Source: Lysobacter sp. cf310 (GTDB lineage Bacteria; Pseudomonadota; Gammaproteobacteria; Xanthomonadales; Xanthomonadaceae). Taken from it: 64,000 nt of DNA. This document shows, piece after piece, positions 1 to 64,000 of this stretch (position 1 is the stretch's first letter; every line of letters starts with the position of its first letter). The stretch lies in assembly GCF_900114355.1 (NCBI RefSeq), contig NZ_FOSS01000001.1, forward strand, positions 1,104,368 to 1,168,367. Reading direction: 5' to 3'. The notes beneath the pieces were generated by a model, which was not told the DNA's origin, did not search any database, and saw only the letters and a list, made by a program, of their open reading frames with translations. Both the position numbers and the translations under genes were made by a program.

Positions 1-337
1 GGCCGCGTTCGGCCAGCTCCGCCGCACGCCGCATCGTGTCCTTGTAGTTGGAGTTGCCGCCGTCGATCACGCTGTCGCCCGGGGCCAGCAACGGCAGCAG
101 CTGGGCCAGGGTCTCGTCGACGATGCGACCGGCCGGCACCATCAGCCACAGCACGCGCGGCGCGGGCAGCGCCGCCACCAGGTCCGCCAGCGTCGCCGCG
201 CCGGCGATACCGCGCGCGGCCGCCTGTTCGCGCGCCGCCGCGCCGGGATCGTAGCCCGTCACCCGATGCCCGCCGCGCAGCAGGCGCTCGGCCATGTTCG
301 CGCCCATCCGGCCCAGCCCGACCATACCCAGTTCCAT
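1..337 (-). CDS. gnd: 6-phosphogluconate dehydrogenase (decarboxylating), N-terminal part
   Basis: Only the first 112 codons are present; the gene runs off the left edge. The protein begins MELGMVGLGRMGANMAERLL, a dinucleotide-binding fold with the GLGRMG loop, and continues with a VPAG segment and IDGGNSNYKD. This last motif is characteristic of 6-phosphogluconate dehydrogenases and closely related beta-hydroxyacid dehydrogenases. The family oxidatively decarboxylates 6-phosphogluconate to ribulose 5-phosphate in the cytosolic pentose phosphate pathway. The MELGMVGLG start looks like the short NAD-type form, but the C-terminal domain that would settle this is outside the window. Confidence 0.85.
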   Translation of the reverse strand, partial: MELGMVGLGRMGANMAERLLRGGHRVTGYDPGAAAREQAAARGIAGAATLADLVAALPAPRVLWLMVPAGRIVDETLAQLLPLLAPGDSVIDGGNSNYKDTMRRAAELAERG

Positions 338-491
338 CGCCCGCTCCCGCTATGAGGTTGTGGCAGTGTATGGGGCCGGCCGGGCGAGCCCGCAACACGC
401 TCCTCACGCAGCACTGCGTTGCACGCATGCTGCTGACAGGAACTGACACGCGCCCGGGCGATCATGGCCCACACCCAGCGAGGACCCGCTC

Positions 492-860
492 ATGCCCCTG
501 CAAGGCAGTTGCCACTGCGGCAAGACCCGTTTCGAAGTGACCGAAGCCCCGACCGAAGTGACCCGTTGCACCTGCTCGATCTGCAGCAAGCGCGGCGGCC
601 TATGGGCCTACTACACCCCCGAGCAGTTCCGCCTGCTGACCCCGCTGGAGGACGTGGCCACCTACCGCTGGAACACCGGCATGGTCGCCCACCATTTTTG
701 CGCCACCTGCGGCTGCACCACCTACGGCGAAAGCCCCAGCTGGGTCGATTTCAAGCCGGATTTCGACCACCCCAAGATCAGCATCAACGCGCGCCTGCTG
801 GACGAGTTCGACCTGGACGCGGTGCCGGTGACGGTGATCGACGGCAAGAATCTTTGGTGA
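492..860 (+). CDS. GFA family (glutathione-dependent formaldehyde-activating-like) zinc protein
   Basis: A 122-residue protein with the zinc-binding cysteine pattern of the GFA/CENP-V fold: CHCG near residue 8, a CTCSIC cluster near residue 27, and CATCGC near residue 75. The only characterised function in the family is formation of S-hydroxymethylglutathione from formaldehyde and glutathione, and even that is disputed. Most bacterial members of this length are uncharacterised, so the substrate is unknown. It is monocistronic and read away from the divergent gnd gene, with about 150 bases between the two starts. Confidence 0.85.
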   Translation: MPLQGSCHCGKTRFEVTEAPTEVTRCTCSICSKRGGLWAYYTPEQFRLLTPLEDVATYRWNTGMVAHHFCATCGCTTYGESPSWVDFKPDFDHPKISINARLLDEFDLDAVPVTVIDGKNLW

Positions 861-876
861 GCGCGGCGACGCGGCC

Positions 877-1275
877 TTAGAGGCCGTGTCCGCCCACCGG
901 CCGGGTGGTGGTGCCCGCATCGAAGCCGGCGATGATGGGCATCGCGCGCGCGATCGCCGCGCGCACGGCCGGCAGCTTGAGCGAGGCCGCGTGGCTGTCC
1001 TGGCTGTCCCAGACCTCGGTGATCCAGATCGCGTCGGCATCGCCGGCGTCGTGGGCGACGATGTAGCTCAGGCAGCCGGGCATGTCGTGCACGCCCTCCA
1101 GCAGGATCGCGACCAGTTCGTCGCGCTTGCCCGCGTGGGCGGTCATCTTTCCGATCAATCCGTACATCGTCTGCGCTCCTGCGGGGCTCGCGCGCACCGG
1201 CGCGAAGGCGGCGCCGGCGATCGCGGCGCCGGCCATGAGCACGAACCCGCGTCGCTGGCGGTCCATGGCGCGCAT
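877..1275 (-). CDS. Tat-exported antibiotic biosynthesis monooxygenase (ABM/YgiN-like) domain protein
   Basis: The start is taken at ATG 1275 (MRAMDRQRRG) or the in-frame ATG 1266; a longer upstream reading has no support. The N-terminus carries an RQRRGF twin-arginine-like motif, a hydrophobic alanine-rich stretch and a likely AGA cleavage region near residue 35. The remaining 95 residues form an ABM-type dimeric alpha-beta barrel: MYGLIGKMTAHAGKRDELV at the start, then GCLSYIVAHD and ITEVWDSQ. ABM proteins include quinol monooxygenases and haem-degrading enzymes, usually cytosolic, so export is unusual. The substrate cannot be told from the sequence. Confidence 0.75.
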   Translation of the reverse strand: MRAMDRQRRGFVLMAGAAIAGAAFAPVRASPAGAQTMYGLIGKMTAHAGKRDELVAILLEGVHDMPGCLSYIVAHDAGDADAIWITEVWDSQDSHAASLKLPAVRAAIARAMPIIAGFDAGTTTRPVGGHGL

Positions 1276-1415
1276 CTTAGCGCCGTCGTGCTGGTATGGG
1301 CTTGTGCTCGCGTAGCGAATCGAGGTCGCGACATGACGCCTCCTACACAGCGCCCGATTATGATCCAGGCGCGCGGGTTCGCACGAGCGCGCGCCCTCCA
1401 CCCGCCGAGGTGCCC

Positions 1416-1646
1416 ATGCCCTGGACCCGCGACCGACTCGATGCCGAACTGGCCGCGCTGGAGACCCAGCTGCCGGCGGTGGAACACGATGCCGACCGCC
1501 ACGACGTGCTCGCGCGTTTCGCGCTGCTGGCCAATCCCATACTCGAAGCCGCCGCCGCGGAGGACTACGCGCATGCGCTGGATCGCGTCCAGGCCATGCT
1601 GGCCGCGCGCGGGCTGGTGCTGGAGGACGACGGCGTCGCCGGCTAG
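1416..1646 (+). CDS. small hypothetical protein, helical
   Basis: A 76-residue acidic, alanine-rich protein starting MPWTRDRLDAELAALETQL, predicted by eye to be entirely helical with possible coiled-coil heptads. ATG 1416 is chosen over upstream in-frame starts because the conserved-looking sequence begins there. It is divergent from the ABM gene and its stop overlaps by 4 bases the end of the convergent hydrolase-fusion gene. No family was recognised. Its reality rests on codon-like composition and the clean fit between neighbours. Confidence 0.5.
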   Translation: MPWTRDRLDAELAALETQLPAVEHDADRHDVLARFALLANPILEAAAAEDYAHALDRVQAMLAARGLVLEDDGVAG

Positions 1647-2911
1647 GCCGCGCTGGCGTCGAACAGCTCGGGGCCGTAGGCGGTCAGGCGTTCCAGCACG
1701 CTGGCGCGGTCCGGGCATTCGAAGATGCGCACGCGGCGCTCGACGAAGGCCTGCGAGGCTTCCTGCATCAGGAACGGCAGATCCTGGTCGTCGCCGACGA
1801 TGTAGATCGCGGGCTTGCCCAGGATCAGCGCCCAACCGGCCTCGTAAAGCACGCTGGACACGATCCTCTTCGGATAGAACAGGATGAAATAGCGGCTCTC
1901 GCGCAGCGCGGCCATGTCCTTGCGCAGCGCGAGTTCCTCCGGGTCGAAGTCCTCCATCGTCGGCATCGTGGCGCCGGCGTAGAACACCGAGGCATAGCCG
2001 CAACGCTGCTTGAGCACCTCAATCATCGCCAGCACGGTGGCGCGGTTGTCGGCGTATTCGGCGTCGCCGCTGTGGCCGGCCATGGCCGCGGCCACGAACA
2101 CGTCGTACTTGAAGCGATCCAGGGCGATGCCGATGCGTTCCCTGACCCAGGCGTAGACGTCGCTGTCGCGGTCGTCGGGTTTGACGATGGAGGTGTGCGA
2201 GCCGCGCACCACCTTGATCCGCGACGAGGTCAGGCCGATGCCCGCGCTCAGCGAGTCCACCCAGCGGTCGTAGACGGCCTCCACCGCCCAGGTCGGAATC
2301 GTGGTCCTGCGCAAGGTGCTGACGCGTTCGTCCAGGGCGATGTGGTTTTCGAAACTCAGATTGATCTTGCGCACCAGCTCGCCGTGCGGCCGCAGCGCGC
2401 GCGCATCGAAGGAGAACGCGCCCAGCCAGGCCGGCACCCGCAGCGCCCCCAACTGCGGCGTCGCCATCAGCAGCAGTCCGGCGATGCGCTTGAGCGCGTC
2501 GTGTTCGCCGGTTTCCAGCAGACGGTGGATGGTGGCCTTGCACAGCAGTCCGCCCATGCTGTGGCCGATCAGGACGATGCGCTTGTAGGCCTTGAGCTGG
2601 TCGCGGATCAGATCGGCGAGCACGCGCGCTTCGTCTTCCAGGGCGATCGACCGTGTCCAGGCCCAGCGTCCGGCCGCGGTGCGGTACTGGTACATGCCGA
2701 CGTCGACCTCGGGCAGATCGTCGTACAGGAAGGCGGGAAAGCGGCCCCAGGTCGCGCCCGGCCCGTAGCGACTGCCGCCCAGGCCGTGCACGAACACCAG
2801 CAGGCTGTCGTTGGCGCTGACCGGGCTGCGCTGGTGCACCACCAGCGCCTCCTCGCTCAAACGCGCGTAATCGGCCGGATCGGCGTAGGCGGCCTGCGAC
2901 TCGCGTTTCAT
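1643..2911 (-). CDS. alpha/beta hydrolase fused to a TIR/nucleoside-deoxyribosyltransferase-like domain
   Basis: A 422-residue two-domain protein. Residues 35-245 form a lipase-like alpha/beta hydrolase: oxyanion motif VFVHGLGG (39-46), nucleophile elbow GHSMGG with Ser118, and likely catalytic His239 in GSHTSIV. Residues 268-400 begin KYDVFVAAAMAG and contain DMAALRESRYFILFYPKR followed by LYEAGWALILGKPAIYIV. That layout, with Glu357 before a gKPaiyiv strand, is typical of the flavodoxin-like TIR and nucleoside deoxyribosyltransferase/DRHyd superfamily, whose members cleave N-glycosidic bonds in NAD or nucleotides. ATG 2911 is chosen because GGAGAGGA lies just upstream. Such fusions are plausible stress or antiphage effectors; this is inference. 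There is no signal peptide. Confidence 0.7.
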   Translation of the reverse strand: MKRESQAAYADPADYARLSEEALVVHQRSPVSANDSLLVFVHGLGGSRYGPGATWGRFPAFLYDDLPEVDVGMYQYRTAAGRWAWTRSIALEDEARVLADLIRDQLKAYKRIVLIGHSMGGLLCKATIHRLLETGEHDALKRIAGLLLMATPQLGALRVPAWLGAFSFDARALRPHGELVRKINLSFENHIALDERVSTLRRTTIPTWAVEAVYDRWVDSLSAGIGLTSSRIKVVRGSHTSIVKPDDRDSDVYAWVRERIGIALDRFKYDVFVAAAMAGHSGDAEYADNRATVLAMIEVLKQRCGYASVFYAGATMPTMEDFDPEELALRKDMAALRESRYFILFYPKRIVSSVLYEAGWALILGKPAIYIVGDDQDLPFLMQEASQAFVERRVRIFECPDRASVLERLTAYGPELFDASAA

Positions 2912-2999
2912 CGTCGTCCTCTCCATGAACGCAGCGATGTCCTGAAACCCAACGGCACCGGCGGCGCCAAGGGGCCAGCGCGCGGGCGGTCCGCCGCGA

Positions 3000-3425
3000 T
3001 CAGGCCGCCAGGGCCGCGATCGCCTCCACCTCGAACAGCATGCCGTCCAGGGCCAGGCGCGGCACCGGGATCAGGGTGCAGGCGGGTTTGGCTGCATCGC
3101 CGAACGCGGCTTGAAGCTCCGCCCCGAACGTGTGCAGGCGCTCCTGGCTGTGATCGACGATCAAGACCGTGAGCTTGGCGACGTCGGCCGTGCCGGCGCC
3201 AGCCGAAGCCAGGGCGGTCTTCAGATTGGCCAGCGCCTGACGCACCTGATCGCGGAAGTCCGGCGACAGGCGCCCGTCGGCGGTTTCGCCGCCTTGGCCG
3301 GCGATCAGCAGCCAGCGCGCCGCGCCGCTCACGCTGGCCACATGCGAGTAGCCGTTGGGCGCGGGATCGTAGAGGCCGGCGGGGTTGGCCAGGCTCAGCA
3401 GCGGAGTTTGATGAAAGATGGTCAT
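3000..3425 (-). CDS. RidA/YjgF/YER057c family protein
   Basis: A 141-residue protein with the RidA (chorismate-mutase-like) fold. It contains LLIAGQGGETADGRL near residue 40, DQVRQALANLKTALASAGAG in the middle, and CTLIPVPRLALDGMLFEVEA at the end, where canonical RidA has an Arg-containing R(x)L..p.. segment and a final Glu. Canonical RidA hydrolyses reactive enamine/imine intermediates of PLP enzymes, but many paralogues of this divergence act on other small molecules. It lies just upstream, in transcription order, of the hydrolase fusion (89-base gap) and may be co-transcribed with it. Confidence 0.85.
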   Translation of the reverse strand: MTIFHQTPLLSLANPAGLYDPAPNGYSHVASVSGAARWLLIAGQGGETADGRLSPDFRDQVRQALANLKTALASAGAGTADVAKLTVLIVDHSQERLHTFGAELQAAFGDAAKPACTLIPVPRLALDGMLFEVEAIAALAA

Positions 3426-3680
3426 GATCGTCCTAAGGGGGAAAGGATGCCGTCGGACATGGAGACCGCGGCGGCGCGATCAAGCGCGCGCCGCACGGTC
3501 GCCCTGCAGCAGCGGACACCGGGACGACGATCCAGCGCGGAACCGTGTGACATCGCGGGCAAGCCCCTTCACCGCCGTTGTCGGCGCTAAGCTCACAAAC
3601 ACGGCCTCGTGGCGTTGGTAACGACAGGCGGACCCGTGCGCGCGTCCGCCGTCCTTATCACGCGCGCATGGAGACGCGAC

Positions 3681-4382
3681 ATGAGCCTTGCAACACACAA
3701 GTTCGCCCATGCACTGCTGGGCGCGGCGTTCGGGCTGGCCCTGCTGGGCTGGAGCGGCGCGGCCGCGGCCGCCTGTCCGGGCGCCAGCCCCTGCGAAACC
3801 ATCCACGTTTACCGGATCCAGTCCTGGCCGACGATCCAGGTCGACGCCGCCGGCCGGCCCCTGATCTCGATCCAGGAGGCCAACGGTGCCGACGAGAAAG
3901 CCTTCACCCTGGCGGTGGCCGGCCAAGTCGGTTCGAAAGCGCTGGCGATCCGCTACAACGTCACCCGCATCGAAGACCCGCCCAACGACTACTGCGAGTG
4001 CAACCTGGAAAACAAGAACAAGGGCTGTCCCTCCAACCTGGCGCCGGAGCTGTTGCACCAGTGCGCGCGCGTCTGCCGGCGCGGCGCGTTGGACTCCTGC
4101 ACCGGCACCGGCTTCAACGTCAAACAGGACAGCGGCGGCAAGTGGTATGCGTTTCCGGCCGCCACCCAATGCGGCGGCGCCCGCAATGTCTGGAAGAAGC
4201 ACGCCTTCGGCGCGGTGAAGCCCACGTCCTGCGATTGGCTGGAGAACTCGCGCGTGATCAAGGAGGTCAGCTGCATCGCGACCGCGCTCGCCGCCGATCC
4301 CTTGGTCGGTCTGGACGCACTGTTCAACAACGGCGCGCCCTGCCCCGCGATCGCCGAGGCGACGCTGGAGTACCTGCCCTAA
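3681..4382 (+). CDS. secreted cysteine-rich protein of unknown function
   Basis: A 233-residue protein. The start is placed at ATG 3681, preceded by GGAG, because it gives a clean signal peptide: MSLATHKFAHALLGAAFGLA followed by an AAAAA cleavage region near residue 32. The mature part begins ACPGASPCETIHVYRI and carries more than a dozen cysteines (for example YCECNL, CARVCRRG), implying a disulfide-stabilised exported protein. The middle segment RIEDPPNDYCECNLENKNKG is distinctive, but I do not recognise the family. It is convergent with the NTF2-like gene and separated from it by a strong hairpin. Confidence 0.7.
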   Translation: MSLATHKFAHALLGAAFGLALLGWSGAAAAACPGASPCETIHVYRIQSWPTIQVDAAGRPLISIQEANGADEKAFTLAVAGQVGSKALAIRYNVTRIEDPPNDYCECNLENKNKGCPSNLAPELLHQCARVCRRGALDSCTGTGFNVKQDSGGKWYAFPAATQCGGARNVWKKHAFGAVKPTSCDWLENSRVIKEVSCIATALAADPLVGLDALFNNGAPCPAIAEATLEYLP

Positions 4383-4385
4383 GCC

Positions 4386-4441
4386 GGGCCGCGACCGGCA
4401 ATGCGCGCCCGCCGTATCCGGTGGGCGCGCGGCGCCGGCCC
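4386..4441. terminator. bidirectional hairpin terminator candidate between convergent genes
   Basis: An inner perfect 8-bp stem, GCGCGCCC at 4403-4410 and GGGCGCGC at 4423-4430, is nested inside an outer arm pair GGGCCG (4386-4391) and CGGCCC (4436-4441). It sits between the convergent stops at 4382 and 4456. There is no clear T tract, so termination efficiency is uncertain. Confidence 0.5.
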
Positions 4442-4455
4442 AGGATGGGCGGCGT

Positions 4456-4935
4456 TTACAGGCCCAGCTCGCTCAAGCCGGGATGATCGAGCGGACGCGG
4501 GCGCGACGAATCCCAATGGAACTTGCGCGCGCCGGTCTCGATCGCCAGGTCGTTGATCGAGGCGTGACGCTGGCGCATCAGGCCATCGGCGTCGAACTCC
4601 CAGTTCTCGTTGCCGTAGGCGCGGAACCACTGGCCCGCCTCGTCGCGCCACTCGTAGGCGAAGCGCACCGCAATGCGGTCCTCGCCGTGAGCCCACAGCT
4701 CCTTGATGAGCCGATAGTCGAGCTCCTTCGCCCACTTGCGGGTCAGGAAGTCGACGATCGCGGGTCGGCCGTTGAAGAACTCGGCGCGATTGCGCCAGGC
4801 GCTGTCGTGGCTGTAGGCCAGGGCGATGCGCTGCGGATCGCGGCTGTTCCAGGCGTCCTCGGCCGCGCGCACCTTGGCGATCGCGGTGTCGAGGTTGAAA
4901 GGCGGCAGCGGCGGGCGGGGTTGGTTTGCGTTCAT
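4456..4935 (-). CDS. NTF2-like/SnoaL-like protein of the DUF1348 type
   Basis: A 159-residue protein with the cone-shaped NTF2-like fold. It contains [20 protein letters not shown], then [40 protein letters not shown] and [20 protein letters not shown]. These blocks match DUF1348 proteins, which are small cytosolic proteins with a possible ligand pocket and no established reaction. It follows the secreted hydrolase gene in the same direction after 63 bases and is probably in the same TetR-controlled transcript. Confidence 0.85.
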
Positions 4936-4998
4936 GGCTGTCTCGGGATCGGAAGAGAGCGGAACAGCGCTCCGGCGTACCGGAGCGCTGCGGGCGGT

Positions 4999-5994
4999 TC
5001 ACTGCTTGGCGAGGAAATCGCGGATCAGCTGCGCGATCCGTGCGCCCTGGGTTTCCAAGGCGAAATGGCCGGCGTCCAACAGATGCACTTCGGCCTTCGG
5101 ATTGTCGCGACGGTAGGGCTCGGCGCCCGCGGCCAGAAAGATCTGATCGTTCTTGCCCCAAATCACCAGGGTCGGCGGCTGATGCTTGCGGAAGTAGGCC
5201 TGCCATTGCGGGTACTTGGGCAGATTGTTGCGGTAGTCGTAGATCATCGCCAGCTGGATGTCGGTGTTGCCGGGCCGGTCCAGATAGGCCTGGTCCAGCG
5301 TGTAGGCGTCCGGGCTCACCAGCGACGGATCCGGCTCGCCGTGCAGGTACTGCCAGCGCGTGCCTTCCAGAGTCATCGCGGCCTGGCGCAGGTGCTCGCC
5401 GTTGGCGGCGCTGTGGTCGTTCCAGTAGGCCTTGATCGGGTCCCAGAACTTGCCGATGCCCTCGAGGTAGGCGTTGCCGTTCTGCACGATCAGCGCATCG
5501 ACGCGCTCGGGATGCGCGCTGGCCAGGCGAAAGCCCACCGGCGCGCCGTAGTCCATGAGATACAGCGCGTAGCGCGGCAGCTTGAGCTGGCGGGTGAACC
5601 CGTCCATCAGCACGGCGTAGTGGTCGAAGCTGTACTCGAACTCGTTCGGCGCCGGCGTCGCGCTGCGGCCGAAGCCCGGATAGTCGGGCGCGATCACGCG
5701 ATAGCGATCGGCCAGGCGCGGGATCAGGTCGCGGTACATCTGGCTGGAGGTCGGAAAGCCGTGCAGCAGCAACAGCACCGGCGCATCGCGCGGGCCGGCC
5801 TCGCGATAGAAGATCTCCACGCCGTCGACCTTGACGGTGCGGTAGTGGACGGCGCTGGGATCCTGGCGCTCGATGCCGGCGGAGGGCGTCTGGGCCAGCG
5901 CCAGCGGTGCGGCGAACACGCTGGCGGTCGCCAGCAACAGGGCGGCGGCGGTGCGCAGGCTGGGCGAGGACTTGCGTGCGGTCGGGACGGACAT
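4999..5994 (-). CDS. exported alpha/beta hydrolase with Asp nucleophile (epoxide hydrolase/dehalogenase-like)
   Basis: A 331-residue protein starting at ATG 5994 with AAGGAG seven bases upstream. A signal peptide (residues 1-34, ending LALAQ) indicates export. The hydrolase core has [15 protein letters not shown] (79-93), the DYPGFGRS loop, and LMDYGAP, where the nucleophile-elbow position is Asp148 rather than Ser. An acidic nucleophile is the hallmark of haloalkane dehalogenases and epoxide hydrolases. The C-terminal WGKNDQIF and LDAGHFALE supply the acid and His. The substrate is unknown. The promoter carries a perfect palindrome that is probably the operator for the divergent TetR gene. 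Confidence 0.85.
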
Positions 5995-6024
5995 GAGAGG
6001 ACTCCTTGGGGTTGGGTTGCGTTT

Positions 6025-6046
6025 TTGTACCGAACGATCGGTACAA
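6025..6046. promoter_or_regulatory. palindromic operator, probably for the adjacent TetR regulator
   Basis: A perfect inverted repeat with 9-bp arms, TTGTACCGA and TCGGTACAA, around the 4-base spacer ACGA. It is 31 bases upstream of the hydrolase start at 5994, where a promoter would lie. A related sequence recurs beside the TetR start, supporting autoregulation by the divergent repressor. Confidence 0.75.
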
Positions 6047-6138
6047 TAGATTCGGATACCCCACCCGTCAACGCAGGTAATGCGGACGCAGTGTTGCAGC
6101 GGTGCCCACATTGACCGCGCCGCGCCCTGCAACCATAT

Positions 6139-6154
6139 TGGACCGATCGTTCCA
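6139..6154. promoter_or_regulatory. second, imperfect TetR-type operator
   Basis: TGGACCGATCGTTCCA is a near-palindrome whose reverse complement shares the core GAACGATCGGT with the operator at 6025-6046. It is 15 bases upstream of the TetR start, a position suited to autorepression. Recognition as an operator is inference from the shared core. Confidence 0.55.
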
Positions 6155-6168
6155 TCCGACTGACCGCC

Positions 6169-6729
6169 ATGCCCGCCCCTCTGCTCTCCCGCGATGCCGT
6201 CGTCGACCGTTTGCTGGGCGCGTTCCGCCGCCACGGCTACGACGCCGCGTCGCTGGGCCAGTTGTCCGAAGCCACCGGCCTGGGCCGCTCCAGCCTCTAC
6301 CACTACTTCCCTGGCGGTAAGGAAGACATGGCGCGCGCCGTGTTCGATCGCGTCGATGCCTGGATGCAGGACGAGGTGCTGGCGCCGATGCAGGGCGGCG
6401 GCACGCCGGAGCGCCGCCTGGCCAAGGTGATCGCCAAGCTCGACCACTTCTACGGCGGCGGCGCCGAGGCCTGTCTGTTCGGCAACCTGGTCGTCGGCGA
6501 TGCGCGCACGCTGTTCCAGGATCGCCTCAACGCGTCCTTGCGCGGCCTGATCGACGGATTCGCGCGACTGGCGCGCGAGAAGGACGGCGTGTCCGCGCGC
6601 GAGGCGCAGCGCCGCGCCGAGGACGCGGTGGTGCGCATCCAGGGCTCGCTGATCGTCTCGCGCGCGATCGCGGAATCCGAGCCGTTCCGCCGCGTACTCA
6701 ACACCCTGCCGCAGCAACTGCTGGGCTGA
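6169..6729 (+). CDS. TetR/AcrR family transcriptional repressor
   Basis: A 186-residue regulator. Residues 7-55 form the TetR helix-turn-helix: [20 protein letters not shown], then [20 protein letters not shown]. The C-terminal ligand domain includes the [11 protein letters not shown] segment seen in the YxaF/LmrA-type TetR subgroup. It is divergent from the secreted Asp-nucleophile hydrolase. The 174-base intergenic region holds two related palindromes, so the likely role is repression of the hydrolase/NTF2-like operon and of itself. The inducer is unknown. Confidence 0.9.
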
Positions 6730-6888
6730 GCGCAAGCTTCCGTCGCAACCGCATAGGAGATTGAACGCGCCGTCCGCGACCGTTCGTCGCCGGCCTGGCC
6801 GATCCCGCGTGGCCGATTCGTTCGCCCCTAAGTGGCGCCCAGGCTCAGCGGCGCAGAACGGATTCGAGGCACGACAAGGAGGTTGGCC

Positions 6889-8595
6889 ATGCCGAGCACC
6901 GCGGACATGCTGTGGTTCAAGACCCGTTTCGCCGCGCGCGTGGTACCGGCGCTGGCGGGCACCCCGCTCACCCTGGACCTGATCACCGCCCTGGCCTGCC
7001 AGGAAACCGGCGAGGTCTGGCCGCTGCTGCGGCGCAAGAACATGAGCGAGGAACGCATCTTGGCCCTGTGCGTGGGCGACACCTTGGACGCGAACGCCGG
7101 CCGCAGCGCGTTTCCGCAGACCAAGACCGCGCTGCTGGCCGCCCGCCGCGGCGAGGAAATGTTCGCGATCGCGCGCGCGGCGCTCGTCGATATGGCCGCG
7201 CATATCGAGGCGTATCAAGGCGCCGCCTCGCGACCGAACAAGTTCTGCCACGGCTTCGGCATGTTCCAGCGCGATCTGCAGTTCTTCCGCGACGACCCGG
7301 ACTACTTCCTCGAACGCCGCTACGAGCAATTCGAACAGACCCTGGCGATGTGCGTGGCCGAACTCAAGCGCGGCCTGCGCAAGCTGCGCCTGCAGGACCG
7401 TCCCACGCTGACCACGATGGAACTGGCCGCGGTCGCGATCGTCTACAACACCGGCGGCTTCAAGCCCGAGCGCGGACTGCGCCAGGGCCATTTCGACGGC
7501 GAGCGCTTCTACGGCCAGGCCATCTTCGACTTCATCCGCCAGGCCCAGACCGTGCCGACGCCGGACGCGCCGGCGCCGCTGCCCACGCCGCGCACCGGCG
7601 AGGCGGCGGTGCCTCCGCCCAGTCCGGTCACCGCCACCGGCCCCTTCTTCCGCGTCGACACCCGCGTCTCGACCCTGCGCCTGCGCAGCGAGCCGCGGAT
7701 CAGCCGCCCGCCCACCGCCAACGTCAAGGGCGAGTTACCGGACGGGCATCCGGTGCGCGCGGTCAGCGGCCGCGCCGTCAACGGCTTCATGGAGGTCGAG
7801 ACCAGTCTGTTCGGCGCGCTGCTGCGCGGCTTCTGCTCGACCGATTTCCTGGTCCGCGACAACAGCCTGGGCGAGATCCCGGTGGTCGAGCCCGCGCGCG
7901 ATCCGCCGCGCACCGGCGTGATCGCGGTGTTCATGCCGCGCCGACCCGGCACGGTCACGCGCCGCCGCGACGCCGCCGGCGCGCACTCGCTCAACGAGGA
8001 CGGCCAGCCCGAACGCTCGGGCGACAATGCGCCGGAGCTGCGCGACGATCTGGCCCAGATCATCGACTGGCTCGCGGTCGACAAGCCCAGCCACAAGCGC
8101 TATCAGCCGCATTCGGGCCTGACCTTCTGCAACATCTATGCCCACGACTACTGCCATCTCGCCGGCGTGTATCTGCCGCGCGTGTGGTGGAACTCGCCGG
8201 CGATCGAAAAGCTGCGTCGCGGCCAGACCGTCGAGCCGCTGATCGGCAACACCATCTTCGAGATGCGCGCCAACGACCTGTTCCGCTGGCTGCGCGATTT
8301 CGGGCCCGAGTTCGGCTGGCGCCAGGTCGCCTCGCCGACCCGTCTGCAGGAAGAGGCCAACCAGGGCGCGATCGCCCTGATCGTGGCGCGGCGCAAGATC
8401 GAGGGTAAATCCGGGCACATCCTGCCGGTGGTGCCCGAGACCGAAACCGAGCGCGCGCACCGCACCGCCAGCGGCGAGGTCGACAAGCCGCTGCAAAGCC
8501 AGGCCGGCGCGACCAATTTCCGTTACGGCACCAGCACCGCCAACTGGTGGAAGGACGAGCGCTTCGCCGAAAGCGCGTTCTGGGTTCACGCCTGA
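6889..8595 (+). CDS. putative cell-wall hydrolase: N-terminal domain, SH3-like domain, C-terminal Cys amidase-like domain
   Basis: A 568-residue protein starting at ATG 6889, seven bases after AAGGAGG. The N-terminal 220 residues contain [33 protein letters not shown] and [20 protein letters not shown]. This reads like a goose-type or phage-type lysozyme fold but is not certain. A proline-rich linker (about 225-250) leads to an SH3-like segment ([15 protein letters not shown] and following). The C-terminal 180 residues contain [16 protein letters not shown] followed by [14 protein letters not shown], a Cys-plus-His layout like NlpC/P60 or Tae-type amidases. No signal peptide is visible, so release might need lysis or a secretion system. 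The function is inference. Confidence 0.55.
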
Positions 8596-8782
8596 ATCTC
8601 TCCTCAGGCGTCGCAGCGCGGTCGGGGGGCCGCTCTGCGTGGCAGGCGGCGCGTCTCACGTCCACACGGACGACGTGGGGCGCGCCGGCTAAACCCTGAC
8701 GCCGCCGCGGGCATCGCATCCAGGAGGCGCGACGACGAGGGTCGCGCCCGTATCATGGCCCTGGCAATGCGTGGAGCGGCGA

Positions 8783-10315
8783 ATGAAGGCTTTGTGGTTG
8801 GCGACGGCCTTGTGCGTCGCGAGTAGCGTACCCGCGGGCGCGGCCGAGCCGGCGGCTCCAAAGCCCGATCGCGGCGTCTGGGTGATCCGGGATGTGACGG
8901 TAATCCCCACCGATACCGATGAGGTGCTCACGCACCGCACTGTAGTGATCCGTGAGGGTCGCATCGCGAGTATCCAGGCACCTGGCGCCCTGCTCCATCC
9001 CTTGGGGGCACGCTACGTCGACGGCCGCGGCAAATTCCTGATTCCCGGCCTGGTCGACGCGCATGTCCATATCGCCACCGAAGGCGCGCTGCGCGACAGC
9101 AAGAATCCGGTGCTGTCCGGCCTGGATACCGGTGCCGACCACGTCTACGACCGCCGCGTGCTGCTGAGCTTCCTCAAGGCTGGCGTGACCGGCGCGGCCA
9201 ACCTGGGCGGCGGCGCCCACAGCGACGAGGATCTGTTGTGGCTGCGCGACGAGATCGCCGCCGGCCGCATTCTCGGACCGCGCCTGTACGTGGCCAAGCG
9301 CATCAACGGCCCTCGCGCGGAAGTCGCCTCGCCGCGCCCGGCCGAGGTGCCGGCCTCCAAGCCGGCCGCGCCGACCACCGCCGCCGACGGCATCGCCGCC
9401 GTGCGCGCCGCGCGCGAACGCGGCTACGACTTCATCAAGCCTTATCAGTTCCTCAACCGCGAGACCTACCAGGCCGTGGTCGAGGAAACCCGGCGCCAGG
9501 GCATGGTCAGCTCCGGTCACCTGCCGGAACTGGGCTGCGGCGTCTGCGCGGACCGCGCCTTCGCGTTCGCGCATCCGCTGGACAACATCGCCCATAGCGA
9601 AGAACTGGGCCGCTACGGCCGCGAATCCAACCTCGCCCCGCGCGACATCGACGCGCTGGTCGACCTTGTCGCGCGCGACAAGATCGGGGTCACCCCGACC
9701 CTGATCACGCTCAAGCAGATCGTGCACATGTACGTGCAGCGCGACGTGCCGGCCGTTCCCGGCGACTGGCTGGCCCTGGTCGATCCGGTCACCCGCCTGG
9801 ATTGGGCGCCGGCGAACAACAACTACCTCAGCGCCAGGTTCCGCAACCAGGACGGCGCCGACACGTTCTCGGCCGGCTACGACTACTCGCGCCTGCTCAC
9901 GCGCGAGTTGTGGAAGCGCGGCGTGCCGCTGACCGTCGGCACCGACGCGCCCTTGCCGGGTCTGGCGTTCGGGGTCTCGGTGCACCAGGAAATGGTCGAA
10001 CTGCGCGAGGTCGGTCTCACCCCGCTGGAAGTGCTGCGCGCCGCGACGATCAACGCTCATCGGCTGTTCGATAGTCGGGGCGGCAGCGGCGCGGTGCGCG
10101 TAGGCGAGCGCGCCGACCTGGTTCTGCTCGACGCCGACCCGCTGGCCGACATCCGCAACGTCGCCCGCATCGACGGCGTGTTCGTGCAGGGCCGTTGGCT
10201 GCCGGCGGCGAGGATCGAGGCGATGCTGAAGGAGTCGGAGCCGGCGATGCGCGCGCTCTCGCAACGCATCCAGGACCGCCAGGCGGCAGCGCAGCAGGCC
10301 AAGCCGGCGCCCTGA
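8783..10315 (+). CDS. exported metal-dependent amidohydrolase
   Basis: A 510-residue amidohydrolase-superfamily protein. ATG 8783 is preferred to the in-frame GTG at 8771 because GGAG lies eight bases before it. A signal peptide ends near VPAGAAEP. Metal-site landmarks are LVDAHVHIATEG (His-x-His), DFIKPYQF with the likely bridging Lys, GHLPE and DNIAHSEE (His ligands), and VGTDAPLPG (Asp). The C-terminus closes the composite beta domain with RVGERADLVLLDADPL. Relatives include imidazolonepropionase-like and Xaa-Pro dipeptidase-like enzymes; the substrate is unknown. It is convergent with the kinase gene, with a short hairpin at 10317-10333 between them. Confidence 0.85.
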   Translation: MKALWLATALCVASSVPAGAAEPAAPKPDRGVWVIRDVTVIPTDTDEVLTHRTVVIREGRIASIQAPGALLHPLGARYVDGRGKFLIPGLVDAHVHIATEGALRDSKNPVLSGLDTGADHVYDRRVLLSFLKAGVTGAANLGGGAHSDEDLLWLRDEIAAGRILGPRLYVAKRINGPRAEVASPRPAEVPASKPAAPTTAADGIAAVRAARERGYDFIKPYQFLNRETYQAVVEETRRQGMVSSGHLPELGCGVCADRAFAFAHPLDNIAHSEELGRYGRESNLAPRDIDALVDLVARDKIGVTPTLITLKQIVHMYVQRDVPAVPGDWLALVDPVTRLDWAPANNNYLSARFRNQDGADTFSAGYDYSRLLTRELWKRGVPLTVGTDAPLPGLAFGVSVHQEMVELREVGLTPLEVLRAATINAHRLFDSRGGSGAVRVGERADLVLLDADPLADIRNVARIDGVFVQGRWLPAARIEAMLKESEPAMRALSQRIQDRQAAAQQAKPAP

Positions 10316-10316
10316 C

Positions 10317-10333
10317 GGGCCGATTGCCGGCCC
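10317..10333. terminator. short hairpin after the amidohydrolase gene
   Basis: GGGCCG (10317-10322), a 5-base loop and CGGCCC (10328-10333) start two bases after the amidohydrolase stop and lie before the convergent kinase stop. No T tract follows, so terminator function is tentative. Confidence 0.35.
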
Positions 10334-10389
10334 TCGCCTGCTGCCCTTGCCGATCGGCCGGCGCCAGCACGCCGCCCGAACCGCTGGGC

Positions 10390-12768
10390 CTACCAATCGC
10401 GCCCGGACCGACGCCGCAACGAAGCCAGCACGGTCGGCGCCCCGGCGCGGTCCGAGGGATGCGGGCGCAATTTCGCCCGGCCCAGCTCGACGTCGCGGCT
10501 CAGCGTGCTGACGCAGCGATTGGCGTAGCGGGTGCTCGCGTCGTACCTGGCATAGGCCGCGCGCGCTTCGTCCGGGCGGCCCGCCTGCGACAGCGCGAGC
10601 GCCAGAGCCCCATCGACGACATGCAGGTTCCAGCGCGCCTCCATGCCGGGCTGCGCCGCCAGCCGCCGCGTCGCGCGGTAGTAGGCGATCGCCTTGTCGA
10701 AATCGCGCGCGCGCAGATACCACTCGCCAAGCGCACGGTAGACCCACACTTGCGAGCCGGGGTCCTCGGCCAGCCCCTGCAGTTGCTCGATCTCGGCGAC
10801 GACCGGTCGCGCGCGTTCGACTTCGCCACTGCGCAGCAAGGCGACCGCGTACACGGCTTGGGTGCCTATGCTCCAGGTATGCCGCGGACCGAACGCGACT
10901 TTGCGGGCGCTCAGACTGCGCGCCGCCCAGGCCTCGGCAGGGACAGGGTCGTCGCCGCACAGATACAGCACCGCCAGATGATCCATGTAGGCGGCGGTGA
11001 CGCCGTGCTGCTCCCCCAGCAAATCGATGAGCGTCTCCACCTCGCGCTGGAAGCGCCGGGTGGACTCGCGATGCCGGCCTAGCTCGCCCAGGGCCACGGC
11101 AATGCGAATGCGCGCGACGACGGCATTGCCGCTGCGCGGGCCGCTGGCGGCGCTGGTCAGGCCTGCGGCGCGCTCGCCGCTGAGCAGGGCTTGGGCGGGG
11201 TATCCGGCCGCCGTCTGACAGACGCTGAGACTGCTGTAGGCATCGCCTAGCTCGCTCCCGCCGACGGCGCCCGGACGCTCCAAAATGCCGGTATAGGTAG
11301 CGATGCACTCGGCATAGCGATTGCGCAGCATCGCATTCCACCCGCGTGCGGCCTGAATGCGCCATTCCATCGAGGACGGCGCGTCCGCTCGATAGGGAAA
11401 CGCGGCCTGCAGTTCGTCCAGGCGCGCTTGCGCGCGCTCCGGAAAGCCGCGGTACATGTCCACGGTCGCGCGCAGCAGACGCGCATCCGCAATCGCTCTC
11501 GCACTCGTCCCATCCGCTCCACCCAACAGCACGATGGCGCGATCGGCGGCGCGCTCGGCGGCGGCGTAACGCCCCCGCGAGATCAGTCCCTTGCCCAGCG
11601 CGACGAGGATGCGGCCCGCGGTACCGGGGTGCTCGCGAAAGCGGGATTCGGCCGCTTCGATGCCCTCGTCCAGGGTATCGGCGATGGGCTGGTCGTGGTC
11701 GCGCCCCTCGAAGGGATCGCTGGCGGCCAGGATGTTCTCGCTCAGGAAATCGTTGACCGCGGCGGTTTCGTCGCGCGCCAGCCGAAGCCGCGACCGCTCC
11801 TGCGCCGCATAGACCACGAACCCCGTCACCAGCGCGGTCGCGGCCAAGGTCGCCAGGGCGACGCCGACCGTACCGATGGGATGGCGCCGGAGCATCCGCC
11901 CCAGGCGATACAGGTAGCCCGCTTGTCGGGCCGCAACCGGCTTGAGCTCCAGGTATCGGATCAGGTCGTACTTCAATGCGGTGACGGTGGGATAGCGCCG
12001 CGCGGGATCGTCCTGGGTGGCCATGCCGATCACGGCCAGCAGATCCTTGCAGGGCTCGCGTAGCTTGCCCGCCCGTACCACCGCGTCCAGCAGACGACCG
12101 AGCTGCCAGACGTCGGACGGCGTGCCGACGTATTGCATGGCGCGCTGTTCGGGGCTGGCGAAGCCCGGCGTGAACGCGGTGGCCTGTTCCTCGTCCTGGG
12201 CCAGGCCGGCGATCCCGAAATCCAGCAACTTGGCCTGCCCCTGCGGGTCGACCAGGACGTTGCCGGGTTTGATGTCGCGGTGGATCACCAGCCGGCTGTG
12301 GGCGAACTCGAGCGCCCCCAGCGCCGGCAGCAACAAGGCCACGCGCGCGCGTTCGCTCAGCGCGTTGGCCTGCGCATGCCGATCGATGGGCAACCCTTGC
12401 ACGTACTCCATCGCGAACCACGGATGTCCGTCGTCGGTGTGCCCGCCATCGACGAGGCGGGCGATATTGGGATGCGACAGCCCGGCGAGCACTTGGCGTT
12501 CGCGACGGAACAAGGCTTCGCCGGTCGGCGACTGGGCCGCGTCCGGCAGCCACTTCAGCGCGACCGTCTGTTCGAAATCGCCTTCGCAGCGCTCAGCCAG
12601 GTAGACCTGGCCCATGCCACCGCGGCCCAGCTCGCGCACGATCCGCCAGGCGCCCACGCGCGCGCCCGGCATCAGCGCGCGGTCGGCGAGCCGCGTGCGC
12701 AGCAGGTCCTGGAACAGCGCGCCGCGCAGCACCCCTTGCGGTTCGAGCAGGCGATCGCGCAGCGTCAT
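10390..12768 (-). CDS. membrane Ser/Thr protein kinase with TPR-like sensor region
   Basis: A 792-residue protein. Residues 40-290 are a Hanks-type kinase: glycine loop ELGRGGMG (46-53), Lys72 in VALKWLP, HRDIKPGN with Asp165, and DFG at 183-185. One transmembrane helix spans about 296-320. Residues 340-780 are alanine-rich helical repeats of TPR type, probably periplasmic. The start at ATG 12768 is 10 bases after the stop of the ECF sigma gene, so the two are co-transcribed. This sigma/PknB-type-kinase-TPR pairing is common in Xanthomonadaceae and planctomycetes, where the kinase is thought to govern its partner sigma factor. The signal sensed is unknown. Confidence 0.9.
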   Translation of the reverse strand: MTLRDRLLEPQGVLRGALFQDLLRTRLADRALMPGARVGAWRIVRELGRGGMGQVYLAERCEGDFEQTVALKWLPDAAQSPTGEALFRRERQVLAGLSHPNIARLVDGGHTDDGHPWFAMEYVQGLPIDRHAQANALSERARVALLLPALGALEFAHSRLVIHRDIKPGNVLVDPQGQAKLLDFGIAGLAQDEEQATAFTPGFASPEQRAMQYVGTPSDVWQLGRLLDAVVRAGKLREPCKDLLAVIGMATQDDPARRYPTVTALKYDLIRYLELKPVAARQAGYLYRLGRMLRRHPIGTVGVALATLAATALVTGFVVYAAQERSRLRLARDETAAVNDFLSENILAASDPFEGRDHDQPIADTLDEGIEAAESRFREHPGTAGRILVALGKGLISRGRYAAAERAADRAIVLLGGADGTSARAIADARLLRATVDMYRGFPERAQARLDELQAAFPYRADAPSSMEWRIQAARGWNAMLRNRYAECIATYTGILERPGAVGGSELGDAYSSLSVCQTAAGYPAQALLSGERAAGLTSAASGPRSGNAVVARIRIAVALGELGRHRESTRRFQREVETLIDLLGEQHGVTAAYMDHLAVLYLCGDDPVPAEAWAARSLSARKVAFGPRHTWSIGTQAVYAVALLRSGEVERARPVVAEIEQLQGLAEDPGSQVWVYRALGEWYLRARDFDKAIAYYRATRRLAAQPGMEARWNLHVVDGALALALSQAGRPDEARAAYARYDASTRYANRCVSTLSRDVELGRAKLRPHPSDRAGAPTVLASLRRRSGRDW

Positions 12769-12778
12769 GCGGGGATGC

Positions 12779-13426
12779 TCAGCCGGTCTCGTCGGCCAGA
12801 GCGCGCAGGCGCGCACGCGCCCGCTGCCACAGCCGCTGCGTGGAGCGCAGCGGAAGCGCCAACGCCGTCGCGGTCTCCTCCTCGCTCAGCCCGCCGAACA
12901 GTCGGCATTCCACCACCCGCACCAGGCGCGCGTCGGTTTCGCCCAATCGTTTGAGCGCGGCGTCGATCGCCAGCAGTTCTTCGGCCTCGCAGTAGACCGC
13001 TTGCGCGATATCCAGATCGGCCTTGCCCAGCGTGGTGTGGGCCTGATCGCCCCCGCGCTTCTGGGCGAGGTGATCGCGCGCGTGGTTGATCAACAGCTGG
13101 CGCATGACCATCGAGGCCAGCGAAAGGAAATGGGCGCGACTCTCGATATGGTCGGCGCCCGAACGATCCAGACGCAGGTAGCAGTCGTGCACCAACGCGG
13201 TCACCTCCTGCCCGGCGGCCCCGGCGCTGGCGCGCCGCGCCAGGCGTTTCAGATCCGCATACAGCAGATGCACCACGCGATCCCAGGCGGCATCGTCCCC
13301 GCCGCGCGCCTGCCCCAGCAATACGGTGATTTCGCCTATGCCCGCAAGCGTCGGCCCGGTCCCTTCAGATCGCTCGATCACGGCGGCTCCAGATGCGGCG
13401 GGTGCCGCGGCGCGCACGTCGTCCAT
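12779..13426 (-). CDS. ECF-type RNA polymerase sigma factor
   Basis: A 215-residue ECF sigma factor. Region 2 includes WDRVVHLLYADLKRLARR, the ALVHDCYLRLD block and HFLSLASMVMRQLLINHARD. Region 4 includes VVECRLFGGLSEEETATALA and STQRLWQRARARL as the recognition helix. The set belongs to the ECF-like family seen next to Ser/Thr kinases (PF07638 type). It is the first gene of a two-gene operon with the kinase and is divergent from a pair of exported proteins that may be its targets. Confidence 0.9.
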   Translation of the reverse strand: MDDVRAAAPAASGAAVIERSEGTGPTLAGIGEITVLLGQARGGDDAAWDRVVHLLYADLKRLARRASAGAAGQEVTALVHDCYLRLDRSGADHIESRAHFLSLASMVMRQLLINHARDHLAQKRGGDQAHTTLGKADLDIAQAVYCEAEELLAIDAALKRLGETDARLVRVVECRLFGGLSEEETATALALPLRSTQRLWQRARARLRALADETG

Positions 13427-13509
13427 CGCGTGCGACTCACGCTATATCACCGGTCGCGTTTTCGAGCTTCGAATTCGCGGGCCGCGATCGCTCAAAACAC
13501 AGGCAGGGA

Positions 13510-13527
13510 TCACGAATTCGCGTGATG
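13510..13527. promoter_or_regulatory. inverted repeat in the divergent sigma/exported-protein promoter region
   Basis: ATCACG and CGTGAT, perfect 6-bp arms, flank AATTCG. The site lies between the divergent starts at 13426 and 13683. It could be an operator for either direction; no regulator is identified. Confidence 0.35.
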
Positions 13528-13682
13528 CGTTGCGGCAATCGGCGGCGATTGGCGGATGGCGCGTCCCTATCGGGTAGCTCCATACGATGGCATCAACAGG
13601 ACGCCCGCACCTCCCCGCGATCGAGCCTGAAAAATCCCATCGCATTTGCGCACATCAACGACACCATTCTGGAGATTCATTG

Positions 13683-14414
13683 ATGAAAACCAGGCACATC
13701 AAAAACGCCGTCTTCTCGCGCGCGATCGCCCTAGGCTTGCTCGCGGCCGCCGCCACGTTCTCCGCCGCGGCGCAGTCGCCCGCCGCCGAGGGCAGGATCG
13801 CATTGCGCGACCAATCGAATACGACGCTGCGCGCAGCGGCCCAACAGGGTCTGCGCACGATGATGTCGGAGTTGGCGCGCGGGCAAGTCGCCAACGCGCG
13901 TGTTCCGGCGGACTTTCCGATCGCGGTAGCGACCTTCGGCGAGCTTCGCAAGGTGTCGCTGGGCGCCGGCTTCGAGGTGAGCACGATCGACCCGGCGCCG
14001 CTGATGTTCGCCAAGCAGACGGCCGATCTGAGCCGGATGACGCGCGGTACCGATACCTGGAAGTTCATGCTGCTATCCGATGGTCGGCCGGTCGGCCTGC
14101 TGGACATGAACAAGGTCCAGGGCCGTTGGCAAGCGATCGGCGCGGGCTCCTCCAAGCTGGCCGAGGATCTCGCGGCGTCCGCACCGGCGACCGGCGCCGG
14201 CGCGTTCCGCTTCGTGCGCATCTATCAGGCCACCTCCGACCTGATCGAAGTGCGCGGCGCCGACAACACCGCGCATTACGTGCCGCTGCGGTCGGCGCGG
14301 CGCTCGCTGTCCCTCTCCGACGCGGCGGCGAAAAGCGCGACCTTGACCAGCGAGGAGCTGCTGCCCTCGTTGCAATCCGCCGTGCAGGGCAACCTGCAGC
14401 GCGGCAGGCAGTGA
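13683..14414 (+). CDS. exported protein of unknown function, partner of the downstream cysteine peptidase
   Basis: A 243-residue protein whose start at ATG 13683 has GGAG ten bases upstream. It has a signal peptide (residues 1-29, ending FSAAAQ). The mature part has no cysteine; it carries RTMMSELARGQVANARVPAD, DTWKFMLLSDGRPVGLLDMN and FRFVRIYQATSDLIEVRGAD. No family was recognised. It is 22 bases upstream of the papain-like peptidase gene, so the two are co-transcribed. It may be an inhibitor, chaperone or pro-domain-like partner for that peptidase; this is inference from position only. Confidence 0.7.
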   Translation: MKTRHIKNAVFSRAIALGLLAAAATFSAAAQSPAAEGRIALRDQSNTTLRAAAQQGLRTMMSELARGQVANARVPADFPIAVATFGELRKVSLGAGFEVSTIDPAPLMFAKQTADLSRMTRGTDTWKFMLLSDGRPVGLLDMNKVQGRWQAIGAGSSKLAEDLAASAPATGAGAFRFVRIYQATSDLIEVRGADNTAHYVPLRSARRSLSLSDAAAKSATLTSEELLPSLQSAVQGNLQRGRQ

Positions 14415-14436
14415 CCCCCTACTTTCGGAGAAAGCC

Positions 14437-14985
14437 ATGAACCTCAAGAACAAACTCTCCACTGCCCTGCTGCTGGCACTGAGCGCCGCCGGCACCGCAT
14501 CGGCCGGCGTGCTCAATGTTCCTCTGCACATGCAGGAACACAGCAACTGGTGCTGGGCCGCCTCGGCGACGATGATCCTGCAGTATCACGGCCGGCCCTT
14601 GGCGCAATGCACCTTCGTCAACAAGGCCTTCAACATCAACTACGCCTGCGGCAACAGCACCTTCTACTGGAACAGCCCCGCCAATCAGGGCAACTGGAAC
14701 TACTACGTCGACGACCACATGAACTACTACTGGGGCGGGATGCGCTTCTATCAGCAGAACGGCTACCTGAGCCAGGCCGACCTGCAGTACCGCATCAATG
14801 CCAACAAGCCCTTCATCATGTCCTGGCGCTGGAGCAACGGCGGCGGCCACGACGTGGTGGTGAAGGGGTATTCGGGCAGCTACGTGTACTTCAACGATCC
14901 CTGGGACGGCAGCTACACCCGCACCTACGCCTCGACCGTATCGGCGCCCGATCGGCATTGGGAAGACGTGCTGGTGCAGTACTGA
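14437..14985 (+). CDS. secreted papain-like cysteine peptidase (C70/AvrRpt2-like)
   Basis: A 182-residue protein with a signal peptide (1-23, ending GTASAG). The mature region starts VLNVPLHMQEHSNWCWAASA, giving catalytic Cys39 in the NWCWAA motif of papain-like C39/C70 peptidases. His138 sits in NGGGHDVVVKGY, and NDPWDG follows as the third-residue motif. Family members cleave proteins outside the producing cell or inside hosts. There is almost no pro-region, so folding or inhibition may depend on the protein encoded just upstream. A strong hairpin follows the stop. Confidence 0.85.
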   Translation: MNLKNKLSTALLLALSAAGTASAGVLNVPLHMQEHSNWCWAASATMILQYHGRPLAQCTFVNKAFNINYACGNSTFYWNSPANQGNWNYYVDDHMNYYWGGMRFYQQNGYLSQADLQYRINANKPFIMSWRWSNGGGHDVVVKGYSGSYVYFNDPWDGSYTRTYASTVSAPDRHWEDVLVQY

Positions 14986-14993
14986 GGTCGCTG

Positions 14994-15021
14994 CGCGCCC
15001 GCTCCACGGCGAGCGGGCGCG
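14994..15021. terminator. strong hairpin between convergent peptidase and permease genes
   Basis: A perfect 11-bp stem, CGCGCCCGCTC (14994-15004) with GAGCGGGCGCG (15011-15021), and a 6-base loop. It starts nine bases after the peptidase stop and precedes the convergent permease stop at 15095. The T tract is poor, but the stem is the strongest seen in the window. Confidence 0.6.
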
Positions 15022-15094
15022 TGATGAGGGCAGGCGCTCCCGCATCGCGGCCCATCGACGGCGACGGATTCGCCGGGGGTTCTCTCCGGCGGCC

Positions 15095-16465
15095 TTACCC
15101 GCGCATCCGCCGCGCGATCTCGCTGATCGCGGCGATGCCCAGGGTCAAGGCGATCGTGGACAGCAGCTGCATGCGCGGGCCCTCGGTGAGCAGGGCCAGC
15201 GCGATTACGCCGCCCAGCATCGCCAGGCCCAGCCAGGTCAGGTACGGGAAGGCGTTCATGCGGAACGGCAGCGGCGTGCCCAGGCGGTCGGCGCGACGGC
15301 GCAGGATCAGCTGCGAGACCAGCGACATGCCCCAGACCAGCAGGCAGGTCGAGCCGACCACGTTCAGCAGCGCCGGCAGCACGCGCTCGGGGTACCACAG
15401 CTCCAGCAGCGCGGCGAAGAAGCCGAAGGCGACGCTGGCCAGCACCGCGGCCACCGGCACCTGGCGACGGTCGACGACGGCCAGGAAGCGCGGCGCTTCG
15501 CGGCGTTCGGCCAGCGAGAAGATCATGCGCGAGGCGCCGTAGAGGTTGGCGTTGAGCGCCGACAGCAATGCGATCACGGCGACCAGGGTGATCGCGGCGG
15601 CGGCGCCCGGAATGTTGGCGACCTGCAGCACCGCCGCGAACGGCGACTTCAGCGACTCGCTGGTCCACGGCACCACCGCGATGATCACGCTGACCGAGCC
15701 GATGTAGAACACCAGGATGCGCCAGGCCACGGTACGTATCGCGCGAGTGATGCTGCGCACGGGATCCTGGGTTTCGGCGGCCGCGACCGCGACGATCTCG
15801 GTGCCGCCGAAGGCGAAGATCACCACCAGCAGCGCCGCGCCCACGCCGGCCCAGCCCTTGGGCGCGAAACCGCCGTGGTCGACGAAGTTGGACAGGCCCG
15901 GCGATTTCACCTCCGGCAACCAGCCCAGCAGCAGGGCCGTGCCGATCGCGATGAAGGCCAGGATGGCGGCGACCTTGAGGATCGCGAACCAGAACTCGAA
16001 GGCGCCGAAATTCTTGACGCCCAACAGGTTGATACCGGTGAACACCACCATGAACAGCAGCGACATCATCGCCACCGGCAGCCCCGGCCACACCGTCGCC
16101 AGCAATCCGGCCGCGCCCACCGATTCGGCCGCGATCACGATCACCAGCTGCGCCCACCACAGCCAACCCAGGGTCGCGCCGGCGGTGGCGCCCATGGCGT
16201 CGGCGGCGTAGACCGAGAACGCGCCGCTGGCCGGCTTGGCCGCGGCCATCTCGCCCAGCGCGCGCATCACGATGATCACCAGCACGCCGGCGATCAGATA
16301 GGACAGCAGCACCGCCGGACCGGCGGCCTGCACGCCCACGCCCGAACCCAGGAACAAGCCGGCGCCGATCGCGCTGCCCAGGCCCATCATCACCAGCTGA
16401 CGCGGTTTCATCGCGTAGCCCAACTGCGGTTCGGCGGGGCGGGCGGTCGTGGATTCGGGCTTCAT
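15095..16465 (-). CDS. amino acid permease of the APC superfamily
   Basis: A 456-residue polytopic membrane protein with about 12 hydrophobic segments. The first helix carries MMGLGSAIGAGLFLGSG, the glycine-rich motif of APC transporters, followed by MRALGEMAAAKPASGAFSVY and FAFGGTEIVAVAAAETQDP. These match the AAT/GABA-permease branch, which imports amino acids by proton symport. The substrate cannot be assigned (ProY-, AnsP- or GabP-like all possible). It stands alone, convergent with the peptidase operon. Confidence 0.9.
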   Translation of the reverse strand: MKPESTTARPAEPQLGYAMKPRQLVMMGLGSAIGAGLFLGSGVGVQAAGPAVLLSYLIAGVLVIIVMRALGEMAAAKPASGAFSVYAADAMGATAGATLGWLWWAQLVIVIAAESVGAAGLLATVWPGLPVAMMSLLFMVVFTGINLLGVKNFGAFEFWFAILKVAAILAFIAIGTALLLGWLPEVKSPGLSNFVDHGGFAPKGWAGVGAALLVVIFAFGGTEIVAVAAAETQDPVRSITRAIRTVAWRILVFYIGSVSVIIAVVPWTSESLKSPFAAVLQVANIPGAAAAITLVAVIALLSALNANLYGASRMIFSLAERREAPRFLAVVDRRQVPVAAVLASVAFGFFAALLELWYPERVLPALLNVVGSTCLLVWGMSLVSQLILRRRADRLGTPLPFRMNAFPYLTWLGLAMLGGVIALALLTEGPRMQLLSTIALTLGIAAISEIARRMRG

Positions 16466-16544
16466 TCGGCCATCTGCGATCGGGGCGGTGGAGGCGGAAC
16501 GATACAGCAGCGGGGGCCGGGACGCGGCCCCGGCCGCACCGTGC

Positions 16545-17186
16545 TCAGCGCTCCCTGGGCGGGGCGGAACGCTTGAGCGTGCCCAGCACCTTGTTGCCCA
16601 CCGGCTTGGACAGTCGCAGCACCAGCGATTCCACGTGCTTCGGGTAGTCCAGATGGTCGACCTTGGGAATCTCGTAGGCGGAGATGTACTTCACCGCCAT
16701 CCAGCGCTCGCTCGGCGCATTGGTCACCGCCCGCGGAAAGCCGATGCCCAGCGGCGCACGCAACTGCTGGTACATCTCTTGCCCGAACCCCGTGCTGGCC
16801 TTGCCGACGTAGAGCACGTTGCACATCGAATCGTAGAAGGCGTAGACGCCGGTGTTCTTCTCGTGGCCGTTCAGGGCCTCGCGCAGGACCTTGCTGATCT
16901 CGTTGCGGCCGACGATGTCGATCGGCTCGAACTCGACCGCGACCCGGAACTCGGGCGCGATCGTCGCCGACAGCAACCAGCGCAGCGTGGATTTCTGCGG
17001 CTTCTTGCTGCCCGCGCGCCAGTACTCGATCTGCTGTTTGCTGTAACCGGTGTGGCGCGCGAACTCGCCGCTGTCGCCATGGAAGTGCTCGCGCACCAGA
17101 TAATCGACCAGCCCCGCCTCGAACGAAAGCGCAGCCTTGCCGCGCTTGCGCGCCTGTACGGCCTTGGCCGCCTGTTTCACTGCCAT
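16545..17186 (-). CDS. HTH plus GIY-YIG-like domain protein
   Basis: A 213-residue protein with start at ATG 17186. Residues 25-75 form a helix-turn-helix-like segment (GEFARHTGYSKQQIEYWRAG, then KKPQKSTLRWLL). Residues 108-190 begin GVYAFYDSMCNVLYVGKAST, which matches the first two motifs of GIY-YIG nucleases (G-Y...Y-V-G-K). A conserved catalytic Arg/Glu pair could not be fixed by eye. GIY-YIG domains occur in repair and restriction nucleases. The gene lies 26 bases downstream of a multi-TM protein gene and is probably co-transcribed with it. Confidence 0.65.
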   Translation of the reverse strand: MAVKQAAKAVQARKRGKAALSFEAGLVDYLVREHFHGDSGEFARHTGYSKQQIEYWRAGSKKPQKSTLRWLLSATIAPEFRVAVEFEPIDIVGRNEISKVLREALNGHEKNTGVYAFYDSMCNVLYVGKASTGFGQEMYQQLRAPLGIGFPRAVTNAPSERWMAVKYISAYEIPKVDHLDYPKHVESLVLRLSKPVGNKVLGTLKRSAPPRER

Positions 17187-17212
17187 GCTTCCCCCTGTAG
17201 GAAACGAACGAA

Positions 17213-17908
17213 TCAGGATTCCGGGCCGCGCCCAGGCGTAACGCGCGATTGCAGCGCCTCCTCGAGCACGGTCTCGTAGAGCTGTAGGCGCAGGCGCATG
17301 AGCACGCCCATGAACGCGACCATGTAGGCGATGGCGAGGAACAGGCCGAGCAGAATCTGCCAGAGCGGAGTCTGCCCCCAGTCGACGAACGCCTTGATCT
17401 GGATGCCCAGCGCGATCAGCAAGGGCGCGATGCCGAGCTTGTCGATGCCGCCGGCCATCAGGCCGATCTTGGCCGACAGCCGCGTCTGCGTCCGGCGGGT
17501 GAAGCGCAGGTACTCGGCCAGTTGCTCGGTCGGATAGCGGCGCAGCCATACGACCAGCTCGCGGCATTGCACGATGTCGTGATCGAGCTGGCTCACTTGG
17601 TTTGTGCGCCAGTTCCGCATGCTGCGACCCACGACCCAGATGGAGCGGAAAAATTCCGGCGCGCAGCCCAGCACGGCGATCGCCAAGCCCGCCTGGGCGA
17701 TCCACAGCATCCATTCGCGCGGGGGCATGAAGGTGATCAGCAGGGACGGCAGCAAGCCCAGGATGATGCCGACGTTGCCGATCACGCCCAGGATCGCGAA
17801 CGGCCGCGGCGTGTTCAACACCGCCGCCGGCCCCTCGGGCAAGGCCTTGATCCGCCGCTCCAGTTCCGTATAGCTGAGCTCGCCCGCTTCCGTATGCCGC
17901 ATGCGCAT
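17213..17908 (-). CDS. multi-pass membrane protein of unknown function
   Basis: A 231-residue protein with two hydrophobic hairpins: about residues 38-60 and 66-88, then about 162-180 and 187-210. Between them is a soluble segment of about 75 residues, with VSQLDHDIVQCRELVVWLRR and EYLRFTRRTQTRLSAKIGLM. No family was recognised. It is the first gene of a probable two-gene operon with the HTH/GIY-YIG protein. A membrane protein paired with a nuclease-like protein is reminiscent of effector/sensor pairs in defence loci, but nothing in the sequence proves it. Confidence 0.6.
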   Translation of the reverse strand: MRMRHTEAGELSYTELERRIKALPEGPAAVLNTPRPFAILGVIGNVGIILGLLPSLLITFMPPREWMLWIAQAGLAIAVLGCAPEFFRSIWVVGRSMRNWRTNQVSQLDHDIVQCRELVVWLRRYPTEQLAEYLRFTRRTQTRLSAKIGLMAGGIDKLGIAPLLIALGIQIKAFVDWGQTPLWQILLGLFLAIAYMVAFMGVLMRLRLQLYETVLEEALQSRVTPGRGPES

Positions 17909-17990
17909 CGTCCTAATGCTCCCCTGGGCGCAGAGTAACCGTACTGGTTAGCCAGGCCCAGGGGCGCAACTTGGATCGGATCGCAGGCGC

Positions 17991-18929
17991 TTACTGCGCA
18001 GGCTTGACCTGCTCCGCCCAGCTCTTGGCATCGCTGCTGCCGTCCAGGAACGGCAGCACCGTGGTCGCCAGGCGCGGCGAGGCGAAGATGTCGTAGTGGG
18101 TCAGGTCGGGCAGGATCGCGAGACGGTTCTGGGACAGGGCCTCGCGCCCCCAGCCGGCATCCTGCAGGCCGCCGCCCAGCAGCTGATAGAACTTGACCAT
18201 GTACTCCGGGCGGTACATGTCGCCGTCGCCATAGACCAGCATCACCGGCAGCTTCAGCTGCTTGACCTCGGCCGACCAGTCGAAGTGAGCGCGCATGAAG
18301 TCGCCCAGGGTGTCGAGCAGGCGCGGGAACTCGTCGACGTTCGGCGCGACCGCGGCATAGCTTTGGTACATCGGCGTGTCCTTCATCATCGGCGCGGCCG
18401 CGGCGGTCAGGCCGTTCTGCTGCGCGCGGATGCCGGGATAGAAACCCTCGTCGGAGTACGCCGCCGACACCAGCGCCAGGCGTCGCACGCTGGCCGGTTT
18501 CTGGATCGCCATGCGCAGCGCCACGCAGCCGCCCAGCGAATAGCCCAGCACATCGACCTGCGGGTGGCCGAGCTTGGCGACCAGCGCGGCCATGTCGTCG
18601 GCGTTGGCCTGGCAACTGAAGGGCCGATCGCCCAGCGGCGTGCGGCCATGGCCCTGATAGTCGACCGCGATCACCTGGCGGTGCGCGGCCAGCTGCGGCA
18701 GCACGACGCCGAACATATCGGTCGAGCCCAGGCCGCCGTGCAACAGCAGCAAGGGTTCGCCCTTGCCGTGGATCTCGTAGTAGTAGTCGATGCCATCGAT
18801 CTTCTGCCGCCCCTTGGTGACGCTGGCGCTGATCGTGGTGGCGGGACGGGTTTCGGCCGCCGATACGGCGGCGGGCAGCGCCACGGCGATGGCGGTGCAG
18901 GCCCACAGGGTCAGGCTGAGCAGGTTCAT
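17991..18929 (-). CDS. exported alpha/beta hydrolase (Ser nucleophile)
   Basis: A 312-residue protein with a signal peptide (1-25, ending AVSAAE). The core has LLLLHGGLGSTDMFG, DYQGHGRTP and LGYSLGGCVALR with nucleophile Ser131. VYGDGDMYRPEYM and PDLTHYDIFASP supply the acid and His regions. It resembles 3-oxoadipate-enol-lactonase-like and esterase-type hydrolases, but the exported form makes an extracytoplasmic ester or lactone substrate more likely. It is monocistronic, 115 bases downstream of the GNAT gene. Confidence 0.85.
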   Translation of the reverse strand: MNLLSLTLWACTAIAVALPAAVSAAETRPATTISASVTKGRQKIDGIDYYYEIHGKGEPLLLLHGGLGSTDMFGVVLPQLAAHRQVIAVDYQGHGRTPLGDRPFSCQANADDMAALVAKLGHPQVDVLGYSLGGCVALRMAIQKPASVRRLALVSAAYSDEGFYPGIRAQQNGLTAAAAPMMKDTPMYQSYAAVAPNVDEFPRLLDTLGDFMRAHFDWSAEVKQLKLPVMLVYGDGDMYRPEYMVKFYQLLGGGLQDAGWGREALSQNRLAILPDLTHYDIFASPRLATTVLPFLDGSSDAKSWAEQVKPAQ

Positions 18930-19043
18930 GGTCGGTCTCCGGTGAGGTCCGGCGCCGGAATGGCGCCGAGTCTTGGCTCTCACTGGAACGACGAACCACG
19001 GTGACCCGAATCGACACGTCCCGCGAAAATTTTTCGGCGCCGC

Positions 19044-19469
19044 TCAGTCCTCGGCGACCAGGCCGGTCGCCAGCGCGCGCTCGCGGTTGAGGAAGATCGC
19101 CATCGCCGTGCGCATGCGCAGGAAGCCGAGCTTGCGGTAGAAGCCTTCCTTGCCCGGGTTGGCATAGAGAATGATCTTGCGATGGCCGGCCGACAGGGTC
19201 TTCAGGCGTTCGATGATCGCCTTGCCCAGGCCGCCGCCCTGATAGTCCGGGTGCACGGCGATATCGCACAGATAAGAGCAGTCCAGGCCGTCGGCGAGGG
19301 CGCGGCCGGCGCCGACCAGGCGCTCGCCGTCGTAGACGAAGCACACATAGCGGCTGTTGCCGAACACCACGGCCAGGTCGGCCGCGGGCTTGTCGCCCAG
19401 CGGCGCGATCCGGTAGAGCTCGGACAATCGCTCCCAATCGATGCGCTCGCAGTCCAGTCGCCATTCCAT
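19044..19469 (-). CDS. GNAT family N-acetyltransferase
   Basis: A 141-residue GNAT protein. It has GDKPAADLAVVFGNSRYVC, the core strand LCDIAVHPDYQGGGLGKAII with the Q/R-x-x-G-x-G/A acetyl-CoA loop (QGGGLG), and motif B NPGKEGFYRKLGFLRMRTAM. The sequence resembles small bacterial GNATs such as YjdJ/PaiA-like enzymes; the acceptor substrate is unknown. It is divergent from a MocR regulator whose promoter region contains an inverted repeat, so it may be that regulator's target. Confidence 0.9.
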   Translation of the reverse strand: MEWRLDCERIDWERLSELYRIAPLGDKPAADLAVVFGNSRYVCFVYDGERLVGAGRALADGLDCSYLCDIAVHPDYQGGGLGKAIIERLKTLSAGHRKIILYANPGKEGFYRKLGFLRMRTAMAIFLNRERALATGLVAED

Positions 19470-19567
19470 CGTCGTCTTCCTCTAGTTCGTTCGCAGGACG
19501 CCGTTCGCAGCAGGGTGGACGGGGTCGCGGCCGCCTGGTGGCAGGCGTGGCCTTAGCTTAGGCTGAC

Positions 19568-19614
19568 ACTGGTTCCTTCGACGATCCAGTTTTTATGAGC
19601 CCAGTGGAACCAGT
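19568..19614. promoter_or_regulatory. inverted repeat spanning the MocR start codon
   Basis: ACTGGTTCC at 19568-19576 and GGAACCAGT at 19606-19614 are perfect 9-bp reverse complements, 29 bases apart, with a partial third copy (CCAGT) near 19586. One arm is upstream and one inside the MocR coding region that starts at 19595. MocR proteins often bind separated repeats near their own promoter, so this is a likely autoregulatory site. Confidence 0.5.
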
Positions 19615-21043
19615 TTTCGAGTTCCAGATCGACCTCGACGGAGACGGCGGGCGCTTGCGCCAATTGCACGAGCAGTTGCGCGCGGCGATCGTAGACCAGC
19701 GCTTGCGTCCGGGCGTGGAGCTGCCCTCGACGCGCCGCGTGGCCAGCGCCTACGGCCTGGCGCGCAATACCGTGATCGCGGCCTACGACCTGCTGGTGGC
19801 GGAAGGCCATGTCCTCACCCGTGCCGGCGCCAGGGCGGTGGTCACCGACTATCGGGCCAAGTCGGCGCGGCCCGCGCGCGGCGGCGCGCGCCCGGCCGAC
19901 GAGCGCCTGAACCCGCAGTGGCGCACCCTGCCGGCGCGCGCGCGCAACGCCGACGAGACCTGGATGCCCGGCTTCCATCTGGGCACGCCCGAACACCGCC
20001 ATTTCCCGTTCGAGGTCTGGCGGCGCCTGCTCGGGCGCGTCTACCACCCGCGCCACATCGGCGCCTTCGACTATCACTCGCCCTACGGCCGGCCCAGGCT
20101 GCGCGCCGCGATCGCCCAGCACGTCTCGTTCGCGCGCGCGGTCGCCTGCGGCGCCGACGATGTGTTGGTGACCTCGGGCGCGCAGCAGGCGTTCGACCTG
20201 ATCGCGCGCGTGCTGGTCGTGCCGGGTAAGACCCAGGTCGCGGTCGAAGACCCGGGCTATCCGCCGCTGCGCGCCGCCCTGCTCGCCGCCGGCGCCCAAC
20301 TGGTGCCGATCGCGGTGGACGAGGAAGGCCTGTGCGTGGACCGCCTGCCCACCGATGTGCGGCTGATCTGCGTGACGCCCTCGCACCAGTTCCCGACCGG
20401 CGTGGCGATGTCGATGGCGCGCCGGATCGCGTTGCTGGCGTTCGCGCGCCGGCACGGCGCGACCATCGTCGAGGACGATTACGACGGCGAGTTCCGCTAC
20501 GGCCACCGCCCGCTCAACGCCTTGCAGACCCTCGACCGCGACGCCAGCGTGCTCTACGTCGGCACCTTCTCCAAGAGCCTGTTCCCCGCGCTGCGCATCG
20601 GCTACGTGGTCGCCCCGGCGTGGGCGCGCGAGCCGCTGGCCGCGGCCAAGCAATGCATCGATACCGCCGGCAATGCGCAGCTGCAGGACGCGCTGGCGCA
20701 GTTCATTCTCGACGGCCATCTGGCGCGGCACGTGCGGCGCATGCGCAAACTCTATGGCGAACGCCGACGCGCCATGCTCGAAGGCTTCGCCGGCGAGTTG
20801 CGGCCCTGGCTGGTCGCCATCCCTTCGGAAGCCGGCATCCATGTGTCCGCGCGTTTCCGCGATCCGGGCCAGGCGACGCGCTTGCTGACCAAGGCGCGCC
20901 AGCATGCCCCCGGCGCCTGCGCCATCGGGGAATTCGCGACGCGGCCCGATCCCGGACTGGGGCTGGTGTTCGGCATCGGCGGCATCGAAACGCAGGCGAT
21001 ACGCGACGCCTTGCGCACGTTTGCCTTGTCCCTGCGACGCTGA
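19595..21043 (+). CDS. MocR/PdxR family regulator (GntR wHTH fused to PLP aminotransferase fold)
   Basis: A 482-residue fusion. Residues 20-85 are a GntR-type winged helix: LHEQLRAAIVDQRLRPGVEL, then STRRVASAYGLARNTVIAAY. Residues 120-480 are a fold-type-I aminotransferase domain with VTSGAQQAFDLIARVL, EDPGYP, DDYDGEFRY, and the PLP lysine in YVGTFSKSLFPALRIGY. MocR proteins usually control PLP, GABA or polyamine metabolism genes close by. The divergent GNAT gene is the obvious candidate target; the effector is not deducible. Confidence 0.92.
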   Translation: MSPVEPVFEFQIDLDGDGGRLRQLHEQLRAAIVDQRLRPGVELPSTRRVASAYGLARNTVIAAYDLLVAEGHVLTRAGARAVVTDYRAKSARPARGGARPADERLNPQWRTLPARARNADETWMPGFHLGTPEHRHFPFEVWRRLLGRVYHPRHIGAFDYHSPYGRPRLRAAIAQHVSFARAVACGADDVLVTSGAQQAFDLIARVLVVPGKTQVAVEDPGYPPLRAALLAAGAQLVPIAVDEEGLCVDRLPTDVRLICVTPSHQFPTGVAMSMARRIALLAFARRHGATIVEDDYDGEFRYGHRPLNALQTLDRDASVLYVGTFSKSLFPALRIGYVVAPAWAREPLAAAKQCIDTAGNAQLQDALAQFILDGHLARHVRRMRKLYGERRRAMLEGFAGELRPWLVAIPSEAGIHVSARFRDPGQATRLLTKARQHAPGACAIGEFATRPDPGLGLVFGIGGIETQAIRDALRTFALSLRR

Positions 21044-21216
21044 AGCGTACGGATCGAACGCGCGCGTCGACGAACGCCGGACCGATTTCGAAGCTTCTTA
21101 AAGCGATAGCGCGCCAAGGTCGCGACGCGCCCGCACGTTCGCAACCCAGTCGCGGAAGACCGCGCACGCGCGCTGAGTGATTCCACTCATGCGATGCGCG
21201 CGTTACGACGGCGTGA

Positions 21217-21236
21217 CGTTGTTGCAGTACACAACG
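21217..21236. promoter_or_regulatory. inverted repeat 1 upstream of the NRPS
   Basis: CGTTGT (21217-21222) and ACAACG (21231-21236) are perfect 6-bp arms separated by 8 bases. The site is in the AT-richer part of the leader and may be an operator or part of a promoter. Confidence 0.4.
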
Positions 21237-21287
21237 AATCCACAATCGACTTCACAGTTCCAATTTCGCGGTGATGGCAACCTGCGT

Positions 21288-21309
21288 ATGAGTTCGGACT
21301 AGAACTCAT
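21288..21309. promoter_or_regulatory. inverted repeat 2 upstream of the NRPS
   Basis: ATGAGTTC (21288-21295) and GAACTCAT (21302-21309) are perfect 8-bp arms around 6 bases, 84 bases before the NRPS start. Size and spacing fit a dimeric repressor or activator site. It does not match the lux-box consensus that I know. Confidence 0.55.
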
Positions 21310-21393
21310 CACCAACACGTCTGGACGACTACATCGCACCGGAGGCGGCAGGCAGCCGCAGCCACTCCGGCGATGCGCACAAGGAGCAGTGCG

Positions 21394-24300
21394 ATGAACG
21401 ATGCGCGTGCAGTCTCGTTGCCGCTGTCCGTGGCCCAGTTGGGGCTGTGGTTCAGTCAGAAAATCGCCGGGCCTGGCGCCAATTTCAACCTGGCCGAGGC
21501 GATCGATATCCAGGGCTGGATCGATCCCGGATTGTTCTTGCGCGCCCTGCGCGAGGTCTCGTCCGAAGCCGAGGCGGTGCGCTTGCGCCTGATCGACGTC
21601 GACGGCGTTCCGCGTCAATGCATCGTCGGCGCGCGCATCGACGAATTCCCCTACTTCGACTATTCCGAGCACGCCGATCCGGCCGCGGCCGCCGAGCGCT
21701 GGATGACGGACGAGTTGCGCTCGCAGACCGAGGTGGACGACGGCCCGCTGTGGGTATGCGCCCTGTTCAAGCTCGCCCATGACCGCCACGTCTGGTATCA
21801 CCGCGCGCATCACATCGTGCTGGACGGCTATGCCGGCGGCCTGATCGCGCGCCGCGTGGCCGAGATCTACTCCGCCTATGCGCTCAATCGCGAGCCCGAC
21901 GCGAGCGGCTTCCGCACCCTGGCTTCGCTGCTGGAATCGGAGGAGAGCTACCGCGCCTCCGATCGCTGCCGGCGCGATCGCGAGTACTGGCACGAGCAAT
22001 TGGCCGACCTGCCCGAACCGGTGACCCTGTCGCGCCGCGGCGCGCGCGGCGACGGCGGTCTGCGCCGCAGCACCGGCTTTCTCGACAGCGCCCGCACCCG
22101 GCGCCTGCGCGCGCTGGGCAAGCAGCACGCGGCCAGCCTGCCGCAGGTGCTGATCGCCCTGATCGCGGCCTATTACTTCCGCGCCACCGGCGCGGCCGAT
22201 CTGGTGCTGGGCATGCCGGTCAGCGGCCGGGTCAATCATCAATTGCGACACACGCCCGGCATGCTCGCCAACGCGGTGCTGCTGCGCCTGCGCATGCGGC
22301 CGAAACAGAGCGTAGGCGAGCTGATCGCGCAGGTCGCGCGCGTGGTCGCGCAGGCCCTGCGCCACCAGCGCTACCGCTACGAGGATCTGCGCCGCGAACT
22401 GGGCCTGGTCGGCCAGGGCCAGCGCGTGGCCTGGCTGGGCGTGAACATCGAGCCCTTCGACTATGCGCTGGACTTCGGCGGCGCCACCGGCGTGCCGCGC
22501 AATCTGTCCAACGGCTCGGCCGAGGACCTGACCGTCTTCGTCTACGACCGCGGCGACGACGGCGGCCTGCGTTTCGATTTCGACGCCAATCCCTCGCTGT
22601 ACGGCGACGCCGAGTTGGACGACCATCGCCGCCGCCTGCAGCGCCTGATCGACGCCGCCCTGGACGATCCGGCCGTCGCCCTGTGCGCGATCGATGTGCT
22701 GGGCGATGAGGAACGCAAACGCCTGCTGCGGCAATGGAACGACACCGCCGCGCCTCTGCCCGCCGCGACCTTGCCGGCCCTGTTCGCCGAACAGGCCTGG
22801 CGCAGCCCGGAGGCGGTGGCCGTGTGCCACGGCGAGCGGCGCCTGAGCTATCGCGAGCTGCATGTGCGCAGCCTGCACGCGGCCAACCGCCTGATCGAAC
22901 GCGGCGTCGCGCCCGGCCAGATCGTGGCGATGGCGCTGCCGCGCGACGAGAACCTGCTGGTGGCCATGCTGGCGATCGGATTCGCGGGCGCGGCCTATCT
23001 GCCGCTGGATCCGGAAGCGCCGGAAGAACGCCTGGCCAGCATGCTGGACGATGCGCGGCCGGCGCTGCTGCTGACCTCGGCGGAACTGGCGCCGCGGCTG
23101 GCGCGATTGGCGACGCCGCTGGCGACGCTGGCGCCGGCCGAGCTCGCGCCCGCGCTGGCGACGCCGCGCGCGTTCGACCTGTCCGCGCTGCAGTCGCGCG
23201 CCTATGTGCTCTACACCTCCGGCTCCACCGGCCGGCCCAAGGGCGTGGAGGTCAGTCACGCCAATCTGAGCAATCTGCTGGAAGCGATGCGCCGCCAGCT
23301 CGCGCCGCTGCCCGCCGACCGTTTCCTCGCGGTCAGCACGGTGATCTTCGATGTCGCCGCGCTGGAGCTGTTCCTGCCGCTGCTGGTGGGCGCGCGCACC
23401 GTGATCGCCGGCGCCGACATCGTGCGCGATCCCGCGCGCCTGGCCGGCCTGATCCGCGAGCACGGCATCGGCTACATGCAGGCCACGCCCTCGCTGTGGC
23501 GCATGCTGCTGTCCAGCGGCGACACCGACCTGAGCGGCGTGCATGCGCTGGCCGCCGGCGAAGCGCTGCCGGCCGAACTGGCGCAGCGATTGGCGACGCT
23601 GGCCGACCGGGTCAGCAATCTCTACGGACCGACCGAAACCAGCGTCTACTCCACCGCGATCGAATTGTCGGCCGCGGACCTGGCCGCGCCGCCGATCGGC
23701 CGCCCCATACTCAACACCCGTCTCTACGTGCTCGACGACAGCGGCGGCCTGGCGCCCAGCGGTTGCCCAGGCGAGCTCTACATCGGCGGTGCCGGCGTCG
23801 CCCTGGGCTACCTCAATCGGCCCGAGCTGACCGCGCAGCGTTTCCTGCCCGACCCCTTCGGTCCCGCGGGAGGCCGCATGTACCGCAGCGGCGACCGCGT
23901 GCGCTGGCGCGAGGACGGCGTGCTGGAGTACCTGGGTCGCAGCGATCAGCAGGTCAAGATCCGCGGCATCCGGGTCGAGCCGGGCGAGATCGAAAGCCAG
24001 CTCATGCGGCATCCGACGGTCGCCGAGGCCGCGGTGATCGCCGAGCCCGCCGGCAGCGAAGGCGGCCTGCGCCTGTGCGCCTACCTGGTGCCCGCAGCGG
24101 GCCAGCGCATCGACACCGACGCGCTGCGCCGTCATCTGGCCCAGCAACTGCCCGATTACATGATCCCCGGCGCACTGGTGAGCCTGCCGGCGCTGCCGCT
24201 GACGCCCAGCGGCAAGCTCGACCGCAAGGCCCTGCCCGCGCCGGAGCGCGGCGAACGCGGCGGCTTCGTGGCGCCGCGCACGCCGGTGGAGCGCAAGCTC

Positions 24301-25410
24301 GCGGCGATCTGGACGGAACTGCTGGGCTTGCCGCGGGTCGGCGTGCACGACAACTTCTTCGAACTCGGCGGCGACTCGCTGATCGCCGCGCAACTGATCG
24401 CGCGCCTGCCCGAGCGCTTCGGCAAACGCCTGCCGGTCGCGAGCCTGTTCGAGGCCTCGACCATCGCCGGCCTGGCCGCGCTGCTGGAACGCACCGACCA
24501 CGAGCACGGCGACCCGCTGGGTGCGGTGCTGTCGCTGCGGCGGGCCGCGGCGCCCGCCACCGCGCCGCGCCCCCTGTTCTGCATCCATCCCATCGCCGGC
24601 CTCAGCCTGGGCTATTCCGGCCTGCTGCGGCACCTGGATCCGGCGATGCCGGTGTACGGCCTGCAGGCGCGCGGCCTGCGCGGCATGGACCGTCTGCCGG
24701 CCAGCATCGACGAGATCGCGGCCGACTATCTGGCCCAGATCCGTCGCCTCCAACCCGAGGGGCCGTATCGGCTGCTCGGCCGTTCGCTGGGCGGCCTGAT
24801 CGGCCACGCCATCGCCGCGCAGATGAGCGAACAGGGCGAGCGCGTGGAACTGCTGGCGATGATCGACAGTTATCTGTTCACGCCCAGCCTGCCCGCGCAG
24901 AGGCGCGAACCGGCCGACGAAGTGCGCGCGGCCCTGGACTTCCTCGGCATCGCACCCGGCCCCGGGCCCGCGCCGCGCAGCCTGGACGAACTCGCCCCGG
25001 CCCTGCTCGCCTACAACACGCGCTCGATGCCGTTGCTGCGCGAGATCGCGCGCGATCATCCGCGCTTCGTCGAACACGCCTTCGCGGTGATGCGCAACAA
25101 CCTCAGCCTGGCGCGCCGGCATGCGCCGCGCCGCCTGGATCTGGACCTGGTGTACTTCCACGCCACCCAGCGCCTGGGCGATCCCTCCGCGCTGATCGAA
25201 CACGATCCCGAGACTTGGCGCGCCTACGTCGGCGGCCGCTTCGAGCTGCACGCGCTGGATTGCCATCACGAGAGCGTGCTCGACACCCTGCCCGCCGCGC
25301 GCATCGGCCAGGTCCTGAGCCGGCACCTGGAGCGCCTGCAACCGCGCGCGCCGACGTCCGCGCACGCACCCGACGACGATTTCGAACCGCGCACGGTGGC
25401 GCATGCCTGA
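21394..25410 (+). CDS. single-module nonribosomal peptide synthetase (C-A-T-TE)
   Basis: A 1338-residue NRPS starting at ATG 21394 after AAGGAG. Condensation domain: about 1-430, with HHIVLDG at 139-145. Adenylation domain: about 455-960, with YTSGSTGRPKG at 607-617, FDVAALE, NLYGPTETS and GKLDRKALP. Thiolation domain: carrier Ser995 in ELGGDSLIAA. Thioesterase: about 1080-1310, with Ser1131 in GRSLGG and His1291/1292 in DCHHESVL. The layout and N-terminus resemble EntF. The specificity pocket read by eye is D-V-L-Q-L-A-L-V-Y, closest to the glycine code D-I-L-Q-L-G-L-I-W, so glycine or another small residue is likely. It probably acylates one amino acid and releases it. It overlaps the next gene by 8 bases. 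Confidence 0.93.
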   Translation: MNDARAVSLPLSVAQLGLWFSQKIAGPGANFNLAEAIDIQGWIDPGLFLRALREVSSEAEAVRLRLIDVDGVPRQCIVGARIDEFPYFDYSEHADPAAAAERWMTDELRSQTEVDDGPLWVCALFKLAHDRHVWYHRAHHIVLDGYAGGLIARRVAEIYSAYALNREPDASGFRTLASLLESEESYRASDRCRRDREYWHEQLADLPEPVTLSRRGARGDGGLRRSTGFLDSARTRRLRALGKQHAASLPQVLIALIAAYYFRATGAADLVLGMPVSGRVNHQLRHTPGMLANAVLLRLRMRPKQSVGELIAQVARVVAQALRHQRYRYEDLRRELGLVGQGQRVAWLGVNIEPFDYALDFGGATGVPRNLSNGSAEDLTVFVYDRGDDGGLRFDFDANPSLYGDAELDDHRRRLQRLIDAALDDPAVALCAIDVLGDEERKRLLRQWNDTAAPLPAATLPALFAEQAWRSPEAVAVCHGERRLSYRELHVRSLHAANRLIERGVAPGQIVAMALPRDENLLVAMLAIGFAGAAYLPLDPEAPEERLASMLDDARPALLLTSAELAPRLARLATPLATLAPAELAPALATPRAFDLSALQSRAYVLYTSGSTGRPKGVEVSHANLSNLLEAMRRQLAPLPADRFLAVSTVIFDVAALELFLPLLVGARTVIAGADIVRDPARLAGLIREHGIGYMQATPSLWRMLLSSGDTDLSGVHALAAGEALPAELAQRLATLADRVSNLYGPTETSVYSTAIELSAADLAAPPIGRPILNTRLYVLDDSGGLAPSGCPGELYIGGAGVALGYLNRPELTAQRFLPDPFGPAGGRMYRSGDRVRWREDGVLEYLGRSDQQVKIRGIRVEPGEIESQLMRHPTVAEAAVIAEPAGSEGGLRLCAYLVPAAGQRIDTDALRRHLAQQLPDYMIPGALVSLPALPLTPSGKLDRKALPAPERGERGGFVAPRTPVERKLAAIWTELLGLPRVGVHDNFFELGGDSLIAAQLIARLPERFGKRLPVASLFEASTIAGLAALLERTDHEHGDPLGAVLSLRRAAAPATAPRPLFCIHPIAGLSLGYSGLLRHLDPAMPVYGLQARGLRGMDRLPASIDEIAADYLAQIRRLQPEGPYRLLGRSLGGLIGHAIAAQMSEQGERVELLAMIDSYLFTPSLPAQRREPADEVRAALDFLGIAPGPGPAPRSLDELAPALLAYNTRSMPLLREIARDHPRFVEHAFAVMRNNLSLARRHAPRRLDLDLVYFHATQRLGDPSALIEHDPETWRAYVGGRFELHALDCHHESVLDTLPAARIGQVLSRHLERLQPRAPTSAHAPDDDFEPRTVAHA

Positions 25411-26746
25411 GCCGACCATGAGCGACGTCCGCCCGATCGCGATCTTCACCATCGGCACCCTCGGCGACGTGCTGCCCTGCGTCGCCCTGGGCCAGGGCCT
25501 GCAGCGCGCCGGCTATCCGGTGCGCATCGTCACCAGCGCCAACTTCGAAGCGCTGGTGCGCGAGGCCGGCCTGGACCATTACCCGCTGACCGCCGACTTC
25601 CAGGCCATGCTGGCCGCCGATCGCGCCATCGCCGATCGCGGCCTCAACCTGTACGCGATGGCGCGCACCTTCCGCGAACGCTATGCGCACTGGGCCCGGC
25701 ACTGGACTGCCGAAGGCCTGGCCGCCAGCGAGGGCGCCGGTCTGCTGATCGGGGTCAGCAACGCGATCCAGCTGGCCAAGGCGATGTCGGAAGCGCGCGG
25801 CCTGCCGTTCGCGATCGCGCGCCTGCAGCCGCTCACGCCCTCGCGCATCCTGCCGCCGATGGTGATGGCCGGCGGCCGCGAGCGTCTGCCCGGCTGGCTC
25901 AGCCTGAGCCTGTACCGGCTGATCCATCTGCTGGTCTGGTATGTGATGAAGCCGGCGATCAACGACATCGTGCGACCGCAGCTGGGGCTGCCGCGTTTTT
26001 CCTGGCATGGCCCGCATCTGGGCCGCAACGCCCAGCGCGAGAAGACCCTCAACGGCTACAGCCCCAGCCTGCTGCCGCGCCCAGCGGACTGGCCCGACAG
26101 TTCCCAGGTCACCGGCTACTGGTTCGCGCAGGACACCCGCTGGCAGCCCGACCCGGCGCTGCAGGCCTTTCTGGAGGCCGGCGACAAACCGATCTACGTC
26201 GGCTTCGGCAGCATGGTCAACGCCGACGCGGCCGCGTTCACCCGCACCGTGCTGGATGCGGTCGAGCGCAGCGGGCTGCGCGCCGTGCTCGCGACCGGCT
26301 GGGGCGGCCTGGACGGCGCCGACGGCGTGCGCGACGGGCGCTGCTATTTCCTGCGCCAGGCCCCGCACGACGCCTTGTTCCCGCACATGTGCGCCGCCGT
26401 GCACCACGGCGGCGCCGGCACCACCGCGGCGGCGGTGCGCGCGGGCATTCCCTCGGTGGTGGTGCCGTTCTACGGCGATCAACCGTTCTGGGCGCGCTGC
26501 CTGCACGCGCGCGGCGTCGCCCCGCCGGCGGTGCAGCGCAAAGGCCTGGACGCGGCGCGACTGGCGGCCGCCATCGCCGCCACTCAGGCGCCGGCGATGC
26601 GGCAGGCCGCCGCGCGACTGGGCGACACCGTGCGCGCCGAAGACGGGATCGGCAACGCCGTCGCCCAATTGCGCGCCTGGGGCCTGGTCGAAGCGATCGC
26701 CGACCCCGTCCCGCGCCCGCGCCGTCACCTGCGGAGCGTGGCATGA
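25403..26746 (+). CDS. GT1 family glycosyltransferase, RhlB-like
   Basis: A 447-residue protein of the MGT/UGT GT1 type. The acceptor domain begins IAIFTIGTLGDVLPCVALGQ, matching the GSAGDVFPF start region of RhlB, the first rhamnosyltransferase of rhamnolipid synthesis. The donor domain holds IYVGFGSM and HHGGAGTTAAAVRAGIPSVV, then PFYGDQPFWA. It would transfer a sugar, possibly rhamnose, to a hydroxyl of the lipid or lipoaminoacid made by the NRPS. The start overlaps the NRPS stop (alternative ATG 25418), and its own stop overlaps the next start by 4 bases, so translation is coupled. Confidence 0.85.
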   Translation: MPEPTMSDVRPIAIFTIGTLGDVLPCVALGQGLQRAGYPVRIVTSANFEALVREAGLDHYPLTADFQAMLAADRAIADRGLNLYAMARTFRERYAHWARHWTAEGLAASEGAGLLIGVSNAIQLAKAMSEARGLPFAIARLQPLTPSRILPPMVMAGGRERLPGWLSLSLYRLIHLLVWYVMKPAINDIVRPQLGLPRFSWHGPHLGRNAQREKTLNGYSPSLLPRPADWPDSSQVTGYWFAQDTRWQPDPALQAFLEAGDKPIYVGFGSMVNADAAAFTRTVLDAVERSGLRAVLATGWGGLDGADGVRDGRCYFLRQAPHDALFPHMCAAVHHGGAGTTAAAVRAGIPSVVVPFYGDQPFWARCLHARGVAPPAVQRKGLDAARLAAAIAATQAPAMRQAAARLGDTVRAEDGIGNAVAQLRAWGLVEAIADPVPRPRRHLRSVA

Positions 26747-28095
26747 GCGCTCCGCCGGGCCGTCCGCTGAGCCTGTTCGAACGCGCCCTGTACGGCGACG
26801 GCAGTTTGCCGGGCAATGTCGTGGTCACCGCCTGCATCGAAGGCCGGATCGATCCGGCCGCGCTGCTGCGCGCGCTGAGTCAGGCGCAGGCCCGCCATCC
26901 GCTGCTGCGCTGCCTGATCGTCGAACGCGAGGGCCGTCCCTGGTTCGAGTTGCGACGCACGCCGCCGCAGATCCCGCTGCGCATCATCGATCGCCGCAGC
27001 GACGAGGACTGGCTGACCTGGTCCGAGCGTGAGCTGCAGCGGTGTTTCGACGGCCGGCGCGAGCCCTTGGCGCGCCTGCTCTGGCTGCGCGGCGAGCACC
27101 GCAGCGAACTGGTGCTGATCTGCCATCACGCGATCTGCGACGGCCGCGCGCTCACCCACCTGCTGGGCGAACTGCTGCGCGATTGCGACGGGCCTGAGCG
27201 CGCGATCGAGACCCGCGACGCGCTGCCCAGCTTCGCTGACTGGCTGCCCGCCGCGGTACGCGCCGATCGCGGTCTGCAGCGCAGTATCCGCTGGCGCGCG
27301 GCCGCCCTGGCCCTGGCCTTGCGCCTGCTGGTGCGCGACCGCCCGGCGCAGCACTACGGCGCGATCTACCGCGAGTTGTGGACGCTGGACGAAGCCGTCA
27401 GCCGGCGCCTGTCCGAGCAGTGCCGCGCGCAACACGTCAGCGCCTACGTCGCCATCAGCCTGGCCTTCGTGTTGGCCTTCCGCGCGGTCTGCGGCGCGCA
27501 GCGCATCCAGCGCTTCGTCGCGCCGGTGGACATGCGCAGCCTGCTGCCGAACCTAGGCGACCGCGACCTGTTCGGCATCGCGCCCACGGTCGAGTTGCGC
27601 CCCGGCAAGACCGGCGCGGGCACCGCCGCGCCGGACGAGTTCTGGACCCGGGCGCGCGCGCTACAAGCCGAATTGCAGCGCAGGATCGAAGTCCTGCCGG
27701 CCAAGGTCTATCGCAACTTCCTCGGCCTGGAACGCCTGCACGGCGTGTTCGATCGCATGGTCGTATACGGCCGTTCGCGCCGCGAGGGCCGTCAGCTCAC
27801 CCTCAGCAATCTCGGCCGCCTGTCGCTGACTCAGGACTATCGCGGTTTCCACCTGCGCGCGGTGCGCGGCATCTCCGGCGTGGTCGGCGCGACCCCCGCG
27901 CATCAGCTGGTGATCTCGCGTTACGCGGGCCGCTACGACTTCTCCCTGTCCTCCGACGAGGAGTCGCTGCCGCGCGCGCACGCGCTGCGGATCCGCGAGC
28001 ACGCGATGGACTTGCTGATGGCGCTGACCGCGCCGCAAGCGCAGCCCCACGCCGAACCCGCTCCCGTCTCCGCCGAACCGGTGCGCGCCGCATGA
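26743..28095 (+). CDS. stand-alone condensation-domain-fold acyltransferase (PapA-like)
   Basis: A 450-residue protein of the CoA-dependent acyltransferase/condensation superfamily. It has PLSLFERALYGDGSLPGNVV at the start, the catalytic motif HHAICDG at residues 128-134, and a C-terminal LTLSNLGRLSL segment equivalent to the latch region. Stand-alone members such as PapA5 or WS/DGAT-like enzymes esterify hydroxyls with acyl groups from CoA or carrier proteins. In this operon it probably acylates the sugar or the aminoacyl lipid. It is coupled by ATGA overlaps at both ends. A second, divergent copy is two genes downstream. Confidence 0.8.
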   Translation: MSAPPGRPLSLFERALYGDGSLPGNVVVTACIEGRIDPAALLRALSQAQARHPLLRCLIVEREGRPWFELRRTPPQIPLRIIDRRSDEDWLTWSERELQRCFDGRREPLARLLWLRGEHRSELVLICHHAICDGRALTHLLGELLRDCDGPERAIETRDALPSFADWLPAAVRADRGLQRSIRWRAAALALALRLLVRDRPAQHYGAIYRELWTLDEAVSRRLSEQCRAQHVSAYVAISLAFVLAFRAVCGAQRIQRFVAPVDMRSLLPNLGDRDLFGIAPTVELRPGKTGAGTAAPDEFWTRARALQAELQRRIEVLPAKVYRNFLGLERLHGVFDRMVVYGRSRREGRQLTLSNLGRLSLTQDYRGFHLRAVRGISGVVGATPAHQLVISRYAGRYDFSLSSDEESLPRAHALRIREHAMDLLMALTAPQAQPHAEPAPVSAEPVRAA

Positions 28096-29078
28096 ACCGC
28101 TATGGCCTGATCTTCGTGCTCTACCAGCCCGACGCCGAGTTCGTCGACAACCTGCGCCGCGCGCGCGAAATCTGCGCGGACCTGGTGGCGGTGGACAATA
28201 CGCCCGAACCCGACGCCGCCCTGCACGCGGCCCTGCATCGCGAGCGCATCGACGTGCTGGTCAACCGCAACCGCGGCGGCCTGGCCGGGGCCTACAACCG
28301 CGGCGCCGAAGTGCTGCTGGCGCGCGGCTGCGAGGTGATCTTCCTGCTCGACCAGGACTCCAAGATCGAGGCTTCGTTCTTCACCGCGATGATGCAGGCC
28401 TGCGCCGCGGTCGGCGGCGACAGCTTCGTGCTCGGGCCGCGCGTGTACGAGATCAACCTGCGCAAGTGCATGCCGACGTTTCCGCCGGGTCGGCGCTTTC
28501 CCCGGCCGGTGCGCATGACCGAACGCGAGCACGGCCTGTTCCCGACCTTGTTCGTGATTTCCTCGGGCTCGGCGATCTCGGCCGCCGCCTATCGCAAGCT
28601 CGGCGCCTTCCGCGAGGACTACTTCATCGAGTACATCGACATCGAGTACGGCCTGCGCGCGTCCAGCCAGGGCGTGCCGGTGTACGTGAACGCCGACGTG
28701 ACCATGCAGCAGACCACCGGCCACATCCGCCGCCACGGCAAGCTCTATACCACCCACCACGTCGCCTGGCGCCGCTACTACGGCGCGCGCAATGCGGTGC
28801 ACTGCCTGCGCCTGTACAAGGCGCATTGGGGCCTGCATTGGCTCAGCGGCGCGCTGGCCCTGCACCAAGCACTGTGCGTGGCCCTGTTCGAACCCGACAA
28901 GCTGCGCAAGCTCACCGCCATCGCCTGCGGCTACCTGGACGGCCGGCGCGGACGCCTGGGCACCTTCGAACGCCTGCATCCGCGCATTCACGCCTATTGC
29001 ACCCGCGCCAGTCGCGAGGCGCAGGCGGCCGAGCGCGCCAAGCCCGCGCCGGCACCCGCGCCCGGAGACGCCGGGTGA
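28092..29078 (+). CDS. GT2 family rhamnosyltransferase, RhlC-like
   Basis: A 328-residue GT2 protein starting MNRYGLIFVLYQPDAEFVDN. It shows VAVDNTPEP, FLLDQDSKIEASF with the DxD-like donor motif, LGPRVYE, FVISSGSAIS and EDYFIEYIDIEYGLRASSQG. The C-terminus has WRRYYGARNAVHCLRLY and FEPDKLRKLTAI. These blocks line up in order with RhlC, the second rhamnosyltransferase of rhamnolipid synthesis, and with other dTDP-rhamnose-using enzymes. It probably adds a second sugar to the product. Overlaps of 4 bases on both sides place it inside the operon. Confidence 0.88.
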   Translation: MNRYGLIFVLYQPDAEFVDNLRRAREICADLVAVDNTPEPDAALHAALHRERIDVLVNRNRGGLAGAYNRGAEVLLARGCEVIFLLDQDSKIEASFFTAMMQACAAVGGDSFVLGPRVYEINLRKCMPTFPPGRRFPRPVRMTEREHGLFPTLFVISSGSAISAAAYRKLGAFREDYFIEYIDIEYGLRASSQGVPVYVNADVTMQQTTGHIRRHGKLYTTHHVAWRRYYGARNAVHCLRLYKAHWGLHWLSGALALHQALCVALFEPDKLRKLTAIACGYLDGRRGRLGTFERLHPRIHAYCTRASREAQAAERAKPAPAPAPGDAG

Positions 29079-30376
29079 GCCGCCCGCTGTCCACGATCGA
29101 GCAGCTGATCGACGGTTGCATCGTCTACGCGCTGCGGCTGGACGGCGAAATCGCCGAGGCCGATCTGCGCAGGGCGATCGCGCGCGTGCAGGCCAAGCAT
29201 CCGGCCCTGCGTGCAACCTTGCGCACGCAAGGCATGGCCGTGCGCTACGTGGACGATGGCGCCGGCCCCATCCCCCTGCGCGTGCTGGGCTTGCGCGGCG
29301 ACGGCGATAGCCGCCGCGAAATCGACCAGGAGCTGGAAACGCCCTTCGCCGAGGGCCAGGCCCAGTTACGCCTGGTCTGGCTGCGCGGCGCGGGCCGCAG
29401 CGAGCTGCTGTTCGCGGCCTCGCACCGCATCTGCGACGGCATGAGCCTGCTGATCGTGGCCAGGGAAACCCTGCGCGCCCTGTACGACGACGTGCCGTTG
29501 CCGCCCTACGCGCCGCTCACCGCCGCCGATATCGTCGGCCACTACGTCCCCGCGCATCCGCGACGCCGGCGCTGGGTCGCCGGCCTGATCGGCCTGGCGC
29601 TGCGCCTGCTGCCGCCGATGGCGCCGCCGCGCAATCGCGAGCACCACCTGGAATGGAGCGCCGGCGCGGTGCTGTCCAGCGCGCTGCGTCAGCGCTGCAA
29701 ACGCGAGGACGTGTCGGTGCACGCCGCCCTGCTGGTCGCGCTGGACGCGGCCCTGCTCACCGCACTGGGCCGCGAACAGGTACCGGCCTGGATCGAAAGC
29801 CCGATGGACGGCCGGCGCGGACGCGTGCCGGCGCTGGCCGACGACCGCCTGTTCTACGGCGGCGGCGGCCTGAAGTTCCGCACCGGCCAGGACGACGGCA
29901 GCGGCTTCTGGGATCGCGTGCGCGAAGCGCATCGTTCGATACAGGCGCAGATCGAGCGCGAAACCCGCGAGATTCCCAGCCGCTACCACTTCTGCGAACT
30001 GATCCGGCCACCGGCGCCGGCGCGCTTGAACGCGCTGATCCGGCTCGGCAATGCGCTCGGCCTGAAGGGCAGCTGGAACCGCATCACTTTGTCGAATCTG
30101 GGCCAGCTCGATCTGGTCGACGAGCGGGCGCCGTTCCGCCTGGACGATTTCCGCCTGTACGTGCACTCGCATTCGGTGCGCGCGCTGGGCCTGATCGTGT
30201 ACGCCCTGCACGGCCAGCTGCGCTTCTATTGCATGGGCGACGAGCATTGCATCGATCCCGAGCGCGCCCACGCCCTGCGCGAGGCCCTGATGGCGGTGCT
30301 GGAAGCCCAGGTCGCGCGCACCCAGCCCGCTGCGGCATCGCCGTCCCGCGTGGACGGCGCGGCCTGGGCCGGTTGA
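29075..30376 (+). CDS. second stand-alone condensation-fold acyltransferase with altered active-site motif
   Basis: A 433-residue protein read from GTG 29075, which overlaps the previous stop (GTGA); GGAGA is eight bases upstream. The fold resembles the product of 26743-28095: TIEQLIDGCIVYALRLDGEI at the start and WNRITLSNLGQLDLVDERAP near the end. The catalytic motif at 116-122 is SHRICDG, so the first His of HHxxxDG is Ser while the second His and the Asp remain. In condensation domains the second His is the catalytic one, so activity is possible. It is the last gene of the overlapping run. Confidence 0.75.
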   Translation: MSRPLSTIEQLIDGCIVYALRLDGEIAEADLRRAIARVQAKHPALRATLRTQGMAVRYVDDGAGPIPLRVLGLRGDGDSRREIDQELETPFAEGQAQLRLVWLRGAGRSELLFAASHRICDGMSLLIVARETLRALYDDVPLPPYAPLTAADIVGHYVPAHPRRRRWVAGLIGLALRLLPPMAPPRNREHHLEWSAGAVLSSALRQRCKREDVSVHAALLVALDAALLTALGREQVPAWIESPMDGRRGRVPALADDRLFYGGGGLKFRTGQDDGSGFWDRVREAHRSIQAQIERETREIPSRYHFCELIRPPAPARLNALIRLGNALGLKGSWNRITLSNLGQLDLVDERAPFRLDDFRLYVHSHSVRALGLIVYALHGQLRFYCMGDEHCIDPERAHALREALMAVLEAQVARTQPAAASPSRVDGAAWAG

Positions 30377-30455
30377 GGCGCCCTGCCTTTCGACACGGCT
30401 GCGCCGCGGCCGGCATCGGGCTAACCTGAGGCCCGACCCGATCGAGGAAACCGCG

Positions 30456-31139
30456 ATGGCGCTCGTGCTTTACCAGCATCCCCTGGCTTCGTTCTGCCAC
30501 AAGGTGCTGATCGCCCTGTACGAAAACGGCACCGCCTTCGAACCGCGCCTGATCGAACGCGCGGCCGCCGACGAGCACACCCGTTTCCTCGATCTGTGGC
30601 CGGTCGGCAAGATGCCGGTGCTGCGCGACGAAGCGCGCGATGCGACGGTGCCCGAGACCAGTATCATCATCGAGTACCTGGACCGTCATTACCCGGGTCC
30701 GCAGCCGTTGCTGCCCGCCGATCCGACCGCCAACCTCGACGCGCGCCTGTGGGACCGGTTTTTCGACCTGTACGTAAGCGTGCCGATGCAGAAGATCGTG
30801 CTGGACCGCCTGCGCGGCGAGGACGAGCGCGATCCGCGCGGCGTGGCCGATGCCCATGCCGGCCTGGGCATCGCCTACGGCATGATCGAGCGGCGCATGG
30901 CCGACCGGGTCTGGGCCGCCGGCGACGAATTCGGCCTGGCCGACTGCGCGGCAGCGCCGGCCCTGTTCTACGCCGGCATCGTGACCCCGTTCGGCGACGG
31001 CTACCCGCAACTGAGCGCCTACTTCGAACGTCTGCTGCAGCGGCCGTCCTACGCGCGCGTGCTGAACGAGGCGCGGCCTTACTTCAAGCTGTTCCCCTAT
31101 TACGAGCGCATGCCGGCGCGGTTCCTGGCCGAGAGCTAG
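30456..31139 (+). CDS. glutathione S-transferase
   Basis: A 227-residue GST. The thioredoxin-fold N-terminus reads LVLYQHPLASFCHKVLIALY, with Ser/Cys in the position that activates glutathione, then VGKMPVLRDE and ETSIIIEYLDRHYPG as the glutathione-binding cis-Pro and ES/T motifs. The helical C-domain includes DEFGLADCAAAPALFYAGIV. The substrate is unknown. It follows the biosynthetic operon after 80 bases in the same direction and may be read through from it, but has its own AGGAAA ribosome site. Confidence 0.9.
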   Translation: MALVLYQHPLASFCHKVLIALYENGTAFEPRLIERAAADEHTRFLDLWPVGKMPVLRDEARDATVPETSIIIEYLDRHYPGPQPLLPADPTANLDARLWDRFFDLYVSVPMQKIVLDRLRGEDERDPRGVADAHAGLGIAYGMIERRMADRVWAAGDEFGLADCAAAPALFYAGIVTPFGDGYPQLSAYFERLLQRPSYARVLNEARPYFKLFPYYERMPARFLAES

Positions 31140-31240
31140 GCACGAGGGTGTCGACGCGCCATGACCTCGCAGGTCATGGCCGGCGCTGCCCGCCCTGTCT
31201 ATCATCGCCGTCGAAGCCCGAACCTGGCCGCACGAACACG

Positions 31241-32077
31241 ATGTCGGATTTCGCAGTCGCCCGATTGTTCGACAGCGGCACCCTGGCGGTGCGCGACGTG
31301 CTGTGCGGCGGTCAGTGCCGCCATCGCAGCCAGGAGGAATGCGCCTCCTCGACCCACCTGGTGTTTCCTTATCGCGGCCTGTACCTGCGCCACGTCGGCC
31401 AGGACCAGTCGGTGGCCGACGCCAACCACGCCCTGCTGTTCAACGCCGGCGAGGGCTACCAGGTCAGCCACCCCGTCAGCGGCGGCGACGCCAGTCTGGT
31501 GCTGGCGCTGTCCGAACCGCTGCTGCGCGAACTGGCGCCGGCCGAATTGCTGCAAAAGCGCGACCAGCTCGGTTTCCGTCTGCAATCGCTGCGCATCGAT
31601 GCGCGCGCGCAGGCGCTGGTCGCCCTGCTCCGGCACAACCTGCAACTGGGCCGCATCGAAACGCTGGAAGCCGAGAGCCTGGCCCTGACCCTGGTCTGCC
31701 GCAGCCTGGGACCGCGTACCACCCACATCACCGCGGCCACGCACGCGCGACGCCGATTGGTGGATCGGGTCAAGGTCTTGCTGGCCGCGGACCTGACCCG
31801 GCGTTGGACCCTGGAAGAGATCGCGGCCGAGATCGGCGGTTCGGCGGTCTACCTGACCCAGGCCTTCCAGCAGGTCGAGGGCCTGCCGCTGTATCGCTAT
31901 CACCTGCGCCTGCGCCTGGCGCGCGCGCTGGACCGGATTCCGCACAGTCAGGACATGTCGGCGCTGGCCCTGGACCTCGGTTTCTCCAGCCACAGCCACT
32001 TCAGCGCCGCGTTCAAGCAGGCCTACGGCCGCACGCCCTCAGCGTTCCAGCGCTCGGCGCTGGCCAAGAGCGCCTGA
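31241..32077 (+). CDS. AraC family transcriptional regulator
   Basis: A 278-residue regulator. The N-terminal 170 residues form a cupin-like sensing domain (THLVFPYRGLYLRHVGQDQS, FNAGEGYQVSHPVSGGD). The C-terminal double helix-turn-helix includes WTLEEIAAEIGGSAVYLTQA and ALDLGFSSHSHFSAAFKQAY followed by GRTPSAF. ATG 31241 is chosen because the sensor domain begins there. Its targets may be the downstream zinc-ribbon/hydrolase pair or the upstream genes; no binding site was identified. Confidence 0.9.
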   Translation: MSDFAVARLFDSGTLAVRDVLCGGQCRHRSQEECASSTHLVFPYRGLYLRHVGQDQSVADANHALLFNAGEGYQVSHPVSGGDASLVLALSEPLLRELAPAELLQKRDQLGFRLQSLRIDARAQALVALLRHNLQLGRIETLEAESLALTLVCRSLGPRTTHITAATHARRRLVDRVKVLLAADLTRRWTLEEIAAEIGGSAVYLTQAFQQVEGLPLYRYHLRLRLARALDRIPHSQDMSALALDLGFSSHSHFSAAFKQAYGRTPSAFQRSALAKSA

Positions 32078-32174
32078 GCGCGCGCCGCGCAAACCGCTAA
32101 AGAATCCGACAGCGGCGGCGCCGCCGCGATGGTCTCCTGAGCGTGCCCGAACCGGGCCCATATCGGAGAACCCC

Positions 32175-32312
32175 ATGAACGAGAACACCTGCGCCGCTTG
32201 CGACAGCGAGCTGGACGAACACGCGATCCAGGTCACGATCGGCGGCCGCGCCGTCGAGGTGTGCTGCGAAGAATGCGCGCACAAGCTGCGCGAAGCGGAG
32301 CTGCGGCCATGA
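32175..32312 (+). CDS. 45-residue zinc-ribbon (TRASH-like) protein
   Basis: A small gene too short for usual cut-offs. It encodes MNENTCAACDSELDEHAIQV and ends with VEVCCEECAHKLREAELRP. The CxxC ... CCxxC spacing with a hydrophobic core fits TRASH/YHS-type metal-binding domains. GGAG lies nine bases before ATG 32175. The stop overlaps the start of the next gene by 4 bases (ATGA), which supports translation and coupling. The role may be metal sensing or delivery, or regulation of the partner hydrolase; this is inference. Confidence 0.7.
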   Translation: MNENTCAACDSELDEHAIQVTIGGRAVEVCCEECAHKLREAELRP

Positions 32313-33202
32313 GCGGCGGTCAGCGCTATTTCGCCGACCGTCGCACGGTCGACACGCCTTCGGGCCGGATCAGCTACGTCGAACAGGGCCAAGGCCCGGT
32401 GGCGTTATTCGTGCACGGCGTGCTGCTCAACGGCTACCTGTGGCGGCATCAGCTCGCCGAGCTCGGCGACAGCCGGCGCTGCATCGCGCTGGACCTGCTC
32501 GGCCACGGTTACACCGAGGCCGGCGCGGGCCAGGATGCATCGGTCACCGCCAACGCGCACATGCTGGCGCAGTTCCTCGACGCGCTGGGCATCGACCGCG
32601 TCGATCTGGTCGGCAACGACAGCGGCGGCGGCATCTGCCAGATCTTCGCCGCGCTGTATCCGCAGCGCATCCGCAGCCTGGCGCTGAGCAACTGCGATGC
32701 CCACGACAACTGGCCGCCGGAGGCGTTCAAGCCTTTCGTGGCGATGGTGGCCGCGGGCGGACTGGGCGACACCCTGCGCGCCATGCAGGCCGACAAGTCG
32801 GTGTTCCGCAGCGCGCTGGCGCCGGCTTACGAGCGTCCGGACCAGGTCAGCGACGCCACCATCGACACCTATCTGCGGCCGCTGCTGGAACCGGCGCGAC
32901 TGGCCGAGCTGGAACGTTTCGTCAACGCCTTCGACTGCCGCCACACCCTGGCGATCGAGGACGGCCTGCGCCGCCTGCAGGCGCCGACCCTGATCGCCTG
33001 GGGCACCGACGACGTCTATTTCCCCCTGCCCTGGTCGCTCTGGCTGCAGCAGACCATCCCGGGCACGGTGCGGCGGGTGGAGTTCGAGGGCGCGCGCATC
33101 TTCTTCCCCGAGGAGCGCTGGCAGGACTTCAACTGCGAACTGCGCGCGCATTGGCAGGCGCACTCCGTCGAGCAGGCCGGCGCGCAGGCTGCCACGGCAT
33201 GA
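32309..33202 (+). CDS. alpha/beta hydrolase with Asp at the nucleophile position
   Basis: A 297-residue hydrolase. It has VALFVHGVLLNGYLWRHQLA (oxyanion), DLLGHGYTEA, and LVGNDSGGGICQIFA, where the elbow places Asp rather than Ser as nucleophile, as in haloalkane/haloacid-ester dehalogenases and epoxide hydrolases. AWGTDDVYFP gives the acid region. A C-terminal catalytic His equivalent to the usual GxH is not obvious: the segment reads VEFEGARIFFPEERW, so the enzyme may be atypical. It is translationally coupled to the zinc-ribbon protein just upstream. Confidence 0.8.
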   Translation: MSGGQRYFADRRTVDTPSGRISYVEQGQGPVALFVHGVLLNGYLWRHQLAELGDSRRCIALDLLGHGYTEAGAGQDASVTANAHMLAQFLDALGIDRVDLVGNDSGGGICQIFAALYPQRIRSLALSNCDAHDNWPPEAFKPFVAMVAAGGLGDTLRAMQADKSVFRSALAPAYERPDQVSDATIDTYLRPLLEPARLAELERFVNAFDCRHTLAIEDGLRRLQAPTLIAWGTDDVYFPLPWSLWLQQTIPGTVRRVEFEGARIFFPEERWQDFNCELRAHWQAHSVEQAGAQAATA

Positions 33203-33254
33203 ATCGCCAGCGCGCACATCCGCTCTCTCACGCTACGTCACGGGGTTTCAACTG

Positions 33255-34265
33255 ATGCACACCATCGCTGTCTACGGCGCTTACGGCCACACCGGCCGCT
33301 TCGTGATCGCCGAACTGCTCCGGCGCGGCCTGGTGCCGCGCCTGGGCGGACGCGACGCCGCCAAGCTGGCGGCGCTCGCGCAGATCCATCCGGACCTGGA
33401 GCGCCGTCAGGCCTCGATCGAGTCGCCGGCCGAGTTGGATAGTCTGCTGGACGGCGCCGCCGCGGTGATCAACTGCGCCGGCCCCTTCCTGGATACCGCG
33501 GCGCCGGTACTGGAGGCCGCGTTGCGCGCCGGGCTGCCCTACCTCGATGTGTGCGCCGAGCAAGGCGCCGTGCTCGATCTGGTCGAGCACTACGACGAGC
33601 GCGCCCGCGCCGCCAGCATCGTCGCGATACCGGCGATGGCCTTCTTCGGCGGTCTGGCCGATCTGCTGGCCACCGCCGCGCTGGGCGATTGGCCCGAGGC
33701 GGACGCGATCGAAATAGCGGTCGCGCTGGACAGCTGGCATCCGACCGCGGGCACGCGCATCACCGGCCAGCGCAATCAGCGCGCGCGCCTGGTGATCGCC
33801 GACGGCGAACTGGCGCCGCTCGCGCAGCCGCCGGCGACGCGCGACTGGACCTTCCCGGCGCCTTTCGGCGTCCAGTCCACCGTCGCGTTGCCGTTCTCGG
33901 AGATCGCCACCCTGTCGCGCCATGTGCGCAGTGCGCGCGTGGATTCGTACATGAACCTGACCGCGCTCCAGGACGTGCGCGATCCGCACACGCCGCCGCC
34001 GACGGCCGCCGATGCGAGCGGACTTTCGGCGCAGCGCTATGCGGTCGATGTGCATGTGCATCGCCAAGGCCGCAGCCATCGTGCGTTCGCGCAGGGGCGC
34101 GACATCTATGCGGTCAGCGCGCCGTTGATCGTCGAGGCCCTGGTGCGGATCCTCGACGGGCGCGCGCACGCGATGGGTGTGGTCGCACCGGGTCAGACCT
34201 TCGACGCGGCGGCGTTCCTGAGCGCGTTGCCGGCGCTGCAGTGGACGCTGGAGGTCGAGGGCTGA
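33255..34265 (+). CDS. saccharopine dehydrogenase-like NAD(P)-binding oxidoreductase
   Basis: A 336-residue protein. The N-terminal Rossmann fold starts HTIAVYGAYGHTGRFVIAEL with a GAYGHTG nucleotide loop, followed by LGGRDAAKLAALA and VINCAGPFLDTAAPVLEAAL, hallmarks of the saccharopine dehydrogenase/trans-enoyl-reductase-like family. The remaining part contains AIPAMAFFGGLADLLATAAL. Family members reduce or oxidise varied carbonyl and enoyl substrates; none can be assigned. It lies 52 bases after the hydrolase gene in the same direction. Confidence 0.8.
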   Translation: MHTIAVYGAYGHTGRFVIAELLRRGLVPRLGGRDAAKLAALAQIHPDLERRQASIESPAELDSLLDGAAAVINCAGPFLDTAAPVLEAALRAGLPYLDVCAEQGAVLDLVEHYDERARAASIVAIPAMAFFGGLADLLATAALGDWPEADAIEIAVALDSWHPTAGTRITGQRNQRARLVIADGELAPLAQPPATRDWTFPAPFGVQSTVALPFSEIATLSRHVRSARVDSYMNLTALQDVRDPHTPPPTAADASGLSAQRYAVDVHVHRQGRSHRAFAQGRDIYAVSAPLIVEALVRILDGRAHAMGVVAPGQTFDAAAFLSALPALQWTLEVEG

Positions 34266-34276
34266 GCGCCAGGGGT

Positions 34277-34297
34277 GGCGGACGCGCAAGCTCCGCC
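34277..34297. terminator. hairpin between convergent genes
   Basis: GGCGGA (34277-34282) and TCCGCC (34292-34297) form a stem, with GGGG/CCCC just outside. It lies between the convergent stops at 34265 and 34306. No T tract is present. Confidence 0.4.
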
Positions 34298-34305
34298 GGC
34301 CCCAC

Positions 34306-35220
34306 TCAGTAGAATGCGATGCCCGGACGCAGGATCAAATGGAAGATCAGCGTCAAAGCGATCAAGGCCAGCAACGGCACCGCGAGCGAACGCACCGGTG
34401 CGGTTTCGCCGGCGCGCGCGGGAATCGCGAACCAGGCCGCGGCCTGCATCCACCACAGGCCGATCACGTACTCGGCCACCGGCACGATCGCGACCTGGTC
34501 CAGGCTACCCGGCACCCGCATCGCGATGATCAAAGGCAAGGCCAGTAAGCCCGGCAGGGTCGCGACGCGGAACACGAAACCCGCGCGCCGGCCCGGCGTG
34601 GCGATCTCGTCGGCCTGCGCGGCCAGGCTGAGCAGCGGGCGCAACAGGCGCACCGCGATCCACACGATCAAAGCCATCGCCAGCAAGGCGGCGACGGTCT
34701 TGGTCGCCGCGCTCCACTGCAGGTATTCCATCGCCATGCCGACGTCGTTGCCGGGAAAGATCGCGCCGACCACGAACTGCGGCAGGGCCTGATAGCAGCC
34801 GTGGAAGACCATCCACAGCGCGAACATCCGCCACAGCGCCGAACGCGGCGGGCAGCGCTTGAGCCAGCAGGCGCAGAGTGCGGCCAGGATCAGGGTCGCC
34901 AGCGCGCCCGTGCCCTGGAACAGCTTGGCCAGCGGGTTGTCGCCGTCCCAGTTGTGATTGTTGTGGAACAGGGTCGGCCGCAAGCCCGGCGTGAACGCCT
35001 TGGGCAGGACCAGGAACAGCTCTTGCACGAAGAAGATCAGGCTGAAGCTCAAGGCGTACAGCAGCATCGAGGCCAGGATCAGCTTCCAGTCCCAGGCCGG
35101 CGACGACGAAGCCGCGCGCGGTTGTCCGCGACTGCGCAAGACGCCCCACAGACCCAGCAACACGGGGCCGCCCAGGGCGAAGGACGGAGCGAAGACGGAC
35201 AAGAAACCGGTAGAGGTCAT
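34306..35220 (-). CDS. polytopic membrane protein of unknown function
   Basis: A 304-residue protein with about seven hydrophobic helices, for example FAPSFALGGPVLLGLWGVL, LILASMLLYALSFSLIFFV and ATLILAALCACWL. It has a distinctive loop TLFHNNHNWDGDNPLAKLFQ between helices 2 and 3. No catalytic signature was recognised beyond several His, Asp and Asn residues in that loop, which could coordinate a metal. It is monocistronic and convergent with the oxidoreductase gene. Confidence 0.7.
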   Translation of the reverse strand: MTSTGFLSVFAPSFALGGPVLLGLWGVLRSRGQPRAASSSPAWDWKLILASMLLYALSFSLIFFVQELFLVLPKAFTPGLRPTLFHNNHNWDGDNPLAKLFQGTGALATLILAALCACWLKRCPPRSALWRMFALWMVFHGCYQALPQFVVGAIFPGNDVGMAMEYLQWSAATKTVAALLAMALIVWIAVRLLRPLLSLAAQADEIATPGRRAGFVFRVATLPGLLALPLIIAMRVPGSLDQVAIVPVAEYVIGLWWMQAAAWFAIPARAGETAPVRSLAVPLLALIALTLIFHLILRPGIAFY

Positions 35221-35282
35221 TGCAAGCGAGCGCGGCGGGGATCAGGCGCGAGTGTAGGGCCTTGCGCGGCCGCGCGAACGGC

Positions 35283-35804
35283 TTAGCGCCGGAATTCGTA
35301 GAGCACGTCTTCGCGCAGGCCTTCCAACAGTTCCTCGCTCAACATCGGCAAGGGCAGGCTTTCGCGCGCGGACAGCACGATGTCGGCGTCGAGGGCGCCG
35401 CTGTAGTGATGCATCAGCAGCCCCATATGTGCGTTCTTGGTCTGGGTCAGCATGTCGCGGATGAAGGCCAGCCACGGCGCCGCGGATTCGACCATGCGCT
35501 GCGCGCGCTTGTCCTGCTGCTGGGCGAGCGCGCGCTCGATCTTGGCCTCGCTCCAGCCTTTGCGGCGCAGGCGCTGGACCGCCTCGTCCGTATCCTTGGC
35601 GCGCTCGCGCAGGCGCCGGCCGATCGGCACGTCGCAGTCGCAATGCCCGGGCGTGGTCAGGTAATGACGCAAGCCGGGACCGATCTGGCGGTCGATGCTG
35701 GGATTGGATATCGGCAGCAGACGGCGCCCATGCCTTTGCGCGATCGCCGCCAAGGCGGCGTGGTCGGCGTCGGCGGGCAGGGTGGCGGTGACGAAGCGGC
35801 ACAT
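35283..35804 (-). CDS. hypothetical cytosolic protein
   Basis: A 173-residue protein starting MCRFVTATLPADADHAALAA. It contains LRHYLTTPGHCDCDVPIGRR and a charged helical middle part, RLRRKGWSEAKIERALAQQQ. The CDCD motif and the nearby His suggest a possible metal or redox site, but no family was recognised. It has no signal peptide and no membrane segment. Confidence 0.65.
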   Translation of the reverse strand: MCRFVTATLPADADHAALAAIAQRHGRRLLPISNPSIDRQIGPGLRHYLTTPGHCDCDVPIGRRLRERAKDTDEAVQRLRRKGWSEAKIERALAQQQDKRAQRMVESAAPWLAFIRDMLTQTKNAHMGLLMHHYSGALDADIVLSARESLPLPMLSEELLEGLREDVLYEFRR

Positions 35805-35951
35805 GCGCCCAGTTTAGGCGACGCCTGGCCTGCGGTTCCGCAACGCCCCACGAACCGCCGCAGGTCGGATCAAGGCCTTCCGGCACAAGACCTCCGGTGT
35901 CGCCCGGCCTATAAACAGCGCAGACGCTACCGATGCCGACAGGAGTCATGC

Positions 35952-36866
35952 ATGCCGCCGTCCAGTCCCGTCCCCCACCCGCGCCTGTCCGCCTGGGTCG
36001 AACGCGGCGCCCAGCCGGCGATCCTGGCCGGCGCCTTGCTGCTGTGGTGGAGCCTGCTGCCCAGCGAGGCGGCGACCCTGATCGTGTTGATCGTCGCCTT
36101 GCTGGTGGCCAGTGGCCTGGAGGCCTGGCTGCCGGCGATGCCGGAATGGCGGCAGAGCCTGGGCACGCGCCTGCGCCTGATCGGCGTGTACGCGCTGGCC
36201 TTGGCGCTGTCGGTGCTGCTGCTGGGCGCCTACGAGGCGGTGCTGGGACCGGCCCTGAGCGGGTTCCGCAGCGGCCCCGGCGCCGCGCTGTGGCCCCATG
36301 GTTGGCCGCTGCCGCTGCAGGTCGCGCTGCTGTTCTTCGCCTCCGACCTGATCTATTACTGGATCCATCGCGCCATCCACCGCTGGCCGCTGCTGTGGCG
36401 CCTGAGCGGGCACGGCTTCCACCATGGGTTCCAGAACCTGCACGCGCTCAACGTCGGCACCAACCATCCCTTCGAGGTGGTGTTCCTGATCCTGCCGCTG
36501 GTGCTGCTGGCTGCCGCCACCGGCGCGCCCGAACGCGCGGTCGAAGCCGCGGGCATCCTGCTGATGGTCAACGCGGTGCTGGCGCACGCCAACCTGCGCA
36601 TGCACACGCCGGGCCTGTCCTGGCTGATCACCGGTGCCGACCATCACCGCCGCCACCACTCGCTGGTGTTCGAGCAGAGCAACAGCAACTACGCCTGCAA
36701 TGCGATCGTCTGGGACCGCCTGTTCGGCACCTACAGCCAGGGCCCGGTCGTGCAGACCGGTATCGGCCCCAGCGAGCCGGGCCTGTGGCGCATGTACCTG
36801 CTGCCGTTCCGCGAGCCGACCGACGCCGACACGGTCTCGTCGCGCCAACACGCGCCGCCCGACTGA
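35952..36866 (+). CDS. sterol desaturase/fatty acid hydroxylase family membrane di-iron enzyme
   Basis: A 304-residue protein with four to five hydrophobic helices and AGGAG upstream of ATG 35952. The three histidine boxes of the family are present: HRAIHR, HGFHHGFQN and HHRRHH, arranged ...LIYYWIHRAIHR..., ...SGHGFHHGF... and ...ADHHRRHHS.... Family members hydroxylate or desaturate acyl chains or sterols in the membrane using a di-iron centre and O2. The substrate here may be a fatty acyl chain. It stands alone. Confidence 0.9.
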   Translation: MPPSSPVPHPRLSAWVERGAQPAILAGALLLWWSLLPSEAATLIVLIVALLVASGLEAWLPAMPEWRQSLGTRLRLIGVYALALALSVLLLGAYEAVLGPALSGFRSGPGAALWPHGWPLPLQVALLFFASDLIYYWIHRAIHRWPLLWRLSGHGFHHGFQNLHALNVGTNHPFEVVFLILPLVLLAAATGAPERAVEAAGILLMVNAVLAHANLRMHTPGLSWLITGADHHRRHHSLVFEQSNSNYACNAIVWDRLFGTYSQGPVVQTGIGPSEPGLWRMYLLPFREPTDADTVSSRQHAPPD

Positions 36867-36996
36867 ACTCGGCGGGCGCCGCGCAAGCGTCGCAAAGCCC
36901 GTCGCAGCACGACTTCAGAATTCTTCACTCGCCGATCAGGCACTTCAGACGGTTTCCCGCTGTGATCGCGGCTCCTTCCACCGATGAGAGCCGATC

Positions 36997-38082
36997 ATGC
37001 CCCTGCACCGCCTGCTGTTGTTGCTCGCCCTGGCCAGTCCGGCCGCGTTCGCCGCCGACGACGGCTGGCCGGCCGCGCGCCCCAGCGATAGCGCGTTCGA
37101 TCCGGTCCCGCTGAAGGCGCTGAACGCCCGCCTGGACGACGGCAGTCTCAAGCAGCTGACCAGCGTGATGGCGGTCCAGCGCGGCCAACCCGTGTACGAA
37201 CGCTACTTCAACGGCGCCGACGCCCAGACCCTGCACGACGTACGCTCGGCGACCAAGAGCGTGACCGCCCTGCTGGCCGGCGCGGCCATCGACCGCGGCC
37301 TGCTGCCCGGCGTGCAGGATCGCGTCTACGACCGTTTCCCGGAATTCACCGCTGCCCATCGCGTCGACCCGCGCCTGCGCGCGACCACCCTGGCCGATCT
37401 GCTGACCATGAGCTCGCTGTGGGAATGCGACGACGAGAATCCGTTCTCCACCGGCAACGAGGAGCGCATGTACGTGACCGAGCGCTGGCTGGACTTCGCC
37501 CTGGCGCTGCCGGTGAAGGGCTACGCGCCGTGGATGCGCAAGCCGGCCGACAGCCCGCACGGGCGCGCGTTCGCCTACTGCACCGCCGGTTCCTTCGTGG
37601 CCGGCGCGGTGATCGAACGCGCGACCGGTCAGCCGCTGTCCGAGTTCGCCGCGCAGGCCCTGGAGCGGCCGCTGGGCATCGAACGCAGTCAGTGGAACCG
37701 TTCGCCCGAGGGCATCGGCATGGGCGGCGGCGGCACCCGCTACCGCACCCGCGACCTGGCCAAGTTCGGTCAGCTGGTGGTCGACCAAGGCCGCTGGCAG
37801 GGCAAGCAGGTGATCTCGGCCGGCTACATCGCCGCCATGACCAGCGTGCAGGCCCAGGCCAACGACGAATCCGAGTACGGCTACCAGTGGTGGCGCATGC
37901 ACTTCCAGGTCGGCGGCCGCGACGTCGCCGCCTGGGCCATGTCCGGCAATGGCGGCAACTATGTGTTCGCGGTGCCGGAGCGACAGTTGGTGGTGACCAT
38001 CACCAGCAGCGCCTACAACCAGCGCAACGGCCACACCCAGTCGCGCGAGATCTTCCGCGAGCTGTTGGCCGCGCTGCGCTGA
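36997..38082 (+). CDS. exported serine hydrolase of the class C beta-lactamase fold
   Basis: A 361-residue protein with a signal peptide (1-19, ending AAFAA). The SxxK motif is SATK at 84-87, and the second motif is YCT in AFAYCTAGSFVAGAVIER, where class C enzymes have YxN. The C-terminal part has MSGNGGNYVFAVPERQLVV. These features fit the broad beta-lactamase/esterase/DD-peptidase (PF00144) group, most of which are esterases or peptidases rather than antibiotic resistance enzymes. It is convergent with a CadC-like regulator; only one base separates their ends. Confidence 0.85.
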   Translation: MPLHRLLLLLALASPAAFAADDGWPAARPSDSAFDPVPLKALNARLDDGSLKQLTSVMAVQRGQPVYERYFNGADAQTLHDVRSATKSVTALLAGAAIDRGLLPGVQDRVYDRFPEFTAAHRVDPRLRATTLADLLTMSSLWECDDENPFSTGNEERMYVTERWLDFALALPVKGYAPWMRKPADSPHGRAFAYCTAGSFVAGAVIERATGQPLSEFAAQALERPLGIERSQWNRSPEGIGMGGGGTRYRTRDLAKFGQLVVDQGRWQGKQVISAGYIAAMTSVQAQANDESEYGYQWWRMHFQVGGRDVAAWAMSGNGGNYVFAVPERQLVVTITSSAYNQRNGHTQSREIFRELLAALR

Positions 38083-38083
38083 T

Positions 38084-39637
38084 TCAGGGCAGGTCGGCCG
38101 GCTTCCAGTCGGCCGACGCCACCCGTGCGCGCTGGGCGGCGATATCGGCATCGATGCGCGCCAGCACGCGCGCGTAGCCGGGATCGCCGTGCAGCGCACG
38201 GAACAAGGGCGAGGCCTGCAGGTAGGCGCGGTCGCGATAACCGGCGTCGACCGCGTCGTCGAGCGCGGCCACGGCCGTCTCCGGTTGCCGGCGCGCCAGC
38301 TCCAGCAGCGCCAGCTCCAGATACAAGCTGGGCCAGGGCGCCGGCTGCCCCGCCTTCGGGCGCAGCTCGGCGATGCGCTGGGCGATCCATTGCGGACTCG
38401 GCGCCGGCTCGGCGTACAGCCCTTCCACGGTGAGGCCCAGCGATCCCTGCGGGCGCAGCCGCCGCGCCTGCGCGAACGCGGCGCGCGCGGCCGCGCGATC
38501 GCCGCGCTGCAGGGCCAGCTCGCCCTGCAGCAGGTGCAGCTCCGGATGCGGGGTGCCGCGCGTCAGGGCCTCGTTCAAGGCGCTGGCGGCCTCGTCGTAG
38601 CGGCCGGCGCCGAACAGGCTGCGCGGCCAGGCGATGTTGGAGAACACGTTATCGGGGAACAGACGGAAGTTGGCCTGATGCCGGCGGCGCGCGGCCTCGG
38701 CGAAGCCCAGCAGTTCCAGCTCGCGCGCGACCTGGACGTCGCGGAATCGCACCCGCGCCGGATCGCCGCGCAGCTGCATGTTGCCGCGCAGGGCGTCGGC
38801 GATCTTGCCCTGCTCCTGGTAGAGGTAGGCCAGCGAAGCGCGGGTGTGGTCGTCGTCCGGATCCAGCCGCAGCGCGCGCTCGTAGCCGGCCACGGCCTGG
38901 CCGATATCGCCCAGGCAGTCGTGCGCATAGCCCAAGGCGCTCCAGGCCGCCGCGCTGTCGACGTCGCGGCGCAGCAGCTGTCGGGCCAGGCGCAGGCCGC
39001 GCTCGGCGTTGTCGCGGCCGCCGTTGTAGAGGCAGGTGCGCGCGCTGGACAGACGGCTCAAGCCCAGCAGCGCCGCCGGGTCGTCCGGATCGGCGGCCAG
39101 GGCCTGCTGGTAGAGCGCGATCGCGCGTTCGTTGTTGTCGGCCTGGCCGATGCCGGCGTAGTAGGCCGCGCGCGTCAGCAGCGGCGAACGCGGGCGTTCG
39201 TGGTTCGTACGCCACCACAGCGCCGCGCCCACGCCGATCGTTGCCAATGCCAATGCCGCGAGCCCGGCCCACAACCAGCGCCGCGTTCGCCGCGTCGGTG
39301 CCTGCGGCGCGGTCTCGGCATCCGCCAGCGGCTGCGGCGGCGCGCACAGCTGATAGCCCTGCCCGCGCACCGAGCGGATGTAGCGCGGGGCGCGGCTGTC
39401 GTCGCCCAGGGCCTGGCGCAGCAGCTTGATGCGCTGGGTGATGGTTTCCTCGCTGACCACCGCCGGCGCCCAGACTTCGCTGGCCAGCTGATCGAAACCC
39501 AGCACGCGGTCGCCGTGCGAGAGCAGGCAGGCGAACAGGCGGAAGCTGAGACCGGACACGTCCAAAGCCACGCCCTCGCGTTCCACGCGTTGGCGTTGCA
39601 GGTCGATGCTCAGGTCCAGCAGTTGCAGTCGGGACAC
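38084..39637 (-). CDS. CadC-like transcriptional regulator with TPR region
   Basis: A 517-residue membrane regulator. Residues 1-105 are an OmpR/CadC-type winged helix: LSFRLFACLLSHGDRVLGFD, SEETITQRIKLLRQALGDD and PRYIRSVRGQGYQLCAPP. One transmembrane helix follows (WLWAGLAALALATIGVGAAL, about 120-140). The remaining 370 residues are TPR-like repeats, probably periplasmic. Such ToxR/CadC-type proteins bind DNA while anchored in the membrane and sense periplasmic signals. Targets are unknown; the convergent beta-lactamase-fold gene is adjacent but not divergent. Confidence 0.9.
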   Translation of the reverse strand: MSRLQLLDLSIDLQRQRVEREGVALDVSGLSFRLFACLLSHGDRVLGFDQLASEVWAPAVVSEETITQRIKLLRQALGDDSRAPRYIRSVRGQGYQLCAPPQPLADAETAPQAPTRRTRRWLWAGLAALALATIGVGAALWWRTNHERPRSPLLTRAAYYAGIGQADNNERAIALYQQALAADPDDPAALLGLSRLSSARTCLYNGGRDNAERGLRLARQLLRRDVDSAAAWSALGYAHDCLGDIGQAVAGYERALRLDPDDDHTRASLAYLYQEQGKIADALRGNMQLRGDPARVRFRDVQVARELELLGFAEAARRRHQANFRLFPDNVFSNIAWPRSLFGAGRYDEAASALNEALTRGTPHPELHLLQGELALQRGDRAAARAAFAQARRLRPQGSLGLTVEGLYAEPAPSPQWIAQRIAELRPKAGQPAPWPSLYLELALLELARRQPETAVAALDDAVDAGYRDRAYLQASPLFRALHGDPGYARVLARIDADIAAQRARVASADWKPADLP

Positions 39638-39747
39638 GGCGATACGAGGCAGCGGAGGGAACGCGCACCAGGGCGCGGCGTCCGCGATGCTACACGGGCG
39701 CGCGACCGCTTAGTCGCGTCGACCGTGCTTTCGCCCGCCCCGGAGCG

Positions 39748-40344
39748 CTAGCCCGGCGGGCGCACGCGGAACACCACGCTGATGCGCGGCCCCTGCGCGC
39801 GCCGGGTCTTGGGGATGCCGTGCTCGTGGCTGAGCTGGGAGGCGTGGCTCATGCTCAGCAGGCTGCCGGGCGCCAGATCCACGGCGATGGTCTCGCGCGC
39901 GCCGCGCTGGGCGCGGATCAGCATGCGCCGCGGCGCCCCCAGCGAGACCAGGGTGATGGGATGGCCGCGCAACAGGGTGTGCAGCTTGTCGTGGTGCATG
40001 GCCACGCTGTCGTGGCCGTCGCGGTAGAGGTTCATGCCGATGCGGTTGTACGGCGCCGGCACGCGGGCGCGCACCTGCTGCAGCATCCGCGCCAGCGGCA
40101 ATGCGTCGGGCAGCTCGTCGGTGGCGTAGTGGGCGAGCAGGCGCGGCACATCAACGATGCGGTCGTACATGGGGCGCTGCAGGTGGGTCCAGGCCGCCTG
40201 CGCGTGCAGGGTCTCGAACCAGGCCTGCGCGGTAGCGGCATCGACGAAGCCGGGCCAGTAGCGCACCCCGCCCTCGGCGTCGTCCACCAGGGTCTGGCAG
40301 TCGGGCGCGAACAGGTCGTCGGCGTAGTCGCACAGGGCTTTCAT
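39748..40344 (-). CDS. alkB: alkylated-DNA repair dioxygenase AlkB
   Basis: A 198-residue Fe(II)/2-oxoglutarate dioxygenase. It contains WPGFVDAATAQAWFETL near residue 30, NRIGMNLYRDGHDSVAMHHD with the HxD iron ligands (HHD), SLGAPRRMLIR, SHEHGIPKT with the third His ligand, and RISVVFRVR with the 2-oxoglutarate-binding Arg residues. AlkB reverses 1-methyladenine and 3-methylcytosine by oxidative demethylation. It starts eight bases after the dnaE2 stop in the same direction, making it the last gene of the SOS mutagenesis operon. That would tie alkylation repair to the SOS response. Confidence 0.92.
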   Translation of the reverse strand: MKALCDYADDLFAPDCQTLVDDAEGGVRYWPGFVDAATAQAWFETLHAQAAWTHLQRPMYDRIVDVPRLLAHYATDELPDALPLARMLQQVRARVPAPYNRIGMNLYRDGHDSVAMHHDKLHTLLRGHPITLVSLGAPRRMLIRAQRGARETIAVDLAPGSLLSMSHASQLSHEHGIPKTRRAQGPRISVVFRVRPPG

Positions 40345-40352
40345 GGCCGACC

Positions 40353-43300
40353 TCAATGGAAATCGCGCGAGCTGGTCTGCAGCTCGCCGAGCAGATGGCT
40401 GAGGTCCCGCAGCTCGCGCGCGATCAGATGACGCACGCCGTCGACCTGCTCCCAGCGCCCACGCACCGACAGCAGGCGCGCGCCCAACAGGGCCTTGCGC
40501 GCGCGCAGCGCCACGTCCTGCCACACCACCACGTTGACCGAGCCGTGCTCGTCTTCGAGGGTGACGAAGATGGTGCCGCCGGCCGTGGCCGGGCGTTGGC
40601 GCTGGGTGACGATGCCGGCCGCGTGCACGCCGCGCCCGTGCCGTTGCGTACTCAACTGCTGCGAGTCCATCACCCGCAGCTGATGCAGGCGCTTGCGCAG
40701 CAGCGCCAGCGGATGCGCGCGCAAGCTCAGGCCGACCGCGCGGTAGTCGGAGGCTACGTCCTCGCCCTGGTTCGGCGCCGGCAATTCGATGAGGTCCTCG
40801 TCCGGGCTGTCGGGCAGCAGCGGGCGTTGGCGCTCGATCCCGGCCACCGCCCAGCGCGCGGCGTGGCGATGCCCGGCCAGGCTCTGCAAGGCGCCGGCCT
40901 CGGCCAGGGCGTGACGCGCTTTCTCGTCCAGGCCGGCGCGCAGGCACAGGTCGCGCACGTCCGCGAACGGCGCCTGCGCGCGCGCGGCGACCAGCGCAAG
41001 CGCCATCGTTTTCGACAGGCCGCCGATCTGGCGCAAGCCCAGGCGCAGCGCCGCTTGGCGGCCACCGTCCTCGCCGACGCGCAGCTCGCCGCCCTCCAGG
41101 GTGTTGTCCCAATCGCTGCTGCTCACGTCGATCGGGCGCACTTCCACGCCGATGCGGTCGCCGCGCCCGCGGCGCGCGTCCTGCACGATTTCGCTGGGCG
41201 AGTAGAAGCCCATCGGCTGCGCGTTGAGCAGGGCGCAGACGAAAGCCGCCGGCTCGTGGCGTTTCATCCAGCAGCTGACGTAGACCAGCTTGGCGAACGA
41301 GGCTGCGTGGCTCTGTGGGAAACCGTAGGAACCGAAACCCTTGATCTGCTCGAAGATCTGCTCGATGAAGGCGGAGGAGTAGCCCTTGCCCTCCATCAGC
41401 TCGCGAATGCGCTCGCGATGCGGCTCCATGTCGCCGCCCCTACCCCAGGCCGCCATCGAACGGCGTAGCTGATCTGCCTCTGCCGGCGAGTATCCGGCGT
41501 GGATCACCAGCTCCATCACTTGCTCCTGGAACAGTGGAATGCCCAGGGTCGGGCCGAGAATATGTTTGATTTCCGGTTTTGGGTAATCCACCTTCTCCTT
41601 GCCCTGCCGGCGCCGCAGATAGGGATGCACCATGCCGCCCTGGATGGGACCGGGCCGCACGATCGCGACCTCCACCACCAGGTCGTAGAAATCCTTGGGC
41701 TTCAGCCGCGGCAGCATGCTCATCTGCGCGCGCGATTCGATCTGGAACACGCCGACCGTGTCGGCGGCCTGGATCAGTTCGTAGGTCGGCCCATCGCCGG
41801 CCGGCAGGCGCGCGATGTCCAAGCGATAACCGCGATGGCGTTCGATCAAGTCCACCGCCTTGCGAATGCAGGTCAGCATGCCCAAGGCCAGGCAGTCGAC
41901 CTTGAGCAGCTTCATGGTCTCCAGATCGTCCTTGTCCCACTGGATGATGGTGCGCTCGTCCATGGCCGCGTTCTCCACCGGCACCACCGTGCTCAGGGAC
42001 GCATCGCTGATGACGAAACCGCCGACGTGCTGGGAGAGATGGCGCGGATGCCCGCGCAGCTGCGCGGTCACCGCCAGCACGCGCCGGATCAGCGGGTTGT
42101 CCGGGTCGAATCCGGCCTCGCCCAGGCGCTGCTCCATCGGCGTTTCGCCGTTGCCCCAGCCGTAGCATTCGGCCAGCAGCGCGATCTGATCCGGCGGCAG
42201 CCCGAAGGCCTTGGCCACGTCGCGCACCGCGCTCTTACCGCGGTAACGGATCACGGTGGCGGCCAGGGCGGCGCGCTCGCGGCCGTACTTGGCGTACACG
42301 TACTGCAGCACTTCCTCGCGCCGCTCGTGCTCGAAGTCGACGTCGATATCGGGCGGTTCGCCGCGCTCCTCGGACAGAAAGCGCGCCATCAGCAAACGGC
42401 TCTCGGCCGGATTCACCGCCGTGATGCCCAGCGCGTAGCACACCGCCGAATTGGCCGAGGACCCGCGGCCCTGGCAGAGGATGTTCAAGGAGCGCGCGTA
42501 GCGGACGATGTCCTCCACGGTCAGGAAGAAGGCCTCGTACCTGAGCTTGGCGATGAGCTCCAACTCGCCGTCGATCTGCGCGACGACGGCCTCCGGCGTG
42601 CCGTCCGGCCAGCGCTGACGCATGCCGGCCTCGGTCAGGGCGCGCAGCCAGGTGGTGGGCGTATACCCGTCCGGCACCAGTTCGGCCGGATAGTCGTAGC
42701 GCACCTGATCCATGCGGAAGCGGCAGCGGCGCGCGAGGCGCACGGCGGCGGCCAGCAGTTCGGGCGGATAGATGTTGCCCAGCGCGCGACGCGTGCGCAG
42801 GTGGCGCTCGCCGTTGCGGAACAGCTGCGCGCCGCAATCGGCCAAGGGCGTGTTGTGGCGGATCGCGGTCATGGTGTCCTGCAATACGCGCTGGCGGCGC
42901 AGGTCCATGTGCACGTCGCCGCTGGCCAGCGCCTCCATATCCAGATGCGCGGCCAGCTCCAGCAGGGTGCGCAGACGCGCGTCGTCGTCCTCTTCGCGGC
43001 GTAGCTCCACCGCCAGGAACGCGCGCGCGCCCAACAAGTCGCGCAACCAGCGTCCCTGCGATTCGTCCGGCACGCAGGCCGGCAACCACAAGGCGAATAC
43101 GCCCGCTTCGCCCTCGCCCAGCACCTGCCGCAGATCCTCGCGGGTCAGGCGGTACGCGCCTTTCGGCGCCGCACGCCGCGCGAGGGTGATCAGCCGGCAC
43201 AACCGGGTGTAGCCGTCCTGGGTTTCCACCAGCAACACCAGCTTCAGGCCGCACTCCAGGGTGAACTCGCTGCCCACCACCAGCGGCAATTCGGTCGCGC

Positions 43301-43595
43301 GCGAGGCCTCGTATGCGCGCACGATCCCGGCCAGCGAGCATTCGTCGGTGATCGCCAGCGCTTCGTAGCCGCAGTGCACGGCGCGCGCGAACAGATCCTC
43401 GGCGCTGGACGCGCCGCGCAGGAAGGAGAAGTCCGACAGACAGTGCAGCTCGGCGTAGGCCGGCAGATCGTCGGCGGTGTCGGCATCGTCGTTGGCCGCT
43501 TGCAGGCGCAGCCGTTGCGCGACTTCCCAGGCGCGCGGCGGACGCCCGCCCGGCGTGTCGCGGTCGACGCCGTTCACCGCGTCGTCCCAGCTCAT
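40353..43595 (-). CDS. dnaE2: error-prone DNA polymerase DnaE2 (ImuC)
   Basis: A 1080-residue C-family polymerase. ATG 43595 is used because it overlaps the imuB stop (ATGA) and is followed at residue 46 by [20 protein letters not shown], the start of the PHP domain. Polymerase landmarks are [70 protein letters not shown], and the OB-fold [20 protein letters not shown] near the end. With ImuA and ImuB it forms the translesion mutasome induced by DNA damage. Its length matches DnaE2 of other gammaproteobacteria. Confidence 0.95.
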
Positions 43596-45010
43596 GCGAA
43601 CCACCCGTGCAGCATCCAGCCCTCGCGCTCGCCCGGCGGCGCATAGGCCCAGGCGCGTTGGCCCTGGCCCGTCTCCAGCACGTAGTAATCGCGCCGCGCA
43701 TCGGCGCCGTCCCACCAGCCGCTTTCCAGGCGCTCGGGGCCGGACAGGATGCGCGGCTGCGGATCGCGCAGCGGCACCGGCTGCGGCAGCAGCCACAGCG
43801 GACGAGGCGGACGCGCGGGCGCCGCGCCGATGCGGGCCTCGTCGCCGTCCACGCGTCGCCAGGCCCGCTCCGGGCGCGGATCGCCGGCCGGCGCCACCCG
43901 ATACACCGCCTCGTCGCCCAGGCGCGCGCGCATGCGTTCGCGCAGTTGCGGCCAGGGCTGGGTCTGTTGCGCGCGCAGATCGAACAGATCGCGCGAGGCC
44001 GGCACGAACGGCGGCAGTTCGCGCGCGAGCAAACGCAACGCCACCACCGGCTGCGCGATCTGGACCCGCTCCAGGCGATTGCGCGTGAGCTCGAACAGCA
44101 TCGCCGGCTCGCGCTCCGACGCCAGCAGGCCGACCTCGACGTCGGTATGCGCGCCCTCGTGTTCCAGGCGCAGCACGAAGCGCTGCACGCCGCCGTCGCG
44201 AATCGACAGATAGGTGCACAGATCGCCGAGCAGACGCCGCAGCGGAAACAGCAGCGCCATGTGGCTTTCCACTTCGTAGCCCAGCTCCACCCGCGCATCG
44301 AAATGGTCCGGCGGCGCGTAGTAGCTCAACGGATCGTCGGCCTGCCCGTACAAGCGATCCAGATGCTCCAGCAGCGGCAGACCGAAGCGGCGGCGCAGGC
44401 TGTCGCGCGGCAGCGCGCGCAAGGCGCGCAGGTCGCGCACGCCCATGCGCTGCAGGCGCTCGCCGTCGCCCTCGGGCAGGCGCGCGCGCCGCACCGGCAC
44501 GCGGTCCAGGTAGTCCGTCATCGCGCCGGGATGCGGCAGAGCCAGGCCGTCGCTGAGACCGGCCAGCACGTGCGCCGCGCGCGCGGTCGGCGCCAGCGCG
44601 ATGCGATGGCTGAAGCCCAGCGCGGCAAGTTCTTCGCGCAGCCGCGCCTCGATGCGCGGCCACGGCCCGAGCAGGCGGAAGCTGGCGCGCACCTCCAGCA
44701 CGATGCAACCCGGCCACTGCGCGCTGACCAGCGAACTGTGGCGGTAAGCCCAGGCGGCCAGGAAGCGCTGCCAGCGCGCCTCGGCCTGCGGCTCGTATTC
44801 CACCATCGCGAAATCCGGCAGCAAGGCATGCGCGGCGGTCAGGCGCATGCCCGCGCGCAGGCCGGCTTCGGCGGCGCGGGTGTTGACCGCATGCAGGCTG
44901 CGCAACTGCGTCGGCCCGGCGACCAGGGCCAGCGGCGGGTCGGGATCAGGCAGACGCCGAAGGACGGCGTCCAGCGCCAGCTGCGGCAGCAGTATGCAGG
45001 CCCACAACAT
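43592..45010 (-). CDS. imuB: ImuB, Y-family polymerase-like mutasome protein
   Basis: A 472-residue protein of the Y-family fold, [20 protein letters not shown] at the start. The palm region has [11 protein letters not shown] where active Y polymerases carry acidic metal ligands (LD..), so the catalytic centre is degenerate, as known for ImuB. It is thought to act as the hub linking DnaE2, ImuA and the beta clamp. [14 protein letters not shown] segment and a C-terminal [11 protein letters not shown] complete the family pattern. It overlaps dnaE2 by 4 bases and follows imuA by nine. Confidence 0.92.
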
Positions 45011-45019
45011 GCGCGCGCC

Positions 45020-45646
45020 TCACGCCGTGCCCGGTGCGTAGGCCTGCGCGGGCGCGGGACCGCCGCGGCATTTGCGCACATGCCAGGCGCCCTGGCCGCG
45101 CGCGTCGCGCGCGTACTCCACGCGCAGCGCGGCCGGCGAGGGATTGGCCGCGTGCTTGCGATCGCGCAAGGCGAAACCCAGGCAGTCGCCGCTGTCGGCG
45201 GCCACCTGCAAACGCCGCAGCGCCTGCGCATCGGCCTGCAGCGGCCAGCCGATCACCGCCGCGCAGGCGCCGCTGCGCAGGCATTGCTCGAACGCCCACA
45301 GGGCATCGCGCGGCGTGGCGTCGACGATCTGCAGCGCGGCCAGGTCCACACCCGCGGCCTGCCACGCCGGCGCATACGGCAGATACGGCGGCGCGATCAG
45401 CGCCACCGTGCCGCCGGCCTGGGTCATGCGCACCAGGGTCGGCAACAACAGCGACAACTCGCCCACGCCGTCGGCGGGCAGCAGCAGCTCGGTCAGCGCG
45501 CGGCGCGGCCAGCCGCGCTGCGGCAACAATGCATCCAACGCCGCGTGCCCGGACGGCTCGCCAGCGGCGGCGATGCTGGCGCTGCGCCCGGCATGCCACA
45601 GCGTCTGCGCGGCCAGCAGGGTTTCGATGGCGACCACGCCGCCCAT
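45020..45646 (-). CDS. imuA: ImuA, RecA-like mutasome protein
   Basis: A 208-residue RecA/SulA-like protein read from ATG 45646, directly after the lexA stop (TGAGATG). It contains LDALLPQRGWPRRALTELLL, LSLLLPTLVRMTQAGGTVAL and VIGWPLQADAQALRRLQVAA, the core of the RecA-like fold without a complete Walker A loop. The gene order lexA-imuA-imuB-dnaE2 identifies it securely. In related systems ImuA modulates recombination and associates with ImuB. Confidence 0.9.
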   Translation of the reverse strand: MGGVVAIETLLAAQTLWHAGRSASIAAAGEPSGHAALDALLPQRGWPRRALTELLLPADGVGELSLLLPTLVRMTQAGGTVALIAPPYLPYAPAWQAAGVDLAALQIVDATPRDALWAFEQCLRSGACAAVIGWPLQADAQALRRLQVAADSGDCLGFALRDRKHAANPSPAALRVEYARDARGQGAWHVRKCRGGPAPAQAYAPGTA

Positions 45647-45647
45647 C

Positions 45648-46256
45648 TCAGCCCAGCCGCACCAGGCCGCAGTAGACGCCTTCGATGGCGAAGTCCTGAT
45701 CCGCTTCCACCACGATGGGCGCATGCGCGGGATTGCGCGGCAGCAGGCGGATCTGCCGGCGCGCGCGCTGCAGGCGCTTGATGGTCAGTTCGCCGTCGAC
45801 GCGCGCGACCACGGTCTGGCCGTCGCGGGCGTCGGCGGTGCGGTGCACGCCGACCAGATCGCCGTCGAGGATGCCGTCGTCGATCATCGAATCGCCCTGC
45901 ACCTTCAGCAGGTAATCCGGCGCCGGCGAGAACAGGCGGCGGTCCAGCCACAGCTGCTGGTCCAGGCCGATGTCGGCCCCGATCGGCGTGCCCGCCGCGA
46001 CCCGGCCCAGCACCGCCAGCGGCAGCACGTCGGCGCCGCCGCCGGGCAGGCGCAGCCCCCGCTTCTGACCCGGCACCAGGGTCAGCAAGCCCTCGCCGAC
46101 CAGGGCCTGGACGTGCTTCTGGGCAGCATTGCGCGAGGCGAAACCGAAGGCCGCGGCGATCTCGGCCAGGCTGGGCGCGCGCCCGGCGGCCAGTTCCCGG
46201 CGCAGGAAGGCCAGCACGGCGGCGCGTTGCGGCGGCAGGGAGTCGATCGGGTCCAT
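45648..46256 (-). CDS. lexA: LexA-type SOS repressor of the mutasome operon
   Basis: A 202-residue LexA. The N-terminal winged helix includes PSLAEIAAAFGFASRNAAQK. The cleavage site is Ala88-Gly89 in GRVAAGTP, and the serine protease dyad is Ser123 in QGDSMIDDG and Lys160 in ELTIKR. RecA-stimulated self-cleavage derepresses the operon. A perfect palindrome overlaps its start codon and is its probable autoregulatory SOS box. ATG 46256 lacks a Shine-Dalgarno sequence, so the transcript may be leaderless; an in-frame GTG at 46274 lies within the palindrome. This is likely a second, operon-dedicated LexA. Confidence 0.93.
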   Translation of the reverse strand: MDPIDSLPPQRAAVLAFLRRELAAGRAPSLAEIAAAFGFASRNAAQKHVQALVGEGLLTLVPGQKRGLRLPGGGADVLPLAVLGRVAAGTPIGADIGLDQQLWLDRRLFSPAPDYLLKVQGDSMIDDGILDGDLVGVHRTADARDGQTVVARVDGELTIKRLQRARRQIRLLPRNPAHAPIVVEADQDFAIEGVYCGLVRLG

Positions 46257-46278
46257 AGGTGTACATTTGTACACCTAT
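46255..46278. promoter_or_regulatory. SOS box (LexA operator) overlapping the lexA start
   Basis: A perfect palindrome with 11-bp arms ATAGGTGTACA and TGTACACCTAT around TT. It covers the ATG of lexA on the minus strand. The core GTGTACATTTGTACAC differs from the TTAGTA-type boxes known from Xanthomonas LexA1. Position and symmetry support a role as operator of the lexA-imuA-imuB-dnaE2-alkB operon. Confidence 0.8.
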
Positions 46279-46464
46279 TGGCCGCCCGAGGCGAGACCCC
46301 GGGCACCCGCCCAGCCCGCCCCGCCGCAGCCCGCCGCCGGCCCGGCGCATGAATGCGCGCCGCACCGTTTACGGCCGCGGCCGGCCCATGAAACACTCGC
46401 GCGGCCGCCGTCAGGGCGGCCGCCGCCCGGGGGCGGCGCAGGGGAATCACTACAGGGGAAAACC

Positions 46465-47487
46465 ATGTTCGTACGTCTCGTGGCGACGGTCGCCGCGCTT
46501 TGCCTTTCGTTCAACGCCGCGGCCGCCAAGCCGGTGCCGCTGCCCATGCCGATCGCCCAGGACCTGCCGGTCGAGCTGGTGATGAGCCAGGAGGAGATCG
46601 CGGTCGACGTGCCCAACACCGCTTCGGCGATGGGTGCCCAGTTCGGCCTGATCGGCGCCCTGATCGGCAGCGCGGTGCAGAACTCGCAGGCCAAGACCGC
46701 CGAGAAGCGCATCGCCGACATGCGCAACCTGCTGCTGGATTACCGCTTCAACGAGCGCATGGAACAAGCGGTGCGCGCCAAGCTGGCCGGCGAAGGTTTC
46801 TCGCCCAACCCGCAGGTGGTGGTGATGCCGACCGAGTGGGACGCCGTCAGCGCCAAGGACAGCGCGCAGCTGCCGCAGGACGTGCTGGTGATCACCCCGC
46901 GTTATTCGATGAGCAATACGCTCAACGGCCTGACCGTGAGCTTGAACGTGCGTTACGTGCACCGCGAGCGCAAGAGCAACGGCAAGGTCAAGGAAATCTG
47001 GCGTCTCCACCGTCCCTACACCTTCCAGTACAGCGTCACCGATTACCCCAGCGAGGACGGCGCGATCGACCGCCGTTGGCTGGCGATGGGCCCGGCCGGC
47101 GTGAGCGCGCTGATCGACAACGGCATCGCCCAGGTCACCGACATGCTGGCCTACGATTTCTCCGCAGCCGGCCGCGCCGAATCGGCGACCAAGATCAAGA
47201 ACGAGAAGATCCCGTTCGCCGGCAACATCTACCGAGGCCGCTCGCTGCGCGCCACGCCCGAGCACGTCTGGGTGCGCACCGGCAATGCCCGCTTCCAGAA
47301 CATCAACGGCTACGCAAGCCTCAACGCCGGCAAGATGACCGCCGTCGCCGCGCCGATCGCCACGCCTGCCGCCGCCACGGCCGAAACGCAGGTCGCCGCA
47401 CCGGCCGCGCCCGTGCAACAGGCCGCGCCTGCCGCCGAAGCCGCGCCCGCACCGGCGGCCGCCGACGCCGGCGCAGGCGGCCGATGA
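46465..47487 (+). CDS. exported protein of unknown function with Ala/Pro-rich tail
   Basis: A 340-residue protein with a signal peptide (1-21, ending NAAAAK). The N-terminal region has AMGAQFGLIGALIGSAVQNS, a glycine-rich possible membrane-inserting segment. The middle has LLDYRFNERMEQAVRAKLAG, DVLVITPRYSMSNTLNGLTV and WRLHRPYTFQYSV. The last 60 residues are Ala/Pro/Thr-rich, like an extended linker. No family was recognised. The ATGA overlap with the next lipoprotein gene suggests they work together in the envelope. Confidence 0.75.
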   Translation: MFVRLVATVAALCLSFNAAAAKPVPLPMPIAQDLPVELVMSQEEIAVDVPNTASAMGAQFGLIGALIGSAVQNSQAKTAEKRIADMRNLLLDYRFNERMEQAVRAKLAGEGFSPNPQVVVMPTEWDAVSAKDSAQLPQDVLVITPRYSMSNTLNGLTVSLNVRYVHRERKSNGKVKEIWRLHRPYTFQYSVTDYPSEDGAIDRRWLAMGPAGVSALIDNGIAQVTDMLAYDFSAAGRAESATKIKNEKIPFAGNIYRGRSLRATPEHVWVRTGNARFQNINGYASLNAGKMTAVAAPIATPAAATAETQVAAPAAPVQQAAPAAEAAPAPAAADAGAGGR

Positions 47488-48038
47488 GCCGCACCGCGAC
47501 CGCATGGGCGATCGCCGCCGCGCTCGCCCTGAGCGGCTGCGCCGTCAAGGTGCACAAGGTGGTGGTCAGGCAGGATCGCCTGCCGGCCGCACCGCCGGCG
47601 GGCAAGAAGATGCCGGGCCTGGCCTGCGCCTTCCAACTGGCCGACGTCGTCGACGCCCGCCCCGCCGGCAATCGCGCCGGCGGCTTGGGCAAGCACCAGT
47701 TCCTGCTCGACGACGCAGCTACGCTGGTGCGCACGCAGTTGATCAAGGTCGGCATGAGCGCGCCCGACGCCCCGGCCGTGGCCGGCGCGCGCCGCGTGGC
47801 GGTGCAGATCAAGCAACTGTATTTGAGCCAGAACACCATCACCAAAGTCCCGGTGGCGGTGTACAGCGTGCAGATCGACGGCGGCGCGCCGTTCGTGATC
47901 CGCGCCCAGGCCGCCTCGATGAACTGGAACGGCAGCGAAGACGAAGCCTATCGCTCGCTGTCCGATGCCATGGGCGACGCCAACCTGCAGCTGGTCCACA
48001 CGCTCAACAAGCACTGCAAGGCGAACCAGGCGGGCTGA
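47484..48038 (+). CDS. lipoprotein of unknown function
   Basis: A 184-residue protein with a lipoprotein signal peptide: ALALSGCAVKV, lipidated Cys near residue 19. The mature part contains GLACAFQLADVVDARPAGNR, FLLDDAATLVRTQLIKVGM and VPVAVYSVQIDGGAPFVI. This layout resembles the fold of outer-membrane lipoproteins of the ABC-type auxiliary or DUF4136-like group, but assignment is uncertain. Translation is coupled to the preceding exported protein by a 4-base overlap. Confidence 0.75.
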   Translation: MSRTATAWAIAAALALSGCAVKVHKVVVRQDRLPAAPPAGKKMPGLACAFQLADVVDARPAGNRAGGLGKHQFLLDDAATLVRTQLIKVGMSAPDAPAVAGARRVAVQIKQLYLSQNTITKVPVAVYSVQIDGGAPFVIRAQAASMNWNGSEDEAYRSLSDAMGDANLQLVHTLNKHCKANQAG

Positions 48039-48412
48039 TCGCCCACCGTGTCGTTCGATGCCCGCCAGGGTGGCGACTCCACCCTGGCCCGCATCCGCGG
48101 CCAGCGCGCCGCGAGGGTTCCGCCTGGATCCGGACTACGGCCGCCTGCATGGGCACTACGGCGCCCTCTGATTCGAACCACTTCGCGCGGACGCGCGCCG
48201 CAGGCCTGTCGATCGCGCGCGGCTTCAGCGATTGATCGCCGACCAGGCAGGCATTGCGACCAAAACGGCGCGGGCCAGTTTCCGTCCGCGCCGTTGCGAC
48301 GGCCTGTATCCTGGACGCCGGCATTCGGTGAAGGCATGAGGATGCCGGCACCGAGTCCAAGGACGCCTACGGGCGATGCCACCGTCTAGCCGCACGACAC
48401 CGCTGGGGACCC
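48039..48412. other. 374-base non-coding gap
   Basis: No open reading frame here has coding character or a ribosome site. The only structure seen is the hairpin at 48264-48295. The region separates the exported-protein/lipoprotein pair from a small lipoprotein gene on the same strand. Confidence 0.5.
48264..48295. other. perfect 10-bp stem hairpin
   Basis: AACGGCGCGG (48264-48273) and CCGCGCCGTT (48286-48295) with a 12-base loop. Read on the minus strand it is followed by TTTT, but no minus-strand gene ends here. It could be a terminator remnant, a small-RNA element or a repeat unit. Confidence 0.4.
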
Positions 48413-48700
48413 ATGCCTAGAATTCTTCTGTTGCTCGCCGCCTGCCTGCTGGCCGGTTGCGGCGTCACCCCGGGCATCGTCGAACGCGACGTGCTCACCC
48501 TCTATCCGGGCTGCGCCCTGGACAAGCTCAACGAAACCCGCAAGCTGGGCAGCGACGACAAGCTGGTGCTGGCCAAGTTCACCTACACCTGCAAAGACGA
48601 AACGCATCTGCGTTACGGCAACCTGGTGTACACCAAGGGGATGGACACCGGTTTCACCATCTATTGCTGCGCGCGCGAGGCGACGCCGGAAGAGCTCTAA
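48413..48700 (+). CDS. small lipoprotein of unknown function
   Basis: A 95-residue protein with a lipoprotein signal (LLLLAACLLAGCGVTPG, Cys at residue 16). The mature part is short and contains CALDKLNETRKLGSDDKLVL, FTYTCKDETHLRYGN and TIYCCAREATPEEL, with four cysteines that may pair. No family was recognised. It is monocistronic; a gamma-glutamylcyclotransferase-like gene is convergent, 25 bases beyond its stop. Confidence 0.7.
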   Translation: MPRILLLLAACLLAGCGVTPGIVERDVLTLYPGCALDKLNETRKLGSDDKLVLAKFTYTCKDETHLRYGNLVYTKGMDTGFTIYCCAREATPEEL

Positions 48701-48725
48701 CCGGCGCGGCCGCGCTCGGCGACGC

Positions 48726-49073
48726 TCAATCGCGCTGCGCGGCCGTATCGCTCAGGCTGTAGATGTAAGCCTGCACGCGGTTGCCGTCGGCCAGCGTCGC
48801 CGTGGTCAGGACGCGTCGATAGCCCTCGCCTTCGAACTCGTCCAGGCGCGCCCAATGCTCGGCCAGATGATCGGAACTGAACACCAGACCGGGCACTGGT
48901 GCGCCTTGCTCGTCCAGCACGATGCCCGGAAAGCCTTGCGCCGCGCCCCAGCCTTCCTGCAACAGCGTGCCGGTCACGCTGGCGGGCTCCCACTGCCCGG
49001 GAATATCCGCCATCACATGCGCGTTGATGCGCCCCGGGGCCAGCGTTCCGTATACGAACAATCGCTCGGTCAT
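48726..49073 (-). CDS. gamma-glutamylcyclotransferase-like (AIG2/GGCT) protein
   Basis: A 115-residue protein. The N-terminus MTERLFVYGTLAPGRINAHV carries the YGTL motif that binds the gamma-glutamyl group. The expected acidic residue follows in LDEFEGEGYRRVLTTATLAD, and the fold closes with VQAYIYSLSD. Family members cyclise gamma-glutamyl amino acids to 5-oxoproline or act on related amides; the exact substrate is unknown. ATG 49073 is preferred (GAGATGG upstream) to longer starts. Confidence 0.85.
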   Translation of the reverse strand: MTERLFVYGTLAPGRINAHVMADIPGQWEPASVTGTLLQEGWGAAQGFPGIVLDEQGAPVPGLVFSSDHLAEHWARLDEFEGEGYRRVLTTATLADGNRVQAYIYSLSDTAAQRD

Positions 49074-49175
49074 CGCCATCTCGTGTTTGTGAAACCGTCG
49101 CGACGATTGTAAATCACCGTCGCGCCGATCAAAGCGAACCAGCAACGCGATCGCTGACGCGCTTGCGAACCCTGT

Positions 49176-50756
49176 TCATGGGTTCGACGCCCCGCCTGCG
49201 CGCATCGCGTGCACGCGCACGAACACCTCGTCGTTCCAACGCAGCGAATTGGCGTCGTCGGCATAGCGCCAAGGCTCGGGCGCATCGAGCGCGGATTTGC
49301 CGGCGCCGAACAATCCTATGCGCGCCGGCGTCAGTTCGATCCGCATCGCGCCCAGCCGCGCCTGCAGACCTCGCTCGCCCTGCGTCACGTCGAGCCGACC
49401 CAGACGCTCGCTCTGGAAGCTCCCCAGATAAGGCTGCAGTTCCTCGCGGCTCGGCGCCCAGGCCCAGGCGCTCCACTCCGGCGCGGCGCGCGCCGTTTGC
49501 ACGGCCTCGCGTCGCGCCGAGACGGTGCGCGCCAGTCGGCCGGGATAGTCGGCCACCGCCTTGCGCAGACGCTGGCTTTCATCGCCGCCGCTCGCCGCGC
49601 CGATGAACACCTTCATCAGCTCCAGTGCCAGGCCCTCGATCGCGCTGTCGCTGTTCATCACCAGGGAGAAGCCGGCGTCGGCGCCCGGCAGCAGCACCGT
49701 GGCGGACACCACGCCGGTGTAGCTGCCCGGATGCATCAACACCCGTTGATCGCGATAGACGCAGGAGTACCAGCCCAGGCTGTAGCCGTCGCACACGAAT
49801 TCGCCGTCCGACAGCTTCGCCGCCGTCACCGTACGCTGCGCGATTTCGAAACTGCGCGCCGAGGGCGTACCCGTAGGCGAACGACGGCGCAGGTTGGCCC
49901 GCATCCAGGCCGCCATATCGTCCGCAGACGCCAGCAAACCGCCGGCCGCGTGCATCAGTTCGTCGGGCTTGGGCGCGGACGCGATCCAGGCGCTACCGTC
50001 CCAACGGTGGTTCCAGACCAGTCGCTGCGCGGGCGCCCGCGAGGAACGGCTGTGCACCTGTTCCAAGCGCAAGGGCCGCAACACCCGGTCTTGCAGCCAA
50101 TCCTTCCAATCCCGACCGGTTCGCGTTTCCAGCGCCGCGGCGTAAATCAGATCGCCGATGTTGGCGTAGCGGAACCCCGGATCGCGCGCCTGCGTGTAGC
50201 GCGCCAGCATGGCGGGATAGTCGCTGGCGGGCACCGCCCGCACGTAGGCCGTGAGCAGGTTCAGGGTGTCGGTCTTCAATCCTTCCTGATGCGACAGCAG
50301 GTCGCTCATGCGGATCTTGGCCGGGTCCGCGGGCGCGGGCAGGGTCAGCTGCGGCCAGATCTGCGCCAGGCTGGTATCCAGCGGCAGCACGCCGTCCTCG
50401 TCCAACTGCGCGGCCAACAGGGCGAGAAAGGATTTGGTCTGCGAGGCGATGTAGAACTGCGAGCGATGGTCGACCGTCCCCGGCGAGCCCGCGTGCGCCA
50501 GGCCATGGACGAAGCGCAGCGGCGTGTCGTCGCCGTGCACCACGACCGCCGATACCGCCGGAAAAGAGCCCGGTGTTCTCTGTATTTCCTGCAAGGCCGC
50601 GCGGATGTCTTCGGCCGCCGCGCGCACCCGCACCTCGGCGGCATCCGGCTCGCGCGCTCCCGTCGCGAATGCCGTCGCCAACAAGGCCAAACCGACGCCG
50701 CAAGCCGTCTTACGCAGTCCAACCCAGCCGCCAGCCCCCACCGCTCCGATACGCAT
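49176..50756 (-). CDS. exported serine hydrolase of the beta-lactamase fold with C-terminal extension
   Basis: A 526-residue protein starting at ATG 50756 with GGAGGG upstream. It has a hydrophobic export signal (about 12-34), SxxK as SQTK at 105-108, YxN as YAN in FRYANIGDLIYAAALE, and HPGSYTGVVSATVLLPG as the third conserved region. About 150 residues after the hydrolase core form an extra domain ending RVHAMRAGGASNP, as in PF00144 proteins that carry a lipocalin-like DUF3471-type tail. It is likely a periplasmic esterase or peptidase. The divergent gene encodes a VOC protein. Confidence 0.85.
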   Translation of the reverse strand: MRIGAVGAGGWVGLRKTACGVGLALLATAFATGAREPDAAEVRVRAAAEDIRAALQEIQRTPGSFPAVSAVVVHGDDTPLRFVHGLAHAGSPGTVDHRSQFYIASQTKSFLALLAAQLDEDGVLPLDTSLAQIWPQLTLPAPADPAKIRMSDLLSHQEGLKTDTLNLLTAYVRAVPASDYPAMLARYTQARDPGFRYANIGDLIYAAALETRTGRDWKDWLQDRVLRPLRLEQVHSRSSRAPAQRLVWNHRWDGSAWIASAPKPDELMHAAGGLLASADDMAAWMRANLRRRSPTGTPSARSFEIAQRTVTAAKLSDGEFVCDGYSLGWYSCVYRDQRVLMHPGSYTGVVSATVLLPGADAGFSLVMNSDSAIEGLALELMKVFIGAASGGDESQRLRKAVADYPGRLARTVSARREAVQTARAAPEWSAWAWAPSREELQPYLGSFQSERLGRLDVTQGERGLQARLGAMRIELTPARIGLFGAGKSALDAPEPWRYADDANSLRWNDEVFVRVHAMRAGGASNP

Positions 50757-50943
50757 GCGCCCCTCCATGAACACGGGAATGCCCGGCGCGCTGCGCCGGA
50801 CGTCTCGGGCCAGGGATAAGAGCAGCGCGCGATCGGTTGCATGGCCGATGCGCGATTGCGCCAAGACGGTGGCGACGGCGGCGTACACGTTGCCTTGGCG
50901 CCCCTGTTGCTAGGTTCGGCGCTCCCCCACGCCGGAGCGCAGC

Positions 50944-51378
50944 ATGGAGACGCAACGGATCTATCGCGGTCGCCTGATCGACCACATTCAACTGGTGGTG
51001 AAGGACCTCAAGGCCAGCCAGGGCTTCTACGAGGCCGTGTTCAAGGCGCTGGACATTCCCATCGCCGGCACCGGCGACGATTTCTTCTGGGCCGACGAGT
51101 TGTTCGTGTCCACGGCCAGCAGCGAGGCGGCCAACGGCGAACTCACCGGGCGCCACCACCTGGCGTTCCAAGCCAGGGACCGCGCGATGGTGGATGCGTT
51201 CCATCAGCAGGCGATGGCCCATGGCGGCCGCGACAACGGCGCACCGGGCGAGCGCCACTACCATCCGGGGTACTACGCGGCGTTCGCGCTGGATCCGGAC
51301 GGCAACAACATCGAGGCGGTGTACCACGGCGAAGGCAAGCGCAGCGCCGAGTCGGTCACGGTCGACATCCCGGCCTGA
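50944..51378 (+). CDS. VOC family (glyoxalase/dioxygenase fold) protein
   Basis: A 144-residue protein with the paired beta-alpha-beta-beta-beta units of the vicinal oxygen chelate fold. It has IDHIQLVVKDLKASQGFYEA at the start, then GRHHLAFQARDRAMVDAFHQ and HYHPGYYAAFALDPDGNNIE near the end. The metal ligands expected in the family are His14 and the Glu in NNIEAVYH. Substrates in this family are very diverse, including glyoxals, catechols and antibiotics, and cannot be inferred. It is a single gene, divergent from the serine hydrolase. Confidence 0.85.
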   Translation: METQRIYRGRLIDHIQLVVKDLKASQGFYEAVFKALDIPIAGTGDDFFWADELFVSTASSEAANGELTGRHHLAFQARDRAMVDAFHQQAMAHGGRDNGAPGERHYHPGYYAAFALDPDGNNIEAVYHGEGKRSAESVTVDIPA

Positions 51379-51401
51379 CGCGCGCGCGTCGCGGCGGCGA
51401 C

Positions 51402-52715
51402 TCAGCTCTTGTAGTTCATCGCCCGATTGATGCCCAGCGCGGCGAGCGTGCCGATCGCGCCCGACAACAGGTAGGCGCCCAGCCAGGCCAGGCCGAACTG
51501 CGAGCACAGGCCCAGGGCGACCAGCGGCGCGAAGGCCGCGCCGATCAGCCAGGCCAGGTCGGAGGTGAGCGCGGCGCCGGTGTAGCGATAGCGGCGGCCG
51601 AAGTTGGCGGTGACCGCGCCCGCGGCCTGGCCGTAGGACAGGCCCAGCAGGGCGAAGCCGATCAGGATGAAGGCGTCCTGGCCCAGCGAACCGGCGCCCA
51701 TCAAGGTGGGCGCGAAGCCGCTGAACATCGCGATCACGATGGCCAGGCCGCCCAGGGTGCGGGCGCGGCCGACGCGGTCGGCGATCAGGCCCGACACGAT
51801 GATGCCGCCGGCGGCGATGAAGCCGCCCAGGATCTGCACCATCAGGAAGCCGACGATGGACTGATCCGAATACAGCTTGATCCACGACAGCGGAAAGATC
51901 GTGACGATGTGGAACAGGGCGTAGCTGGCGAGCGCGGCGAACGCGCCGACCACCACGTGCTGGCCCTTGGCGCTGAACAATTCGCGGATCGGGGTGGGCT
52001 CCAGTTCGAGCTCGCCCATCTTGTCCTGATATTCCTCGGCCACGACCAGGCGCAGGCGCGCGAACAGCGCCACCACGTTGATCGCGAACGCGACGAAGAA
52101 CGGATAGCGCCAGCCCCAGCTCAGCAGATCCTGTTCGCCCAGGCTCGCGTACAGGAAGGCGAACACGCCGGAGGCGACGATGAAGCCGACCGGCGCGCCC
52201 AGCTGCCCGAGCATGGCGTACCAGCCGCGACGCTCCTTGGGCGTATTGAGCGCCAACAGCGACGGCAGGCCGTCCCAGGAACCGCCCAGGGCGATGCCCT
52301 GCAGCACGCGGAAGAACGCCAGCAGCGCGATCGAGACCCAGCCCAGCGTGGCGTAACCCGGCAGGAACGCGATGCCGGCGGTGGCGGTGCCGAGCAGAAA
52401 CAGGGCCACGGTCAATTTGACGCCGCGGCTCCAGCGCGTCTGGATGGCCATGAACAGCATCGTGCCCAGCGGGCGCGCCAGGAACGCGAGCGCGAAGATC
52501 GCGAAGGCGTACAGCGTGCCCTGCAGGCGATCCATGAACGGGAAGAACACCGACGGGAACACCAGCGCCGAAGCGATGCCGTAGACGAAGAAGTCGAAGT
52601 ATTCCGAGGCGCGCCCCACCACGACGCCGACGGCGATTTCGCCCGGGGCGACGTCGGCATGCGCCTTGACGCCGTGGTCGTGCGTGGATGCGGTGGGGCC
52701 GGGAGCGGTAGCCAT
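51402..52715 (-). CDS. MFS transporter of the metabolite:H+ symporter (MHS) family
   Basis: A 437-residue protein with 12 hydrophobic helices. The first contains GRASEYFDFFVYGIASALVF, matching the E-x-F/Y-D-F-x-x-Y-G signature of the MHS family, which includes KgtP, ProP and ShiA. LARPLGTMLFMAIQTRWSRG and RVLQGIALGGSWDGLPSLLA follow in the expected places. Such proteins import organic acids or osmolytes with protons; the substrate here is unknown. It is divergent from cyoA. Confidence 0.9.
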   Translation of the reverse strand: MATAPGPTASTHDHGVKAHADVAPGEIAVGVVVGRASEYFDFFVYGIASALVFPSVFFPFMDRLQGTLYAFAIFALAFLARPLGTMLFMAIQTRWSRGVKLTVALFLLGTATAGIAFLPGYATLGWVSIALLAFFRVLQGIALGGSWDGLPSLLALNTPKERRGWYAMLGQLGAPVGFIVASGVFAFLYASLGEQDLLSWGWRYPFFVAFAINVVALFARLRLVVAEEYQDKMGELELEPTPIRELFSAKGQHVVVGAFAALASYALFHIVTIFPLSWIKLYSDQSIVGFLMVQILGGFIAAGGIIVSGLIADRVGRARTLGGLAIVIAMFSGFAPTLMGAGSLGQDAFILIGFALLGLSYGQAAGAVTANFGRRYRYTGAALTSDLAWLIGAAFAPLVALGLCSQFGLAWLGAYLLSGAIGTLAALGINRAMNYKS

Positions 52716-52865
52716 CTGGAGTGCGGGAGTCGACGTCGGGCAGGGAGTGTTCGAGCCTAGGCTGACAGAGCCGGGGGCCGGACGCGATAGGACAAAACGT
52801 CCAATACTCGGCGCGCGGCGCGGGGACTAAATTGTCGCCCATCATTTAGGACTCCGCCCTCCCCC

Positions 52866-53918
52866 ATGTCCAACGTGCGCAGACTCCTGCGAACCGCCGC
52901 GCTGCTGGCCGCCCTCGGCCTGCTCTCCGGCTGCAACCTGGTGGTGCTAGACCCCGCCGGCGACGTCGCCGCCCGCCAGGGCCAGCTGATCCTGGTGGCC
53001 ACGGCGCTGATGCTGCTGGTGATCGTGCCGGTGATCGCGCTGACCTTCTGGTTCGCCTGGAAGTACCGCGCCTCCAACCGCAGCGCCAAGTACACCCCGG
53101 ATTGGGACCACTCCACCCAGCTCGAGCTGGTGATCTGGGGTGTGCCGCTGCTGATCATCATCGCGCTGGGCGCGATCACCTGGATCAGCACCCACCTGCT
53201 CGATCCCTACCGCCCGCTGGACCGCATCGCGGCCGGCCGCCCGGTGCCGGCGCAGATGGAGCCGCTGGATATCCAGGTCGTCGCGCTGGATTGGAAGTGG
53301 CTGTTCCTATATCCGAAGGAAGGCGTGGCCTCGGTCAACGAAGTCGCGGTGCCGGTGGATCGTCCGGTGCGCTTCCACATCACCGCCTCCTCGGTGATGA
53401 ATACCTTCTATGTGCCGAATCTGGCCGGAATGATCTACGGCATGCCCGGCATGGAAACCAAGCTCAACGCGGTGATCAACGCGCCGGGCGAGTACGAGGG
53501 TTTCTCGGCCAACTACAGCGGCGCCGGCTTCTCGCACATGCGCTTCAAGTTCCACGGCATGTCCAACGCCGACTACGACCGCTGGATCGCCGGGCTGCGC
53601 GGCAGCAAGGACTCGCTCACGCGCGCGGCCTATCTGGAGCTGGAAAAACCCAGCGAGCGCGAGCCGGTGCGCCACTACGCCAACGTCGACGCCACCCTGT
53701 ACAACGCCATCCTCAACCGCTGCGTCGACTCCGAGCGCCTGTGCATGGACCAGATGATGGCGCTGGACGCCGCCGGCGGCCTGGGCCTGGAAGGCCTGAA
53801 CTCGCTGGCGATGCCGCGCCGCGGCGATCCGCGCCTGGGCGCCTACGTATCGGCGGACGTGTGCACCGTCGATCAACCGCCGCTGTCGCCGATGCTGGCC
53901 GGCATGAAGTCGCCCTGA
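52866..53918 (+). CDS. cyoA: cytochrome bo3 ubiquinol oxidase subunit II
   Basis: A 350-residue subunit with a lipoprotein signal (LGLLSGCNLVVLDPAGDVAA, lipidated Cys near residue 23) and two membrane helices (about 40-65 and 88-110). The periplasmic cupredoxin domain starts near VVALDWKWLFLYPKEGVASV and contains FYVPNLAGMIYGMPGMETKL. The CuA ligand cluster of cytochrome c oxidases is absent, as expected for a quinol oxidase. It is the first gene of the cyoABCD-SURF1-regulator run. Confidence 0.95.
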   Translation: MSNVRRLLRTAALLAALGLLSGCNLVVLDPAGDVAARQGQLILVATALMLLVIVPVIALTFWFAWKYRASNRSAKYTPDWDHSTQLELVIWGVPLLIIIALGAITWISTHLLDPYRPLDRIAAGRPVPAQMEPLDIQVVALDWKWLFLYPKEGVASVNEVAVPVDRPVRFHITASSVMNTFYVPNLAGMIYGMPGMETKLNAVINAPGEYEGFSANYSGAGFSHMRFKFHGMSNADYDRWIAGLRGSKDSLTRAAYLELEKPSEREPVRHYANVDATLYNAILNRCVDSERLCMDQMMALDAAGGLGLEGLNSLAMPRRGDPRLGAYVSADVCTVDQPPLSPMLAGMKSP

Positions 53919-53960
53919 CGCGCGCAAGCGACGACCCGAATCGTTTCTGGAAGTTCTCCG

Positions 53961-55976
53961 ATGTCTCTCGAAAGCGGCACCATCCCGACCTCCCCGATCT
54001 TCGGTCGCATGACCTGGGACGCCGTGCCCATGCTGCACGAGCCCATCGTCGCGGCCACCTTCATCGGCACGGTCATCCTGGGTCTCGCGCTGGTCGCGGC
54101 GATCACCAAGTACCGGCTGTGGGGCTACCTGTGGAAGGAGTGGTTCACCAGCATCGATCACAAGAAGATCGGCATCATGTACATCGTGCTGGGCCTGGTG
54201 ATGCTGTTGCGCGGCTTCGCCGACGCCCTGATGATGCGCCTGCAGCAGGCGATGGCCTTCGGCGACAATCTGGGCTACCTGCCGCCGCACCACTACGACC
54301 AGATCTTCACCGCCCACGGCGTGATCATGATCTTCTTCGTGGCCATGCCGCTGGTCACCGGCCTGATGAACTACCTGGTGCCGCTGCAGATCGGCGCGCG
54401 CGACGTCGCCTTCCCCTTCCTCAACAACTTCAGCTTCTGGATGACCGTCAGCGGCGCCGTGCTGGTGATGATGTCGCTGTTCTTCGGCGAATTCGCCGCC
54501 ACCGGCTGGCTGGCCTATCCGCCGCTGTCGGGGGTGGCCTTCAGTCCCGGGGTAGGCGTCGACTACTACATATGGGCGCTGCAGATAGCCGGCGTGGGCA
54601 CCCTGCTGTCGGGCGTGAACCTGCTGGTGACCATCATCAAGATGCGCGCCCCGGGCATGAGCCTGATGAAGATGCCGGTGTTCACCTGGACCTCGCTATG
54701 CACCAACGTGCTGATCGTGGTGTCATTCCCGGTGCTGACCGCGGTGCTGGCGCTGCTGGGCCTGGACCGCTACGCGGGCACCAACTTCTTCACCAGCGAT
54801 CTGGGCGGCAACGCCATGATGTTCGTGAACCTGATCTGGATCTGGGGCCACCCGGAGGTCTACATCCTGATCCTGCCGCTGTTCGGCGTGTTCTCGGAGA
54901 TCGTGTCCACCTATTCGGGCAAGCGCCTGTTCGGCTACTCGTCGATGGTCTACGCGACCGTCTGCATCACCGTGCTGTCCTACCTGGTGTGGCTGCACCA
55001 CTTCTTCACCATGGGCTCGGGCGCCAGCGTCAACTCGTTCTTCGGCATCACCACGATGATCATCTCGATCCCGACGGGCGCGAAGATCTTCAACTGGCTA
55101 TTCACCATGTACCGCGGCCGCATCCGCTTCGAGGTGCCGATGCTGTGGACCATGGGCTTCATGGTCACCTTCGTCGTCGGCGGCATGACCGGCGTGCTGC
55201 TGGCGGTGCCGCCGGCCGACTTCGTGCTGCACAACAGCCTGTTCCTGGTCGCGCACTTCCATAACGTGATCATCGGCGGCGTGGTGTTCGGCCTGTTCGC
55301 GGCGATGACCCATTGGTTCCCCAAGGCCTTCGGCTTCAAGCTCGACGACTTCTGGGGCAAGGTCTCGTTCTGGTTCTGGCTGGCCGGCTACTGGTTCGCG
55401 TTCACGCCGCTGTACGTGCTGGGCCTGATGGGCGTGACCCGCCGCATGAGCCACTTCGACGATCCCTCGCTGCAGATCTGGTTCCAGATCGCCGCGTTCG
55501 GTGCGGTCCTGGTCGCCATCGGCATCGCCGCCTTCCTGATCTGCATCTACGTCAGCTTCCGCAAGCGCGCGCAGTTGCGCGACCTCAGCGGCGATCCCTG
55601 GAACGGCCGCACCCTGGAGTGGTCGACCTCGTCGCCGCCGCCGGACTACAACTTCGCCTTCACCCCGGTGGTGCACGACAACGACGCCTGGTGGGACATG
55701 AAGCAGCGCGGCTTCCAGCGCCCGAGCTCCGGCTTCCTGGCGGTGCACATGCCCAAGAACACCCCGGCCGGTCTGGTCCTGGCGGCGGTGAGCACGGCGT
55801 GCGGCTTCGCCCTGATCTGGCACGTGTGGTGGCTGGCGATCGCCTCGCTGCTGGGCATCGTCGCCTACGCGATCTACCACAGCTTCAACTACGACCGCGA
55901 CTTCCACATCCCCGCCGCCACGGTCGCCGCGACCGAGCAGGCGCGCAGCGAACAGCTGAAGGCTGCCCATGTCTGA
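53961..55976 (+). CDS. cyoB: cytochrome bo3 ubiquinol oxidase subunit I
   Basis: A 671-residue haem-copper oxidase core subunit with about 15 helices. Haem and CuB ligands are visible: [10 protein letters not shown] (low-spin haem His), [16 protein letters not shown] (CuB His with the cross-linked Tyr), WLHHFFTMG (CuB His pair), and [10 protein letters not shown] (high- and low-spin haem His). It reduces O2 with electrons from ubiquinol and pumps protons. Length matches CyoB of other gammaproteobacteria. It overlaps cyoC by 8 bases. Confidence 0.97.
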
Positions 55977-56598
55977 GTCCATCGCCATGACCCGCCAGGA
56001 CGGCTCGCCCGTGTTCCTGGACACCGCCGGGCACCACCATCCGCAGAACGGCACGCTGTTCGGCTTCTGGCTGTACCTGCTCAGCGATCTGATGATCTTC
56101 GCCTGCCTGTTCGCCACCTACGGCGTGCTGGGCCGCAGCTACGCCGCCGGCCCGTCGGGCGCCGACCTGTTCGACCTGTGGCTGGTGGCGCTGAACACCG
56201 CGATCCTGCTGCTGTCGTCGATCACCTACGGCTTCGCGATGATCGCGATGCAGCGCCGCGACAAGCGCGCCATGCTGCGCTGGCTCGCTCTGACCGGCGT
56301 GCTGGGCCTGTCCTTCCTGGCGGTGGAAATCTACGAGTTCGCGCACCTGATCCATCTGGGCGCGGACCCGCAGCGCAGCGCCTTCCTGTCCTCGTTCTTC
56401 GCCCTGGTCGGCACCCACGGCCTGCACGTGCTGTTCGGCGTGATCTGGCTGGTGGTGCTGTGCGTGCAGGTGCAGCGCCACGGCCTGACCCGCGCCAACA
56501 CCCGCCGCGTGGCCTGCCTGTCGATGTTCTGGCACTTCCTCGACGTCGTCTGGATCGGCGTCTTCACCTTCGTTTACCTGATGGGAGTGCTGCCATGA
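55969..56598 (+). CDS. cyoC: cytochrome bo3 ubiquinol oxidase subunit III
   Basis: A 209-residue membrane subunit with five helices. It contains [40 protein letters not shown], and [20 protein letters not shown], the conserved subunit III signature. [20 protein letters not shown] forms the last helix. It supports stability and proton uptake of the oxidase. ATG 55969 overlaps the cyoB stop; an alternative start at 55987 exists. Its stop overlaps the cyoD start by 4 bases. Confidence 0.95.
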
Positions 56599-56984
56599 GC
56601 CAGCACGACACGCACGATCACGACGACCACCTCGAGGACGGCATCCCGCACGTCTCGGCGCGCGAGTACCTCACCGGCTTCATGCTGTCGGTGGTGCTGA
56701 CCGCGATTCCGTTCGGCCTGGTGATGTGCAAGGTGATCCCGAGCTCGGGCCTGGTGGCGATCGTGCTGCTGGCCTTCGCCGCGGTGCAGGTGGTCGTGCA
56801 CATGATCTACTTCCTGCACATGAACACCCGCTCGGAAGGCGGCTGGAACGTGCTGGCCCTGATCTTCACCGTGGTGCTGGTGGTGATCGTGCTGACCGGT
56901 TCGCTGTGGGTGATGCACCACATGAACGCGAACATGATGCCCGGCGCGCACGACATGCAGGAAATGCTCAAGAACGCGCCATGA
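56595..56984 (+). CDS. cyoD: cytochrome bo3 ubiquinol oxidase subunit IV
   Basis: A 129-residue small subunit with a His/Asp-rich N-terminus and three helices: YLTGFMLSVVLTAIPFGLVM, IVLLAFAAVQVVVHMIYFLH and VLALIFTVVLVVIVLTGSLW. It ends HHMNANMMPGAHDMQEMLKN. The pattern is that of CyoD, needed for assembly of CuB in subunit I. It is slightly longer than the enterobacterial form at the N-terminus. It overlaps the SURF1 gene by 4 bases. Confidence 0.95.
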   Translation: MSQHDTHDHDDHLEDGIPHVSAREYLTGFMLSVVLTAIPFGLVMCKVIPSSGLVAIVLLAFAAVQVVVHMIYFLHMNTRSEGGWNVLALIFTVVLVVIVLTGSLWVMHHMNANMMPGAHDMQEMLKNAP

Positions 56985-57787
56985 GCGATGAGCGCCACGC
57001 AGCGGTCGTAGCACCGGCGCACGGCCGCCGTCCGCTGTTGTTGGCCGTGTTCGCCGCGTCGTTGGCGGCGGCCTTGATCGCCTTCCTCGCACTGGGCGTG
57101 TGGCAAGTGCAGCGCATGGGCTGGAAGCACGCGCTGATCGCGCGCGTCGAAGCCCGCCTCAAGGCCGCGCCGGTCGCGCCCCCCTCCCGCGCGCGATGGG
57201 CGCAAGTCGGCGAAGCACGCGACGGCTACCGGCGCGTGCGCCTGTCCGGGCGGTTCCTGCCCGACAAGCAGGCGCGCAGCCAGGCCGTAACGGCGCTGGG
57301 TGCGGGCGCCTGGGTGCTGGTGCCGCTGCGCACCGACGCGGGCGACTACGTGCTGGTCAATCGCGGCTTCGTGCCCGCGCAGGCGCAGGCCGCGCCCGTA
57401 CCCGCGGGACGCGTCGAGATCGAAGGACTGCTGCGCATCAGCGAACCCAAGGGCGGCTTCCTGCGCAGCAACGATCCGGCTCGCGGGCGCTGGTACTCGC
57501 GCGACGTCGCCGCGATCCTGCGTGCGCAAGGCCTGCCCGCCGACGCCAGCGCGCCCTACTTCATCGATGCCGTCCGCGACCCGTCCAGCGACGCCTGGCC
57601 GCGCGGCGGCATGACCGTGGTAGCGTTCCGCGATCATCATCTGTCCTATGCCCTGACCTGGTTCGGCCTGGCCGCGCTGACCCTGGTCGCGGGCTATTAC
57701 CTGTTCGCATCGGAGCGTCGTTTGCGGCAAGATCGTGCGCAGCGAGGAGGCTCCCCCGGTCATGCAAGCCCGATCCAGCGCTCCTGA
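56981..57787 (+). CDS. SURF1 family oxidase assembly protein
   Basis: A 268-residue protein with helices at both ends and a periplasmic domain between them. The N-terminal helix ends ALGVWQVQRMGWKHALIARV, the typical SURF1 motif. The loop has YRRVRLSGRFLPDK, VLVPLRTDAGDYVLVNRGFV, and near the C-terminal helix HLSYALTWFGLAAL. SURF1 proteins help insert haem into subunit I of haem-copper oxidases. Its place directly after cyoD indicates service to this quinol oxidase. The end overlaps the sensor kinase gene by 26 bases. Confidence 0.93.
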   Translation: MSDERHAAVVAPAHGRRPLLLAVFAASLAAALIAFLALGVWQVQRMGWKHALIARVEARLKAAPVAPPSRARWAQVGEARDGYRRVRLSGRFLPDKQARSQAVTALGAGAWVLVPLRTDAGDYVLVNRGFVPAQAQAAPVPAGRVEIEGLLRISEPKGGFLRSNDPARGRWYSRDVAAILRAQGLPADASAPYFIDAVRDPSSDAWPRGGMTVVAFRDHHLSYALTWFGLAALTLVAGYYLFASERRLRQDRAQRGGSPGHASPIQRS

Positions 57788-59108
57788 GGCCGCCGCGGAC
57801 GTCGTGACCCGCCAATTGGGCGTGAGCGGTTCGCAGGACCGCACCGGGCTGCGCAACATGCAGCAGCTGATCCAGTTGCGCTGGATCGCGGTGGTCGGGC
57901 AGATCGTCACCATCCTTGTCGTCCACTACGGCATCGGCATCGCCCTGCCGTTGGGCCCGATGGGCGCCGTCCTGGCCGGACTGGTCGCGTTCAATCTCGG
58001 CAGCCAGCTGTGGTGGAAGCGGCGCGCTCAGGTGTCCAACCTGGCGATGCTGATCGGGCTGCTGGTGGACGTGGTCTCGCTGACGCTGCAGCTCTACTAC
58101 AGCGGCGGCATCACCAATCCCTTCGTCTTCCTCTATCTGCTGCAGGTGGTGCTGGGCACCGTGCTGCTGCGCTCGCCCGCCAACTGGATCATCGCCGCCG
58201 CCGCAGGCCTGTGCTTCACCGCCCTGGCGGTGTCGCCGACGCCGCTGCAGATCGCGGTCGAACCCGGCAAGGGCCTGGCCGATCATTACGTGCAGGGCCT
58301 GCTGATCTGCTTCCTGCTGGTGGCGGCCCTGCTGGTGGTGTTCATCACCCGCATCGGGCGCATCCTGCGCGAGCGCGACGTGCGCCTGGCCCAATTGCGC
58401 CAGCGCGCCGCCGAGGAAGAGCACATCGTGCGCATGGGCCTGCTCGCCTCCGGCGCCGCGCACGAACTGGGCACGCCGCTGTCGACGCTGTCGGTGATCC
58501 TCGGCGACTGGCAGCACCTGCCCACGATCGCCTCGGAAACCGAACTGCACCACGACGTCGCCGAAATGCTGGCGCAGGTCGCACGCTGCAAGTCCATCGT
58601 CACCAACATCCTGCTGTCGGCCGGCGAAACCCGCGGCGAATCGCCGGTCGAAACCACCCTGCACGAACTGCTCGACGATCTGGCCCAGGAGTGGCGCACC
58701 GCGCGCGCACCGGAATCGTTCCGCTATCAGCGCCATTGCCAGGACGATCCCAGCATCGTCTCCGACGACGGCCTCCGGCAGATGGTGTTCAACGTGCTGG
58801 ACAACGCCCTGGAGGCCTCGCCGGCCTGGGTGGCGCTGGAGGCCGACTGTCGCGACGGCCAGCTCGTGATCGAGGTCAGCGACGCCGGCTCCGGTTTCGC
58901 CGCCGACATCCTCGAGCGCCTGGGCACGCCCTACAACAGCAGCAAGGGCCGCCCGGGCGGCGGCCTGGGCCTGTTCCTTTCGGTCAACGTCGCCCGTACG
59001 CTGGGCGGCAGGCTCACGGCACGCAACCGGCCGCAGGGCGGCGCGGTGGTCACCCTGACCCTGCCGCTGTCGGCCATTGCCATCGAGGAGCACGGCGATG
59101 ACGAATGA
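57762..59108 (+). CDS. RegB/PrrB/ActS-type redox sensor histidine kinase
   Basis: A 448-residue kinase with about six membrane helices in the first 200 residues. The heptapeptide GGITNPF at 115-121 matches the GGxxNPF quinone-binding motif of RegB. The H-box is AAHELGTPLST with His234, and Cys276 in VARCKSIV is 42 residues later, close to the spacing of the redox-active Cys in RegB. ATP-binding boxes are NVLDNALEASP, DAGSGFA and GGGLGLFLS. ATG 57762 is preferred, with AGGAGG 12 bases upstream. It senses respiratory redox state and phosphorylates the regulator encoded next. Confidence 0.92.
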   Translation: MQARSSAPEAAADVVTRQLGVSGSQDRTGLRNMQQLIQLRWIAVVGQIVTILVVHYGIGIALPLGPMGAVLAGLVAFNLGSQLWWKRRAQVSNLAMLIGLLVDVVSLTLQLYYSGGITNPFVFLYLLQVVLGTVLLRSPANWIIAAAAGLCFTALAVSPTPLQIAVEPGKGLADHYVQGLLICFLLVAALLVVFITRIGRILRERDVRLAQLRQRAAEEEHIVRMGLLASGAAHELGTPLSTLSVILGDWQHLPTIASETELHHDVAEMLAQVARCKSIVTNILLSAGETRGESPVETTLHELLDDLAQEWRTARAPESFRYQRHCQDDPSIVSDDGLRQMVFNVLDNALEASPAWVALEADCRDGQLVIEVSDAGSGFAADILERLGTPYNSSKGRPGGGLGLFLSVNVARTLGGRLTARNRPQGGAVVTLTLPLSAIAIEEHGDDE

Positions 59109-59634
59109 ACGCAGGCTGCTGATCGTCGAAGACGACACCACGTTCGCGCGCACCCTGGTGCGTTCGTTCGAACGCCGCGGCTACGCCGTGCGCCATCTGC
59201 CCGGCGAAGCCGGCTTGCCGGCGCTGCTGGAAGAGTTCGCGCCCACGCACGCGGTGGTCGATCTCAAGCTCGCCGCCAACGCCTCCGGCCTGTCCTGCGT
59301 GAAGCATCTGCACGCCTACGACCCGGACATGCTGATCGTGGTGTTGACCGGCTACGCCAGCATCGCTACCGCGGTCGAGGCGATCAAACTGGGCGCGCGC
59401 CATTACTTGGCCAAGCCCTCCAACACCGACGACATCGAAGCCGCGTTCCAGCGCGCCACCGGCGACGCCGAGGTCGAGCTCACCGGCCGCACCACCTCGA
59501 TCAAGACGCTGGAGTGGGAACACATCCACGAAGTGCTGGCCGAGAGCGACTTCAACATCTCCGAGGCCGCGCGCCGGCTGGGCCTGCATCGGCGCACCCT
59601 GGCGCGCAAGCTGGAGAAGCGGCGCATCAAGTAG
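59098..59634 (+). CDS. RegA/PrrA/ActR-type response regulator
   Basis: A 178-residue regulator. The receiver domain has acidic residues ED at 11-12, phospho-acceptor Asp55 in AVVDLKLAA, Thr84 in VLTGYAS and Lys106 in LAKPSN. The C-terminal Fis-type helix-turn-helix reads FNISEAARRLGLHRRTLARK, nearly the same as in RegA/PrrA. It overlaps the kinase gene by 11 bases. With RegB it adjusts respiratory gene expression to quinone redox state, and the quinol oxidase operon that it sits in is the likely first target. Confidence 0.94.
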   Translation: MTNERRLLIVEDDTTFARTLVRSFERRGYAVRHLPGEAGLPALLEEFAPTHAVVDLKLAANASGLSCVKHLHAYDPDMLIVVLTGYASIATAVEAIKLGARHYLAKPSNTDDIEAAFQRATGDAEVELTGRTTSIKTLEWEHIHEVLAESDFNISEAARRLGLHRRTLARKLEKRRIK

Positions 59635-59778
59635 GCGCGGCGTTTCGCCAGCCTGCCTCGCCCCGCCCTGTGGTGTCCTCGCCCGCCTTGGGCGGCGCCA
59701 TGCCTTCGCCCTGTGCATCGCCCGCTTGACGGCCATGGACCGTGCCCACAAGGATGGCGGGCCCAAGGAGAGAGCGCC

Positions 59779-60342
59779 ATGCCAGGTACGGCCCCGGACT
59801 CGCACACCCTGATCCAGCGTTGGCGCCACGGCGATGCGGACGCGCTGGACTCGCTGCTGCCCCTGATCTATGCCGACCTGCGCGCCATCGCCGCGCGCGA
59901 ACTGCGCGAGCACCGCGGGCACGACACCCTGCAACCGACCGCGCTGGTCAACGACGTGTTCGTGCGCCTGCTGGGCCAGGACAGCGTCGCGTTCGACAAC
60001 CCCGCCCACCTGTTCAATACGGCGGCGCGGATCATGCGTCAGATCCTGGTCGATCGCGCCCGCAAAGCGGCCAGCGAAAAGCACGGCGGCGCCTGGCGGC
60101 GCGACGATTTCACCGAAGCCCTGCAACTGCCCATCCCCGAGCAAACGCAGCTGCCCGACCTCGATGCGGCGCTCGCGGCCCTGGAGCAACTCGATGCGCG
60201 CATGGCCCAGGTCGTGGAACTGCGCTACTTCGTCGGGCTGAGCGTGCCGGAGGTGGCTCGCATCCTCGAACTGGACGAGCGCACCGTGTACCGCGACTGG
60301 GCCGCGGCCCGAGCCTGGCTGCGCGATCGCCTGCAATCCTAG
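59779..60342 (+). CDS. ECF-type RNA polymerase sigma factor (second copy)
   Basis: A 187-residue ECF sigma factor with AAGGAGAG upstream of ATG 59779. Region 2 has LLPLIYADLRAIAARELREH, the ALVNDVFVRLLGQD block and HLFNTAARIMRQILVDRARK. Region 4 has QVVELRYFVGLSVPEVARIL and TVYRDWAAARAWL. It is of the same PF07638-like type as the sigma factor at 12779-13426. It is followed after 71 bases by a Ser/Thr kinase gene in the same direction, so this unit repeats the organisation seen near 10-13 kb. Confidence 0.92.
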   Translation: MPGTAPDSHTLIQRWRHGDADALDSLLPLIYADLRAIAARELREHRGHDTLQPTALVNDVFVRLLGQDSVAFDNPAHLFNTAARIMRQILVDRARKAASEKHGGAWRRDDFTEALQLPIPEQTQLPDLDAALAALEQLDARMAQVVELRYFVGLSVPEVARILELDERTVYRDWAAARAWLRDRLQS

Positions 60343-60413
60343 TGTCAGGAAACGGGACCGGATCCCGTACTCCCGCTGTGTGTTCCGATTCTCTCGATCG
60401 AGCGATCCCCTCC

Positions 60414-62813
60414 ATGAATACTCTCGACCGTGCGGCGCTGCCTTTGCTGCGCCAGCTGCTGGATGCCTCTCCCGAGCGACGCGATACGCTTTTGCGGGAC
60501 GCCTGCGCGACGCAGCCCGAGCTAGCCCAGCGCGTGCGCGCACTGCTGTCGCATCTGGACGAAGGCGACACCGGCGCGGAGCCGGCGGTCGAAGAAGCGG
60601 GCGGCACCATGGTCGGCCCTTACCGTCTGTTGCGGCGCATCGGCCAGGGCGGCATGGGCGAGGTGTTCCTCGCCGAGCGCGCCGACGGCGCTTGGCAGCG
60701 CCAGGTCGCGCTGAAGCGAATCTGGGGCGGGTTCTCGCCACTGACCGAACGCTTCCTGCGCGAACGCAAAGTACTGGCGCGCCTGCAGCATCCGCACATC
60801 GCCCAGCTCCTGGACGGCGGCCTGGCGGCGGGCGGCCAGCCCTGGTTCGCGATGGAGTATGTCCCCGGCGAATCCATCACCCAGTGGTGCGATGGCCGCA
60901 AGGCCACGCTCGAACAGCGCATCGCCCTGTTCCGCCAGGTCTGCGATGCGGTGCAGTTCGCCCACGGCAACCTGGTCGTGCATCGCGACATCAAGCCCGC
61001 CAACGTGCTGGTCGACCCGGCTGGCCAGGTCAAGCTGCTGGATTTCGGCATCGCCAAACTGCTGGACGAAGCCGACCCCACCCAAACCCAGACCCGTTCG
61101 ATGACGCCCGCCTGGGCGGCCCCGGAGCAACGCCGCGGCGAACCGGTCACCACCGCCACCGATGTCTATCAACTCGGTCTGCTGCTGCAGGCCTTGCTGC
61201 TGGGTTCGCCTCCGCAGAGCGGGCCGTCGCCGCCGCGGCTAAGCGTGCGTTGGACCGCCCTGCTGCGCGAGCATCCGGTGGCGGCCGCGGACATCGCCGC
61301 CACCCGCGCCATGAAGCCCTCGCGCCTGGCTGCGCGCTTGCGGGGCGACCTGGAATGCATCGTCGCCCATGCCACCGCCGCGGACCCGCGCGAACGCTAC
61401 CCCAGCGCCGAGGCCCTGGCCGACGACCTGCTGCGCTGGTCCCAGCACCTGCCGATCCGCGCGCGCCGCCACGAACGCGGTTACCGCCTGCGCCGCACGC
61501 TGCGTCGGCGCTGGCCCGTCTTCGCCACCGTCGCCGTCGGCATCGCGTTCGCCGCGTTTCACATCTACAGCCTGGACCGCCAGCTCGAACGCACCGAACG
61601 CGAGCGCGAGAAGGCGCTCGCCGTGGCCGACTACTTCGTCAGCCTGTTCCGCGCCAGCACGCCGAAGGCGACCGCCAGCGGCGAAGTCACGGCCCGCGAG
61701 CTGCTGGAGCGCGGGATGAAGCAGCTGCAGGACCAGCAGGGCCGTAGCCACTCCCCGCAGGCCCTGGCCGCCTTGCTGCACGCCCTGGGCCAGGTCCACA
61801 CCGACCTGGGCATGCCCACGCAAGCACGCGACGCCTACGCGCGCGCGGTCGCGGCGCTGCGCGATCAGGACGACCCGCTCGCTCTGGCCGACGCGCTGCG
61901 CGGCTTGGCGACCGCGCATTACGGGTTGGGCCAGCCGCGGCAGTTTCTGCGCTACAGCTCGCAGGCCGCCGAGGTGCTGGAGCGCGCCGGCGCGACCCAG
62001 GACCCGCTATACCCGCGTCTGCTCGGCAACATCGGCCTCGGCCACTTCGCGCTCGGCGACCAGGCCAAGGGATGGAGCTATCTGGATCGCAGCCTCGCGC
62101 TGCTCAAAGCCGGCGGTCCCGATACCCGCAAAGACTACGTGCGTGCGCTGGTGAACAGCGCAGGCATCGCCCTGACCGACGGCGACGCGGCCAAGGCCTA
62201 TCCGCTGCTGCGCGAGGCGGACGCGCTGGTGCGCCGGCTCGTGCCGCGCAATCCGGACGAAGAGCTGCTGATCGGCCGCAACCTCGGCTTCGCGGCGCTG
62301 CAAACCCAGCGCCTGGACGAGGCGCTGCGCCTGTACGACCGCATGGTGGAGCGTTCGCTGGAATTCCACGGCGAAGAGCATCCGGCGGCCGTCTCGGCCC
62401 TGCTGGGGCGCGGCGAGACGCGGCTGGCGCGCGGCGAATGGGCCTTGGCCGAACAGGATCTGGAGCGGGCACGGCACCTGTCGGCGCGGCGCAACGCGGA
62501 AGGCCATGGCCAGCTGCTGGACATCGACGGCTTGCGCGCCGTGGCCCGGCTGCAACGCGGCGAGGCCGCCGCCGCGGTCGCGACGCTGGAAGCCAATGCC
62601 GCCCGGCGCACCGGCGAGGTCATCGTCGAATCGCAACCGCGCTTCGAACGGGTCGCGCTGGAGCGCGCGCGCTGCGAGGGCGCCGACCGTCGCCGCGAGC
62701 TCGCCGCGGCGCTGCGGCAACTGGAAGCGATGCCCAACGCGTCCTCCTGGCAGCGCCAGCTCGGCCGGCGTTGGATGACCGAATGCCAGGCCCGAGAAAA
62801 AACCCATGGCTGA
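60414..62813 (+). CDS. membrane Ser/Thr protein kinase with TPR region (second copy)
   Basis: A 799-residue protein. After a helical N-terminal segment of about 65 residues comes the kinase: RRIGQGGMGEV (75-84), Lys101 in VALKRI, HRDIKPAN with Asp192, and DFG at 210-212. One membrane helix lies near 363-382 (VFATVAVGIAFAAFHIYSL). The rest is TPR-type repeats, probably periplasmic, with ALLHALGQVHTDLGMPTQAR and LGNIGLGHFALGDQAKGW. It is a paralogue of the kinase at 10390-12768, with the same architecture. Its neighbours are the ECF sigma gene upstream and a secreted serine protease gene downstream. Confidence 0.92.
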   Translation: MNTLDRAALPLLRQLLDASPERRDTLLRDACATQPELAQRVRALLSHLDEGDTGAEPAVEEAGGTMVGPYRLLRRIGQGGMGEVFLAERADGAWQRQVALKRIWGGFSPLTERFLRERKVLARLQHPHIAQLLDGGLAAGGQPWFAMEYVPGESITQWCDGRKATLEQRIALFRQVCDAVQFAHGNLVVHRDIKPANVLVDPAGQVKLLDFGIAKLLDEADPTQTQTRSMTPAWAAPEQRRGEPVTTATDVYQLGLLLQALLLGSPPQSGPSPPRLSVRWTALLREHPVAAADIAATRAMKPSRLAARLRGDLECIVAHATAADPRERYPSAEALADDLLRWSQHLPIRARRHERGYRLRRTLRRRWPVFATVAVGIAFAAFHIYSLDRQLERTEREREKALAVADYFVSLFRASTPKATASGEVTARELLERGMKQLQDQQGRSHSPQALAALLHALGQVHTDLGMPTQARDAYARAVAALRDQDDPLALADALRGLATAHYGLGQPRQFLRYSSQAAEVLERAGATQDPLYPRLLGNIGLGHFALGDQAKGWSYLDRSLALLKAGGPDTRKDYVRALVNSAGIALTDGDAAKAYPLLREADALVRRLVPRNPDEELLIGRNLGFAALQTQRLDEALRLYDRMVERSLEFHGEEHPAAVSALLGRGETRLARGEWALAEQDLERARHLSARRNAEGHGQLLDIDGLRAVARLQRGEAAAAVATLEANAARRTGEVIVESQPRFERVALERARCEGADRRRELAAALRQLEAMPNASSWQRQLGRRWMTECQAREKTHG

Positions 62814-62908
62814 ATGTCAGGGTTCCACCCCCTCTCTCGTACGGGAATAGGCACGGACGCTACAGGACGTGCGTGCGTCCCATACCACTAAGGAAGGATA
62901 GAGAACCC

Positions 62909-64000
62909 ATGAATGCCACTCACACCGGCGCTGCGCTGGCCGTATCGCTGTGCGCAATGCTCGCACCCGCCATCGGCCATGCCGCCGAGCCGCAGACCAA
63001 CCCGATGCCGGCCGCCATGCGCCAGGCTCTGCAACGCGACCTCGGCCTGAAGCCCTCGCAACTTCAGACCTATCTCGCCACCGAACATCGTGCGATGCGC
63101 TTGCAGGCCGAAGCACGGGCCGGGCTGGGCGCGCACTATGCCGGCACCTGGCTGGAGCGCGACGCCGCCGGCGACTATCGATTGATCCTGGGCGTGACGG
63201 ATCGCAAGGCGGTCAGTCGCATGCGTCAGAGCGGCGACGAAGTGCGTGTGCTCAAGCACAGCGCGGCCGAGCTGGACGTCGCCCAATCGCAGCTGGATCA
63301 GGCTCATCGCGGGCTGACTGCCGGCCTCATGCGCAAGGACGCCCCTCGCGTACAAGCCTGGAACGTCGATCTGCCCAACAACCGCATCGTCCTGACCATC
63401 GACCCCAACGCGCAGGAAGCGGCGATCGAGCTCATCGCGCGCAGCGGCATCGATGCCGGGATGGTGCACATCGTGACCTCCGCGCAGCGCCCCATACCCC
63501 AGCACGACCTGCGCGGCGGCGATCGCTACCTGACGCCCGATAGCTGGTGCTCGACGGGGTTCTCGGCCTTTCGCGGCAACACGCCCGGCTTCGTGACGGC
63601 GGGCCATTGCGGAACGGTCAACATGGCGGTGCGCGGCACCAACAATTCCGCGATCGGGCATTTCGCCTATTCCACTTTCCCCAACGCCGACCACGCCTGG
63701 GTGCAGAACACGCAACCGAACCTCTGGCATATCCTGCCCTGGGTCTACAACTACGCCGGCGTCGACATCGACGTGCGCGGCGGTCTGGAAGCGCCGATCG
63801 GCGCGGCGGTGTGCCGGTCGGGGAACAAGACGGGCTACCACTGCGGCACCGTGCAGGCCAAGCAGGTGACGGTCGACTACGGCCCGCAGTACGGCGTCGT
63901 CAAAGGCCTGACCCAGTCCAACGCCTGCGCCGGCTTCGGCGATTCGGGCGGTGCGGTGATCACCCCCAGCGCCGAGGCGCAGGGCGTGTACTCCGGCGGC
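62909..64000 (+). CDS. alpha-lytic-protease-like secreted serine protease (S1 family), C-terminally truncated by the window
   Basis: The first 364 residues are present. A signal peptide ends at AIGHAAEP (about 25). A long pro-region (about 28-200) with LGLKPSQLQTYLATEHRAMR and YDRKAV-like repeats, including DYRLILGVTDRKAVSRMRQ, matches the folding pro-domain of alpha-lytic proteases. The mature protease starts near LRGGDRYLTP. The catalytic triad is His233 in TAGHCGT, Asp261 in NADHAWV and Ser346 in GFGDSGGAV. Such enzymes digest proteins outside the cell and are typical of Lysobacter. The sequence ends about 15-35 residues before the expected C-terminus, or earlier if a C-terminal domain follows. 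Confidence 0.92.
   Translation, partial: MNATHTGAALAVSLCAMLAPAIGHAAEPQTNPMPAAMRQALQRDLGLKPSQLQTYLATEHRAMRLQAEARAGLGAHYAGTWLERDAAGDYRLILGVTDRKAVSRMRQSGDEVRVLKHSAAELDVAQSQLDQAHRGLTAGLMRKDAPRVQAWNVDLPNNRIVLTIDPNAQEAAIELIARSGIDAGMVHIVTSAQRPIPQHDLRGGDRYLTPDSWCSTGFSAFRGNTPGFVTAGHCGTVNMAVRGTNNSAIGHFAYSTFPNADHAWVQNTQPNLWHILPWVYNYAGVDIDVRGGLEAPIGAAVCRSGNKTGYHCGTVQAKQVTVDYGPQYGVVKGLTQSNACAGFGDSGGAVITPSAEAQGVYSGG

What the first reader, a model, noticed from the sequence alone, without database searches (positions are those of the whole stretch)
21394..30376. NRPS cluster carrying both RhlB-like and RhlC-like glycosyltransferases: possible rhamnolipid-type glycolipid with an N-acyl amino acid core
Seen directly: five genes overlap by 4-8 bases, in the order C-A-T-TE NRPS, GT1, condensation-fold acyltransferase, GT2, condensation-fold acyltransferase. 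The GT1 N-terminus resembles RhlB, and the GT2 aligns block by block with RhlC (LDQDS, LGPR, ISSG, DIEYGLRA, RRYY.ARN, DKLRKL). Established: RhlB and RhlC add two rhamnoses to the RhlA product in rhamnolipid synthesis. Inference: here the NRPS makes an acylated amino acid in place of the RhlA product, the two transferases add sugars, and the two extra acyltransferases esterify them. I do not know a described product with this gene set.
Basis: partly seen in the sequence, partly recalled or inferred. Interest (0 to 1): 0.82.

Follow-up and report, generated by a model that had tools for sequence, protein, structure and literature searches.

The report
Gene cluster for a glycine-based glycolipid
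A Lysobacter bacterium carries five overlapping genes that look like an assembly line for a sugar-coated lipid built on a small amino acid, probably glycine; it appears to be a more elaborate relative of a lipid known from an oil-eating sea bacterium.

Summary
Five same-strand genes at 21394-30376 overlap by 8, 4, 4 and 4 bases: a one-module NRPS (C-A-T-TE), a glycosyltransferase (GT1), a stand-alone condensation-fold protein (AT1), an RhlC-like glycosyltransferase (GT2) and a second condensation-fold protein (AT2). GT2 is a relative of RhlC. GT1 is not RhlB: in a tree it lies apart from RhlB, and it is nearer to sterol-glucosyltransferase-like enzymes. The NRPS-GT1 core is already described: Royer et al. 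2013 reported one-module NRPS genes overlapping a GT gene in Xanthomonas and in Alcanivorax borkumensis, which makes a glycine-glucolipid. Related NRPSs mostly carry glycine-type pockets; the window's own (DVLQLALVYK) has drifted, so glycine is likely, not certain. New is the AT1-GT2-AT2 half. NRPS, GT1, AT1 and GT2 occur in 20 of 20 Lysobacter genomes examined, in three arrangements, and the cluster recurs in Dyella, Luteimonas, Rhodanobacter relatives and Acidobacteriota, sometimes with a penicillin-amidase, patatin or ABC-exporter gene. Best reading: a doubly glycosylated N-(3-hydroxyacyl)-amino-acid glycolipid, probably further acylated and of the envelope. No product was measured. Verdict: new variant of a known kind.

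The parts
21394..25410 (+). One-module NRPS, C-A-T-TE, 1338 aa (alternative start 21373); A-domain code DVLQLALVYK
   Evidence: Pfam; solved relatives of the C domain; code and catalytic residues; tree
25403..26746 (+). GT1, 447 aa, GT28/UDPGT-type glycosyltransferase with PFYGDQPFWA stretch; not RhlB
26743..28095 (+). AT1, 450 aa, stand-alone condensation-fold protein, probable acyltransferase, HHAICDG motif intact
   Evidence: predicted fold and fold search
28092..29078 (+). GT2, 328 aa, RhlC-like family 2 glycosyltransferase (TIGR01556 157 bits, below its cut-off of 200.55)
29075..30376 (+). AT2, 433 aa, stand-alone condensation-fold protein, probable acyltransferase, SHRICDG motif (HxxxDG kept)
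   Evidence: no fold predicted

Best explanation
The five genes build an N-acyl-amino-acid glycolipid. (1) The condensation domain takes a fatty acyl thioester, most likely 3-hydroxyacyl, and joins it to a small amino acid, most likely glycine (alanine possible), on the NRPS carrier domain. (2) The thioesterase releases the lipo-amino acid. (3) GT1 puts a first hexose, more likely glucose than rhamnose, on the 3-hydroxyl of the acyl chain. (4) GT2 adds a second sugar, probably rhamnose. (5) AT1 and AT2 probably esterify acyl groups onto the sugars, or build up an ester-linked chain. The product is probably an envelope glycolipid of the whole genus. Shown: gene content, overlaps, domains, intact catalytic motifs, family placement, conservation and linkage. 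Inferred: every substrate, the order of steps, the reaction of AT1 and AT2, and where the product sits.
For: Domain order and intact catalytic motifs. The C domain's best solved relatives are 7c1k, CDA C1, ObiF1 and EntF, which start chains on acyl or aryl groups (recalled). A codes of relatives are glycine-type: DILQLGLIWK in 5 of 5 NRPSs of sister genus g17 and DILQLGF(V/I)WK in 10 of 13 rows of Dyella, Luteimonas, Rhodanobacter, L. chinensis and Acidobacteriota. Royer et al. give a Gly signature to X. albilineans XALc_0364 (an unknown one to XALc_1145) and report the same gene pair in A. borkumensis, whose glycine-glucolipid is known. GT2 joins RhlC. AT1 and AT2 keep the His and Asp of HxxxD in all 18 rows each; AT1 folds confidently (mean pLDDT 87.7) as a condensation-superfamily protein. 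Linkage: NRPS, GT1, AT1 and GT2 in 20 of 20 Lysobacter genomes in three arrangements; in the family 17 of 17 GT2 genomes also have GT1, while 15 have strong GT1 alone. rmlD and two phosphopantetheinyl-transferase hits are in the genome.
Against: No chemistry is available. The window's A code differs from the glycine code at 4 of 10 positions. TIGR01556 and Pfam Glycos_transf_2 do not reach their cut-offs for GT2. Neither sugar can be read from sequence. The nearest solved relative of AT1 and AT2, 8s6l, carries a dimycocerosyl-transferase name in the sequence table but its entry is titled 'AzeD dehydratase of Pseudomonas aeruginosa'; true PapA5 (1q9j) scores only 35 bits with the AT1 profile, below many NRPS C domains, and is not listed for AT2. 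Three Rhodanobacter-type loci have GT2 with no AT found beside it (L005, L154, L156). The described A. borkumensis operon has no AT, yet its lipid has four ester-linked acids.
Confidence: 0.64

Rival explanations
1. AT1 and AT2 do not acylate the sugars but link 3-hydroxyacyl units head to tail, giving the oligo-ester chain seen in the A. borkumensis glycine-glucolipid.
For: The A. borkumensis lipid carries four ester-linked 3-hydroxy acids; AT-like genes number 0 to 4 per cluster, which would fit variable chain length.
Against: The described A. borkumensis operon holds only PPTase, GT and NRPS yet the chain is made; AT1 lies directly before GT2 in 20 of 20 Lysobacter genomes, which ties it to the second sugar.
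Confidence: 0.3
2. AT1 or AT2 is not an acyltransferase but another condensation-superfamily enzyme, for example a dehydratase like AzeD or a scaffold.
For: Foldseek's first match to the AT1 model is 8s6l, titled AzeD dehydratase (TM 0.72, 23% identity), and the same chain is the best profile match of both proteins.
Against: HxxxD is kept in all 18 rows each; 23% identity does not carry a reaction; PapA5 (TM 0.61) and SgcC5 (TM 0.59) are also among the first eight matches.
Confidence: 0.15
3. A di-rhamnolipid-type pathway with GT1 and GT2 acting as RhlB and RhlC, the NRPS replacing RhlA.
For: GT2 is 38% identical to RhlC; rmlD is in the genome.
Against: GT1 is not in the RhlB branch and has a different donor-site stretch; the A. 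borkumensis product with a comparable gene pair carries glucose.
Confidence: 0.15
4. The two halves act on different things: NRPS-GT1 makes a glycine glycolipid, while AT1-GT2(-AT2) decorates another lipid or a polysaccharide.
For: In 12 of 20 Lysobacter genomes NRPS-GT1 and AT1-GT2 lie at separate places.
Against: GT1 bridges the halves: it is beside the NRPS in 12 genomes, beside AT1-GT2-AT2 in 3, and between both in 5; in 247 family genomes GT2 was not found without GT1 at the limits used; the halves are joined in Dyella and Acidobacteriota.
Confidence: 0.12
5. A siderophore- or serratamolide-like lactone of the EntF/SwrW type.
For: Same C-A-T-TE order as EntF; NF007605 scores 720 bits.
Against: That score is far below the EntF cut-off of 2400 and the A code is not the serine code (serine code recalled).
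Confidence: 0.04

Closest known systems
'Short NRPS' plus overlapping glycosyltransferase loci of Xanthomonas albilineans (XALc_0364/0365, XALc_1145/1144) and A. borkumensis (ABO_1784/1783), Royer et al. 2013, PMC3849588 (passages read)
   Same: One C-A-T-TE module; 3' end overlaps a GT gene by 4 or 8 bases there, 8 here; Gly signature in XALc_0364
   Different: No AT1, GT2 or AT2 described; in A. borkumensis a PPTase gene is attached; direct sequence comparison could not be made
Glycine-glucolipid of Alcanivorax borkumensis
   Same: Predicted core: sugar on a 3-hydroxyacyl chain with an amide-linked glycine
   Different: One sugar only; chain of four 3-hydroxy acids; here a second sugar and probably further acylation are predicted
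Rhamnolipid genes rhlA-rhlB-rhlC (B. glumae, P. aeruginosa)
   Same: GT2 is in the RhlC lineage
   Different: No RhlA match in the window; GT1 is not RhlB; an NRPS and two condensation-fold proteins are added
Stand-alone condensation-fold enzymes (AzeD, PapA5, SgcC5)
   Same: Fold and HxxxD motif of AT1; motif of AT2
   Different: Low identity (23%, 17%, 15% for AT1); PapA5 model NF006787 scores 33.5 and 21.9 bits against a cut-off of 396; AzeD is titled a dehydratase

Membership tests
Short NRPS-GT pair (Xanthomonas/Alcanivorax kind) | Single C-A-PCP-TE module | tested here: met
Short NRPS-GT pair (Xanthomonas/Alcanivorax kind) | 3' end overlaps a glycosyltransferase gene by a few bases | tested here: met
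   8 bases, 25403-25410
Short NRPS-GT pair (Xanthomonas/Alcanivorax kind) | Starter-type C domain | tested here: inconclusive
   best solved relatives are chain-starting C domains (their type is recalled); no C-domain tree was made
Short NRPS-GT pair (Xanthomonas/Alcanivorax kind) | Glycine signature in the A domain | tested here: inconclusive
   window DVLQLALVYK; g17 relatives DILQLGLIWK; positions set by motif, glycine code recalled
Short NRPS-GT pair (Xanthomonas/Alcanivorax kind) | Sequence kinship with ABO_1784 and XALc_0364 | not testable with these tools
   no named record of either could be fetched; NRPS-GT1 pairs of unnamed genus g17, perhaps Xanthomonas, are 48-50% and 51-53% identical
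Rhamnolipid pathway | RhlB orthologue | tested here: not met
Rhamnolipid pathway | RhlC orthologue | tested here: inconclusive
   in the RhlC lineage (100/98) but below the TIGR01556 cut-off
Rhamnolipid pathway | RhlA nearby | tested here: not met
   B. glumae RhlA has no significant tblastn match in the window (best E 2.2), but 4.9e-147 in a B. cenocepacia control; the rest of the genome was not searched
PapA-type acyltransferase | HxxxD motif and condensation fold | tested here: met
   (fold for AT1 only)
PapA-type acyltransferase | Closest relative a proven PapA | tested here: not met
   nearest solved chain is AzeD, titled a dehydratase
EntF/serratamolide-type synthetase | Serine A code | tested here: not met
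   serine code recalled

The most novel reading that the evidence does not exclude
A modular family of NRPS-made amino-acid glycolipids forms an unrecognised envelope lipid of Lysobacter and of soil Lysobacterales and Acidobacteriota. Each lineage plugs different modules into one NRPS-GT1 core: an RhlC-derived second sugar, zero to four condensation-fold acylation genes, an exporter in some Acidobacteriota, and in some a penicillin-amidase that cuts off the amino acid to release a free surfactant, the unidentified step proposed for A. borkumensis.
Probability: 0.4. Interest if true: 0.72.

Novelty: new variant of a known kind. Interest (0 to 1): 0.55.

Why it matters
The function of the Xanthomonas short NRPS genes was left open, a 2019 review calls the enzymes of the A. 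borkumensis glycine-glucolipid unknown, and a 2023 paper says that its pathway has not been elucidated. A genus-wide, genetically simple cluster in Lysobacter makes such a pathway testable, and the spread of gene modules offers candidate enzymes for a second sugar, for acylation and for amide release of a biosurfactant. It would also join RhlC-type glycosylation to NRPS-made lipids.

Tried and rejected
Rejected: RhlB identity of GT1; EntF/serratamolide reading; RhlA in the window. I also dropped horizontal transfer into the window's own clade: the GT1 tree groups that clade with Dyella and Acidobacteriota (100/99), but in the NRPS tree the 13 genus rows stand on one side of a branch, with weak support (22). 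The MocR-type regulator (19595-21043) is not matched beside the clusters of L001, L002 or L041, and the GST gene (30456-31139) is matched only in L001, L002, L040 and L041 of 35 loci; I left both out of the system. Led nowhere: class-wide search with the NRPS (only the own genome of 369 at a strict limit) and with GT1 (the own genome and two others at 30-35% identity, whose neighbours I did not examine); paper searches for the five-gene set, the code or the release step; promoter and terminator scan (no promoter-like site; 1 terminator-like site against 3.2 in shuffles). The A. borkumensis genes could not be fetched.
Full report
WHAT IS THERE. Five genes on the + strand, 21394-30376, overlap by 8, 4, 4 and 4 bases. 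The first is a one-module NRPS with condensation, adenylation, carrier and thioesterase domains. Its catalytic motifs are intact: HHIVLDG, GGDSL, GRSLGG, and the Asp and His of the thioesterase. Second is GT1, a GT28/UDPGT-type transferase. Third and fifth are AT1 and AT2, stand-alone condensation-fold proteins. Fourth is GT2, which matches the rhamnosyltransferase model TIGR01556 with 157 bits (cut-off 200.55). The window lies in a 4.73-Mb genome of the genus Lysobacter (the name rests on named relatives).

GT2 IS AN RhlC RELATIVE. From public records I took a P. aeruginosa 'rhamnosyltransferase' (its MFS-GT-fosA setting is that of chromosomal rhlC, recalled) and a B. glumae operon of hydrolase, sugar-nucleotide transferase, MFS transporter and GT2 (rhlA-rhlB-rhlC by recall). 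GT2 is 38% identical to both RhlC proteins, score 478 and 426, against 182-223 for three other family 2 enzymes. In a 41-row tree 34 cluster GT2s, three RhlC rows and one B. cenocepacia paralogue stand together on a 100/98 branch, away from three outgroup rows; the tool warns of long branches there.

GT1 IS NOT RhlB. It is 33% identical to B. glumae RhlB, score 266, but scores 569-601 against transferases of Rhizobium, Nostoc and Deinococcus. Its best solved relative is a sterol 3-beta-glucosyltransferase, 153 bits; some rhamnosyltransferases match too, at 22-24 bits. In a 51-row tree RhlB lies across a 100/100 branch. The donor-site stretch reads PFYGDQPFWA in GT1 and PSAHDQFDNA in B. glumae RhlB. 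This favours UDP-glucose but does not prove it. PMC10710537 calls ABO_1783 RhlB-like; I could not compare it.

AT1 AND AT2. The His and Asp of HxxxD are invariant in all 18 rows of each alignment; the Gly after them is invariant in AT1 and nearly so in AT2. AT1 and AT2 are 32% identical. Profiles of both match chain 8s6l best, 135 bits against 65 for the next chain (AT1) and 80 against 42 (AT2). That chain is named a phthiocerol/phthiodiolone dimycocerosyl transferase there, but the entry's title is 'AzeD dehydratase of Pseudomonas aeruginosa'. The AT1 model (mean pLDDT 87.7, pTM 0.87) also matches 8s6l first (TM 0.72, 23% identity), then NRPS condensation domains, SgcC5 (0.59) and PapA5 of M. 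tuberculosis (0.61). So the fold is sure and the HxxxD motif is kept; that the reaction is acyl transfer to a hydroxyl is the likeliest reading, not shown.

THE AMINO ACID. The ten pocket residues, placed by core motifs, read DVLQLALVYK in the window and in 4 of 4 close relatives (L001, L002, L040, L041). They read DILQLGLIWK in 5 of 5 NRPSs of sister genus g17, DILQLGFVWK or DILQLGFIWK in 10 of 13 rows of Dyella, Luteimonas, Rhodanobacter, L. chinensis and Acidobacteriota (the other three: DIVQVGIIWK once, DILQMGFIWK twice), and DILQLGLVWK or DIFQLTLVWK in other Lysobacter. DILQLGLIWK is the textbook glycine code (recalled; one search found no paper in the library holding that string). The window's code is thus a drifted glycine code, and alanine cannot be excluded. 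The condensation domain's best solved relatives start chains on acyl or aryl groups (that they are starters is recalled).

WHAT IS KNOWN. Passages of PMC3849588 (Royer et al. 2013) describe 'short NRPS genes' with one C-A-PCP-TE module, overlapping a glycosyltransferase gene by 4 or 8 bp, in X. albilineans (one with a Gly signature, one with an unknown one), similar genes in X. campestris and X. axonopodis, and in A. borkumensis SK2 (ABO_1784, 1783, with PPTase ABO_1782). They predict 'glycine linked to a beta-hydroxy-carboxylic acid and a glycosyl residue'. Passages of PMC10684412 give the A. borkumensis lipid as glucosyl-tetra(3-hydroxyacyl)-glycine, with some congeners apparently carrying alanine. 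Passages of PMC6669457 say that the glycine form was found with the envelope, that only the glycine-free form was found in supernatants, which suggests amide cleavage, and that all enzymes are unknown. A passage of PMC10710537 names ABO_1783 and ABO_2215 as potential contributors and says that the pathway has not been elucidated. A passage of PMC4408752 says that no precise function could be given to the X. albilineans pair. I read passages only, not whole papers. The NRPS-GT1 half of the window is therefore a known kind. I saw no description of the five-gene set in the listings.

CONSERVATION AND LINKAGE. In the genus, 20 of 20 genomes hold GT2. There are three arrangements: all five genes together (5 genomes: G000, G011, G012, G013, G015); NRPS apart from GT1-AT1-GT2-AT2 (3: G008 about 133 kb away, G019 about 208 kb, G010 on another contig); NRPS-GT1 at one place and AT1-GT2 at another (12). 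AT2 orthologues are found in the first 8; the 12 give only matches at AT1's place or weaker. In 247 family genomes GT2 (E<=1e-40) is in 17, and all 17 have GT1 (E<=1e-100). GT1 at E<=1e-60 is in 41: 32 at E<=1e-100, of which 15 lack GT2, and 9 weaker. Shared ancestry makes these counts non-independent. In 397 genomes of the order GT2 (E<=1e-60) is in 18, of which 11 belong to another family, f12. All 11 f12 loci hold NRPS, GT1 and GT2 together, with AT1 in 6, AT2 in 8 and a penicillin-amidase gene in 4 (L158, L161, L162 and L163 repeat genomes already seen as L005, L008, L007 and L010).

ACROSS PHYLA. Of 8 Acidobacteriota loci (a pattern scan, not a census), 6 are long enough to show the NRPS, and all 6 have NRPS, GT1, AT1, GT2 and AT2; three of the 6 are not titled MAG. 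In the NRPS tree they stand beside Dyella (100), in the GT1 tree beside Dyella plus the window clade (100/99), in the GT2 tree beside Rhodanobacter (97/97). This fits transfer between phyla; its direction rests on rooting.

MECHANISM. See best explanation. The genome has rmlD (335 bits, above cut-off) and two phosphopantetheinyl-transferase hits, so dTDP-rhamnose and carrier activation are probably available. No RhlA match lies in the window, so the acyl chain would come from general 3-hydroxyacyl metabolism (inference). Conservation in 20 of 20 genomes speaks for an envelope lipid more than for a sporadic antibiotic; that too is inference.

AGAINST. No product is known; the code has drifted; sugars and acyl acceptors are not readable from sequence; the nearest solved relative of AT1 and AT2 is titled a dehydratase; some GT2 loci show no AT (L005, L154, L156). 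Verdict: real, well conserved, a new variant of a known kind.

Noticed in passing
L003:7054-9327, L005:7749-10016, also L154, L156, L157, L158 (L158 repeats L005): A penicillin-amidase family gene sits inside the cluster directly after GT1. It is a candidate for the unknown amide-cleaving step that would release the glycine-free lipid. The window's genome has only one distant match (30%).
   Followed up: partly
L065-L072, L140, L141: In Lysobacter with split clusters a patatin-like gene follows NRPS-GT1 (8 of 8 loci examined) or the NRPS (2 of 2 examined).
   Followed up: partly
L012:15392-, L018:12412-13946, L019:12470-14004: Three of the six long Acidobacteriota clusters end in an ABC-2 exporter pair, suggesting export of the product.
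   Followed up: partly
L017:16177-, L018:14088-15353, L019:14119-: A third glycosyltransferase that matches RhlB (44%, 32%, 33%) better than GT1 follows three Acidobacteriota clusters.
   Followed up: partly
L012, L013, L017: These Acidobacteriota clusters carry three tandem AT2-like genes besides AT1.
   Followed up: no
G002:C4:65352-69339 (L072): The NRPS orthologue is matched in two pieces, so it may carry a frameshift or an assembly error.
   Followed up: no
L122:7995-8870: A B. cenocepacia RhlC paralogue is the nearest plasmid-collection relative of GT2 (40%); no RhlA, RhlB or other cluster gene matched in its 16.9-kb stretch.
   Followed up: partly
window 14437-14985 (+): A small papain-like peptidase (Pfam Peptidase_C39_2 and C70).
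   Followed up: no
window 19595-21043 (+): A MocR-type (GntR plus aminotransferase) regulator upstream of the cluster in the same direction; matched in L040 but not in L001, L002 or L041.
   Followed up: partly
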